NCBI GenBank assembly: GCA_040756475.1
Contig: JBFLZB010000021.1
Span: 1-38,153 of the forward strand
From: Thermodesulfobacteriota bacterium
Lineage (GTDB): Bacteria; Desulfobacterota; Deferrisomatia; Deferrisomatales; JACRMM01
Reading direction: 5' to 3'
Length of the DNA: 38,153 bases
Positions 1 through 38,153 of the stretch are shown one piece after another (the stretch's first letter is position 1; every line of letters starts with the position of its first letter). The notes beneath the pieces were generated by a model. That model was not told the DNA's origin. It did no database searches and saw nothing but the letters and a program-made list of their open reading frames with translations. The translations under genes were made by a program, and so were the position numbers.

Positions 1-158
1 CACGGCACGCCCACGCTCAGGGCCCAGAGCGGTGCGGGGGCGAGGAAGACCAGGGGCCAGACGGGGGCCGGGGGGAACGCGAGCGCGGCGACGAGGGCTC
101 CCCAGAGGGCCAGCCCCCACGGGACCGGGTCACGCCACTTCGACGCGGTTTCGTCCAT
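1..158 (-). CDS. lnt: Probable apolipoprotein N-acyltransferase, N-terminal fragment (runs off window)
   Basis: Read from an ATG at 158 on the minus strand, the first 52 codons give a short polar start followed by a hydrophobic segment with GALVAALAFPPAPVWPLVFL. The AFPP...WPL pattern is typical of the first transmembrane helix of Lnt, the inner-membrane enzyme that N-acylates lipoproteins. The start overlaps the end of the upstream diguanylate cyclase gene by 29 bp, which suggests translational coupling. In many proteobacteria lnt directly follows corC; here corC lies about 8.4 kb upstream in the same run, with a chemosensory cluster between them. Only the N-terminus is visible and no catalytic residue can be checked, so the call rests on the helix pattern and gene order. 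Another polytopic membrane protein is possible. Confidence 0.6.
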   Translation of the reverse strand, partial: MDETASKWRDPVPWGLALWGALVAALAFPPAPVWPLVFLAPAPLWALSVGVP

Positions 159-1119
159 TTCCCTTGGCGCGGTAGAGGGCGGCATCGGCAGCCTGGAGGA
201 GCTCCTCGGCTTCCTGAATCGGGGTCCCAGGGCCGAACTCGGCCACTCCCGCGCTGATGGTGCAGCGCACCTCGAGGTCGCGGGTGATGTTCAGGCGCTC
301 GCGCTCCACCCGTTCCCGAAGGCGCTCCACCAGGCGCACCGCGTGGTCGGCCGCGGTCCGGGGCAGGAGCAGGGCGAACTCCTCTCCCCCGTAACGGGCC
401 ACCAGGTCCTCGCCCCGGATGCCCTCCTTGAAGAGCTCCACGAGCCGCACCAGGACCCGGTCCCCCACGGGGTGCCCCCAGGCGTCGTTGACCGCCTTGA
501 AGTGGTCCAGGTCGATGAGCACGCAGCTCAGGGGCTCGCCGTGGCGCTTGGCCCGCGCGAACTCGCTCTTCAGGCGCTCCTGGAAGTGGCGATGGTTGTA
601 GGCCCGTGTGAGCCCGTCGGTGACCGAGAGGAGCTGGAGCTCCCGGTTGAGGGCGTCGAGCTGCTCGGTGAGGGCTTCGAGCTGCTGGTTTTTCGCCTCC
701 AGCTCCTGGTTCTGGGAGTAGAGGCGCTTCTGGAGGGTGCGGATGCGCAGCAGGCTGCGCACCCGGGCCAAGAGCTCCTCGTGCTCGCAGGTCTTGTCCA
801 CGTAGTCGTCGGCGCCCGCCTCCAGCCCCCGCACCACGTCGTCCAGGGCCCCCTTGGTGGTGAGCATGAGCACGGGGACGTAATCGGGCATCTGGCGCAG
901 CCGCCGGCAGACCTCGTATCCGTCGAGCTCGGGCATCATCACGTCGAGCAGGACCAGGTCCGGGGTCTGCTCGATGGCCATGTCCAGGGCCTGGCGCCCA
1001 TCGTGGGCCTGGCGCACGGCGTACCCCTGGGCCCGGAGCACGTCGGTGACCATCTCCCGGACGATGCGGCTGTCGTCCACCACCAGGATGTCGGGGGCCG
1101 GGCTCGGGGCAGCGCTCAT
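130..1119 (-). CDS. Response regulator diguanylate cyclase (REC-GGDEF, WspR-like)
   Basis: A 329-residue cytoplasmic protein that should make cyclic di-GMP from two GTP when phosphorylated. Residues about 10-125 are an intact receiver: acidic pair D15/D16, phosphoacceptor D59 in LLDVMMP, T87/T88 and K109. Residues about 127-165 form a glutamine/leucine-rich coiled coil. The GGDEF domain follows, with GGEEF at 244-248 and an RxxD inhibitory site (RGED, 235-238), so both catalysis and product inhibition look intact. Its ATG overlaps the cheB stop by 4 bp (ATGA), and the gene ends the chemosensory cluster. The CheA upstream is the obvious phosphodonor. Domain order and context match WspR of the Pseudomonas Wsp system. 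Confidence 0.93.
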   Translation of the reverse strand: MSAAPSPAPDILVVDDSRIVREMVTDVLRAQGYAVRQAHDGRQALDMAIEQTPDLVLLDVMMPELDGYEVCRRLRQMPDYVPVLMLTTKGALDDVVRGLEAGADDYVDKTCEHEELLARVRSLLRIRTLQKRLYSQNQELEAKNQQLEALTEQLDALNRELQLLSVTDGLTRAYNHRHFQERLKSEFARAKRHGEPLSCVLIDLDHFKAVNDAWGHPVGDRVLVRLVELFKEGIRGEDLVARYGGEEFALLLPRTAADHAVRLVERLRERVERERLNITRDLEVRCTISAGVAEFGPGTPIQEAEELLQAADAALYRAKGNGRNRVEVA

Positions 1120-2171
1120 CTCGTGCCTTCTCCTGCGCTCCCCGCGACCCGGGAGACCGCCTCGGCGAGCGCCCGGGGCATCTCCGGAGCCGGAACGACC
1201 CGGGTAGCCGCGCCGATCTCGATGGCGGCCCGGGGCATGCCGAAGATGGCGCTGGTGTGCTCGTCCTGCACCAGCACCTCTCCTCCGGCCTCCCGGATCG
1301 CCAGGGCACCCCGGGCGCCGTCGCGCCCCATGCCGGTCAGGACCACCCCGATGGCCTGATTACCATACCCTTCCGCGAGGCTCCGGAACAAGACGTCCAC
1401 CGAAGGGCGGCACCCGTTCTCCGGCGGACCTCTCCCGACCACCGCCGCGCCGCCGCGCACCAGGAGGTGGTGCCCGTCCACGGCCAGGTACACCGACGGC
1501 CGCAGCGGGCTCTCCTCCTTCTCGACCACGCGCACGGGCAGGGCGATCTCCCGGCCGAGCCACTCCGAGAACCCCCGGGTGAACCCCGCGCTGATGTGCT
1601 GCACCAGGAGGATGGGACAGGGAAACGCAGGGGGCAGCGCCGCCAGCACGGCCTGCACGGTGCGGGGTCCTCCCGCCGAGGCCCCGATGGCCACCACCCG
1701 CCGGGAGGACGAGGGCAGCTTCAGGGGGCGCGGGGCTACCGCCTCTGCGTTGCCCCAGCCCCTCCTGCGGCCCACCTGAGCATAGAGCTTGACGCGGGCC
1801 CGAAGGTCCTCGGCCGCAGGCGCCCGAGAGTCCAGGGCCGCGAGATCCGCAGGCTTGGGCAGGGCCTCGAACGCCCCGGCTCGCACGGCCCGAAAGGCGC
1901 TCCCCACCTCTCCCGGGTGGACCGTGGCGCTGAGCACGATGACGGGGGTGGGGCGCTCCCGCATGATCCGCTCCACCGCCTCCAGGCCCCCCATCACCGG
2001 CATCTGGACGTCCATCAGGACGACGTCTGGGCCCAGGGCCACGCACTTCTCCACCCCGTCCAGGCCGTTTTCCGCCTCCGCCTCCACGCGGATCTCCGGG
2101 TCTGCCTCGAGGATCTCCCGCAGCACGGTGCGCACCAGCCGGGAATCGTCCACCACGAGCACCCGGATCAC
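1116..2171 (-). CDS. cheB: Chemoreceptor glutamate methylesterase (CheB)
   Basis: A 351-residue protein with an N-terminal receiver (D8/D9, phosphoacceptor D54 in VVLMDVQMP) and a C-terminal methylesterase domain. The Ser-His-Asp triad is visible in GASAGG, LVQHISAGFT and TGMGRDGARG. It removes methyl groups from receptor glutamates and so resets receptor activity, opposing CheR. The start is a GTG at 2171 whose GTGA overlaps the cheA stop by 4 bp. The frame stays open well upstream of this point, but those codons are antisense-like sequence within cheA and are not part of the protein. In Wsp systems the equivalent protein, WspF, restrains c-di-GMP output. Confidence 0.95.
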   Translation of the reverse strand: MIRVLVVDDSRLVRTVLREILEADPEIRVEAEAENGLDGVEKCVALGPDVVLMDVQMPVMGGLEAVERIMRERPTPVIVLSATVHPGEVGSAFRAVRAGAFEALPKPADLAALDSRAPAAEDLRARVKLYAQVGRRRGWGNAEAVAPRPLKLPSSSRRVVAIGASAGGPRTVQAVLAALPPAFPCPILLVQHISAGFTRGFSEWLGREIALPVRVVEKEESPLRPSVYLAVDGHHLLVRGGAAVVGRGPPENGCRPSVDVLFRSLAEGYGNQAIGVVLTGMGRDGARGALAIREAGGEVLVQDEHTSAIFGMPRAAIEIGAATRVVPAPEMPRALAEAVSRVAGSAGEGTR

Positions 2172-4294
2172 GGGGCCACCCCTCTCTGGGCGCGGGCGCC
2201 CCCGGTCAGGAGTCCCCCCAGGGTTGCCCCGAGCTCCCGCTGGCTGAAGCGGTCCTTGCGCAGGTAGGCATCGACTCCCGCGAGGTAGCCCGCCTCGAGA
2301 TCCGCCTCTGCCGTGCGGTTGGAGACCGCGATCACGGGCAATCGGTCCAAGTCGCCGCGGGAGCGGATCCTTCGGGTGAGCTCCAGGCCGTCCATTCCGG
2401 GCATCTCCACGTCGGTGAGCACCGCGTCCACGGGTCGCTGTTCGAGAATTCTCCAGGCCTCCAGGCCGTCGGCCGCCGTCAGCACGGTGTACCCCATGTG
2501 CTCGAGGAGGTTCTGCTCCATGTGCCGGGTCGTCACCGAGTCGTCCACCACGAGCACCAGGATCGGCCGTAGCGCTGCCCCCGGACGGTACCGGCACGCG
2601 CCCTCCAGCGCGCCCCAGCGGGCGTGCAGGTCCACCACGTTGATCACCGGCACCGGGGGCCCGTCGGCCAGGAACGAAGCTCCCAGTACGTAGGGAACCT
2701 CCCGCAGGTGGCTTCCCAGGGCTTTGAGCACCACCTCGCGCTCCTCCTTGAGCTCGTCCACCTGGAGGAGCATGTGGCGCCCGCGAAACCGCACGGCGAC
2801 CAGGAAGACGGTCTCCGCGGCCTCGGCTTCCCCCCCCAGCGCCCGCGCAAGGCTCACCACCGGCAGGACCCGGTCGCCGTAGGGCCAGGTGCCGTCGCGG
2901 CGGCCCAGCTCGCGGGCCGAGGTTCCTACGCACCGGTCCACGAACAGGGAGGGGATCGCGTAGGACTCCCGACCGGCACGCACCACCAGGACCGAGAGGC
3001 TGGAGATGGACAGGGGAAGGTAGAGCCGGAATCGGGTGTAGCGCCCCTCCTCGCTCTGGATGACCAGGGATCCCTTGAGCTTCTCCACCTGGACCTTCAC
3101 CACGTCGAGCCCGACGCCCCGGCCGGAGACCTCGGAGACCTGCCTGCGGGTGGTGAGCCCGGGCTCGCACAAGAGGTACAGGACCTCCCCGTCCCCCAGG
3201 GCGCCGGCCTCCTCTTCGCCCAGGAGTCCCTTGCGCACCGCCGCGGCGCGGATCTCCGCCGGAACCAGGCCGCGGCCGTCGTCCTCCACCTCGATCACCA
3301 CGGCGCTGCCCTTGTGGTAGGCCCGGATGACGATCCTTCCGGCCGGCCCCTTGCCCGCCGCGCGCCGCTCGGCGGGCGTCTCCACCCCATGATCCACGGC
3401 GTTGCGCACCAAGTGGGTCAGCGGCCCCTGGATCGCCTCCATGAGGCGCTTGTCCATCTCCGTGAACCGGCCGTCCACCGTGAGGGTCACGTCCTTCCCC
3501 AGCTCCCGGCCCAAGTCCCGCACCAGCCGCTGGTACCCGTCCAGGACCTCGGCCAGGGGAACCATGCGCAGCTCGAACACCTGGGACTGGATCTCCGCCC
3601 CGACCTGGTCGAGCCGGTGCAGGTCCTCGAGGAGCTCCCGAAGCCGGCCCTGGGCGAGGAACCGGAGCGCGCGCAGGGCGGGGGCAGCCAGGGCGGCGCC
3701 CGGGCCCACGGAGGGGTCCTCCGCCGAGGCAAGCTTCTCCAGGGGACCGAGCCCCTGGCGCAGCTTCCTTCCCCAGTCCAGGAGGCGTGCCCGCTGGAGG
3801 GAGAGATCGTCCACCAGGTTTTGGAGCTCGTCGAGCTTCTCCACCGCTACCCGGACCCGGTCGGCTCCCAGCCGGCGCTCTTCCCCGGGTGTCTCGGCCG
3901 AGGGCCGGGGATGGCGGGGCGAAGGAGGGGCGGCAGGAGGCGGACCGGCCGGGGCGACCACCTCCCCCTCGTTGCCCTCGGCCAGCCGCTCGAGGGCGGC
4001 CCGGACCTGGTCCAGGAACCCCAGGAGGCGCGTGGCCTGTGCCGCGTCCAGCGCGCCGCCGCCCCCTCCGGCCTCCTGCAGGGCCGTTTCCATCTCGTGG
4101 GCCGTCTGGCTGACGTGGGCCAGCCCCACCATCTTGGCTCCGCCCTTCAGGGTATGGGCGCAGCGCAGGGCCTCTTGCAGGGCCTTCCGGTCCCCGGGCA
4201 GCTCCTCCAGGCGCAGGATCGCCTGCCCCAGCCGGGACAGGATCTCCGTGCCCTCCTCGAGGAAGAGCGCCAGGTACTTGCGCTGGGGTGCCAT
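2168..4294 (-). CDS. cheA: Hybrid chemotaxis histidine kinase (CheA-REC, WspE-like)
   Basis: A 708-residue kinase. The N-terminal HPt domain carries the phosphorylated His47 in CAHTLKGGAKMVG. A proline-rich linker leads into a dimerisation helix pair (from about residue 140). The HATPase domain shows HLVRNAVDHGVETP (N box), EVEDDGRGL (G1) and SGRGVGLDVV (G2), followed by a CheW-like regulatory domain. A C-terminal receiver (LVLVVDDSVTTR ... VDAVLTDVEMPGMDG ... LRKD) makes it a hybrid kinase. There is no obvious P2 CheY-binding domain. CheA-REC architecture is usual in the alternative-function chemosensory classes (Wsp, Frz, Dif-like) and less so in flagellar systems. The stop overlaps cheB by 4 bp, and the start lies 3 bp after the receptor gene stop. 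Confidence 0.95.
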   Translation of the reverse strand: MAPQRKYLALFLEEGTEILSRLGQAILRLEELPGDRKALQEALRCAHTLKGGAKMVGLAHVSQTAHEMETALQEAGGGGGALDAAQATRLLGFLDQVRAALERLAEGNEGEVVAPAGPPPAAPPSPRHPRPSAETPGEERRLGADRVRVAVEKLDELQNLVDDLSLQRARLLDWGRKLRQGLGPLEKLASAEDPSVGPGAALAAPALRALRFLAQGRLRELLEDLHRLDQVGAEIQSQVFELRMVPLAEVLDGYQRLVRDLGRELGKDVTLTVDGRFTEMDKRLMEAIQGPLTHLVRNAVDHGVETPAERRAAGKGPAGRIVIRAYHKGSAVVIEVEDDGRGLVPAEIRAAAVRKGLLGEEEAGALGDGEVLYLLCEPGLTTRRQVSEVSGRGVGLDVVKVQVEKLKGSLVIQSEEGRYTRFRLYLPLSISSLSVLVVRAGRESYAIPSLFVDRCVGTSARELGRRDGTWPYGDRVLPVVSLARALGGEAEAAETVFLVAVRFRGRHMLLQVDELKEEREVVLKALGSHLREVPYVLGASFLADGPPVPVINVVDLHARWGALEGACRYRPGAALRPILVLVVDDSVTTRHMEQNLLEHMGYTVLTAADGLEAWRILEQRPVDAVLTDVEMPGMDGLELTRRIRSRGDLDRLPVIAVSNRTAEADLEAGYLAGVDAYLRKDRFSQRELGATLGGLLTGGARAQRGVAP

Positions 4295-4297
4295 CGC

Positions 4298-5941
4298 CTA
4301 GACGGTGAACCTCCGGATCGAGCGATTCGCCTCGGCCAGGTCCTTGAGCTTGCGGGCGAGCTCCTTGAGCCGGATGACCGCCTTCTCCACGTGCTCGGCG
4401 GATCGGTTGACCTGGACCGCCACCTCGTTGATGTCGGTGATGGTCAGCACGAGCTGCTCCCCCGCCGTGGCCTGCTGCTGGGTGGCCACGGTGATTTCCT
4501 TGGTGGACTCCTTGGTCTGGCGCACCAGGGCCAGGATCCCCTCGAGGCTCTCGCCGATCTTGTCCACCCTGCCGGCTCCGTCCATGACGATGGCGGTGCC
4601 CCGCTCGGTGGCCAGGACGGTATCGTTGGTGGAGTCTTGGATCTCCTCGATCAGGGTCTTGATCTGGGTGGTGGCCTCCACCGTGCGCTCGGCCAGGCGG
4701 CGGATCTCCGCGGCGACCACGCTGAACCGCTTGCCGTGCTCCCCGGCTCCGGCGGCCTCGATGGCGGCGTTGAGGGCCAAGAGGTGGGTCTGCTCGCTGA
4801 TCTCGTCGATGATGTCGACGATGCCGCCGATCTTCTGGCTGCGCTTTCCCAGCCCCAGCATGGCGTCGGCAATGGCCCGGACCTGCTCCTTCACCTCCCC
4901 CATGCCGTTCACGGCCAGGCGTACCGCCTCCCTCCCCCGGACGCTCGCGCCGTAGGTCTCCTCGGCGACCTGTTCCACGCTCTCCACGTTGGCGGAGATC
5001 TCATTGGAGGTGGCCGCGATCTCTTCCGCCGTGGTGGTGGCCTCCTGTACGGCGGAGGCCTGCTCCGCCGCGCCGCTGGACTGCTCCACGGCCACCGAGA
5101 CGAGGTTCTCGCTGGAGCGGTCCAGCTCCTCCACGGCGGTGGCCAGGGCCTCGGCCACGGCCGACGACTGTTCGATGCTCTCGCGCAGGTGAGCCCGCAA
5201 CGTGTTGACGTGGCCGGCCAGTTGCGCCATCTCGTCGGCGCCGCCGACGGCCACGGGCTGGGAGAGATCCCCGTGGGCGATGCGCTGGGTGCCGTCCACC
5301 ACCCGGAAGAGGGGCTTGAGCACCAGAAACTGGAGGCACAGGTAGACCACCCCCACCACCGACACCATCGCGATGCCCAGTCCTACCCACTGGCGCCGCC
5401 GGCTCGCGTCGATCCTCTTCCCGAACTCCGAGAGGTCGAACCCCATGACAATGGCCCCGAGGTAGGGTCCGTCCCCGGCGTGGCACGCGTAGCAGGGACC
5501 CTGCACGGGGTTGTGCAGCGGCACCCCGTTGAAGACGATCCCGCCGCGCCGCACCTCGAGGGGGTCCGAGGAGGCGCGGGCACGCTCCGCCAGGTCCAGC
5601 ACCAGGGGGTCGGCGGCGCGGCGGCCTCGCTCGGCCGCACGGCCGCTGTAGAGGACGTTTCCGTCGGGACCCACCAGCTGCACCGAGTGGATGCCCTCGG
5701 ACCCCACGGCATTCTCGAGGATGCGCTGCAGGTTCTCCTTGCTCTCGTCCATCATGGAGACCAGCAGCGTGTTGTACACGAAAGCCGAGAAGCTCGTGTT
5801 GGTGCGGCGCTCCAGCGCCTGGACGGTGTCCCGGTGGTCCCGGCCCGTCGTCCAGCTCAGGAGGCCCAGCAGCACCGCCATGGTGCCGGCGGTGGCCAGG
5901 AGGATCTTTCGGGCGAGGCTCTTTCGGACGGCGTGCACCAT
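4298..5941 (-). CDS. Methyl-accepting chemoreceptor with periplasmic c-type haem motif
   Basis: A 547-residue receptor. TM1 spans about residues 13-30, a periplasmic sensor about 31-184 and TM2 about 185-205. A HAMP domain and a long coiled-coil signalling domain follow, with the conserved hairpin tip (EQTHLLALNAAIEAAGAGEHG). The sensor contains CYACH at 150-154 in a PAS-like setting (VQLVGPDGNVLYSG earlier, IVMGFDLSEFG after), so one covalently bound haem is likely. Geobacter chemoreceptors with c-type haem in PAS-like periplasmic domains are the closest known parallel. It is co-transcribed with cheW upstream and cheA downstream and is the only receptor in the cluster. The likely input is redox state or a haem ligand (O2, NO, CO); the ligand is not known. 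Confidence 0.93.
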   Translation of the reverse strand: MVHAVRKSLARKILLATAGTMAVLLGLLSWTTGRDHRDTVQALERRTNTSFSAFVYNTLLVSMMDESKENLQRILENAVGSEGIHSVQLVGPDGNVLYSGRAAERGRRAADPLVLDLAERARASSDPLEVRRGGIVFNGVPLHNPVQGPCYACHAGDGPYLGAIVMGFDLSEFGKRIDASRRRQWVGLGIAMVSVVGVVYLCLQFLVLKPLFRVVDGTQRIAHGDLSQPVAVGGADEMAQLAGHVNTLRAHLRESIEQSSAVAEALATAVEELDRSSENLVSVAVEQSSGAAEQASAVQEATTTAEEIAATSNEISANVESVEQVAEETYGASVRGREAVRLAVNGMGEVKEQVRAIADAMLGLGKRSQKIGGIVDIIDEISEQTHLLALNAAIEAAGAGEHGKRFSVVAAEIRRLAERTVEATTQIKTLIEEIQDSTNDTVLATERGTAIVMDGAGRVDKIGESLEGILALVRQTKESTKEITVATQQQATAGEQLVLTITDINEVAVQVNRSAEHVEKAVIRLKELARKLKDLAEANRSIRRFTV

Positions 5942-5986
5942 GGCTCGTCTCCTCCCGAGACCGCGAAGCCCCGCGGTCCCGCTGTC

Positions 5987-6538
5987 TCAATCCTGATCCG
6001 GGGCCCCCGCTGCGGTCTCGGCCAGGTAGCGGCGGCCGTCGAGCAGGAGCACCGGCTGTTCCGGGTCGGGCCCGGACCAGTGCCCCAGAAACGCCCCGGG
6101 CGGGCACCCGGGCCAGGGCGCGTCCACCGGGACCACCGCGCCGGGGGGAATCGGGGCCACGTCGGCGACCCCGTCGACCCAGAGGCCGGCCTTTACCGCC
6201 CCGTCCGCCACCACCAGGACGAACCCGTCCCCGGCAGGCCGCCCGCTGCGCAGCCCCAGGTACTCGGCCGGATCGGTAAGGGAGACCACCTCGCCGCGGA
6301 TGCCCGCGACCCCCAGAATCCAGGGCGGCAGGCCCGGAAGGCGCGCCGCGCGGGGCCGGCGCACCACCGCCCGGCACAGGGAGGCCTCCAGGGCCATCCG
6401 CCGTCCGCAGAGCCGAAACAGGACCCACGCACCGGCCGCGGCCTCCGGGGCCTGCGGCGCCCGGCCGAGCTGCTCCCAGTACTCGCCCCGAACCCGGGAC
6501 AGCCACTCCTGGATCCCTGTTCCCTCACCGCCGGTCAC
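5987..6538 (-). CDS. cheW: CheW-like coupling protein
   Basis: A 183-residue protein with a CheW fold from about residue 36: WVLFRLCGRRMALEASLCRAVVR, then LPGLPPWILGVAGIRGEVVSLTDPAEYLGL (the conserved region around GIRGEVV), then a second beta subdomain. It is expected to link the receptor to CheA. The N-terminal extension of about 35 residues is rich in A/E/Q and atypical. The start is a GTG at 6538 with AGGAGG about 10 nt upstream; an ATG between them is in another frame and stops at once. It follows a 276-bp spacer containing a dispersed inverted-repeat element. Wsp systems usually have two CheW proteins, and only this one is present here. Confidence 0.9.
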   Translation of the reverse strand: MTGGEGTGIQEWLSRVRGEYWEQLGRAPQAPEAAAGAWVLFRLCGRRMALEASLCRAVVRRPRAARLPGLPPWILGVAGIRGEVVSLTDPAEYLGLRSGRPAGDGFVLVVADGAVKAGLWVDGVADVAPIPPGAVVPVDAPWPGCPPGAFLGHWSGPDPEQPVLLLDGRRYLAETAAGAPDQD

Positions 6539-6576
6539 GGGACGTCATCCTCCTGATGCTCGGGGGCAAGGGGCCA

Positions 6577-6803
6577 GAATCCACCCCCAAGATTCTGGGG
6601 CGGGGTCCGGGAGCCCCGGAGCGCAGCCCCGCACCGCCTCGACCGATCCACGACACCCCGATCGAAACCGCTGACGCTCGGCGCACCTGCTCCCCCGGAG
6701 ACGCTCCCTCCAAACATCGCGGATTGCGGGGCGGAGCGCAGGGGCTCCCGGACCCCGCTCGCCACCGAGGCGGTGAATCGTGGGGGGCTCCCCGTGTGGA
6801 TTC
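6577..6803. repeat. Dispersed inverted-repeat element, copy A
   Basis: This fills the cheR-cheW spacer. Perfect 18-bp inverted arms GCGGGGTCCGGGAGCCCC (6600-6617) and its complement (6741-6758) enclose 123 nt. An inner pair, CCCCGC (6627-6632) and GCGGGG (6726-6731), extends the hairpin. An outer 8-bp pair, GAATCCAC (6577-6584) and GTGGATTC (6796-6803), may mark the ends. Long stretches, including AACATCGCGGATTGCGGGGC, recur in copy C. It has no coding potential of its own and could be a MITE-like element or a structured RNA inside the che transcript. Confidence 0.85.
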
Positions 6804-6814
6804 GCGACCCCGGG

Positions 6815-8611
6815 TCACGCGCCGGCCGCTCCCGCCAGGGACTCGGCGACCAGGCTCAGGAGCCCCTCGCGCCCCATCCCCCCGGTGAGCCACGACGCCA
6901 CCCGGGGACGGGTCTTGAGGATCGCCAGGGCACAGCGCAGCTCCTCGGCAAAGCTCTCGTGGCGTCCCAGCCGGCGCAGGATCCAGGCGCGGTTCAGGTG
7001 GGCCATGAAGAAGTCGGGGGCGGTGGCCAGGGCCTCCCGGTAGTGGCGCAGCGCCGCCAGCTCGTCGCCCCGCCGCTCCGCCAGGAGGCCCCGCAGATAG
7101 GGGACCTCCGGCAGGATCGGCCGGCGCCGGGCCGCCTCCTGCAAGTGCGCCTCCGCCTCCGCCTCCCGGCCCTCGTTGGCCAGGAGGATGGCCAGGCCCC
7201 CATGGCCCCGGGCGTCGCCGGGGCATCGGCCCACGAGCTCCTGGAACGCGCGGCGCGCGCCCTCCACCTCCTCCCCGTCCAGGGCCGCGAGGCCCGCGCC
7301 GTAGAGCTCGGCCGCCAGCTCCCCCGCGGCGCCGCCCGAACTCGCGGCCGCGGGAGGAGGGGAAGCGGCTGCGGGGACCGCGGCGGCCTTGCGGTAGAAG
7401 AAGCTCCCCATCCCCCGGCTCACCTCCAGGGCCGGGCACCGGCTGAGCAGACTCTCGGAAGCCCCCAGGAAGAGCCCCCCGCCCGGCGAGAGAGCCCCCT
7501 CGAAGACGCCAACGATGCGCTCGGCGGCGCCCCGGCTGAGGTAGATGAGGGTATTGCGGCAGAAGATGGCGTGGAACGGGCCGTTGGCCGCAGCCCAGGG
7601 AGCCAGCTCACCCCCTCCCAGGTTGAGGCGGTCGAAGCGCACCCGCCGCCCCAGGGCCTGGGCCACCCGGGCGCCCCCCGGGTGGAGCTCCAGGTACTTG
7701 CGCCGCAGGTGGACGGGGAGGTTGCGCAAAGAACGCTCCCGGTAGATGCCCGCGCGGGCCTGGGCGAGAAACGCCGGATTCAGATCCGTTCCCACCACCT
7801 CCACCTCACCCCCCGGCCCGACCGCTTCCAGGCACGCGATGGCAAGCGAGTAGGCCTCTTCCCCCGTGGCGCACCCCGCGGACCAGATGCGCAGGGGGCT
7901 GGGAGCACCCCTCGGGGCGAGCGGAAGGGAGGGCACGAGCAAGGCCTGGAGCGCCAGGAACTGACCCGAGTAGCGCCAGAAATACGTCTCTCCCACCGAG
8001 AGCAGCGCCGCCAGGGCCGCGACCTCGGCGCCGTTACGGGCGACCGCTCCGGTGTACTCGCGGGCCGTCGGGAAGAGCCCCCCCACCATGCGGGTGCGCA
8101 CCGCCTGGAGGAACGCCCCCTCCCGGTCCGAACGGATCTCGAGACCCGTGCCCGCCTCGAGGAGGGCGGCGATGCGGGCGCGCTCTTGCCGGGGCAGATC
8201 CGACAGGGGCTCCGGCCAGCAGGCCGCGAAGCGCTCCCGAGCCCGCCGGGCCCGGGATACGGTCGCCGCCACCTCGCGATGCTCCAGGGATAGGTCGAGA
8301 AACCCGTGGGTGGGTTCGATCCGGTGGAGCGCCAGGGGGTCCGACCCCGTCAGCAGGACCGCCGGCGGGCACGCCTGCCGGAGCTCGTAGGTGGAGAGCG
8401 CGCGCCGGCAGGAGTCTTCCCAGCCCTGGGGGTCCACCACCGCCACGCTCGCCTTCCCGTCGAGGGCCTCTTCCACGTCGAGGGGCACGGCCGTCTGGCC
8501 CACCTCGGCGAGCCGGCGCACGAGGTCGGCGACCTCGCCCGGAGTGCGGGCGACGGCCGCGAGGGGAAGGTCAGGGGGGGGCTGGGCTCTCGTCTGCCGC
8601 GCCATGGACAT
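6815..8611 (-). CDS. cheR: CheR-type methyltransferase with N-terminal pseudoreceiver and C-terminal TPRs
   Basis: A 598-residue protein of three parts. Residues about 12-125 look like a degenerate receiver: VAVVDPQG keeps an aspartate at the phosphoacceptor place, but the acidic pair and active-site lysine are missing. The middle is a full CheR: an all-alpha N-terminal part with GETYFWR, the SAM loop IWSAGCATGEEAYSLAI, the acidic TDLNPAFLAQAR, and FHAIFCRNTLIYL. The last 170 residues are TPR-like repeats (ALDGEEVEGARRAFQELV and others). CheR-TPR is the WspC architecture; the extra N-terminal domain is unusual. The ATG at 8611 overlaps corC by 41 bp; a second in-frame ATG at 8605 has GGGAT better placed upstream and may be the true start. 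It methylates receptor glutamates. Confidence 0.92.
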   Translation of the reverse strand: MSMARQTRAQPPPDLPLAAVARTPGEVADLVRRLAEVGQTAVPLDVEEALDGKASVAVVDPQGWEDSCRRALSTYELRQACPPAVLLTGSDPLALHRIEPTHGFLDLSLEHREVAATVSRARRARERFAACWPEPLSDLPRQERARIAALLEAGTGLEIRSDREGAFLQAVRTRMVGGLFPTAREYTGAVARNGAEVAALAALLSVGETYFWRYSGQFLALQALLVPSLPLAPRGAPSPLRIWSAGCATGEEAYSLAIACLEAVGPGGEVEVVGTDLNPAFLAQARAGIYRERSLRNLPVHLRRKYLELHPGGARVAQALGRRVRFDRLNLGGGELAPWAAANGPFHAIFCRNTLIYLSRGAAERIVGVFEGALSPGGGLFLGASESLLSRCPALEVSRGMGSFFYRKAAAVPAAASPPPAAASSGGAAGELAAELYGAGLAALDGEEVEGARRAFQELVGRCPGDARGHGGLAILLANEGREAEAEAHLQEAARRRPILPEVPYLRGLLAERRGDELAALRHYREALATAPDFFMAHLNRAWILRRLGRHESFAEELRCALAILKTRPRVASWLTGGMGREGLLSLVAESLAGAAGA

Positions 8612-9446
8612 CCCGCTGGGCGAGTTTTCGGATCTTCACTTCCTTGACCCGCCTCTTATCGGCATCCGCCACGGCAATCTCCAGTCCGTGATAGCGAAAC
8701 GTCTCTCCCGGCTTGGGAACGCGCCCGAGGGCGTGAAAGACGAGTCCTCCCACCGTCTCGTACTCCACGTCCTCCCCGAACTCGATCCCCAGGCGCTCCT
8801 CGAGCTTCTCGAGCTCGGTGCGGGCGTCCACCCGCAGGCCGTCTCCGGCTTCCCGGATCTCCGCGTCCTCCTCGTCGTACTCGTCCTGGATGTCCCCCAC
8901 GATTTCTTCGAGCACGTCCTCCAGGGTCGCCAGGCCCGAGACTCCCCCGTACTCGTCCACCGCGATGGCCAGGTGGAGGCGGCGGCGGCGAAACTCTCCG
9001 AGCAGGGCCTCCAGGCTCATGGTCTCGGGAACGAAGTAGGCGGGGCGCAGGAGCTTGCGCAGGGGAGGATACGGCGGAGGGACTCCCCAGAAGTGAAGAA
9101 CGTCGCGGGCCGTCACAAAACCCACCACGTGGTCCACGTCTCCCTCGTACACGGGAACTCGGGAGTGCCCCTCCTCCACCATGGTGCGGGCGAGCTCCTC
9201 CAGGGAGGCATCCACCTCGACGCACACCATCTCGGTGCGGGGAACGGCCACCTCCCGCACGAGGGTCTTGCGGAAGGAGAGGACGGACAGGAGCATGTCC
9301 TCCTCTTCCTCGTTGAGGAGCCCCTCGGCGGTGCCGGCCTCGATGAGCTCCTCCATCTCCCTGACCACGTCCCGCTTCGGCCGCGATCGGCGCCCCAGGA
9401 ACTTCCCGAACCGGGCCCAAAAGGAGCCCTCGTCTTCCCTGCCCAT
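8571..9446 (-). CDS. corC: CBS-domain CorC/HlyC-family protein
   Basis: A 291-residue soluble protein without the transmembrane DUF21 domain. An acidic N-terminal helix region (LNEEEEDMLLSVLSFRKTLVREVAVPRTEMV) precedes two CBS motifs (about residues 70-190, including HSRVPVYEGDVDHVVGFVTARDVL). The CorC_HlyC domain closes the protein (TVGGLVFHALGRVPKPGETFRYHGLEIAV). The family is linked to magnesium/cobalt efflux, but the molecular role of the soluble form is uncertain. It lies in the conserved ybeY-dgk-corC order. The ATG has AGGAGG just upstream. Its 3' end overlaps cheR by 41 bp, so the chemosensory genes appear fused into this transcription unit. Confidence 0.92.
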   Translation of the reverse strand: MGREDEGSFWARFGKFLGRRSRPKRDVVREMEELIEAGTAEGLLNEEEEDMLLSVLSFRKTLVREVAVPRTEMVCVEVDASLEELARTMVEEGHSRVPVYEGDVDHVVGFVTARDVLHFWGVPPPYPPLRKLLRPAYFVPETMSLEALLGEFRRRRLHLAIAVDEYGGVSGLATLEDVLEEIVGDIQDEYDEEDAEIREAGDGLRVDARTELEKLEERLGIEFGEDVEYETVGGLVFHALGRVPKPGETFRYHGLEIAVADADKRRVKEVKIRKLAQRDVHGAADESPAPP

Positions 9447-9479
9447 GTTCCTCCTATCAAGAAAATCCCTCTCCCTGAA

Positions 9480-9506
9480 GCCCCTCTCCCTCGATGGGAG
9501 AGGGGC
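9480..9506. repeat. REP-like hairpin in dgk-corC spacer
   Basis: A perfect 11-bp stem (GCCCCTCTCCC / GGGAGAGGGGC) with a 5-nt loop, followed by CTGGGGTGAGGGTGG, in the 85-bp spacer between the DgkA-PAP2 gene and corC. The composition resembles the widespread CCCTCTCC...GGTGAGGG intergenic repeats of proteobacteria. A related fragment, TCGATGGGAGAGGGG, occurs near 31012. It could stabilise or partly terminate the message; no T-run follows it. Confidence 0.6.
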
Positions 9507-9531
9507 CTGGGGTGAGGGTGGACGGGCCGTC

Positions 9532-10230
9532 TCAGTGGAGCAGCCAGAAGAGACCGGCGCCCAGGAGGGTCCCGAGGGCGGCGCCCGCCCCCACCTCCCA
9601 ACGGGTATGGATGCCGTGCAGGAGCCGGCTGTGGCTCACCATGAGCGCCAGGATGCCGGCGAGCACGCCGACGATGGCGTCCTCGGTGTGCAGGGTGAGC
9701 AGGACCGCCACGGCAAAGGAGACCGCAGCGTGGCCGGAGGGAAACCCTCCGCGCAGGGCGCGACCCCGGCCCACCGCCCCCTTTACCAGCACCACCACCA
9801 CCAGCACCGCCAGGAGCGATGCCGCCAGGACGAGCGGCCGCGCCGCGTTGAGCTTGCCCAGGAGCGCCGCGCCGTTGGACCCGGCCGCCGGAGCCAGCAC
9901 GACCCACCCCACGGCGGCCGCAGCGAAGGCGGCGACCAGCACCGCCCCCGCCGCCACGTCCTTGGCGGCGCGGGCCAGGGGATGATACTCGGGACAGGCC
10001 AGGTCCACGGCGGCCTCCACCGCGGTATTGGCCAGCTCGGCGACCAGGACCAGCGCTGCCGCCAGGCACAGGAGGGCGAACTCCCCCGGGGTGACTCCCA
10101 GTCGGGGCGCCACGACCAGGACGGCGAGACAGGCCACGGAGTGCCAGCGCACGTGGCGCTGGGTGCGGACCCCGTAGAGAACCCCCTCCACGGCACAGTT
10201 CAGGGTGCGTAGCCAGGTGTCAGGCTTCAT
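9532..10230 (-). CDS. Diacylglycerol/undecaprenol kinase (DgkA) fused to a PAP2 phosphatase
   Basis: A 232-residue membrane protein joining two lipid enzymes. Residues 1-110 are DgkA-like, with the signature ELANTAVEAAVDL...HPLARAAKDVAAGAVL and three helices; this family phosphorylates undecaprenol or diacylglycerol. Residues about 120-232 are PAP2-like, with KGAVGRGRA (motif 1, usual RP replaced by RA), PSGH (motif 2) and SRLLHGIHTRWE (motif 3, final aspartate replaced by glutamate). A kinase-phosphatase fusion could shuttle undecaprenyl phosphate and undecaprenol, or recycle diacylglycerol. The ATG overlaps the ybeY stop by 11 bp. The motif changes are conservative but may affect phosphatase activity. 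Confidence 0.88.
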   Translation of the reverse strand: MKPDTWLRTLNCAVEGVLYGVRTQRHVRWHSVACLAVLVVAPRLGVTPGEFALLCLAAALVLVAELANTAVEAAVDLACPEYHPLARAAKDVAAGAVLVAAFAAAAVGWVVLAPAAGSNGAALLGKLNAARPLVLAASLLAVLVVVVLVKGAVGRGRALRGGFPSGHAAVSFAVAVLLTLHTEDAIVGVLAGILALMVSHSRLLHGIHTRWEVGAGAALGTLLGAGLFWLLH

Positions 10231-10666
10231 CGAGGGCCAGGCGGAAGAGCTCGGCCTCCCGGGCCTCCATCTCCGGGGCGCGGGCGGCCTCGGCCCCCTC
10301 GTGATCGTAACCCATCAGGTGGAGGATTCCGTGGATGCACAGGTACGCGACTTCGTCCTCCAACGCTTCTCCGGCCTCCTCGGCGTCGCGCCCCGCCGTG
10401 TCCACGCTCACGACCACGTCGCCGAGCACCTCGGGCTCCACGTCGCCAAACTCCCCATCCCGCTGGGCAAAGCTGATGACGTTGGTGGGCGTGTCCTTCC
10501 CCAGGTATTCCCGGTGGAGATCGCGGATCGTGGGGTCGTCGCACAGCCACACGGAGAGCTCGGCCTCGCCGCAGCCCAGGGCGCTCAGCACCTTCGCCAG
10601 TCGCCGCCGCAGCAGCTCCTCGCCGACTCCTGCTCCCGGGCGGTCGTTTCGGATCCAGATCTCCAT
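10220..10666 (-). CDS. ybeY: Endoribonuclease YbeY (rRNA maturation factor)
   Basis: A 148-residue metal-dependent endoribonuclease for 16S rRNA maturation and ribosome quality control. The zinc-binding signature HGILHLMGYDH (H-x3-H-x5-H) is intact near residue 113, and the family feature TNVISFAQ precedes it. The length is normal. The chosen ATG (10666) starts MEIWIRNDRP and lies about 45 nt downstream of the predicted transcription start. It is the first gene of the minus-strand run that continues through dgk, corC and the chemosensory genes. Confidence 0.95.
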   Translation of the reverse strand: MEIWIRNDRPGAGVGEELLRRRLAKVLSALGCGEAELSVWLCDDPTIRDLHREYLGKDTPTNVISFAQRDGEFGDVEPEVLGDVVVSVDTAGRDAEEAGEALEDEVAYLCIHGILHLMGYDHEGAEAARAPEMEAREAELFRLALDEA

Positions 10667-10718
10667 GGGAGGGCCTCGATTTCGTGTCCCCCTGACCGAC
10701 TTCAAGAGGGCCGGCTGG

Positions 10719-10747
10719 ACTATAGGGCACCCCCCGAGGGGAGTCAA
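10719..10747 (-). promoter_or_regulatory. Sigma70-type promoter for ybeY operon
   Basis: On the minus strand TTGACT (10747-10742), a 17-nt spacer and TATAGT (10724-10719) give a near-consensus promoter. Transcription would start near 10712, giving an untranslated leader of about 45 nt before the ybeY ATG. Confidence 0.82.
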
Positions 10748-10784
10748 GAACCGCCCACGGCCGCGGAAAGACCGGGGAAAGTCG

Positions 10785-10813
10785 TTGTTCACTCCGGCAG
10801 CGTGTGGTAGCGT
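10785..10813 (+). promoter_or_regulatory. Sigma70-type promoter for coiled-coil protein and GAF-GGDEF gene
   Basis: TTGTTC (10785-10790), a 17-nt spacer and TAGCGT (10808-10813) match the TTGnnn-N17-TAnnnT pattern seen elsewhere in the window. It is divergent from the ybeY promoter and about 30 nt upstream of the first GTG. Confidence 0.5.
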
Positions 10814-10843
10814 GCCTTCCCACCGCACACAGAGGAGGGCACC

Positions 10844-11083
10844 GTGGTTCACTCCCCTTCGTTTCGCGAAGAGCTCGATGCCATCAACCGGGAGCTGCGC
10901 AAATCCCTGCTCAAGCTCCAGTCCCTCTTGGAGAAGAAGCGCCGCGCCTTGAAGGAGGCGGAGATTCTGGAAGACCGGCGCGAGCAGGAGCACCTGGAGG
11001 GGGTGATCCAGGAAATCGAGGGGAAGATCCGCGAGATCCGCGACATCGGCCTACCCCCGCCCCCTGCCCGCGAGCATGCCTGA
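10844..11083 (+). CDS. Small coiled-coil protein of unknown function
   Basis: A 79-residue charged protein, almost wholly alpha-helical by composition. Heptad-like leucines and isoleucines run through LRKSLLKLQSLLEKKRRALKEAEILEDRR and beyond, ending in a PPPPAREHA tail. There is no signal peptide or membrane segment. It starts at a GTG with AGGAGG about 8 nt upstream. Its stop lies inside the start of the next gene (8-bp overlap, ATGCCTGA), so the two are probably translationally coupled. I do not recognise the family. A small coiled coil coupled to a diguanylate cyclase could be a partner or regulator of it, which is inference. Confidence 0.75.
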   Translation: MVHSPSFREELDAINRELRKSLLKLQSLLEKKRRALKEAEILEDRREQEHLEGVIQEIEGKIREIRDIGLPPPPAREHA

Positions 11084-12614
11084 TCCCGTCCGCAACCTGC
11101 TGATCGTCTCCAGGCCGGCGCCCTGGTTTCCCCGCACGGGGCAACGGGTGGCCCAGGGGCTGCTGACCGTGGAGCAGGCGCCGTCTCTCCAGGGGATCGA
11201 GGTGCCGGCCGCGGACCGGGGGTGGGACGTGGTGGCCTTCCGCGCGGAGGACCTGCGCCCCCTGGGCCCTGCGGAGGTCCTCGCCGCCCTCCGGGAGCTG
11301 GCTCCCCAGGCTACGTACCTGCCGGTCACCGCCGCCCCCGACCCCCAGGAGGCGCTCTACTACCTCAAGCACGGGGCATTCGAGTACCTGACCGAGCCCC
11401 TCCCGGCCGCGGAGTTTCTCCGGGCGCTGGGGGAAGCGATCGAGAACCGGGAGACCTTCCGCGAGATCCTGGACCTCAATCGTGCCCTGGAAGCCCAAAA
11501 GGAGCAGCTCCTCTTCGAAAAGGAGATCCTGGAGCGCAGGAACCGGGAGCTCGAGGCCGTCAGTCGCCTCGCCCGGGCACTGGCCGCCACCCTCGACCCG
11601 GGAGAGATCGCGGCGCAGCTCGCCCGCAACGTCCAGGAAGCCCTGGGATTCCCCCGGGTCCTCGTGGGGCTGGTGGACCACTGCGGCAAGTGGGAAGAGG
11701 TGAGAGAAGAGCTCGGGCCTGCGGACCACCCCGGCACAGCCCGCGGCATCCGCTGGATGCTGCGGGACGCCGGGGCCCAACCGTGGATCCGCACGGTGCT
11801 CCAGCGGGGCGAGGTGCTGCGGGCCGACGCGCCCGCGGACCATCCGGACGTGCGGGACACCTCCCTGGGGCAGCTGCACCGCCATCCCTTCGTAAAGGTA
11901 CCCCTGGTGGCAGGCGGCGCAGTGGTGGGCACGGTGACGGCCGAGACGGCAGGACCGGGGGAGCCCATGTCCGAGGAGGCGCTCGCGGTCCTGCACATCT
12001 TCGCCGACACGGCAGCCGTCGCCCTGGCCAACGCGCGGCTCTACGAGGCAATGAAGGAGCTCTCGGTGCGCGACGAGCTCACCGGGCTCTTCAACCGCCG
12101 CCACCTCCTGGGCCGCCTCGAAGCCGAGTGCGTGGACGCGGACCGGCACGGGAGCCCGCTTGCCGTGCTGCTCCTGGATCTCGACCACTTCAAGCTTCTC
12201 AACGACGGCAACGACCACCTCACGGGAGACGCGGCGCTTCGCCGCCTCGCGGGGCTCCTGCTCAAGAACACCCGGGGGATCGACACGGTGGCGCGCTACG
12301 GAGGCGAGGAGTTCGTGATCCTGCTGCCCCGCACGGAGCGGGAAAAGGGCCGGTTCGTGGCGGAGAAGCTGCGGCGCGTCGTAGAGGCCGCGACGTTCGA
12401 GGGTGCGGCGGCCCTGCCCGGAGGCCGCCTGACCGCCAGCGTGGGGGTTGCGTGCTGCCCCGAGGACGCGGCGAGCCCCCTGGAGCTCCTGGAACGGGCG
12501 GACTGGGCGCTGTATCAGGCGAAGAGCGAAGGCCGAAACCGGGTGTGCGTGTGGGAAGCCGACGCGGGCGGGCCGCGGTCGGCGGCCAGCGGCCAGCAGG
12601 CTGGGGACCCCTAG
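11076..12614 (+). CDS. Diguanylate cyclase with pseudoreceiver and GAF domain
   Basis: A 512-residue cytoplasmic protein. Residues about 6-130 have receiver-like periodicity (WDVVAFRAEDL, YLPVTA, LKHGAFEYLTEP) but lack the acidic pair, the phosphoacceptor aspartate and the lysine (LTEP in place of LTKP), so phosphorylation is unlikely. A coiled coil (about 135-165) leads into a GAF domain (about 165-325, from LARALAATLDPGEIAAQLARNV). The GGDEF domain is intact, with GGEEF near residues 409-413 and an RxxD inhibitory site (RGID) about 6 residues before it. It should make c-di-GMP in response to whatever the GAF binds. It overlaps the coiled-coil gene by 8 bp. Confidence 0.9.
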   Translation: MPDPVRNLLIVSRPAPWFPRTGQRVAQGLLTVEQAPSLQGIEVPAADRGWDVVAFRAEDLRPLGPAEVLAALRELAPQATYLPVTAAPDPQEALYYLKHGAFEYLTEPLPAAEFLRALGEAIENRETFREILDLNRALEAQKEQLLFEKEILERRNRELEAVSRLARALAATLDPGEIAAQLARNVQEALGFPRVLVGLVDHCGKWEEVREELGPADHPGTARGIRWMLRDAGAQPWIRTVLQRGEVLRADAPADHPDVRDTSLGQLHRHPFVKVPLVAGGAVVGTVTAETAGPGEPMSEEALAVLHIFADTAAVALANARLYEAMKELSVRDELTGLFNRRHLLGRLEAECVDADRHGSPLAVLLLDLDHFKLLNDGNDHLTGDAALRRLAGLLLKNTRGIDTVARYGGEEFVILLPRTEREKGRFVAEKLRRVVEAATFEGAAALPGGRLTASVGVACCPEDAASPLELLERADWALYQAKSEGRNRVCVWEADAGGPRSAASGQQAGDP

Positions 12615-12968
12615 AGATCCTTGAGCTCCTGAGATCTTGAACGGTGCGTCAAGTTTCTCCCCGGAGCTCCCCGTCCAGGGTGGGCCCGCTTTGCTTGACC
12701 CACCCTACGGCTTGCAGTGGAACGTCTGGGGGCGGGCCGGGGGTCTCCCCGGAGGCGGGGCAGGCGGCTTTGGCAATGCCCTGGCGGGCACAGGATGCCC
12801 TTCCCCTCCCTCCCCTGGGATGCCACGGACCACCTCGAAGCTCACGGGATCCTGCGCCGCCGGAGGGGAGGCCCCCGGCCCGCCGGCCTCGGCGGACGGA
12901 GGCACAGCCGCGCCAGCACCTGATCCCTGCCCGCCGCTCCCTGATCCCTGACCCCCGATCCGCCCCCG
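12615..12968. other. Convergent intergenic region with REP-like hairpin and short direct repeats
   Basis: These 354 bp separate the ends of the GAF-GGDEF gene and the Fis-type regulator. AGGGTGGG (12677-12684) and CCCACCCT (12699-12706) form an 8-bp stem, resembling the common GTAGGGTGGG...CCCACCC intergenic repeats. A shorter stem, CCGGGG/CCCCGG, lies at 12737-12752. CCTGATCCCTG recurs at about 12918-12950. I see no convincing gene: the short open frames have no start signals. Confidence 0.6.
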
Positions 12969-13610
12969 CTACCCCGGTCCGAACCGGGAGGGATCGATCC
13001 CCAGGGCACGGATCTTGGCCCGCAGGGTGTTGCGGTGGATGCCCAGCACCTCCGAAGCCCGGGTCTGGTTGCCCCCGGTCCACTCCAGCACCGCCCGCAG
13101 CAGCGGACGCTCCACCCGCTCCAGCACGAGTCCGTGCATGCACGTGGGGCCCTGGGGACCGAGGTTGCTCAGGAAGGCGCGAAAGCGCCCGTGGAGCAGG
13201 TCCTCCAGGGAGCACTCCCCCCGCAGGAGCCTCGCCTCGGCGGCGGCCCGGCGAGCCCAGGCCCTCACTTCCTCCCCCCCGAAGGGCTCCCGCAGGAACC
13301 CAAAGGGGCTGCGGCTCTCGGGCACCAACTCCTCGCCCCCCCGCTGCGCGCCGTTCAGGATGAACACGTATCGCTCGGCGGGCCGCGACGCGTGGCAACC
13401 CTGGGCCTCGGCAGCCGCACCGGGCCCTCGGGCATCGACGATGCACACGAGGAACGGGCGCTGTCGCCGGTGCTTGGCAAGCTCTGCGGCGCCGGAAACC
13501 TCCTCCACCGCGACGCCCGCCGGCACGAGGGCTTCGCGCAGTCTGCGCCGCAAGCACGGGCTCGGGCTCACCGCTAGGACCGGCTCAGGCGCTCCCGGCA
13601 ACTCCGACAC
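12969..13610 (-). CDS. Fis-type regulator with N-terminal pseudoreceiver
   Basis: A 213-residue putative DNA-binding regulator. The C-terminus is a classic Fis-family helix-turn-helix: VERPLLRAVLEWTGGNQTRASEVLGIHRNTLRAKIRALGID. The first 120 residues look receiver-like (PVLAVSPSPCLRRRLREALV ... FLVCIVDARG ... FGFLREPF) but lack a canonical acidic pocket. There is no AAA+ domain, so it is not an NtrC-type activator. The GTG start at 13610 overlaps the dus gene by 26 bp and has GGTGGAG just upstream; a later GTG at 13571 is the alternative. The dus-fis order recalls dusB-fis of enterobacteria. Confidence 0.82.
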   Translation of the reverse strand: MSELPGAPEPVLAVSPSPCLRRRLREALVPAGVAVEEVSGAAELAKHRRQRPFLVCIVDARGPGAAAEAQGCHASRPAERYVFILNGAQRGGEELVPESRSPFGFLREPFGGEEVRAWARRAAAEARLLRGECSLEDLLHGRFRAFLSNLGPQGPTCMHGLVLERVERPLLRAVLEWTGGNQTRASEVLGIHRNTLRAKIRALGIDPSRFGPG

Positions 13611-14625
13611 GCTCCACCGTCCTCTCCCGGTTCTCTCCGGCCCGCACCGCGCCGGCCCCACCGAAAAACGCCTCGACCGCGCGCCGCAAGGCCGCGACGT
13701 CCGGGGCTTCTTGGATGTTGCGGCGAAACTCCGCCGCCCCCGGCAGCCCTCGAGCGCCCCAGGCGGCAAACTTGCGCATCTCGAGGGCCGCCACCCGTGC
13801 CCCCTTCCACCGCACCAGGTCGTCGATCTGCGCGCAGAGATCCTCGCCGATCTCCCTCGGGCTCGGGGGAGGCCCGGCGGCGCAGCCACGGGCCAGGAGC
13901 TCCGCCTGGCGGAAGATCCAGGGGGCAGCCAGGGCCGCCCGGCCGATCATCACGCCGGCGCACCCGCATTGGCGCAGCCGGGCCAGGGCCTCCTCGGCCG
14001 AGCCCAGGTCTCCGTTGCCCACCACCGGCACCGAGACCTGGGCGGCGAGGGCGCGCACCAGGCTCCAGTCGGCCTGCCCCCCGTAGCCCTGGGCTCGGGT
14101 CCGGGGGTGCAGGGTGATGAGGTCCACGCCGTGGCCCTCGGCCAGCCGCCCGGCCTCGAGGCAGTTGATGCTTCCCTCTGCCCAGCCGGCCCGGATCTTC
14201 ACCGAGAGAGTCCCCCGTACGACCCGGCGAAGCGCCTCCAGACACCTCCCGGCCCGCACCAGATCGGTCATCAGGGCTGCCCCCGCCCCGCTGCGGATCA
14301 CCTTGCGCACCGGGCAGCCCATGTTGAGGTCCACGTGGCGGAAGCCGGCCTCCTGGGCGAGCTCGGCCGCAGCCCCAAGCTCGTCGGGCACCGCCCCGAA
14401 GAGCTGCACCCCGAGATCGGGCCCGGGGTCCGGGACGCCGAGATAGCCCAGGGTCCGGCGGTTGCCCCGCGCCAGGGCGGCGGCCGAGACCATCTCGGTA
14501 AAGAGCCGGCGGCAGCCGTTGCGGCGCAGCCGCCCGCGAAACGCCGCGTCGGTGACCCCGGCCATGGGCGCCATCCAGAACCCGGCCGCCGCGAAGGGCC
14601 CCGGGTCAGGGAGCAAGCTTGCCAA
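13585..14625 (-). CDS. dusB: tRNA-dihydrouridine synthase (DusB-like)
   Basis: A 346-residue flavoenzyme that reduces uridines in tRNA D-loops using FMN and NADPH. The TIM-barrel signatures are present: MAPMAGVTDAAFR, HVDLNMGCPVRKV with the catalytic cysteine, LSVKIRAGW, and VVGNGDLGSAEEAL...GVMIGRAALAAPWIF for FMN phosphate binding. The start is uncertain: a TTG at 14625, overlapping the thioredoxin gene by 20 bp, gives the N-terminal strand the family expects, whereas the first ATG (before APMAG) would remove it. The alpha-helical tRNA-binding domain at the C-terminus is of normal length. Confidence 0.92.
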   Translation of the reverse strand: MASLLPDPGPFAAAGFWMAPMAGVTDAAFRGRLRRNGCRRLFTEMVSAAALARGNRRTLGYLGVPDPGPDLGVQLFGAVPDELGAAAELAQEAGFRHVDLNMGCPVRKVIRSGAGAALMTDLVRAGRCLEALRRVVRGTLSVKIRAGWAEGSINCLEAGRLAEGHGVDLITLHPRTRAQGYGGQADWSLVRALAAQVSVPVVGNGDLGSAEEALARLRQCGCAGVMIGRAALAAPWIFRQAELLARGCAAGPPPSPREIGEDLCAQIDDLVRWKGARVAALEMRKFAAWGARGLPGAAEFRRNIQEAPDVAALRRAVEAFFGGAGAVRAGENRERTVERVGVAGSA

Positions 14626-15157
14626 GGGCGAGAGTCACCGCTTCGAAGTCCACTTCGATCACCTGGCGCAGCGCAATGCGGCCGTCCGCCCCGGCCAGGT
14701 AGAGCGTGGGCGTCTTCGCCACCCCCAGGGGATCGGCCGCCACGAGATACTCCCCCTCCAGGCGGTCGTAGACCACGGCAAAGGGCAGCTCCACGTCGCG
14801 CACATAAGAGCGCACGGCGTTGCTGAAGCGGTCCCCGTCCACGTTGATGGCCCAGATCCGCAGCCCACGGCTTCCCCAGTCCCGCTGGAGCTGGGCCAGA
14901 TCCGGCATGACCTCCTTGCAGTTCGGACAGAAGACCGACCAGAAGAACCAGAGCGCCGGCCCTGCGCCGGAGTCCCCCAGGGCGTGGCGCTCTCCCGAGA
15001 GGTCCTCCAGGGTCACCTGGGGCAGGGCCTCCCCCGGCTCCCGCAATCGGAAGGCATCCCCCTCCCCTTCGAAGGCTCCCGACCACGCGCCAAGGCAGAG
15101 CGCAAGCGCCCCCGCCCCAAGGGCGCGAAGGAGGATGTCCCGTGCCCGCATCCCCAT
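14606..15157 (-). CDS. Exported TlpA-type thioredoxin (CPNC)
   Basis: A 183-residue protein with an N-terminal signal or anchor (RALGAGALALCLGAWSGA) and a thioredoxin fold of the AlkyhHydroperoxide/TlpA type: LPQVTLEDLSGERHAL, active site FCPNC (C77/C80), and cis-proline in KTPTLYL. It probably acts as a periplasmic thiol-disulfide reductant, for example in cytochrome c maturation. It lies 18 bp after a related thioredoxin gene and overlaps dus. The central NVDGDRFSNAVRSYV replaces the usual glutamate-containing insert region of TlpA. Confidence 0.87.
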   Translation of the reverse strand: MGMRARDILLRALGAGALALCLGAWSGAFEGEGDAFRLREPGEALPQVTLEDLSGERHALGDSGAGPALWFFWSVFCPNCKEVMPDLAQLQRDWGSRGLRIWAINVDGDRFSNAVRSYVRDVELPFAVVYDRLEGEYLVAADPLGVAKTPTLYLAGADGRIALRQVIEVDFEAVTLALGKLAP

Positions 15158-15175
15158 CCTCTTTCTCGGCCCCCC

Positions 15176-15706
15176 TCAGCGGGCCGTGACGCCCAGCTCT
15201 TCGAGCACCGCCCGGAACTTCTTCTGGCTGGCCCAATAATAGTTGGGCTCGGCAAACCGCACGTTGCCCTCACGGTCCAGGATCACGCTCGTGGGAAGCG
15301 CGTTGATGCAGTAGGACTTCCAGACCGAGAGCTCCTTGTCCAGGAGGATGGGGAACTGAATCCCCAGCCCCGCGACCTCCTCCTTGATCCTGGCCACGTG
15401 GGTCTTGGAGAGGTTCTGGGTCTCCTGGTTGACCGCCAGCACCACCAGGTCCTTGGAGAGTCCGGTGTAGAGCCCCTGGAGGAAGGCCAGCTCCTCCATG
15501 CACCGGGGGCACCAGGACGCCCAGAAGGCCAGGAACACCACCTTCCCCCGGTGATCGGAGAGCTTGACCGGGTTCCCGTCCATGTCCTCCAGGACGAAGT
15601 CGGGGGCCGGGGCCCCGGTTTCCAGGCACAGGGCCCCGGCCTGGGGGGGCACCCCGGCCCAGAGCAACGCCGCGGCGACGCACAACGCCAGAACACCCTT
15701 CCTCAT
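15176..15706 (-). CDS. Exported TlpA/ResA-type thioredoxin (CPRC)
   Basis: A 176-residue protein with a clear signal peptide (MRKGVLALCVAAALLWAGV...AGA) and a redoxin domain: APDFVLEDMDGNPVKLSDHRGKVVFLAFWASWCPRC (C66/C69) and cis-proline in NALPTSVI. The arrangement fits ResA/TlpA periplasmic reductants used in cytochrome c biogenesis, consistent with the c-type cytochromes nearby. It is the first gene of the operon, about 40 nt downstream of a recognisable promoter. Two different TlpA paralogues in tandem suggest distinct substrates. Confidence 0.9.
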   Translation of the reverse strand: MRKGVLALCVAAALLWAGVPPQAGALCLETGAPAPDFVLEDMDGNPVKLSDHRGKVVFLAFWASWCPRCMEELAFLQGLYTGLSKDLVVLAVNQETQNLSKTHVARIKEEVAGLGIQFPILLDKELSVWKSYCINALPTSVILDREGNVRFAEPNYYWASQKKFRAVLEELGVTAR

Positions 15707-15748
15707 CTCGCCATCTCCTCTAGTCCCCCCGGTGCATCCGAACCTGGT

Positions 15749-15777
15749 ACTCTAGGGAACCCCACCCCCCCGCGCAA
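15749..15777 (-). promoter_or_regulatory. Sigma70-type promoter for thioredoxin-dus-fis operon
   Basis: On the minus strand TTGCGC (15777-15772), a 17-nt spacer and TAGAGT (15754-15749) fit the TTGnnn-N17-TAnnnT pattern. It lies just outside the edge of dispersed element copy B. Confidence 0.6.
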
Positions 15778-15794
15778 GGGAGTTCCGGCCTTGG

Positions 15795-15990
15795 ATCCAC
15801 CACCAAATCTTGGGGCGGGGTCGGGGAGCCCTGTAGCGTAGCCGCGCACCGCATCGACCGACCCGCGGCACGCTGGGGACACAGGTTCGGCTCCGCGCAC
15901 CCGTTCCCTGGGGGGAGGTCCCTTCGAACCACCGCGGATTGCGCGGTGGAGCGGAAGGGCTCCCCGACCCCGCCTACCACCCTGGTTGGA
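15795..15990. repeat. Dispersed inverted-repeat element, copy B
   Basis: This occupies most of the 321-bp spacer between the cytochrome gene and the thioredoxin operon. Arms GCGGGGTCGGGGAGCCC (15815-15831) and GGGCTCCCCGACCCCGC (15957-15973) are perfectly complementary and enclose 125 nt. Relative to copies A and C the arm carries a C-to-G change matched by G-to-C in its partner. The inner pair is CCGCGC (15842-15847) with GCGCGG (15941-15946), again changed on both sides. It is more divergent than A and C, and I see no gene in it. Confidence 0.83.
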
Positions 15991-16027
15991 CCCAGGCCCC
16001 CCCCCGCCGATTTCTCCCTCCCGCCCC

Positions 16028-17548
16028 CTACCCCCCCGTCGCGGCCAGGGTCCGGTGGCACTGGGTGCACGCCTCCCGCGGGGAAAGACCCGAGGGGCCC
16101 TGGGGTTCCCCGAACAGGAACTTGTGATCGTGGATGCTGTGGCCCGTGCCGCTGCGGTTTACACCGGGAACGTGGCAGGACTGGCAGTGCACCGCCCGCT
16201 CCAGGTGGCCCGTATGGAGCTCGTTTCCGGGCCAGTCGTTCCGGTGGCACGTGAGACAGTACTCCGAGACCGACATCTTGGGCTTGGCCGAGGGGGAGAG
16301 CTGGCTTCGGAAGTTCTTGCACACGTCGCAGGTCACGCCCCGGGCATCCAGGAAGGAGTCTACCCAGAAGAGCCACTGGCGGTGCCGGTCCTCGTAGGAC
16401 TCGTCCCCGGCAAAGGTTGCGTTGTCCTGGCCGGGCTTGGGAAGCAGGCCTCGGAAGTAGCGGGTCAGGTCCTTCCCCGGCAGGTAACCCAGGGGGTAGC
16501 GGTACTGACCCGTGCGGTCGTGGCCGGTGGTGTGACACGATTGGCACACCATCAGCCGGCGCTCGGGGTCCAGGCGTGCGGGGTTGACGATGGACGCGGG
16601 AGCCTCGCCGCGGGCGTGGGCCCTGCCGGGGCCGTGGCACGCCTCGCACCCGACGCCCAGTTCGGCGAAACGCGGCTCCCCCTTCATCTCGAATCCCGTG
16701 GTGTGACAGCCCTGGCAGTACTGGGTCCAGGGCTTGTCGATCCAGTAGGTGGTATCCCACTCCCCGAGCACCAGGGACCAGATGGGGGCCTTGACCATGA
16801 GCCTGCCCCCTTTTTCCACCACGTACCGCTGGGTCCAGTGGCTCCCCAGCACGTAGCGCACCTCGTCGCGGGAAAACGGGGCGCCCGGGCCGAAGTCGCC
16901 GGCCACGGCGCCCGGATCGGCCTTCGCATCCCGGGTCATGCGGGCGTGGGGCGTCCTGACCCACTCCCGGTAGACCTCGTAATGGCAGCTCTTGCAGGTC
17001 TCCGACCCCACGTACTGGTCGAGCAGGCTCGCCTCCCGCACGTGGAAGCCTTCCGTCGCGAGCTGGGTACGGTCGTGGCACCCCAGGCACAGCTGCCCCT
17101 TGTCGTTTTGGCGGCGCAGGTAGAAGGTGCGGTACTTCTTGCGGCCCGTGAGCAGCGAGAGCACGCGCCGGGAGAGGGCCTCGGCCACGTGGGGCTCGTT
17201 GGCCTCGTAGGGGCCGTGGGGGTCGTGGCAGGTGGCGCAGGTGATGGTGCCGTGGTCGTCCAGGGGCAGGTCCGCCGGAACGCGGGCGCCGGGGCGGATG
17301 TCCACCGGGTGGAGGGTCGAGAGGTCCTTTTCCCGATGGCAGTCCAGGCAGAGGCTCACCACGTCCTTCTGGAGCCGGGCGGCGCCCGGAGCCCCGCCCT
17401 GGCGGGGAACGTCCACGTGGCACCGCAGGCACTGGCCCACCCCCGCAAGGAAGGCGTGGGGGTCGTCCGCAGCCCACGCGGCCCCCCCCGTCCCTGCCGC
17501 CGCTGCGGCCATCACGGCCGCCAGTGCGGCGGCCAGGCGTCTTCTCAT
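16028..17548 (-). CDS. Exported multihaem c-type cytochrome (11 CxxCH + 1 CxxCK)
   Basis: A 506-residue protein with a cleavable signal peptide (MRRRLAAALAAVMAAAAA...AWA). Eleven CxxCH sites start at residues 40, 67, 104, 154, 185, 278, 301, 335, 431, 455 and 494. A CxxCK site (CDVCK, 407-411) lies between the eighth and ninth of these. CxxCK marks the active-site haem of NrfA-type nitrite reductases, so lysine-ligated haem is possible here, but the rest does not look like NrfA. Paired CxxCH and distal histidines (for example GHLERAVHCQSCH) suggest bis-His electron-transfer haems. The ATG overlaps the HAMP protein stop by 4 bp. It probably carries electrons or reduces a small oxyanion in the periplasm. 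Confidence 0.9.
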   Translation of the reverse strand: MRRRLAAALAAVMAAAAAGTGGAAWAADDPHAFLAGVGQCLRCHVDVPRQGGAPGAARLQKDVVSLCLDCHREKDLSTLHPVDIRPGARVPADLPLDDHGTITCATCHDPHGPYEANEPHVAEALSRRVLSLLTGRKKYRTFYLRRQNDKGQLCLGCHDRTQLATEGFHVREASLLDQYVGSETCKSCHYEVYREWVRTPHARMTRDAKADPGAVAGDFGPGAPFSRDEVRYVLGSHWTQRYVVEKGGRLMVKAPIWSLVLGEWDTTYWIDKPWTQYCQGCHTTGFEMKGEPRFAELGVGCEACHGPGRAHARGEAPASIVNPARLDPERRLMVCQSCHTTGHDRTGQYRYPLGYLPGKDLTRYFRGLLPKPGQDNATFAGDESYEDRHRQWLFWVDSFLDARGVTCDVCKNFRSQLSPSAKPKMSVSEYCLTCHRNDWPGNELHTGHLERAVHCQSCHVPGVNRSGTGHSIHDHKFLFGEPQGPSGLSPREACTQCHRTLAATGG

Positions 17549-18132
17549 GGCTCGAACCGAAACGCTCCGAGGGCCCGGCGCAGCCCCTCGCAGGCTTTGG
17601 CGGCCCGGGTGCGGTCCGCCTCGTCCACCCCTGCCAGGCCGTCCGCCCAGTCCTCCAGCTCCCGAGCCGCCTCGTGAACCGCCAGGAGCTTTTCGCGCAG
17701 ACCCCGTGTCATGTCGTTCATGGCCTCGGTCAGGGGCTGGAGTTCGTCGCCCTCCCGCAGGCGGGTCACCAGGGTCAGGTCCCCCTCGCCCACAGCCTTG
17801 AGGTTCACGCGGAAGCGGTAGAGCGGACCGCCGATCCGGTGGCTGTCGTACAGGGTGAGGACCACGGCCAGGGCGGCCACCACCCCCATGGAGGCGAACG
17901 ACGACACCAGCACCGCCGGCAGGAGGAGCTCCCAGGAGCTTCGCGCCTGGTAGTGGGCGCTGTAGAAGGCGCGCCCGAACTCCTGGTCCGCCAGAAGGTA
18001 CAAGAGCCCCCCGGTCAACGCCGTGCCCGCGACCACCAGAGCGGTCATCTTGGCGATGAACCGGAACTGGAAGGCCTTCTCTATGAAGAGGATGCGCCGC
18101 TTGGGGATGCTCCGCCGGATTGTCTCTATCAT
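17545..18132 (-). CDS. Two-helix HAMP-domain membrane protein
   Basis: A 195-residue protein. A short positively charged N-terminus (MIETIRRSIPKRRILFIEK) precedes TM1 (about 28-48), a small periplasmic loop (about 49-70) and TM2 (about 71-93). A HAMP-like domain follows (IGGPLYRFRVNLKAVGEGDLTLVTRLREGDELQPLTEAMNDM), then a helical tail. There is no kinase, GGDEF or methyl-accepting output domain, so it is not a complete sensor. The overlap with the cytochrome gene (ATGA) suggests the two work together, perhaps as a membrane anchor or signalling partner of the cytochrome. The ATG has GGGAGAGG upstream. Confidence 0.83.
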   Translation of the reverse strand: MIETIRRSIPKRRILFIEKAFQFRFIAKMTALVVAGTALTGGLLYLLADQEFGRAFYSAHYQARSSWELLLPAVLVSSFASMGVVAALAVVLTLYDSHRIGGPLYRFRVNLKAVGEGDLTLVTRLREGDELQPLTEAMNDMTRGLREKLLAVHEAARELEDWADGLAGVDEADRTRAAKACEGLRRALGAFRFEP

Positions 18133-18219
18133 GAACCCTCTCCCTCTCGGTCCCGCCCGCCCCCTGCCCGCTCGCGACAGACTGCCCCACGGATCGGCCC
18201 CCACCCCCCACCACTTGAG

Positions 18220-18273
18220 CCCTGCCCCCTGCCCCCTGCCCCCTGCCCCCTGCCCTCCGCCCTCTGCCCCATG
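18220..18273. repeat. Heptamer tandem repeat with G-quadruplex potential on the minus strand
   Basis: Four perfect CCCCCTG units (18225-18252) are flanked by degenerate ones (CCCTG, CCCTCCG, CCCTCTG, CCCCATG). On the minus strand this reads GGGGG runs spaced by two bases, which fits a G-quadruplex motif. It lies in the 213-bp divergent region and would fall in the leader of the HAMP-cytochrome transcript if that transcript starts upstream of it. Confidence 0.8.
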
Positions 18274-18296
18274 CCTCCCCCCCCATCCCGCCGCCT

Positions 18297-18326
18297 TTGA
18301 CAGCCCGCCGGGAGACTGTGTAGGCT
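18297..18326 (+). promoter_or_regulatory. Sigma70-type promoter for dihaem lipoprotein gene
   Basis: TTGACA (18297-18302), an 18-nt spacer and TAGGCT (18321-18326). The start codon is only 20 nt further on, with AAAGGAGG between, so the leader would be short. Confidence 0.5.
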
Positions 18327-18345
18327 TCGGTCCAAAGGAGGCCCC

Positions 18346-18762
18346 ATGAAAATCGTCGCCGCCGCGGCAGCCGCTGCGCTCCTCCTCGCGTACGGGTGCC
18401 TCCTGGGCCACGTGACCCGGGAGATCCCTCCACCCGGGGGGTGCGACCAGTGCCACCGCTACACGATCGCGGGGCGGTGGGAGGTCGGCATCGCCCCGGT
18501 GGCCCTGGGTCGGGAGGGAGGCATTCCAGAGGACACGGACATCGTTCTGCGGGAACTTCGGGAGGTGCCCTTCCACCGGGAGGTTCCGGCCAGGCGGCTT
18601 CAGGTCTTCGCCGAGGCAGCTCCCCGGGAGGCCGTGGGAGACCCGGAGACGGGAATCCAGTGCTTCGTGTGCCATCGCTCCCCGGGGCCCCCCCACCAGG
18701 AGCTGCGGGGAACGTTTCCCCACCCCTGGGGCCGGGCTGGCGGCGGAGCCGAGAAGGAGTAG
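18346..18762 (+). CDS. Dihaem c-type cytochrome, probable lipoprotein
   Basis: A 138-residue exported protein. The N-terminus is hydrophobic and ends in AYGC (C18), a passable lipobox, so membrane anchoring through lipid is likely. Two haem-binding sites are visible, CDQCH (33-37) and CFVCH (106-110), separated by a charged middle region. The start has AAAGGAGG upstream. It is divergent from the HAMP-multihaem cytochrome operon and may exchange electrons with that cytochrome. I do not recognise a named family. Confidence 0.82.
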   Translation: MKIVAAAAAAALLLAYGCLLGHVTREIPPPGGCDQCHRYTIAGRWEVGIAPVALGREGGIPEDTDIVLRELREVPFHREVPARRLQVFAEAAPREAVGDPETGIQCFVCHRSPGPPHQELRGTFPHPWGRAGGGAEKE

Positions 18763-18814
18763 GAAGGGCTCCAAGCCGGGGGGCATCCGAGACCAGAGGG
18801 ATACAGACCCCGCC

Positions 18815-19423
18815 ATGAGCCCGAGTCCTGCGCGCATCCTTCTCGTGGACGACGAAGAGGCCCTCCTCCAGACCCTCGCGCGGGCTGCCCGGGGTTGCGG
18901 CTACGAGATCGACACCGCCCAAGACGGCGCGCAGGCCTGGGAACGGCTGGGCGCAAGCCGGTACGACCTGGTGGTCACCGACCTGGTCATGCCGGGGATG
19001 GGCGGACCCGAGTTGATGGAGAGGATCGGGGCGGAGGGGCTCGCGACGCGGATGATCGTGATTACCGGGTTTGCGACCCTGGATGCCGCCGTGGACTGCC
19101 TGCGAAAGGGCGCCACCGACTTCCTGGTAAAGCCCTTCCCGGTGGAGGAGTTCCTGGGAAGCGTGGAGCGCGTCCTGCACCGGGGGACTCCGCCGGGCAA
19201 CGGCAGCCCCGCGTGGGAGTCGATTGCGACGCGCTACGGGCTGACGCGCAAAGAGACGTTGGTGCTGGAAGCCTTCTACGCCTCGGGCCGGACCAACCGG
19301 GAGCTGGCCCAAGAGCTTTCGCTGAGCCCCCACACGGTCAAGTCCCACCTCAAGGCGGCCTTCGTCAAGCTCGGTGTATCGAGCCGGACCCAACTGCTCC
19401 AGCTCCTGCGCGCAGAGGCCTGA
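18815..19423 (+). CDS. NarL/FixJ-type response regulator
   Basis: A 202-residue regulator with an intact receiver (D12/D13, phosphoacceptor D56 in LVVTDLVMPGMGG, VITG, LVKPF). A LuxR-type helix-turn-helix follows at about 135-200 (YGLTRKETLVLEAFYASGRTNRELAQELSLSPHTVKSHLKAAFVKLG). No histidine kinase gene is adjacent, so its phosphodonor is unknown. It lies 52 bp after the dihaem lipoprotein gene, possibly in the same transcript, and may control the surrounding cytochrome genes. It converges on hsp20 with only 30 bp between the stops. Confidence 0.92.
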   Translation: MSPSPARILLVDDEEALLQTLARAARGCGYEIDTAQDGAQAWERLGASRYDLVVTDLVMPGMGGPELMERIGAEGLATRMIVITGFATLDAAVDCLRKGATDFLVKPFPVEEFLGSVERVLHRGTPPGNGSPAWESIATRYGLTRKETLVLEAFYASGRTNRELAQELSLSPHTVKSHLKAAFVKLGVSSRTQLLQLLRAEA

Positions 19424-19453
19424 GGTTCTGCCCGGTCCCCGGGAACAGGCTCG

Positions 19454-19900
19454 TCACTCCACCCGAACCCGGACCCCTGCCGTCCCGGGCGGCATCCGTT
19501 TGGGCAGGGTGACGCGAAGCACCCCGTCCCGGTAGCCGGCGCTCACCGCCCCGGCGTCGACTCCGGCCGGGAGCCGGAAGGTGCGCTGGAAGATGCCGTT
19601 GGGCCTCTCCACCCGGTGGTAACCCAGGGCGGGGGCGCCCGTATGGAGCGGGCGCTCGCCCCGGAGGACGAGCAGGTCGCCCAGGACCTCCAGGTGGATG
19701 TCGTCCTGGGCCATTCCGGGGAGCTCGGCGGCGAGGATGAAGCTCTCGCCGGTTTCGTAAATGTCCACGGCGGGAGACCAGGGGCTGGGCCCCGCCTCCC
19801 CCTGCCGCCGTTCCCGGCCGGCGTGTTCGTCGAAGAGCCGGCACAGGGTCTCCTGCAACCCCAGGAGGTCCCGCAGCACCTGGTCGGATGCCTTGCCCAT
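19454..19900 (-). CDS. Small heat shock protein (Hsp20 family)
   Basis: A 148-residue chaperone with an alpha-crystallin domain from about residue 43: WSPAVDIYETGESFILAAELPGMAQDDIHLEVLGDLLVLRGER, then ERPNGIFQRTFRLPAGVDAGAVSAGYRDGVLRVTLPK. It should hold unfolded proteins as an oligomer; the C-terminal IxI-type motif appears as VRVRV. The ATG at 19900 has GAGGAGG upstream and lies about 50 nt below a good promoter. No heat-shock operator of the CIRCE type is visible. Confidence 0.93.
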   Translation of the reverse strand: MGKASDQVLRDLLGLQETLCRLFDEHAGRERRQGEAGPSPWSPAVDIYETGESFILAAELPGMAQDDIHLEVLGDLLVLRGERPLHTGAPALGYHRVERPNGIFQRTFRLPAGVDAGAVSAGYRDGVLRVTLPKRMPPGTAGVRVRVE

Positions 19901-19948
19901 GGATCGCCTCCTCGTGCCGCCACCTGCCCGCGGGCGGCCTGCCGGGGG

Positions 19949-19977
19949 AGCGTAGGAGACCAGGGCGCAGTCGTCAA
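19949..19977 (-). promoter_or_regulatory. Sigma70-type promoter for hsp20
   Basis: On the minus strand TTGACG (19977-19972), a 17-nt spacer and TACGCT (19954-19949). It fits the housekeeping pattern of this window and not a sigma32-type site. Confidence 0.65.
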
Positions 19978-20026
19978 GCCGTCCATCGTTTGCAGCCCCG
20001 GAGAAAGCCGGGCAGCCGGAGAATCC

Positions 20027-20908
20027 ATGCACCGCAAGCTCTCCAAGATTTTCTACGAGGTCCGCGCGCCGCGCCTCACCTGGAACGACGTGGGGGGGTT
20101 CGCCGACGTCAAGCAGACCCTGCGCGAGATGGTCTGCCTGCCCCTCCAGAAGCCCGAGCGCCTGGCGCGACTTGGCCTGGAACGGCCGGCGGGCGTGATG
20201 CTGTGGGGCCCCCTCGGGGTGGGCATCACCATGCTCGCGGAGGCCGCCGCCACCGAGGCGGGCGCGAGCTTCGTGTACGTCTCGGGCCAGGAGATGCTGG
20301 GCAAGCCCGGGGAGGTACGCGACGCCTTCCACGACGCCGAGCACGAGGCCCCCTGCGTACTCTTCGTCTCCGACTGCGAGTGGCTCGCCCCCCGGGCCGG
20401 CTGCTCCTACGAGTGGGGTTCCGGCAACCTGCGGGGCATCCCCCCCACCTTCGCCGACCCGGCGCTCACCCGGGTCTTCGTGGAGGAGGTAGACCGGATC
20501 GTGGGGCACCCCGGGGTGATGCTCATGGGCTCGTGCTACCGCATCGACACGGTGGACCAGGCCGTCATCAAGGAGAAGAAGCGGTTCAACCGCAAGGTCT
20601 TCGTGCCCCCCCCCCGGGAGGCGGACCGCCGCGGCATCCTCGACATCTACATGAACCGGATGCCGAGCCTCGACCCGGCGGTGGACCGGGACGAGCTGGC
20701 ACGGCGCACCGAAGGGTACGTGGGATGGGACATCGAGAGCCTCTGCAAGCGGGCCACCCTCGAGGCCCTCAAGGCCGACCGGGACCAGGTGAGCCGGGAG
20801 GACTTCGAGGCCGCCCTGGGCCAGATCACCCCCTGGCTCACCCCCGACATGACGGCCAAGTACTGGGAGCTCCACCGCAATGACTGCCCCCACCACTACG
20901 CCTTTTGA
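20027..20908 (+). CDS. AAA-family protein with degenerate ATPase site
   Basis: A 293-residue single AAA domain of the Cdc48/FtsH-like type: LTWNDVGGFADVKQTLREMVCLPLQKPERLARLGLERPAGVMLWGPLG opens the fold. The Walker A loop reads GPLGVGIT, with isoleucine (ATC codon) for the catalytic lysine. Walker B reads VLFVSDCEW in place of hhhhDE. Sensor 1 reads MGSCYRID where ATNRPD is usual. The arginine-finger area (KRFNRKVFVPPP) and the helical lid (GYVGWDIESLCKRATLEAL) are kept. Intact fold with all catalytic motifs altered points to a pseudo-ATPase, perhaps a scaffold or adaptor. It overlaps the FmdE-like gene by 29 bp and heads a five-gene operon. Confidence 0.88.
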   Translation: MHRKLSKIFYEVRAPRLTWNDVGGFADVKQTLREMVCLPLQKPERLARLGLERPAGVMLWGPLGVGITMLAEAAATEAGASFVYVSGQEMLGKPGEVRDAFHDAEHEAPCVLFVSDCEWLAPRAGCSYEWGSGNLRGIPPTFADPALTRVFVEEVDRIVGHPGVMLMGSCYRIDTVDQAVIKEKKRFNRKVFVPPPREADRRGILDIYMNRMPSLDPAVDRDELARRTEGYVGWDIESLCKRATLEALKADRDQVSREDFEAALGQITPWLTPDMTAKYWELHRNDCPHHYAF

Positions 20909-21374
20909 GCCCGGGTTCTTCCAGGCCCTTGCCCGCCTCCACGGCCACCGCTGCCCCATGTCGATCCTCGGGGCGCACCTGGGGCTCGCCGCCCGGGCGG
21001 CCCTGGGGGCGGGGCCGGGGCAGCGCCTGACCGCCGTCTATCGTCACCAGACCTGCGCCCTGGACGGCATCCAGCTCGCCACCGGCTGCACCGCGGGCAA
21101 CGGCAACCTCCAGGTGCACCGGCGCGGCGAGCACCGCCTGCTCCTGTGTCGGGAGGGCTCCGCCTCCGGGGTGGAGGCCGAGCTCACGGAGCACGCCCTG
21201 GCCCGAGGCCAGGCCTACGGTGGGCTGAGAGCCGAAGCCGAGGCCGCGCCGCCGGGCACTCCGGAGCGGCTCCGGGCAGACGTGGCGCTGGAGGACCTCC
21301 TTCGGGAGCTGGAGGCGGCTCCCGCCGAGGAGCTGGTCTCGGTGCGGGCGGCGTCCGCCGGGGGAGGCCCCTGA
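20880..21374 (+). CDS. FmdE-family protein
   Basis: A 164-residue cytoplasmic protein of the FmdE type, named after a gene beside molybdenum formylmethanofuran dehydrogenase. The signature is present: LHGHRCPMSILGAHLG (H21, H23, C25) and TCALDGIQLATGCTAGNGNL (C59, C70). These conserved cysteines and histidines suggest metal or cofactor binding. The C-terminal zinc-ribbon of longer members is missing, and the last 60 residues are acidic and helical. It overlaps the AAA gene by 29 bp and is followed after 1 bp by the permease. The role is unproven; metal handling for the permease is a reasonable guess. Confidence 0.85.
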   Translation: MTAPTTTPFEPGFFQALARLHGHRCPMSILGAHLGLAARAALGAGPGQRLTAVYRHQTCALDGIQLATGCTAGNGNLQVHRRGEHRLLLCREGSASGVEAELTEHALARGQAYGGLRAEAEAAPPGTPERLRADVALEDLLRELEAAPAEELVSVRAASAGGGP

Positions 21375-21375
21375 C

Positions 21376-22326
21376 GTGGGCACCCTGTGGGCGATCCTCG
21401 ACGTGCTGTGGGCCGAGGCATCCCGGATGGCCTGGTTCACCCTGCTGGGGGTGACGCTGGCCGCCCTGATCAAGACCTACCAGCTCGACCGCAAGGTGCG
21501 CCAGTACGTGGGCCGGGCCGGGGTCTGGGGCATCCTCGTCGCTACGGCGGTGGGGACGCTGAGCCCCCTGTGCTCCTGCGGCATCCTGCCGGTGGTGATC
21601 CCCATGGCGCTCGCCGGGGTGCCGCTCCCGCCCCTCATGGCGCTGCTCATCACGAGCCCCGTGATGGATCCCGCGTCGTTCGTCCTCACCTGGGGAGGGG
21701 TGGGGGAGGCCCTTGCCTGGTGGAAGCTCGGGGGCGCCCTCGCCCTGGGGCTCGCCGCGGGACTGGGCACCCTTGCCCTGGAGCGCCTCGGCCTCCTGGG
21801 CGAGAATCTGGTCCGCCTCAAGCCCGTGTACACCCCCGACGGCCAGCTCGCCCCGGCTTACGAGATCGCGTGCACCAACGGGTTTCGGGTGCGCACCATG
21901 GCCGTAATCCCCCGGGAGAGCAAGCTCCTCTTCTTCTTCGACCGCTTCCGCGACGTGGGGCTCTTCGTGGGCCTGTGGGTGGGGCTCGCCCTGGTGTTCG
22001 AGGCCCTGGTCCAGGTGCTGGTGCCGGTGCAGTGGGTCACCTGGCTCGTGGGCCAGGAAGGGCCGCTCTCGGTGCTTGCCGCGAGCGCGGTGGCCCTGCC
22101 CCTGCCCCTGCATCAGATCCCGGTGGTGCCGATCCTGGCGGGCCTCCAGGCCAAGGGCATCGCGCCGGGGGCAGATCTCGCCTTCCTCCTGGCCGGACCG
22201 GTCACGAGCCTGCCCGCCATGGCGGCCCTGGCCGCCATATTCCGCCCCCGGGTGCTCGGGCTCTACGTGGGGATCGGGCTCGGCGGGGCAACTCTCCTGG
22301 GCCTCCTGCGCCTCGCCCTGTCGTGA
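21376..22326 (+). CDS. DUF318/ArsP-type permease with CSC motif
   Basis: A 316-residue polytopic membrane protein with about eight helices. The family hallmark LSPLCSCGILPVVIPMALAG places a CSC motif at residues 66-68, followed by LLITSPVMDPASF; a second-half repeat ends in AGPVTSLPAMAAL. Relatives include ArsP (organoarsenical efflux) and SO_0444-type Cu/Zn efflux permeases, so a soft-metal or metalloid substrate is plausible. A central soluble loop (LKPVYTPDGQLAPAYEIACTNG) separates the halves. It starts at a GTG 1 bp after the FmdE-like stop and overlaps or abuts the next lipoprotein gene. The substrate cannot be deduced from the sequence. Confidence 0.87.
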   Translation: MGTLWAILDVLWAEASRMAWFTLLGVTLAALIKTYQLDRKVRQYVGRAGVWGILVATAVGTLSPLCSCGILPVVIPMALAGVPLPPLMALLITSPVMDPASFVLTWGGVGEALAWWKLGGALALGLAAGLGTLALERLGLLGENLVRLKPVYTPDGQLAPAYEIACTNGFRVRTMAVIPRESKLLFFFDRFRDVGLFVGLWVGLALVFEALVQVLVPVQWVTWLVGQEGPLSVLAASAVALPLPLHQIPVVPILAGLQAKGIAPGADLAFLLAGPVTSLPAMAALAAIFRPRVLGLYVGIGLGGATLLGLLRLALS

Positions 22327-22334
22327 GGAGTCCC

Positions 22335-23420
22335 GTGCCCGCCCTTCGCCGCCGTGCCCCGTTTCCGCGCCTGCTCGCCGCTGTGGCCCTCGTCGCACTG
22401 ACAGGCTGCGCGGGAACCGGACCTGTTCCCGAATCCGCCCCTCCCTCCGCGCCGGGGCGCGTGCTTCTCGAGGGAAAGGTCTCCCTGGGAGGGGCAGGGG
22501 CCGAAGGCGCCCAGGTCTTGCTCTTCGCACCTCACTTCCACCTCGCCCCGGAAGGCCGCCCGGAGGCCCGGGCCGTGAGCGGCACCGATGGGACCTTCCG
22601 CCTGGAGGCGCCGCCCGGCTCCTATCTCCTGCTGGCCCGCCGGGGTGAGCTCTTCTCGTACTTCGGGCGCAACCCCGTGCGGCTCGCCGGGCAGCTCACG
22701 GGCGTGCACCTTCCCCTGGTACCGGCCCATGGGGTAACGCGAACCGCCTGCGAACCGGGAGAGGAGCGCATGGAAGGCCGGGTGCTCGACGCAGGGAAAC
22801 CGGTGGCGGGCGCCCAGGTCTTCGTGTACCTGGACGCGGCGAGGGGCTTTCGGGGGCCGGGCTACGCCCTCTCGGAGCCCACCGGCCGCGACGGCGCTTA
22901 CTCCGTCCCCCTGCCCCCGGGCACCTACTTCGCGGGCGCCCGGCTGCGCACCGGGGGGCCCAGGACCGGGGCACTGGAACCGGGAGACCACTTCGGCGTC
23001 CTCCCCGAGTTCCCCCTCCTCCTGCGGGCCGGCGAGTGCGCCCGCGGGGACATCGAGACCGTTGAGGTACCGGGGCGGGAGCAGCAGTCCCGCTTCCAGG
23101 GCCGTTTCGCGCGCCTGGAGGGGCGCATCCTCGACGGAGCCGGACAGCCGGTAGCGGGAGTGCGGGCCTGCCTGTACGAGACCCCCCACCTCCTGGACCG
23201 CCCCGCCGTCGTCTCGGAGCCCACGGGGCCCGACGGCCGTTTCGTCCTGGAGACCCCCCTGTCCGGGCTGTTGTACCTGGGGGCCCGGGAGGCCCTGGGG
23301 GGTCCGCCGGTCCCGGGGGAGCGGGTCGGGTTCTACCGCGGCCCCAGGGGCCCGGCCCTGGAGGTCGCCCCGGGCGGACGCCTCGCGGACCTCACCGTGG
23401 TGCTCCAGGTGACGCCGTGA
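22335..23420 (+). CDS. Lipoprotein with three carboxypeptidase-regulatory-like repeats
   Basis: A 361-residue secreted lipoprotein. The signal ends in VALTGC, a good lipobox. Three related beta-sandwich repeats follow, beginning LLEGKVSLGGAGAEGAQVLL, RMEGRVLDAGKPVAGAQVFV and RLEGRILDGAGQPVAGVRAC. Each has a later DGtFrle / DGAYSVP / DGRFVLE segment and, in the first two, PPGSY/PPGTY. Such CarboxypepD_reg-like domains usually serve in binding or protein contact, not catalysis. The GTG at 22335 has GAGGAG 5 nt upstream; a GTG at 22323 overlapping the permease stop is the alternative. Surface or periplasmic partner of the permease is inferred from the operon. Confidence 0.82.
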   Translation: MPALRRRAPFPRLLAAVALVALTGCAGTGPVPESAPPSAPGRVLLEGKVSLGGAGAEGAQVLLFAPHFHLAPEGRPEARAVSGTDGTFRLEAPPGSYLLLARRGELFSYFGRNPVRLAGQLTGVHLPLVPAHGVTRTACEPGEERMEGRVLDAGKPVAGAQVFVYLDAARGFRGPGYALSEPTGRDGAYSVPLPPGTYFAGARLRTGGPRTGALEPGDHFGVLPEFPLLLRAGECARGDIETVEVPGREQQSRFQGRFARLEGRILDGAGQPVAGVRACLYETPHLLDRPAVVSEPTGPDGRFVLETPLSGLLYLGAREALGGPPVPGERVGFYRGPRGPALEVAPGGRLADLTVVLQVTP

Positions 23421-25258
23421 GAGCCGGTGTCGCCGTCGCCCTGTGCCTTTGCCTTTCCATGTTCGGCTGCGCGGGAGCGCCCGGGGGCCCGCGCTCGGAA
23501 GCGCCGCCGGGCCGCACGGTCTGGCAGGGCCAGGTGCGCATCGCCGAGGACATCACCTTTCCCCGGGGCTCCGAGCTCGTGCTGGAGCCCGGAACGGTGG
23601 TGCGTTTCGCCTTCCGGGACGACGACGGGGACGGCTGGGGGGACGCATCTCTCCGGGTCGAGGGCGCGCTGATTGCCCGAGGAACCCCCGAGGAGCCGGT
23701 GGTCTTCACCTCCGAGAACGCCCCCGCCGAGCCGGGCTCCTGGGGGGAGATCCGCATCGACTTCGGCTCCTTCCACCTCTCCCACGTCCTCGTCGAGGGA
23801 AGCACCCGGGGACTCCATACCCACTTTTCCCGGGGCCGCGTGGAGGACTCGGTCTTCCGCCGCAACGTGGACGGCACCCGGTTCGGGGAGTCGGCCGTGG
23901 AGGTGGAGCGCTGCCTCTTCGCGGAGCACCCGGGCAAGGCCATGAACTCCCGCCGCTGCCGCAACCGGGTCATGGGCAACCTCTTCCGGGGCAACCGCCA
24001 CGGGATCTTCCTCTTCGAGGCCGACGCCGGATCCGCCTTCGAAGCCAATCACTTTCGGGACAACGAAGCGCCCTTCTACCTGGGAGACTTCTTCGAGGGC
24101 ACGGTGGACGCCGGCACGAACGACTGGGGCGGGGCGCTCCCGGCCGCGGCTCCGGACAACGAGGCGGCCCGCATCCTGGCGGCCTTCGCCCCGGCTCCCG
24201 AGGCCGGTCCCCGGGGCTGGCCCCTCCTGGAGGAGCTCTGGCGCGCGGAGCTCGGGGGGTTCGTGGACGCCCCCCCGGTACCCGCCGACGAGGGCGTCTA
24301 CGCCGCGAGCTGGAACGGTGCCCTCCTTCGCCTGGGCTTCCTGGACGGGGCGGTCCTCGCCTCGGTCAGCCTTCCCGACGCGGTGGACGCCCCGCCGGCG
24401 CTGGGCCCCGGAGTCGTGGCGGCGGCGTGCTGGGACCGGGGGTTGTATCTCCTGCGGCGGGGCAGCCTGGAGGTGCTCGACGTCCACGCCGAGGCCCCTT
24501 CTCCCGCCGACGACCACCGGCAGTCCGGGCCGGTCTTCCTCGGCACCACCCTGGTGGCCGCCGGCTGGTCCGGCACCGTGCGGGCCTTCGAGACCTCGGG
24601 GGGGCGCCTGGAGCCCCTCTGGTCGTTCCCGGCCGGGGGGCCCTTTCGGGCCGACCTGCGCACCGCCCGGGCGGGGGCCCGCACGCTGATCCTCGCTCCG
24701 TCCCAGGACGGGAACCTCTACGCTCTCGACCCGGTGTCGGGCCAGCCCGCCTGGGTCTACAGGGCCGGGGCGCCGCTCCTCTCCGCGCCGGCCGTAGGGG
24801 AAGAGACCGTCTACCTGGCGGACCGGGCCGGAACCCTCCACGCCGTGGCCCTGGCCGGCGGCACGGCGCGCTGGACTCGGCGCCTCGCGGGAGGCGCGTG
24901 GTATGCCCCCCCCCTCCTCCTGGACGAGGTCCTCTACCAGGGGGAGGACTCGGGCACCCTGTGGGCCATCGCGGCCGGGACCGGGCAGGTCCTGTGGCGC
25001 CGTCCCCTGGGAGCCGGAGTCCGCGCCCGGCCCGCCGAGGCCTCCCCGGGCCTGCTGGCCGTGCCCACGGTGGGGGGCCGCCTGGTTCTCCTGGACGGAG
25101 AAACCGGCTTCGAGCGCGATGCCCTGTCCCTGGGCGAGCCCTTTCTCTCGACCCCCGAGGAACGGGGAGGGCGGGTGTTCCTGGGGGGAAGGGACGGGCA
25201 CCTGCGGGCCCTGGGGGTGCGGCGGCTGCCGGCGTCGGGGGAAGGAAGGGCTCGCTGA
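23417..25258 (+). CDS. Lipoprotein joining a parallel beta-helix to a PQQ-like beta-propeller
   Basis: A 613-residue lipoprotein (lipobox SMFGC, C18). Residues about 40-240 resemble a right-handed beta-helix (ITFPRGSELVLEPGTVVRF, then LSHVLVEGS, VEDSVFRRN, VMGNLFRGNRHGIFLFEA, FEANHFRDNEAPFYL). Residues about 270-605 contain propeller-type repeats: VYAASWNGALLRLGFLDGAVLASV, NLYALDPVSGQPAWVYRAG, TLHAVALAGGTARWTRRLAGG, TLWAIAAGTGQVLWRRPLGAG, HLRALGV. PQQ-like repeats without obvious cofactor ligands often act as scaffolds, as in BamB. The GTG start overlaps the previous lipoprotein stop by 4 bp (GTGA). It is the last gene of the five-gene operon. No enzyme activity can be assigned. Confidence 0.85.
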   Translation: MRAGVAVALCLCLSMFGCAGAPGGPRSEAPPGRTVWQGQVRIAEDITFPRGSELVLEPGTVVRFAFRDDDGDGWGDASLRVEGALIARGTPEEPVVFTSENAPAEPGSWGEIRIDFGSFHLSHVLVEGSTRGLHTHFSRGRVEDSVFRRNVDGTRFGESAVEVERCLFAEHPGKAMNSRRCRNRVMGNLFRGNRHGIFLFEADAGSAFEANHFRDNEAPFYLGDFFEGTVDAGTNDWGGALPAAAPDNEAARILAAFAPAPEAGPRGWPLLEELWRAELGGFVDAPPVPADEGVYAASWNGALLRLGFLDGAVLASVSLPDAVDAPPALGPGVVAAACWDRGLYLLRRGSLEVLDVHAEAPSPADDHRQSGPVFLGTTLVAAGWSGTVRAFETSGGRLEPLWSFPAGGPFRADLRTARAGARTLILAPSQDGNLYALDPVSGQPAWVYRAGAPLLSAPAVGEETVYLADRAGTLHAVALAGGTARWTRRLAGGAWYAPPLLLDEVLYQGEDSGTLWAIAAGTGQVLWRRPLGAGVRARPAEASPGLLAVPTVGGRLVLLDGETGFERDALSLGEPFLSTPEERGGRVFLGGRDGHLRALGVRRLPASGEGRAR

Positions 25259-25596
25259 TTCGCTGCCGGGGCCCGATTCTCGCACCCCGCGCGGGTCGAC
25301 TGGGCCCACTGGGCCCAAATCCACCACCAACTCTAGGGGCGGGGTCCGGGAGCCCTGGAGAGGAACCCCGTGCCGCTTCGACCGAACTGGGGCAGCTCAG
25401 CCGAAACCAGCGAAGCTCGGCGCACCAGTGCCCTCGGAGACGCCGCCTCCGAACATCGCGGATTGCGGGGCGGAGCGCAAGGGCTCCCGGACCCCGCGTG
25501 CAAACCAAGCGGTGGTTCCAGGCACGCTAGACACCGCGAACGATTCCAGGTTACAAAGGCCCCTTCCCCGCCGCGCCTTCGCCAAGGGAGACCGCC
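25259..25596. other. Intergenic region holding tandem TGGGCCCA palindromes and element copy C
   Basis: The 338 bp between the pseudo-AAA operon and the OpuAC-like gene contain two TGGGCCCA palindromes (25301-25308 and 25310-25317) right at the edge of repeat copy C. About 80 bp with no recognisable promoter follow. I see no gene here. Confidence 0.6.
25318..25517. repeat. Dispersed inverted-repeat element, copy C
   Basis: Arms GCGGGGTCCGGGAGCCC (25339-25355) and GGGCTCCCGGACCCCGC (25481-25497) enclose 125 nt. The inner pair CCCCGT (25366-25371) with GCGGGG (25465-25470) keeps pairing through one G-U. It is closest to copy A, sharing CTCGGCGCACC, CGGAGACGC and AACATCGCGGATTGCGGGGC. All three copies have the same orientation on the given strand. 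Confidence 0.85.
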
Positions 25597-26181
25597 GTGA
25601 GATCAATCCTCCTGCACCTTGCCCTGACCGCAGCCCTGCTCCTGGGCCTTGCCCTGCCCCCCTTCCCGGCCGCCGCCTGTGTGGGAAAGACCCTGGTGGT
25701 CGGCTCCCTGGAGACCCCCGAGGGGCGCTTGGTGGCCCAGCTCCTGGCGATCCTCATCAACGAGCGCACCGGAACCACCGTGAAGATCGCCGACTACCCC
25801 GACCCCGAGGCCCTGCATCGGGGGCTCGCCGCCGGCGACGCCGACATCGCGGTGGACTTCACGGGCCCGGCCCTGGCCCGGCTGGGCCTGCCGGTCCCGC
25901 CGGTGGGAGACGAGGCCTACCAGGCCGCCAAGGCAACCTACCTGGAGCGCCTCAACCTGGTCTGGCTCCCGCGCATGGGCTACGCCGGAAACTCCGGGCA
26001 GGTCCCGGCCGACGCCGCTCCCGTGGCCCGAAAGGACACCCTGAAGAAGTTCCCCGCCCTGCCCCGGCTCATCGCCCGCACGGAAGGCCTGCTCTCGGAC
26101 GACGTCCTTCGGGGGCTCTCGGGTGCGGGAGAACCGGCCAAGACCGCCCGGGAGTTCCTCCGGGAGAAGAAGCTGATCTGA
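25597..26181 (+). CDS. Exported one-lobe OpuAC-like solute-binding protein
   Basis: A 194-residue protein with a signal peptide (LLHLALTAALLLGLALPPFPAAA) and a domain resembling the first lobe of glycine betaine binding proteins: KTLVVGSLETPEGRLVAQLLAILINERTGTTVKI, then PEALHRGLAAGDADIAVDFTGPAL. Full OpuAC proteins are about 270-300 residues, and the second lobe is absent. No ABC permease or ATPase gene is nearby, so it is probably not a transporter subunit. It starts at a GTG. It lies 13 bp before a Tat-exported DUF362 gene and probably shares its transcript; the function is unknown. Confidence 0.75.
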   Translation: MRSILLHLALTAALLLGLALPPFPAAACVGKTLVVGSLETPEGRLVAQLLAILINERTGTTVKIADYPDPEALHRGLAAGDADIAVDFTGPALARLGLPVPPVGDEAYQAAKATYLERLNLVWLPRMGYAGNSGQVPADAAPVARKDTLKKFPALPRLIARTEGLLSDDVLRGLSGAGEPAKTAREFLREKKLI

Positions 26182-26194
26182 TCGGGAGGCTGCC

Positions 26195-27124
26195 GTGAAC
26201 CGCTCCGTCCTCAACCGCCGCCGTTTCCTCGCCCGCCTCGCCCAGCTCGGGTTCGTCGCCCTGGGCCCCCTGGGGTTTCCCCTCCTGCGCCCGGGCCGCG
26301 CCCGTGCCCAGACCCCCGCCTCCCCCCAACCCGTGGCCGTGGCGCGGGGCCCCGACGCCGCAGCCCTGGTCCGGGAAGCCGTGGGAAAGCTCGGCGGCAT
26401 GGGAGGCTTCGTGAAACCGGGAGACCGGGTCGTGGTGAAGCCCAACATCGGCTGGGACCGCACCCCGGAAGAGGGGGCCAACACCCACCCCGAGGTGGTC
26501 GCCGAGCTGTGCCGCTTGGCCGTCGAGGCGGGAGCGCGGGAGGTGCGGGTCTTCGACCGCACGTGCAACGACGGGCGCCGCACTTACGAGCGCAGCGGCA
26601 TCCGCGCCGCGGTGGAGGGCCTGGAGCGTGCTCCGGTGCAGCTCGAGCACGTGCGCGACGAGTGGTTCGAGGTGACGGACCTGCCGGGGGCTCGGGAGCT
26701 CTCCCGCTGGCCCCTCTACCGGCCCGCCCTGGCGGCCGACGTACTCATCAACGTCCCCGTGCTCAAGCACCACGGGCTCACCCACGTCACCATCGGGCTC
26801 AAGAACCTCATGGGGGTCATGGGAGGCAACCGGGGCCGGGTGCACCAGGGGATCGACCAGAATCTCGTCGACCTCAATCGGGCGGTGCGCTCCCACCTCA
26901 CGGTGGTGGACGCCACCCGCATCCTCCTGCGCAACGGCCCCCAGGGCGGGGGCACAGACGGCGTGCGGACGGCCAACCTGGTGGCCGCCTCGGCCGACGT
27001 GGTGGCCGCCGACGCCTGGGGCTCCCGGGAGTTCGGGGCCGATCCCTTTCAGATCGCTCACGTGCGCCTGGCCCACGAGCAGGGCCTGGGGGTCGCCGAC
27101 CTGGGCCGGATCGAGATCCTGTGA
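26195..27124 (+). CDS. Tat-exported DUF362 protein
   Basis: A 309-residue protein with a twin-arginine signal (NRRRFLARLAQLGFVALGPLGFPLL). The DUF362 domain is recognisable: VKPGDRVVVKPNIGWD, THPEVVAELCRLAVEAGAREVRVFDRT, LINVPVLKHHGLTHVTIGLKNLMGVMGGNRGRVHQ, LTVVDATRIL and ADVVAADAWGSREFG. The fused ferredoxin domain of some family members is not present; the next gene supplies the iron-sulfur part. Tat export implies folding, perhaps with a cofactor, before secretion. Its stop overlaps the next gene by 4 bp (GTGA). The biochemical role of DUF362 is not established. Confidence 0.87.
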   Translation: MNRSVLNRRRFLARLAQLGFVALGPLGFPLLRPGRARAQTPASPQPVAVARGPDAAALVREAVGKLGGMGGFVKPGDRVVVKPNIGWDRTPEEGANTHPEVVAELCRLAVEAGAREVRVFDRTCNDGRRTYERSGIRAAVEGLERAPVQLEHVRDEWFEVTDLPGARELSRWPLYRPALAADVLINVPVLKHHGLTHVTIGLKNLMGVMGGNRGRVHQGIDQNLVDLNRAVRSHLTVVDATRILLRNGPQGGGTDGVRTANLVAASADVVAADAWGSREFGADPFQIAHVRLAHEQGLGVADLGRIEIL

Positions 27125-28662
27125 AGCTTCCGCTGCGGCGGGGCGTCCAGGGGGTGCTCCTCCTGGGGTTCCTCGCGCTCTTCGCCCGCACCGCCTATCG
27201 GGGCCAGGAACTCCTGGACTGGCCCGTCCACCTCTTCTTCCACCTGGACCCCCTGGCGGCCCTGGCCGCGGCCCTGGCGGGGGGGCTCGCCTCCCTGTGG
27301 GCCGTGACGTGGCTCGGAGCCGGCCTCCTGCTCGTTTTCACGGCCCTGCTCGGGCGTTTCTTCTGCGGGTGGGCCTGCCCCCTGGGTACCGCCCTGGACC
27401 TGTCGGGGGGCGGGCTGCGCCGCCTGAGGGGCGGTCGGCGCGGGAGCTGGCGCCCCCCGGCCCACACGGCTCCGGCGCTGCTGGCGGCGCTCCTGGCAGC
27501 GACTGTTCTGGGGCTGCCGCTCCTGGGACTCTTCGATCCCCTGAGCCTTTTCCTGCGAAGCCTCACCCTGACCCTCCATCCGGCCCTGGACGCAGGGGCC
27601 AAGGGCCTCCTGGCCCAGCTCTCCCTCTCGGACTCCGAGAGGCTGGCCGCCCTGGGAGACACCCTCTACCGGGCTGCCGAGCCGGTGCTCGCCTTCGGGC
27701 GACCCGCCTTTCTCCTCGCAGGCCTCACCACCCTCGTGTTCCTCGCGGTGGTGGCCCTGGAGCTGGTGGCCCCCCGCACCTGGTGCACGAGCCTGTGCCC
27801 CCTGGGCGCGCTCCTGGGGGTGTGCGCCCGGCTCTCGCCCCTTCGCCGCCGCCGCTCGGACCGCTGCGGACCCTGTACCACGTGCGCCGCCCGCTGCCCC
27901 ACCGGCGCGGCGGCCCCCGAGGGCGCAGCGGACCCCTCCCTGTGCCTCCAGTGCGGCGGGTGCGAGCAAGCGTGTCCTTCCGGCGCCCGCCGGCCCGAGC
28001 TCGCCGCCCCCGGCCTGTCGCTTCCCGCCTCACCGGGGCGCCGTGCCCTCCTGGCCTCGGCGGGAGCGGGGGCGCTGCTGGCCCTGGGACCCAGGGTTCG
28101 GGCCGAGGAGGCGGAGCGAGCGTGGGACTTCCTGCGCCCCCCCGGGGCCGTGGACGAAGCGCAGTTTCGCCTGCGCTGCATCCGGTGCGGCGCCTGCATG
28201 CGGGTCTGTCCCCAGGGGGCCCTCCACCCCGCCCTGCTGGAGGCGGGCCTGGGAGGGCTGTGGAGCCCCCGGCTCGTGCCGCGGCTCGGCTACTGCGAGT
28301 ACCACTGCCGCCTGTGCGGACAGGTGTGCCCCACCGGCGCCATCCGATATCTGGAGGAGGGGGAGAAGGAGACGACGGTCATCGGGCTCGCGGTCTTCGA
28401 GCAGGACCGGTGCCTTCCCTACCGGGCAGCGGAAAACTGCATGGTCTGCGAAGAGCACTGCCCCACGGCACCCAAGGCCATCGTCTTCCACGAGGAGGTC
28501 CGTGCCGACGCCCTGGGAGTCTCGAAGCCGGTCAAGGTGCCCCGGGTCGTGGAGGAGCGGTGCGTGGGCTGCGGCATCTGCGAGACCCGGTGCCCCCTGC
28601 CCGGCCGCAGTGCGATTCGCGTCACACGGGAACGCCCGGGAGATTTATCCCTTTTCTTCTAG
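27121..28662 (+). CDS. NapH-NapG-like polyferredoxin fusion
   Basis: A 513-residue membrane iron-sulfur protein. The first half is NapH-like: about four to five helices, CGWACPLG and WCTSLCPLG loops, then two 4Fe-4S motifs (CGPCTTCAARCP, CLQCGGCEQACP). At about residue 310 a second export-like segment (GRRALLASAGAGALLALG) begins a NapG/MauM-like half with CIRCGACMRVCP, CRLCGQVCP, CMVCEEHCP and CVGCGICETRCP. About six clusters are therefore possible. NapH and NapG are normally separate proteins that pass quinol electrons to periplasmic reductases. Here they are fused and coupled to the DUF362 gene (GTGA overlap). No nap reductase gene is present. Confidence 0.85.
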   Translation: MKLPLRRGVQGVLLLGFLALFARTAYRGQELLDWPVHLFFHLDPLAALAAALAGGLASLWAVTWLGAGLLLVFTALLGRFFCGWACPLGTALDLSGGGLRRLRGGRRGSWRPPAHTAPALLAALLAATVLGLPLLGLFDPLSLFLRSLTLTLHPALDAGAKGLLAQLSLSDSERLAALGDTLYRAAEPVLAFGRPAFLLAGLTTLVFLAVVALELVAPRTWCTSLCPLGALLGVCARLSPLRRRRSDRCGPCTTCAARCPTGAAAPEGAADPSLCLQCGGCEQACPSGARRPELAAPGLSLPASPGRRALLASAGAGALLALGPRVRAEEAERAWDFLRPPGAVDEAQFRLRCIRCGACMRVCPQGALHPALLEAGLGGLWSPRLVPRLGYCEYHCRLCGQVCPTGAIRYLEEGEKETTVIGLAVFEQDRCLPYRAAENCMVCEEHCPTAPKAIVFHEEVRADALGVSKPVKVPRVVEERCVGCGICETRCPLPGRSAIRVTRERPGDLSLFF

Positions 28663-28681
28663 TCAATAGTGCTGCCCGTTT

Positions 28682-28710
28682 TTGACAGGACGGGTGAGCC
28701 GCTCTACCCT
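28682..28710 (+). promoter_or_regulatory. Sigma70-type promoter for cysK
   Basis: TTGACA (28682-28687), a 17-nt spacer and TACCCT (28705-28710). Transcription would start near 28717, about 50 nt before the cysteine synthase ATG. Confidence 0.68.
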
Positions 28711-28767
28711 ACCGCCCTACCCGGCACACCGGCCTCCACCGGGGCCCGATCGAACGAGGAGCACGAC

Positions 28768-29700
28768 ATGGCGCGCATCTTCGCTGACAACAGCCTGAGC
28801 ATTGGCAACACCCCGCTGGTTCGGATCAACCGGATCTCCCTGGGTCTCCCCGCGACGATCCTGGCCAAAGTAGAGGGGCGAAACCCGGCCTACTCGGTCA
28901 AGTGCCGGATCGGGGCCAGCATGATCTGGGATGCGGAGAAGCGGGGCGTGCTCAAGCCGGGCGTCCGGGTCGTGGAGCCCACGAGTGGAAACACCGGCAT
29001 CGCGCTCGCCTTCGTCTGCGCCGCCCGGGGGTACCGCCTCCTCCTCACCATGCCCGAGACCATGAGCCTGGAGCGCCGAAAGATGCTCGCCGCGCTCGGG
29101 GCCGAGCTCATGCTGACCCCGGGCAGCGAGGGCATGGGGGGCGCCATCCGGCGCGCCCAGGAGATGGCCGACGCCGACCCCGAGGGGATGTTCCTCCCCA
29201 ACCAGTTCAAGAACCCCGCCAACCCCGAGATCCACTTTCGCACCACCGGGCCGGAGATCTGGAACGACACCGACGGCAAGATCGACATCCTCGTCGCGGG
29301 AGTCGGCACCGGGGGCACCATCACGGGCGTGAGCCGCTACATAAAGACGGAGAAGGGCAAGGCCATCCGGTCGGTGGCGGTGGAGCCCGCGGCATCCCCG
29401 GTGCTCTCGGGGGGCTCCCCCGGGCCCCACAAGATCCAGGGCATCGGCGCGGGCTTCAAGCCCGACGTGCTCGACCTGTCCCTGGTGGACGAGGTCCTTC
29501 AGGTCACCGACGAGGAGGCCTTTGCCTTCGCCCGCCGGCTCGCCCGGGAGGAGGGGATCGTCTCCGGGATCTCCTGCGGCGCCGCCATGGCGGCGGCGGT
29601 CCAGGTGGCCTCCCGCCCCGAATCGGCCGGCAAGACCATCGTCGCGATCCTCCCGGACTCGGGCGAGCGATACCTCTCCACGGCGCTGTTCGAGGGGTAG
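28768..29700 (+). CDS. cysK: Cysteine synthase A (O-acetylserine sulfhydrylase)
   Basis: A 310-residue PLP enzyme that makes cysteine from O-acetylserine and sulfide. The PLP lysine is K45 in [11 protein letters not shown]. The substrate loop [12 protein letters not shown], the phosphate loop [10 protein letters not shown] and the C-terminal serine region ([14 protein letters not shown]) are all present. The ATG has GAGGAG upstream and its own promoter, so it seems independent of the NapH-NapG operon. No serine acetyltransferase gene is near. Confidence 0.95.
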
Positions 29701-29719
29701 GTTGCGGGGGGGCGGGTAG

Positions 29720-29811
29720 ATGGGACGTATGGGACCCATGGGACGAATGGGAATGAGAGACGTGGCGGAACCCCGCTTCACGTTTCACGCTTCACGTCTC
29801 ACGTCTCACGG
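29720..29811. repeat. Adjacent 9-bp and 7-bp tandem repeats between convergent genes
   Basis: Four ATGGGAnnn nonamers (29720-29755) are followed, after about 20 bp, by five heptamers of the form [TC]TCACG[TCG] (29777-29811). They fill the 98-bp gap between cysK and the adenylate cyclase and run slightly into the latter's 3' end. There is no strong hairpin. Confidence 0.7.
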
Positions 29812-30824
29812 CCCAGCAGCGGCTGCACCTTCACGGGAGCCTTGCGGCCCCGCAGGCGCACCCAGCGCCCCTCGCCCCACTGGAAGCCGTCGCCCGCGGC
29901 CTTGACCGCGGCCCGGGTGGCCAGGATCTCGCCCGCGCCGGCCAGCGCCTGGACGCGGTGGGCCAGGTTTACGGTGTCGCCCACTACCGTGTACTCCATC
30001 CTAAGGTCGCTCCCCAGGTTTCCCGCCTGGGCGGTGCCCCAGTGGACCCCGTACCCCACCCCCACCCCGGGGAGCCCCGCCCGGGCGCGCTCCGCCGAGA
30101 GGCGGCGCACCGTGGCGTCGAGCTCCAGCGCGGTGCGCAGCGCGCGCTCGGCCTCGCCCCCCGTCAGGGAGGGCGCGCCGAAGACCGCCATGAAGCCGTC
30201 GCCCATGAACTTGTCGATCATCCCCCGGTGCTCCACCACCACTTCGGCCATGGGGCCGAGGTATGCGTTCAGGGTCTCGAAGAGCTCCTCGGGGGTGAGC
30301 CCCTCGGCGGCGTCGGTGAAGTCGCGCATGTCGGCCACCAGCACGGCAACGTCGAGCTCCCGGCCCTCGAGCCGCTCGCCGGGGCGCAGGGAGAGGACCA
30401 GCTCCGCCACCTCCCGGGTGAGGTACCGGGCCATGCACAGCCGCATGTGCTCCCGCTCGGTCACGTCCTGTACGCTGACAACCACCGCCTCTTCCTCCCC
30501 GGCCCCCCCGTCCAGTACGTCGCCGCGCACGTGCCGGTACACCACCTCGCCCCCGTGCCGCTCGAGCCGCAGGCTTCGAGCCTCGAACCTCCCGGTGCGC
30601 TGGATCTCCTCGTCCAGGGCCTCCAGGTCGAGTCCCTTGAGGTAGGCGAACACCTCGGCCACGTGCCGGCCCAGGGCGTCCTCAGGGCGGATGCCCGTGA
30701 GCTCGGCCATCCAGCGGTTGAACCGGTGCACCCTTCGGGACCATCGCCCCACCACGAGGACGCCCCACCCCAGGCTGTCGAGGATGCGGGCGTCGATCCC
30801 CTCCGCCGCCGCCGTTCCACCCAT
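29799..30824 (-). CDS. PAS-domain class III adenylate/guanylate cyclase
   Basis: A 341-residue cytoplasmic cyclase. An N-terminal PAS domain (about 10-120, including NRWMAELTGIRPEDALGRHVAEVF and VVSVQDVTERE) senses an unknown signal. The catalytic domain (about 155-335) shows VAVLVADMRDFT with metal-binding aspartates, MIDKFMGDGFMAVFGAP with the lysine and second metal aspartate, and MEYTVVGDTVNLAHRVQ with the transition-state asparagine and arginine. The lysine and aspartate arrangement suggests ATP as substrate. GGGAGGG precedes the ATG, and a good promoter lies just upstream. It is a single-gene unit converging on cysK. Confidence 0.92.
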   Translation of the reverse strand: MGGTAAAEGIDARILDSLGWGVLVVGRWSRRVHRFNRWMAELTGIRPEDALGRHVAEVFAYLKGLDLEALDEEIQRTGRFEARSLRLERHGGEVVYRHVRGDVLDGGAGEEEAVVVSVQDVTEREHMRLCMARYLTREVAELVLSLRPGERLEGRELDVAVLVADMRDFTDAAEGLTPEELFETLNAYLGPMAEVVVEHRGMIDKFMGDGFMAVFGAPSLTGGEAERALRTALELDATVRRLSAERARAGLPGVGVGYGVHWGTAQAGNLGSDLRMEYTVVGDTVNLAHRVQALAGAGEILATRAAVKAAGDGFQWGEGRWVRLRGRKAPVKVQPLLGRET

Positions 30825-30857
30825 GTCGCCCTCCCGCGCTGCTGTCCAGGGGAGGGC

Positions 30858-30886
30858 ACCCTAGCGGCGGATTCGGAGGCTGTCAA
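30858..30886 (-). promoter_or_regulatory. Sigma70-type promoter for the adenylate cyclase
   Basis: On the minus strand TTGACA (30886-30881), a 17-nt spacer and TAGGGT (30863-30858). The gene starts about 34 nt below the -10 element. Confidence 0.7.
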
Positions 30887-30960
30887 AACGGCGGCCCAAG
30901 GTCGGGGGAGTGAGGAACACAGAGGCCGGGAAGGGGGAGGCGTGGGGGGCTTGCCATGGA

Positions 30961-31017
30961 AATCGCGATCGAAATCGACCCCGACTGCGATCCCGATTTC
31001 GATCCCGATCTCGATGG
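30961..31017. repeat. Degenerate hexamer tandem repeat
   Basis: About eight to nine units of the pattern AnnnCG (AAATCG, ACCCCG, ACTGCG, ATCCCG, ATTTCG, ATCCCG, ATCTCG) lie in the 234-bp gap between the cyclase promoter and the end of the 74-residue gene. A fragment resembling the REP-like hairpin at 9480 follows. There is no gene in this gap. Confidence 0.65.
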
Positions 31018-31058
31018 GAGAGGGGGGCGGGCAGCGACGGTCCGGGACAGGGCCTAGC

Positions 31059-31283
31059 TCAGGCCGGGCGCTCGAAGAGGGTCAGCGCCCATCGGCCCGA
31101 GGCGACGTCGTGGCGCAGAATGTACCGGGCGCCGTCATCCCCCCGCACCTTGAAGTACCGGTAGTCGGGGGCGAGCCAGCGGTCGAGGACCTCCTCCACG
31201 ACCACCTCGCGGGCACCCAGGTGAAACCGCCGCGGTGTCTCCTCGCCCCGGTACCCCGCGTAGCACTCCACGTGGACGTCCAC
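31059..31283 (-). CDS. Small protein of unknown function (74 residues)
   Basis: A compact basic-acidic protein with alternating beta-like segments: VHVECYAGYRGEETPRRFHLG, REVVVEEVLDRWLAPDYRYFKVRGDDGARYILRHD, WALTLFERP. There is no signal peptide. The GTG at 31283 has AGGAGG just upstream. It follows panE after 70 bp that include a hairpin. The aromatic pattern (DYRYFKV, YILRHD, RWALTLF) looks like a real folded domain, perhaps a cytoplasmic beta-barrel or nucleic-acid-binding fold. I do not recognise a named family. Confidence 0.72.
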   Translation of the reverse strand: MDVHVECYAGYRGEETPRRFHLGAREVVVEEVLDRWLAPDYRYFKVRGDDGARYILRHDVASGRWALTLFERPA

Positions 31284-31298
31284 GGGTCCTCCTCGCGC

Positions 31299-31322
31299 AA
31301 GAAGGCCGGCTTGGCGCCGGCC
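31299..31322 (-). terminator. Possible weak terminator after panE
   Basis: Read on the minus strand, GGCCGGC (31322-31316), a 5-nt loop and GCCGGCC (31310-31304) form a 7-bp stem followed by TTCTTG. It lies about 32 nt after the panE stop and 20 nt before the small-protein start, so it could reduce read-through. The T-tract is poor. Confidence 0.35.
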
Positions 31323-31353
31323 CTCCTCAACCCGTCCCACCTGCGCATCGCGT

Positions 31354-32322
31354 CTAGCCGCGGCGCCCTTCGGCCTCCATGGCCGCGAGCCGCAGGCGGT
31401 TTCGCTCCTCCACCCCGCGCACCAGCCAGGAAACCGCCTGGTTGTAGGGGGTGGGGATGCCGAGGCGGGAGCCCTCCGCCATGATGACCTCGTTGAGGTT
31501 GCCGATCTCCGTGGGCCGGCCCGCCTCCACGTCCTGGAGCATGGAGACCTTGTTGTCCCGCGTGCCGGCAAAGGCCTGGAGGGCAAAGGCGCCCGGATCG
31601 TCGAGCTCGGCGAGCCGGATTCCCTTGGCGCGGGCCACCTGGGCGAGCTCCCCGGCGAGGCCCCGGATGAGCTCCACGGTGGGGGGGTGCTGCACGGCCT
31701 GTCCGCCGGTCATACCGGTGAGGGCAGCCACGCAGTTGGTGGCCACGTTGGCAATGAGCTTCTTCCAGATGACCGCGTTGATGTCGGCCACCTCGTGCAC
31801 GTCGAGGCCCGCACCCCGCAGCGCCTCCACCAGGCGGCCGAAGCCCGGTCGCGCCACCCCGTCGTAGGGGCCGATGACGAGCAGCGGGCCCAGCCCCCCC
31901 ACGTAGCGGACCTCGTTCATGCCCACCGGCATGCCCGAGTGGGCCGTGATGCCCCCGATCACCCGCTCGGGCCCCACGACTTCGGCAATGGTCTCGAGGT
32001 TGCCCAGGCCGTTCTGCACTGAGAGCACCAGGGTCTCGGGCCCGATGAGCGGCCCCGCGTCCCGTGCGGCGGACGCCGTGTGGTAGCCCTTGACGCACAC
32101 CATGACGAGATCCTGGGGCCCCAGGGTCACGGGCGAGGCGGTAATCGCGAGCCGGGTGTGCACCCTCTCGCCCCCGGGCATCTGGAGCCACAGCCCTTCG
32201 CGCTCGATGAGCCGAACCCGCTCCTCGAGGATCTCGATCAGGGAGACCTGGAACCCTCCCCGGGCGAGCAAGCTCCCGAAGATGGAGCCGAGCACCCCTG
32301 CACCGACGACGGCGACCTTCAC
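31354..32322 (-). CDS. panE: 2-dehydropantoate 2-reductase family protein
   Basis: A 322-residue NADPH-dependent reductase of the ApbA/PanE family, which reduces ketopantoate to pantoate for coenzyme A synthesis. The Rossmann motif VAVVGAGVLGSIFGSLLARGG opens the protein; VCVKGYHT, SVQNGLGN and the catalytic-lysine helix WKKLIANVATNCVAALTG follow. EIGNLNEVIMAEGSRLGIPTPYN matches the C-terminal helical domain. The start is a GTG overlapping the tetR stop by 4 bp (GTGA). Pairing with a TetR regulator, as here, often marks catabolic paralogues, so a related 2-keto acid is possible as substrate. Confidence 0.88.
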   Translation of the reverse strand: MKVAVVGAGVLGSIFGSLLARGGFQVSLIEILEERVRLIEREGLWLQMPGGERVHTRLAITASPVTLGPQDLVMVCVKGYHTASAARDAGPLIGPETLVLSVQNGLGNLETIAEVVGPERVIGGITAHSGMPVGMNEVRYVGGLGPLLVIGPYDGVARPGFGRLVEALRGAGLDVHEVADINAVIWKKLIANVATNCVAALTGMTGGQAVQHPPTVELIRGLAGELAQVARAKGIRLAELDDPGAFALQAFAGTRDNKVSMLQDVEAGRPTEIGNLNEVIMAEGSRLGIPTPYNQAVSWLVRGVEERNRLRLAAMEAEGRRG

Positions 32323-32933
32323 GAAGCGTCCCCGCCGTCGGTGCACGGCAGCAGGCCGTGGAAGAGCAGGCTCACCACCGCGTCGGCCAGCTCCCGCAAG
32401 GTGAGGGGCCCCTCGGGCTTGTACCAGTGGTAGAGCCAGTTGATCTGCCCCAGGATGCCGAAGGCGGCGGTGGTGGCGTGCAGGGGCCGCACCGCGCCCG
32501 CGGCCTGGCACCGCAGGATCGCCTCTTTGTAGAGCCTCAGGATCTCGGCTTCGGTGTCGAGACTGGTCTGCTGCAAGTCGGCCCGAAGGCTCTTCTTCTC
32601 CTCTACCAGGACCTTGATCTCCTCCACGTGGTTCTCCACGTACCCGATCTGGAACCGGATCATGGATTCGAGAACCTGCACGGGCTCGCCCCCCCGCTGG
32701 AAGGCCTCCCGCACCCCTTCGAGCAGTTCCTGTCCGATACGGTGGACGAGCTCGAAGAGGATGTCTTCCTTGCTCACGAAGTAGTGGTAGATGGTAGCCT
32801 TGTTGATCCCGACCTGCCCCGATAGATCCCTAAGGCTCGCCCCCTCGAAGCCCGCCTCGTAGAAGAGGCGTACCGCCGCCTGAAGGATCTGCCGCCTTCG
32901 CAACTCCGGCTGCAACCGCTTGCGCTCGCCCAT
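32319..32933 (-). CDS. TetR-family transcriptional regulator
   Basis: A 204-residue repressor-type regulator. The N-terminal helix-turn-helix spans residues about 12-58 (RRRQILQAAVRLFYEAGFEGASLRDLSGQVGINKATIYHYFVSKEDILFELV). The C-terminal ligand domain resembles TetR_C regulators of fatty-acid and acyl-CoA metabolism (GYVENHVEEIKVLVEEKKSL). It heads the operon with panE and is divergent from a thioesterase gene. Its promoter overlaps an imperfect palindrome, suggesting self-repression. Confidence 0.92.
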   Translation of the reverse strand: MGERKRLQPELRRRQILQAAVRLFYEAGFEGASLRDLSGQVGINKATIYHYFVSKEDILFELVHRIGQELLEGVREAFQRGGEPVQVLESMIRFQIGYVENHVEEIKVLVEEKKSLRADLQQTSLDTEAEILRLYKEAILRCQAAGAVRPLHATTAAFGILGQINWLYHWYKPEGPLTLRELADAVVSLLFHGLLPCTDGGDAS

Positions 32934-32945
32934 GTGCTCCTCATC

Positions 32946-32991
32946 AACCGACCGTTTGGCAGACCTTAGCGAACATCAAACAGCGTGTCAA
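32946..32991 (-). promoter_or_regulatory. tetR promoter with overlapping operator-like site
   Basis: On the minus strand TTGACA (32991-32986), a 17-nt spacer and TAAGGT (32968-32963) make a near-consensus promoter. Just below the -10, covering the expected start, is AACCGACCGTTTGG (32946-32959 on the plus strand). It holds the ACCGACCG half-site type seen in operators of fatty-acid-related TetR regulators, although the palindrome is imperfect. Confidence 0.6.
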
Positions 32992-33011
32992 GCGTCTTGC
33001 CCGACCCGGGT

Positions 33012-33041
33012 TTGACCCGTCCGGGTCCCCCGTCGTATTGT
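33012..33041 (+). promoter_or_regulatory. Sigma70-type promoter for thioesterase-prmA
   Basis: TTGACC (33012-33017), an 18-nt spacer and TATTGT (33036-33041), about 55 nt upstream of the thioesterase ATG and divergent from the tetR promoter. Confidence 0.6.
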
Positions 33042-33096
33042 CGTTTCGCGGGTTTCCCGGCGGCCCCTTCCGGCACCGTGCCCGCAGGAGGAGACG

Positions 33097-33522
33097 ATGG
33101 AAGGGTTTCGCTTCACCCTGCCCTACTCAGCGAGAATCGGCGACATCAACTACGGGGGCCACGTCTCCAACGCGGCGGTGTTCCACTACTTCCAGGACGC
33201 ACGGATCGCCTACCTCGCCCGCCTCGGGCCATACTCCGAGGGGGACGTGGGAGATGGGTTGGGGTTGATCGTGCTGGAAGCCCGGGCCCGGTATCGTGCA
33301 GAGATGTTCTTGGGTAACGTCCTCGAGATCGGAGTCCGGATCGAGAGCCTGGGGCGTACGTCTCTCACCATGGGGTTTCGGGTAGAGCGCGGCGGCGAGC
33401 TGACGGTGGAGGGCACCACCGCCCTCGCCGCATTTGACTACCGCGCCCGACAGCCTCGCCGGGTGCCCCAGCCGTTCCGGGAAGCGGTGTCCGCCTTCGA
33501 GGGCATCGCCCTAGAGGCATGA
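33097..33522 (+). CDS. Acyl-CoA thioesterase (4HBT/YbgC-like hotdog fold)
   Basis: A 141-residue hotdog-fold thioesterase. YSARIGDINYGGHVSNAAVFHYFQDARIAYL contains the catalytic D-x-N-x-GHV pattern of the 4-hydroxybenzoyl-CoA thioesterase family. RARYRAEMFLGNVLEIGVRIESLGRTSLTMGFRV follows as the central helix-and-sheet part. It should hydrolyse acyl-CoA or acyl-ACP. AGGAGGAG precedes the ATG. It overlaps prmA by 4 bp (ATGA). The divergent TetR may control it. Confidence 0.9.
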   Translation: MEGFRFTLPYSARIGDINYGGHVSNAAVFHYFQDARIAYLARLGPYSEGDVGDGLGLIVLEARARYRAEMFLGNVLEIGVRIESLGRTSLTMGFRVERGGELTVEGTTALAAFDYRARQPRRVPQPFREAVSAFEGIALEA

Positions 33523-34385
33523 GCACCGTGGAACGGGAGTGGCTGGAACTCCGGGTGGAGGGGCCCGCCCCGGTGCGGGAGGCGCTGGCGTGCCTGCTCA
33601 CGGAGTGGGGCGCGGGGGGAGCCGTGGAGGGGCCGGACGCCGTCACGGTCTACTTCGGCCCCGAGGAGCGGGCCGGCGTGGAGGCCCGCCTGGGGCGGTA
33701 CGCAGAGGACCTGGGGGACCCCGGGCTCCGGTGGTCCTGGGCGGAAGTCCGGCCCGGCTGGGAAGACGCCTGGAAGGCTTTCTTCCGCCCGGCCCGGGTC
33801 TCCCCCCGGCTGGCCGTGTGCCCCACCTGGGAAGACTGGGCCCCCGGCGACCCGAACGTGCGGGTGATCCGCCTGGACCCCGGGCGGGCCTTCGGCACCG
33901 GCACCCACGAGACCACCCGCCTGTGCCTGGCGCTTCTGGACGACGCCGTCGGCGAGGCCCCGCCCCCCGCCTTCCTCGACGTGGGGTGCGGCTCGGGCAT
34001 CCTCTCCATCGGCGCCCGGCTGCTCGGGGTGCCCCGCGCCGTGGCCCTCGACATCGACGGCCTCGCCGTCGGGGCGACCCTGGAGAACGCCCGGGCCAAC
34101 CGGGTTGCCGAAGGCGTGCACGCCGTCTGCGGGGACCTGCGCTGCGTCCGGGGCGCGTTTCCCCTGGTGGCCGCCAACATCCTCTACCAGATCCTCCTCG
34201 GGCTCGCGCCGGCCCTGGCAGCCCGGGTGGCGCCCGGCGGCCTGCTCCTCCTCTCCGGCATGCTCGCCCCCGAGCTCCCCTCCGCGGCGGCGGTGTACGG
34301 CTCCCGCAGGGTCGGCTTCCAGGTGGTGCACCAGGAGATCCTGGGGGCGTGGGGGGCCCTGGTGCTGCGAAAGCCCGCCGTCTGA
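33519..34385 (+). CDS. prmA: Ribosomal protein L11 methyltransferase
   Basis: A 288-residue SAM-dependent methyltransferase that modifies ribosomal protein L11. The substrate-recognition domain occupies residues 1-90, and RLDPGRAFGTGTHETTRLCL is the PrmA signature. FLDVGCGSGILSIGARLLG is SAM motif I, and LVAANILYQILLGLAP carries the NIL/catalytic motif. The length is typical. It is co-transcribed with the thioesterase gene. The stop lies only 13 bp before the first Pho half-site. Confidence 0.93.
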   Translation: MSTVEREWLELRVEGPAPVREALACLLTEWGAGGAVEGPDAVTVYFGPEERAGVEARLGRYAEDLGDPGLRWSWAEVRPGWEDAWKAFFRPARVSPRLAVCPTWEDWAPGDPNVRVIRLDPGRAFGTGTHETTRLCLALLDDAVGEAPPPAFLDVGCGSGILSIGARLLGVPRAVALDIDGLAVGATLENARANRVAEGVHAVCGDLRCVRGAFPLVAANILYQILLGLAPALAARVAPGGLLLLSGMLAPELPSAAAVYGSRRVGFQVVHQEILGAWGALVLRKPAV

Positions 34386-34398
34386 GCAGGGGACAAGC

Positions 34399-34436
34399 GT
34401 CACCGAGGCTTCACGTCCCCTTCACCCCCCGGTAAC
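34399..34436 (+). promoter_or_regulatory. Probable PhoB operator upstream of alkaline phosphatase
   Basis: Four half-sites of the form [GT]T[CA]AC lie in exact 11-bp phase: GTCAC (34399), TTCAC (34410), TTCAC (34421), GTAAC (34432). PhoB boxes are 7-bp direct repeats spaced 11 bp, so this fits two tandem boxes. It begins 13 bp after the prmA stop and ends 60 bp before the phosphatase ATG. Confidence 0.8.
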
Positions 34437-34495
34437 CTGAGGGTGGGAAACTCCTCCTCGCCCACCCCCCACCCACCCACAGAGGAGGAACTTCC

Positions 34496-36100
34496 ATGAC
34501 GGCATCGACCTTCGACAGGAAAAGAACCCTGCGGGCCCTCGCGGGCGCCGCCCTGGCCCTGCTCCTGCTGCCGGGCCTCGCCCTTGCCACGAGCAACAAC
34601 GGCGCCAGGGGCCTCGCCGTACCCCCCCAGGCGGCCGCCCAGGCCCGCCACGTGATCCTCTTCATCGGCGACGGTATGCAGCTCGAGCACGAGGTGGCCT
34701 ACAGCCGCTACCTCACGGGGGAGGACTTCGGGCTCCTGTGGAACCGGTTCCCCTACGAGGTCCCGGTGACCACCTGGGACGTGACCACTTACAACCGGTA
34801 TGCGCAGCTCCGGGGCGCGCCGGCCTTCTCCTACGACGCCTTCGACCCCCTGGTGGGATACGACGTGGCCCGGGGCGGCGCCGAGCGCTACCGGCTCGAC
34901 GACACGGGCGACGCCGACTACTTCCTCCGACCCCGCTACGCCACCGACTCGGCTTCGGCGGGCACCGCGATGTCCACCGGGGTCAAGACCGACGACGGCA
35001 ACATCGCCTGGCTCTCGGGAGACCCGGCGGACGGCGCCCTGACCACGATCGCCGAGCTCCTGCGCGAGAAGAGCGGCGCCGCCGTCGGCGTGGTGAGCAC
35101 CGTGCCCTTCAACCACGCCACCCCGGCGGCCTTCGTGAGCCACAACGTGAACCGCAACCACTACTACACCGGCCGGCCGGGCTTTGCGGGCCGGGGCATC
35201 GCCGACGAGATCGTCCACGACACCCGGCCCGACGTGGTCATCGGGGGCGGCCACCCGGGCTGGGACACCACCTACCTGTCCGCGAGCCTCCTCCAGGACC
35301 TGCGGGAGCACCCCGAGTACCTCCTGGTGGAGCGGCAGGAAGGGCGCGACGGCGGCGCAGCGCTCCTGGCCGGGGCGAAGGAGGCCGCCAAGCGCGGCCG
35401 CAAGCTCTTCGGCCTCTTTGGAGGACGCGGGGGCAACTTCGAGCCCCCGGTGGTCCAGCACAGCCCGGGGGCGCCGTCCGTGGCGCCCTCCACGGTCGAG
35501 AACCCCCCCCTGGCCGACGCGACCCTGGCGGCGCTCCAGGTGCTGGGGCAAGACGAGGACGGCTTCTTCCTCATGGTAGAGCAGGGCGACATCGACTGGG
35601 CCAACCACGCCAACGACTACCCCTGGATGATGGGCACCATGCACGACCTGCACGAGGCGGTGCGGGCCGCAGTGGACTTCGTGAACCGGCCGGGCGACGC
35701 CATCGACTGGACGAACACGATCCTCCTGGTCACGAGCGACCACGGCAACAGCTACATGCGCCTGGTGGGCGAGCCCCTGAGCGTGGGCGAGCTGCCCCTG
35801 CCCCAGGAGATCGTCCGCACCGGCCAGGCCCCCGCCGAGGGGGTTGCCCCCCGGGTCACCTACGGCACGGGAAGCCACACCAACGAGCTCGTGAGCCTCT
35901 ACGTCAAGGGTTCGGCGGCGGACCTCTTCGAGCCGTACGAGGGCGCCTGGTACCCGGGGACCCGGATCGTGGACAACACCCAGATCTACGAGGTGATGGT
36001 GGAGTTCGCCACCGAGTGGAGCTACGAGGGCTGGCGGCCCGGCATGCCCCGCAGGCCCTTCCTGTTCGAGAACGGCGCGGCCTTCCCCGCTGCGCGGTAG
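34496..36100 (+). CDS. phoA: Alkaline phosphatase (PhoA family)
   Basis: A 534-residue exported phosphomonoesterase. It has a signal peptide (RALAGAALALLLLPGLALA). Metal and catalytic motifs are intact: FIGDGM (D59), ATDSASAGTAMSTG (nucleophile S152), VEQGDIDWANHAND, TSDHGN and TGSHTNELV. It releases phosphate from organic esters in the periplasm. AGAGGAGG precedes the ATG. The upstream PhoB-like operator and downstream pst genes place it in the phosphate-starvation response. It is longer than E. coli PhoA and has an insert around residues 290-340. Confidence 0.93.
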   Translation: MTASTFDRKRTLRALAGAALALLLLPGLALATSNNGARGLAVPPQAAAQARHVILFIGDGMQLEHEVAYSRYLTGEDFGLLWNRFPYEVPVTTWDVTTYNRYAQLRGAPAFSYDAFDPLVGYDVARGGAERYRLDDTGDADYFLRPRYATDSASAGTAMSTGVKTDDGNIAWLSGDPADGALTTIAELLREKSGAAVGVVSTVPFNHATPAAFVSHNVNRNHYYTGRPGFAGRGIADEIVHDTRPDVVIGGGHPGWDTTYLSASLLQDLREHPEYLLVERQEGRDGGAALLAGAKEAAKRGRKLFGLFGGRGGNFEPPVVQHSPGAPSVAPSTVENPPLADATLAALQVLGQDEDGFFLMVEQGDIDWANHANDYPWMMGTMHDLHEAVRAAVDFVNRPGDAIDWTNTILLVTSDHGNSYMRLVGEPLSVGELPLPQEIVRTGQAPAEGVAPRVTYGTGSHTNELVSLYVKGSAADLFEPYEGAWYPGTRIVDNTQIYEVMVEFATEWSYEGWRPGMPRRPFLFENGAAFPAAR

Positions 36101-36119
36101 CCCGAACCGCAGCAGCCCC

Positions 36120-36144
36120 GGGGGAGGGGCCGTGCCCCTCCCCC
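36120..36144 (+). terminator. Strong hairpin after alkaline phosphatase
   Basis: GGGGGAGGGGC (36120-36130), a CGT loop and GCCCCTCCCCC (36134-36144) make a perfect 11-bp stem 20 bp after the stop. C residues follow in place of T, so it may protect the 3' end more than terminate. Confidence 0.55.
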
Positions 36145-36187
36145 CCACTCCGGCGCGGTGGGCGCCGTCCGGTTCGAAATACCGAAG

Positions 36188-36225
36188 GCCGCAACGCCCT
36201 CGCGGGGGGTTGCGGCTTTCTCTTT
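36188..36225 (+). terminator. Rho-independent terminator between alkaline phosphatase and pstS
   Basis: GCCGCAAC (36188-36195) pairs with GTTGCGGC (36209-36216), extended by inner C-G pairs, and is followed by TTTCTCTTT. This would separate alkaline phosphatase and pst transcription, agreeing with a second operator just downstream. Confidence 0.8.
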
Positions 36226-36249
36226 CCACACACCCCCCGGCCCGCAATC

Positions 36250-36287
36250 GTCACGAACCGTTCCCCCGACCGTAACCTGGCCGTAAC
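36250..36287 (+). promoter_or_regulatory. Probable PhoB operator upstream of pstS
   Basis: Four half-sites in exact 11-bp phase: GTCAC (36250), TTCCC (36261, one mismatch), GTAAC (36272), GTAAC (36283). Spacing and sequence match the array upstream of the alkaline phosphatase gene. It ends 91 bp before the pstS ATG. Confidence 0.78.
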
Positions 36288-36378
36288 ACATCTCGGGCAT
36301 CCTCCCCTCTCGTGGCAGCCGCCTCCCGGCGGAGTGCCCTCACCCCGCCCATCCCCCGCAAAGAAGGAGGTAGTACCG

Positions 36379-37368
36379 ATGAAACGATGGACCACCCTGC
36401 TGCCCCGCTTGGTCCTGGCCGCCGCCGCGGCCCTCCTGGCCGGCCCCGCCGCCGCCCAGGTGGCCGTGGACCCGGCCCTGCCCGCGTACTCGCCCGTCCA
36501 GGGCGTCTCGGGCAACTTGAAGAGCGTGGGCTCCGACAGCATGAACAACGAGATGACCCTGTGGGCCGAAGGGTTCCTCGGGTTCTACCCCAACGTGCAG
36601 ATCGAGATCGAGGGCAAGGGCTCGTCCACCGCGCCCGTGGCCCTCATCGCCGGAACGGCCCACTTCGGCCCCATGAGCCGCGAGATGAAGGCCAAGGAGA
36701 TCGACGACTTCGAGAAGCGCTACGGCTACAAGCCCACCGAGCTCGCCACCTCCATCGACATGCTCGCGGTCTACGTGCACAAGGACAACCCGATCCAGGG
36801 TCTCACGCTCCAGCAGGTGGACGCCATCTTCTCCAAGAACCGCAAGGGCGGCTACCCGAAGGACCTCCTCACCTGGGGCGACCTGGGCCTCACCGGGGAG
36901 TGGGCCTCGAAACCCATCAGCATCTACGGCCGCAACGCCGCCTCCGGCACCTACGGCTACTTCAAGGAGCGGTCCCTCTTCGGGGGCGACTACAAGGACT
37001 CGGTGAAGGAGCAGCCCGGCAGCTCCTCCGTGGTGCAGGGGGTGGCGAGCGACAAGTACGCCATCGGGTACAGCGGCATCGGGTACAAGACCGCCGACGT
37101 GCGCGCCGTACCCCTGGCCGCGAAGGAAGGCGACCGCTTCGTGGAGGCGGCAGCCGAGAACGCCTACACCGGGGAGTACCCCCTGGCCCGGTTCCTCTAC
37201 GTGTACCTGAACAAGAAGCCCGGCACGCCGCTGGACCCCCTGCGCCGGGAGTTCGTCCGCTACATCTTCAGCCGCCAGGGCCAGGAGGCCGTGGTGAAGG
37301 ACGGGTACTACCCGGTGCCTGCCCGCCTCGCCGGGCAGCAGCTCGCGGCCGTGGACATCGCCAAGTAG
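36379..37368 (+). CDS. pstS: Phosphate ABC transporter substrate-binding protein
   Basis: A 329-residue periplasmic phosphate-binding protein with signal peptide (LVLAAAAALLAGPAAA). Phosphate-contact regions are visible: LKSVGSDSMNNEM, EGKGSSTAPVALIAGTAHFGPMSREM, and GRNAASGTYGYFKE with SSSVVQGVASDKYAIGYSGIG. It belongs to the PstS/SphX-like type that feeds high-affinity PstCAB. GAAGGAGG precedes the ATG. A hairpin separates it from pstC, which could keep pstS more abundant than the permease. Confidence 0.93.
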   Translation: MKRWTTLLPRLVLAAAAALLAGPAAAQVAVDPALPAYSPVQGVSGNLKSVGSDSMNNEMTLWAEGFLGFYPNVQIEIEGKGSSTAPVALIAGTAHFGPMSREMKAKEIDDFEKRYGYKPTELATSIDMLAVYVHKDNPIQGLTLQQVDAIFSKNRKGGYPKDLLTWGDLGLTGEWASKPISIYGRNAASGTYGYFKERSLFGGDYKDSVKEQPGSSSVVQGVASDKYAIGYSGIGYKTADVRAVPLAAKEGDRFVEAAAENAYTGEYPLARFLYVYLNKKPGTPLDPLRREFVRYIFSRQGQEAVVKDGYYPVPARLAGQQLAAVDIAK

Positions 37369-37389
37369 CCCCGTCGCAGACCCCGGCCG

Positions 37390-37422
37390 CCGGGCGGTTT
37401 CTCCACCGCGGAGACCGCCCGG
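37390..37422 (+). other. pstS-pstC intergenic hairpin
   Basis: CCGGGCGG (37390-37397) pairs with CCGCCCGG (37415-37422). After a TT bulge, TCTCC pairs with GGAGA, closing a 5-nt loop. No T-run follows. A 3'-protecting or partial-terminator hairpin here would favour PstS over PstC. Confidence 0.6.
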
Positions 37423-37455
37423 CAGCCTTCTCCCGTGCCTGCCTTCGAGAGCCCC

Positions 37456-38153
37456 ATGCAACCCAAGCCGTTCACGGGCCGCACCCGCCAGCGCCGCACC
37501 AGCCGGTCGGTCTTCTGGGCCGAGCGCACCGCCCGCGTGCTCATCGCCGCGGGGGGCATCGGCACGATCCTGGCGGTCACCACGGTGTTCCTCTTCCTCG
37601 CCGCCGTGGTGGTACCCCTCTTCCGCCCCGAGAGCATCGACCGGACGTCGGCCATCGCCGTTCCCGCCGGGCCGGACTCGCGCCCGGCGTTCCTTGCTAC
37701 CGACGAGTACCAACTCCTGGGCTTCGAAGGACTGGGAGGCGGGTACCGGGTGCGGGTGTTCACCCTGGGCGACGGGCGCACCCTGGAGGAGCGGGAGCTC
37801 TTCGGGGGGGAGGTCCCGACGGCCCTGTCCTTCTGGCCCCTGGGGGGCCAGATCGCCGCGGGTTTCGCCGACGGCACGGTGCGCATCGGCAGGATCGGCT
37901 TCGAGGCTTCCTTTCTCCCGGAAGACGTGGGGCTGGCGCTCGCCGAGGGGGAGGTGCAGATCCACGAGGGCGGGGTCGTGGAGCTGACCCCCGAGGGCCA
38001 GCTCCGGCGCCAGTCCTTTGCGTCCCACATCGGCGAGCCGGTGTCCCTGCCGGGGGCCGAGCCGGTGGCCCTGGTGGACTACACCGTGACGGGCTCGGGG
38101 CCCGTGGTGGCTGCCGTCACCGCCGGGGGCACGTTTCACGTCTTCTCGGTCTC
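37456..38153 (+). CDS. pstC: Phosphate ABC transporter permease with large periplasmic insert, N-terminal part (runs off window)
   Basis: 232 codons are visible. A basic N-terminus (QPKPFTGRTRQRRTSRSVFW) precedes TM1 (about 27-55, VLIAAGGIGTILAVTTVFLFLAAVVVPLF). A periplasmic domain with repeated blade-like segments follows (PAFLATDEYQLLGFEGLGGG, LSFWPLGGQIAAGFADGTVRIG, PVVAAVTAGGTFHVFS). This is the layout of the long PstC-type permeases that carry a propeller-like insert after TM1, unlike the short E. coli PstC. Position directly after pstS supports the call. The ATG at 37456 is preferred; an in-frame GTG at 37435 lacks a ribosome-binding site. Confidence 0.82.
   Translation, partial: MQPKPFTGRTRQRRTSRSVFWAERTARVLIAAGGIGTILAVTTVFLFLAAVVVPLFRPESIDRTSAIAVPAGPDSRPAFLATDEYQLLGFEGLGGGYRVRVFTLGDGRTLEERELFGGEVPTALSFWPLGGQIAAGFADGTVRIGRIGFEASFLPEDVGLALAEGEVQIHEGGVVELTPEGQLRRQSFASHIGEPVSLPGAEPVALVDYTVTGSGPVVAAVTAGGTFHVFSV

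Follow-up and report, generated by a model that had tools for sequence, protein, structure and literature searches.

Among described systems, the maturation of nitrous oxide reductase (NosR/NosGH, NosD, NosFY and NosL) shares with the operon analysed here a NosD-like beta helix, a ferredoxin of the NapH/NapG type, a permease and lipoproteins. Single components have relatives elsewhere. The AAA fold, the lid and the arginine fingers of the AAA protein are common to the AAA ATPases CDC48/p97 D2 and PAN (PDB profile E 2e-95); the FmdE domain, with the motifs HGHxCP and CAxD, is also present in the FmdE of formylmethanofuran dehydrogenase operons; the permease has its Pfam family and the SPLCxCG motif in common with the ArsP_1 exporters (ArsP, the SO_0444 Cu/Zn exporter and SaoE); and lobe I of the binding proteins OpuBC, OpuAC and EgtUC is matched in fold and sequence by a further product of the operon (PDB profile to 9e-30; Foldseek TM of about 0.75 for the model). 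GeoRSP is defined in NCBIfam by PqqD, radical SAM (rSAM) and SPASM proteins only (TIGR04302, TIGR04303 and TIGR04304), none of which is encoded in the window (the whole stretch of 38,153 nucleotides that was analysed), and the pseudo-AAA/FmdE/permease operon falls outside that definition. As far as we found, GeoRSP is an orphan, a named radical SAM/PqqD system without known product, target or phenotype.

An earlier note on this DNA had stated that no described system was known to have such a composition. None was found in the open-access literature searched, where FmdE, DUF362, NapH, NosD or GeoRSP are nowhere combined like this; that scope includes few subscription papers and no bioRxiv preprints. 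Overall, the earlier interpretation was partly supported.

Layout and conservation of the operon

Five co-directional ORFs, overlapping or abutting with the spacings that had been described, occupy 20027-25258 (Table 1). The FmdE gene overlaps the AAA gene by 29 bp, and the permease gene follows it after a 1-bp gap. The CarboxypepD_reg lipoprotein may start at GTG 22323, with a 4-bp GTGA overlap, or at GTG 22335, after an 8-bp gap, and its gene is overlapped by 4 bp by that of the beta-helix/propeller lipoprotein. The five genes proposed earlier are real, but the extent given for the operon was too short, and a near-universal OpuAC-like partner and a second locus, of GeoRSP type, had been missed. 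Beyond the five, the run continues with the OpuAC-like, DUF362 and NapH-NapG fusion genes and then cysK; a 13-bp gap leads from the OpuAC-like gene to DUF362, followed by a 4-bp overlap with NapH-NapG and a 6-bp gap to cysK. The sole larger gap, 338 bp at 25259-25596, lies before the OpuAC-like gene, and a promoter and terminator scan of it gave nothing above the shuffled background. The five genes are the front part of an envelope operon of eight or nine genes, which spans 20027-28662 and, with cysK, reaches 29700.

Table 1. Genes of the operon, with positions in the window and the sequence features on which each assignment is based.
Product	Position	Strand	Features
Pseudo-AAA protein, 293 aa	20027..20908	+	CDC48/PAN-like single AAA module with lid; Pfam AAA 1.4e-15 and AAA_lid_3
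FmdE-domain protein, 164 aa	20880..21374	+	Pfam FmdE 5.5e-23
ArsP_1-family permease, 316 aa	21376..22326	+	Pfam ArsP_1 9.7e-31
CarboxypepD_reg lipoprotein, transthyretin-like domains	22323..23420	+	Lipobox LTGC; Pfam CarboxypepD_reg 4e-13
NosD-like right-handed beta helix, then PQQ/BamB-like beta-propeller; probably a lipoprotein	23417..25258	+	PQQ_2 2.4e-29; weak NosD/Beta_helix
One-lobed OpuAC-type solute-binding protein, predicted to be exported	25597..26181	+	Motifs ACVGKT, ERTG and FLKxxxLI
DUF362 protein	26195..27124	+	Tat-type signal RRRFL
NapH-NapG fusion, membrane ferredoxin and periplasm-type ferredoxin; menaquinol oxidation presumed	27121..28662	+	NapH/NapG homology
Cysteine synthase, cysK/PLP family	28669..29700	+	Joined to the operon in Deferrisomatales only

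The view that the genes form one unit held, as the AAA, FmdE, permease and lipoprotein genes co-occur in relatives. The order AAA-FmdE-permease was retained in 30-odd of 48 independent relatives, a contig end interrupting many of the others, and is therefore not due to chance. The OpuAC-like, DUF362 and NapH-NapG genes also stand in the same order in relatives, and in Desulfuromonadales the operon reaches up to about 17 genes. Some of the hosts are related to metal reducers (Geothermobacter, Geopsychrobacter, Geoalkalibacter and Desulfuromonas). A search of PLSDB for plasmid carriage gave no match at E 1e-50. It was also observed that multihaem cytochromes with 8-23 haems adjoin the cluster in several lineages, the window included. 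As core members the cytochrome genes were ruled out, the neighbouring ones varying widely and being absent from most loci.

The proteins encoded in the operon

The catalytic residues of the AAA protein were compared in 49 orthologues, 52-81% identical to the protein of the window. The Walker A Lys, the Walker B DE, the sensor-1 Asn and pore loop 1 were lost in 49 of 49, pore loop 1 being deleted in the alignment to VCP-like ATPases. Judging from these sequences, the protein is a true pseudo-ATPase, as had been suggested, and the ATPase machinery has been lost in every relative. This family thus differs from CDC48/p97 D2 and PAN in lacking the catalytic residues and pore loop 1 and in having an additional C-terminal tail, DCPHHYxF, which is invariant across the orthologues; they also begin at an identical M-H-R/K-x-L start. 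The structure model has a pLDDT of 93. Within the five-gene unit the AAA protein is conserved best: its median identity is 69%, whereas its partners in the operon, cysK excepted, have 34-53%. It is unusual for an entire AAA family to be without catalysis or threading and still be the best conserved member of its unit.

The arginine fingers (RFNR) are invariant although the ATP site is dead, which would fit a role as regulatory subunit: docked through these fingers on an active AAA ring, such as FtsH, the protein would target envelope substrates, and the operon would be a quality-control module and not a cofactor route. Active partners could be supplied by the other AAA proteins of the same genome, 35% identical to it over 250 residues. 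We consider this very unlikely, since pore loop 1 is deleted, none of the clusters showed a gene for a protease or for an active AAA protein, and the partners that co-occur most strongly are GeoRSP and the one-lobed binding protein. A scaffold role is what we propose instead, because the motifs are missing from every one of the 49 orthologues and pore loop 1 has been deleted, yet no other protein of the unit is as well conserved.

The FmdE protein conserves the motifs HGHxCPMS and tCAxDG and, unlike the FmdE of formylmethanofuran dehydrogenase operons, is without the C-terminal zinc ribbon. Formylmethanofuran chemistry was rejected: no formylmethanofuran dehydrogenase B subunit above the cut-off was found in the genome. 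In the permease the motif SPLCxCGILP is conserved, and the match to Pfam PF03773 (ArsP_1) reached 107.5 bits, the gathering score being 32.3. Against the curated exporters, on the other hand, it scored far under the NCBIfam equivalog cut-offs (89.7 bits for SO_0444, cut-off 300; 81.2 bits for SaoE, cut-off 325), and no linked resistance or Sao genes were seen. The organomercurial SAO system was rejected on the same SaoE score, no other Sao protein having turned up.

These two proteins bear on the metal or metalloid route that the earlier note had read from the gene set, for which no particular metal found support. Such an efflux system, in which FmdE and the AAA protein would sense or buffer a soft metal or metalloid, the permease export it and the lipoproteins capture it on the outside while no cofactor is made, agrees with the ArsP_1 family of the permease and its weak similarity to the Cu/Zn exporter and SaoE, with the NicO nickel/cobalt-type permease that takes its place in a sister cluster, and with the Cys/His motifs of FmdE and of the AAA tail. 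It is nevertheless unlikely, considering that the equivalog cut-offs are missed widely, that the cluster showed no gene for a metal regulator, a P-type ATPase or resistance, and that the connection with the radical SAM enzymes, with NapH-NapG and YedE and with the numerous beta-helix lipoproteins is left unexplained.

The OpuAC-like protein, of 194 aa, carries an ERTG motif and a C-terminal FLKxxxLI, and its Cys28 (ACVGKT), where the mature N-terminus is predicted, is invariant. The matches to PDB entries are split into two segments, with lobe II left out, and the structure model agrees. In contrast to OpuBC, OpuAC and EgtUC, the protein has neither lobe II nor an ABC partner, and therefore no closing two-lobe trap is possible. 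A solute-binding protein cut down to one lobe is likewise unusual.

The NapGH fusion was found in 105 of the 247 genomes of the phylum sampled, and NapGH-DUF362 pairs are widespread without the AAA gene, so their role may be general. A quinol-oxidising ferredoxin, assigned by homology, could also serve extracellular electron transfer: the lipoproteins would be an outer-surface scaffold wired through NapH-NapG, with the GeoRSP product as a redox cofactor or cross-link in it. The kinship of several hosts with metal reducers and the adjacent cytochromes are consistent with this. Such cytochromes are, however, common in these genomes and, where adjacent, vary greatly in size and in their number of haems; at most of the Desulfuromonadales loci there is none close by, and the operon is without a porin-cytochrome conduit gene. 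This explanation is improbable, to about the same degree as metal efflux.

Linkage to the GeoRSP locus

Co-occurrence was calculated in the same 247 genomes, GeoRSP being represented by its radical SAM family, GeoRSP_rSAM. The AAA protein was present in 13 genomes. Every one of these also carried the one-lobed binding protein, which was otherwise present in only 5 genomes, and GeoRSP_rSAM was found in 12 of the 13 and in only 5 more (17/247 in total); the Fisher p values were 6e-18 and 1e-15, respectively, with related genomes counted as independent. Outside the order of the window, both partners were present in 4 of 4 AAA genomes (p of about 1e-6 for the binding protein and 5e-7 for GeoRSP, kinship ignored). 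The sole sampled genome of that order without the AAA protein (G176) is also without the binding protein and NapGH. Among 18 further AAA genomes, the binding protein was found in 16 and GeoRSP in 12. The culturable Geothermobacter hydrogeniphilus HR-1 has the genes from AAA to DUF3047 in a single run and has GeoRSP as well.

Physical linkage was also seen. The AAA operon and the GeoRSP locus belong to one cluster in at least three genomes, while in the present one (G000) they are on separate contigs. In G027 the two lie about 11 kb apart in a single co-directional run, in the same cluster, and in G255 and G257 they are on one contig at a similar distance (about 11 kb). Several GeoRSP genomes (G025, G063 and G153) have no AAA protein, so it is not essential to every version of GeoRSP; in these, OpuAC-like, NosD-like, CarboxypepD_reg and permease genes (ArsP_1 or NicO) surround the GeoRSP genes, and FmdE is also near them in at least G025. 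GeoRSP clusters of other lineages have the first four of these families in common with the operon, and that of G025 has FmdE too.

Contig 83 of the present genome encodes a GeoRSP-type radical SAM protein with a PqqD-type partner, a PhnD-type binding protein, a TPR protein, a YedE-type selenium/sulfur transporter (over the TIGR04112 cut-off) and a NosD-like beta-helix protein. The match to GeoRSP_rSAM (TIGR04303) is full-length with 393.8 bits, just under the cut-off of 400, and many other AAA genomes score above that cut-off. The adjoining PqqD-type homologue scored 56.6 bits against TIGR04302 (cut-off 100), and that of the AAA genome G225 passed with 102.4. The SPASM protein (TIGR04304) is over the cut-off in G025, whereas AAA genomes have only weak homologues (79.6 of 300 bits in G225; 28% identity in G027), and next to the rSAM gene of G000 there was none to be found. 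A precursor peptide did not turn up near the GeoRSP genes either: each conserved small ORF there was PqqD itself or lay antisense to a conserved gene, as its shadow. Taking into account the conserved order, the co-occurrence and the physical linkage, there is strong evidence that the operon and the GeoRSP locus are two loci of one system.

Possible role and comparison with Nos maturation

The operon is probably part of an undescribed pathway by which a redox or metal component of the envelope is made or put in place. By analogy we tentatively favour, at somewhat less than even chances, an envelope export and assembly module of the GeoRSP system, somewhat like the assembly of Nos-type metal centres (copper sites), though distinct from it. 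In the cytoplasm, a small product or a metal ligand, perhaps containing a chalcogen, would be made or modified by the GeoRSP enzymes; this theme is suggested by the YedE match above the cut-off and by cysK in the operon. The pseudo-AAA protein, unable to hydrolyse ATP or thread substrates, may form a ring scaffold; its Cys/His tail would keep either the product or FmdE loaded with metal close to the permease, and the permease would move the product outward. In the periplasm the one-lobed binding protein could receive the product and pass it on to the lipoproteins with beta-helix, propeller and transthyretin-like folds. The menaquinol electrons needed for reduction or assembly would come from NapH-NapG and DUF362, an input proposed because of the NapH/NapG homology.

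A more specific version is doubtful: a two-locus system of metal-respiring and related anaerobes in which the GeoRSP radical SAM/PqqD pair would make a cofactor that contains a chalcogen or a metal. Its delivery, via a dedicated permease and the one-lobed binding protein, would fall to a catalytically dead AAA ring bearing a Cys/His tail, and its destination would be quinol-fed beta-helix, propeller and transthyretin-like surface proteins. If true, it would be a new kind of assembly line for envelope redox cofactors. The tie to a conserved operon that has a permease, a source of electrons and surface lipoproteins would give GeoRSP a direction, from cytoplasm to envelope, and a list of candidate genes.

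A nitrous oxide reductase system as such was rejected, clade II NosZ, the only clade searched, giving a partial match of 22 bits in the genome (cut-off 625). By comparison with Nos maturation, the OpuAC-like, DUF362, FmdE and GeoRSP partners have no counterpart there, and where Nos has the NosFY ABC transporter the operon has an ArsP_1 permease and a dead AAA protein.

The operon and its neighbourhood in related genomes

The five genes of the operon were borne out with the spacing described in the earlier note; its limit at the fifth gene was not, since the run extends past 25258 to cysK. No promoter- or terminator-like sites were found in the 338-bp gap between the beta-helix/PQQ lipoprotein gene and that of the one-lobed OpuAC-type (OpuAC-like) solute-binding protein, and the spacing is tight again from there through cysK.

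Coordinates of the features in the window and in compared loci
Feature	Coordinates	Strand	Remark
11-haem c-type cytochrome	16028-17548	-	upstream of operon
HAMP protein	17545-18132	-	accompanies cytochrome
2-haem protein	18346-18762	+	accompanies cytochrome
Response regulator	18815-19423
HSP20-type candidate	19454-19905	-	divergent from AAA gene, ~120 bp intergenic
AAA protein	20027-20908	+	first gene
FmdE	20880-21374		overlaps AAA gene by 29 bp
ArsP_1 permease	21376-22326		1-bp gap after FmdE
CarboxypepD_reg lipoprotein	22323 or 22335 to 23420		two possible starts
Beta-helix/PQQ-propeller lipoprotein	23417-25258		4-bp overlap with preceding gene
OpuAC-like protein	25597-26181		predicted exported; after 338-bp gap
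DUF362 protein	26195-27124		predicted Tat-type signal
NapH-NapG fusion (NapGH)	27121-28662
cysK	28669-29700
Probable FmdE paralogue	G000:C204:731-942		window's genome, locus L002
AAA-FmdE-permease-cysK	L039:8763-12241		Deferrisomatales
FAD-linked oxidase	L187:11382-12788	-	adjoins GeoRSP locus of window's genome
Weakly ResB-like C-terminus protein	L163:12188-13105; L164:10722-11648; L165:10465-11391; L195:207-1151		GeoRSP-only clusters
Multihaem cytochrome	L106:15761-19999		23 CxxCH
Multihaem cytochrome	L192:112-3624		18 CxxCH
Multihaem cytochrome	L198:8630-13315		11 CxxCH
Multihaem cytochrome	L165:17259-19655		8 CxxCH

The AAA protein, used as query, has orthologues at 48 loci, most of them in Deferrisomatales and Desulfuromonadales (Geothermobacter, Malonomonas, Geopsychrobacter, Geoalkalibacter, and Desulfuromonas), with a few in MAGs labelled Rokuibacteriota, Actinomycetota, or Proteobacteria. 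In this neighbourhood search, which the earlier note had proposed, FmdE and the permease came next in most loci not ended by the contig. The nearest loci (L038-L041, one named Deferrisomatales) have the window's upstream genes in common, which makes this order the probable origin of the window. The entire window order is kept in L038, L040, and L041; cysK is reached in the first two, and L041 stops within NapGH. The Desulfuromonadales operon is larger, reaching about 17 genes; the additional ones encode a CRTAC1-type FG-GAP protein, an 800-aa protein with a spermidine-synthase-like domain, several CarboxypepD_reg and beta-helix proteins, DUF3467, and DUF3047, and OpuAC-like, DUF362, and NapGH are located towards its end. 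Median identity to the window was 69% for AAA, 52% for the permease, 39% for FmdE, and about 35% for the lipoproteins.

In locus L039 only AAA, FmdE, permease, and cysK stand together, the OpuAC-like and GeoRSP genes being elsewhere in the genome, so the triad is able to exist apart from the lipoproteins. The upstream cytochrome group and response regulator are kept in Deferrisomatales L038-L040 and partly visible in L041. We take the divergent gene to be a small heat-shock (HSP20-type) gene. Part of the FmdE gene has 73% DNA identity to its probable paralogue.

A degenerate AAA module and a one-lobed binding protein

The AAA protein consists of one AAA module plus lid, closest to CDC48/p97 and PAN (predicted model, pLDDT 93). 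Its description as a pseudo-AAA protein holds throughout the family: in 49/49 sequences of the alignment, another residue takes the place of the Walker A lysine (GPLGxG[I/M]TM) and Walker B DE is SD. The sensor-1 Asn is replaced inside an invariant CYR, while the arginine fingers are always RFNR. Relative to VCP-like ATPases the pore loop 1 region lacks five residues, and all complete sequences end in DCPHHYxF. By these motifs the family has retained the ring-interface residues and lost those for ATP hydrolysis and threading, so the protein would neither hydrolyse ATP nor thread.

The OpuAC-like protein aligns in two pieces to lobe I of OpuBC/EgtUC-type binding proteins, skipping lobe II, and the predicted model and Foldseek concur. 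In 23/23 aligned sequences the predicted mature N-terminus bears a Cys and the C-terminus reads FLKxxxLI or a close variant. A closing two-lobe trap is not expected, given the missing lobe. In GeoRSP-only clusters this gene is followed by that of a protein whose C-terminus weakly resembles ResB; this protein has 23% identity to the start of the beta-helix protein 3' of OpuAC in the G203 cluster.

Co-occurrence and linkage with GeoRSP

Of 247 genomes drawn evenly from the phylum, 13 carried AAA and 18 the OpuAC-like protein, the latter including all 13 with AAA. It was through AAA-less genomes carrying the OpuAC-like protein that the link to GeoRSP (radical SAM TIGR04303, PqqD TIGR04302, SPASM TIGR04304) was found. 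In three of these (G025, G063, G153) its gene is clustered with the three GeoRSP proteins, each above cut-off in G025, and with PhnD, TPR, YedE, NosD-like, CarboxypepD_reg, and an ArsP_1 or NicO permease; the G025 cluster also contains an FmdE protein. GeoRSP_rSAM occurred in 17/247 genomes, among them 12 of the 13 with AAA; the remaining one, G200, is an assembly 81% complete. In G203, one of the five other genomes with GeoRSP_rSAM, the absence of AAA may be an artefact, as the contig ends right at the OpuAC-like gene. Treating genomes as independent despite kinship, Fisher p was 6e-18 for AAA-OpuAC and 1e-15 for AAA-GeoRSP, and outside the window's order about 1e-6 and 5e-7, kinship again ignored. 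Among 18 further AAA genomes, 16 had the OpuAC-like protein and 12 GeoRSP. NapGH was far commoner (105/247, E 1e-60) and often adjoins DUF362 without AAA (L120-L142), which argues for a general module recruited to this operon.

Physical linkage was also observed. In G027 about 11 kb separate the AAA gene from rSAM in a single co-directional run (AAA, OpuAC-like, beta-helix protein, DUF362, beta-helix proteins, PhnD, TPR, YedE, permease, PqqD, rSAM, SPASM), and in G255 and G257, where AAA adjoins the OpuAC-like gene, 10-11 kb lie between the latter and rSAM on one contig. Contig 83 of the window's genome holds the GeoRSP locus, where YedE (TIGR04112, 321 bits, cut-off 200) is accompanied by PhnD, TPR, PqqD, and a beta-helix protein. 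The rSAM there (394 bits, just short of the curated cut-off of 400) and PqqD (57 bits, cut-off 100) score below threshold and are thus best called GeoRSP-like, despite having the same gene neighbours as GeoRSP loci. A protein of similar length to the adjoining FAD-linked oxidase occupies its position in G176 and G151. Big multihaem cytochromes adjoin AAA/GeoRSP clusters in four lineages, as a plain count at these loci.

Possible role and comparison with known systems

Judging by family membership, NapGH would oxidise quinol and the permease would transport, and YedE and cysK suggest a chalcogen theme. More speculatively, the product may be a cofactor or metal ligand, which the pseudo-AAA protein might bring to the permease. 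Plain metal efflux and extracellular electron transfer are possible roles of the operon as well.

The closest functional analogy is Nos copper-site assembly, which likewise comprises a beta-helix protein, a permease, a ferredoxin, and lipoproteins. We nevertheless do not assign the system to Nos: a profile search of the window's genome found no clade II NosZ, and a permease and a dead AAA protein stand where Nos has an ABC transporter. OpuBC/EgtUC-type binding proteins share only lobe I with the OpuAC-like protein. All parts belong to known domain families, the roles of the last two genes excepted, and GeoRSP is already a named orphan system. In the open-access literature searched we found no description of the operon combined with GeoRSP, nor, in agreement with the earlier note, of a system of this composition. 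We rate the whole as a new GeoRSP variant or an enlargement of that system; once its product is known, it has a real possibility of turning out to be a new kind.
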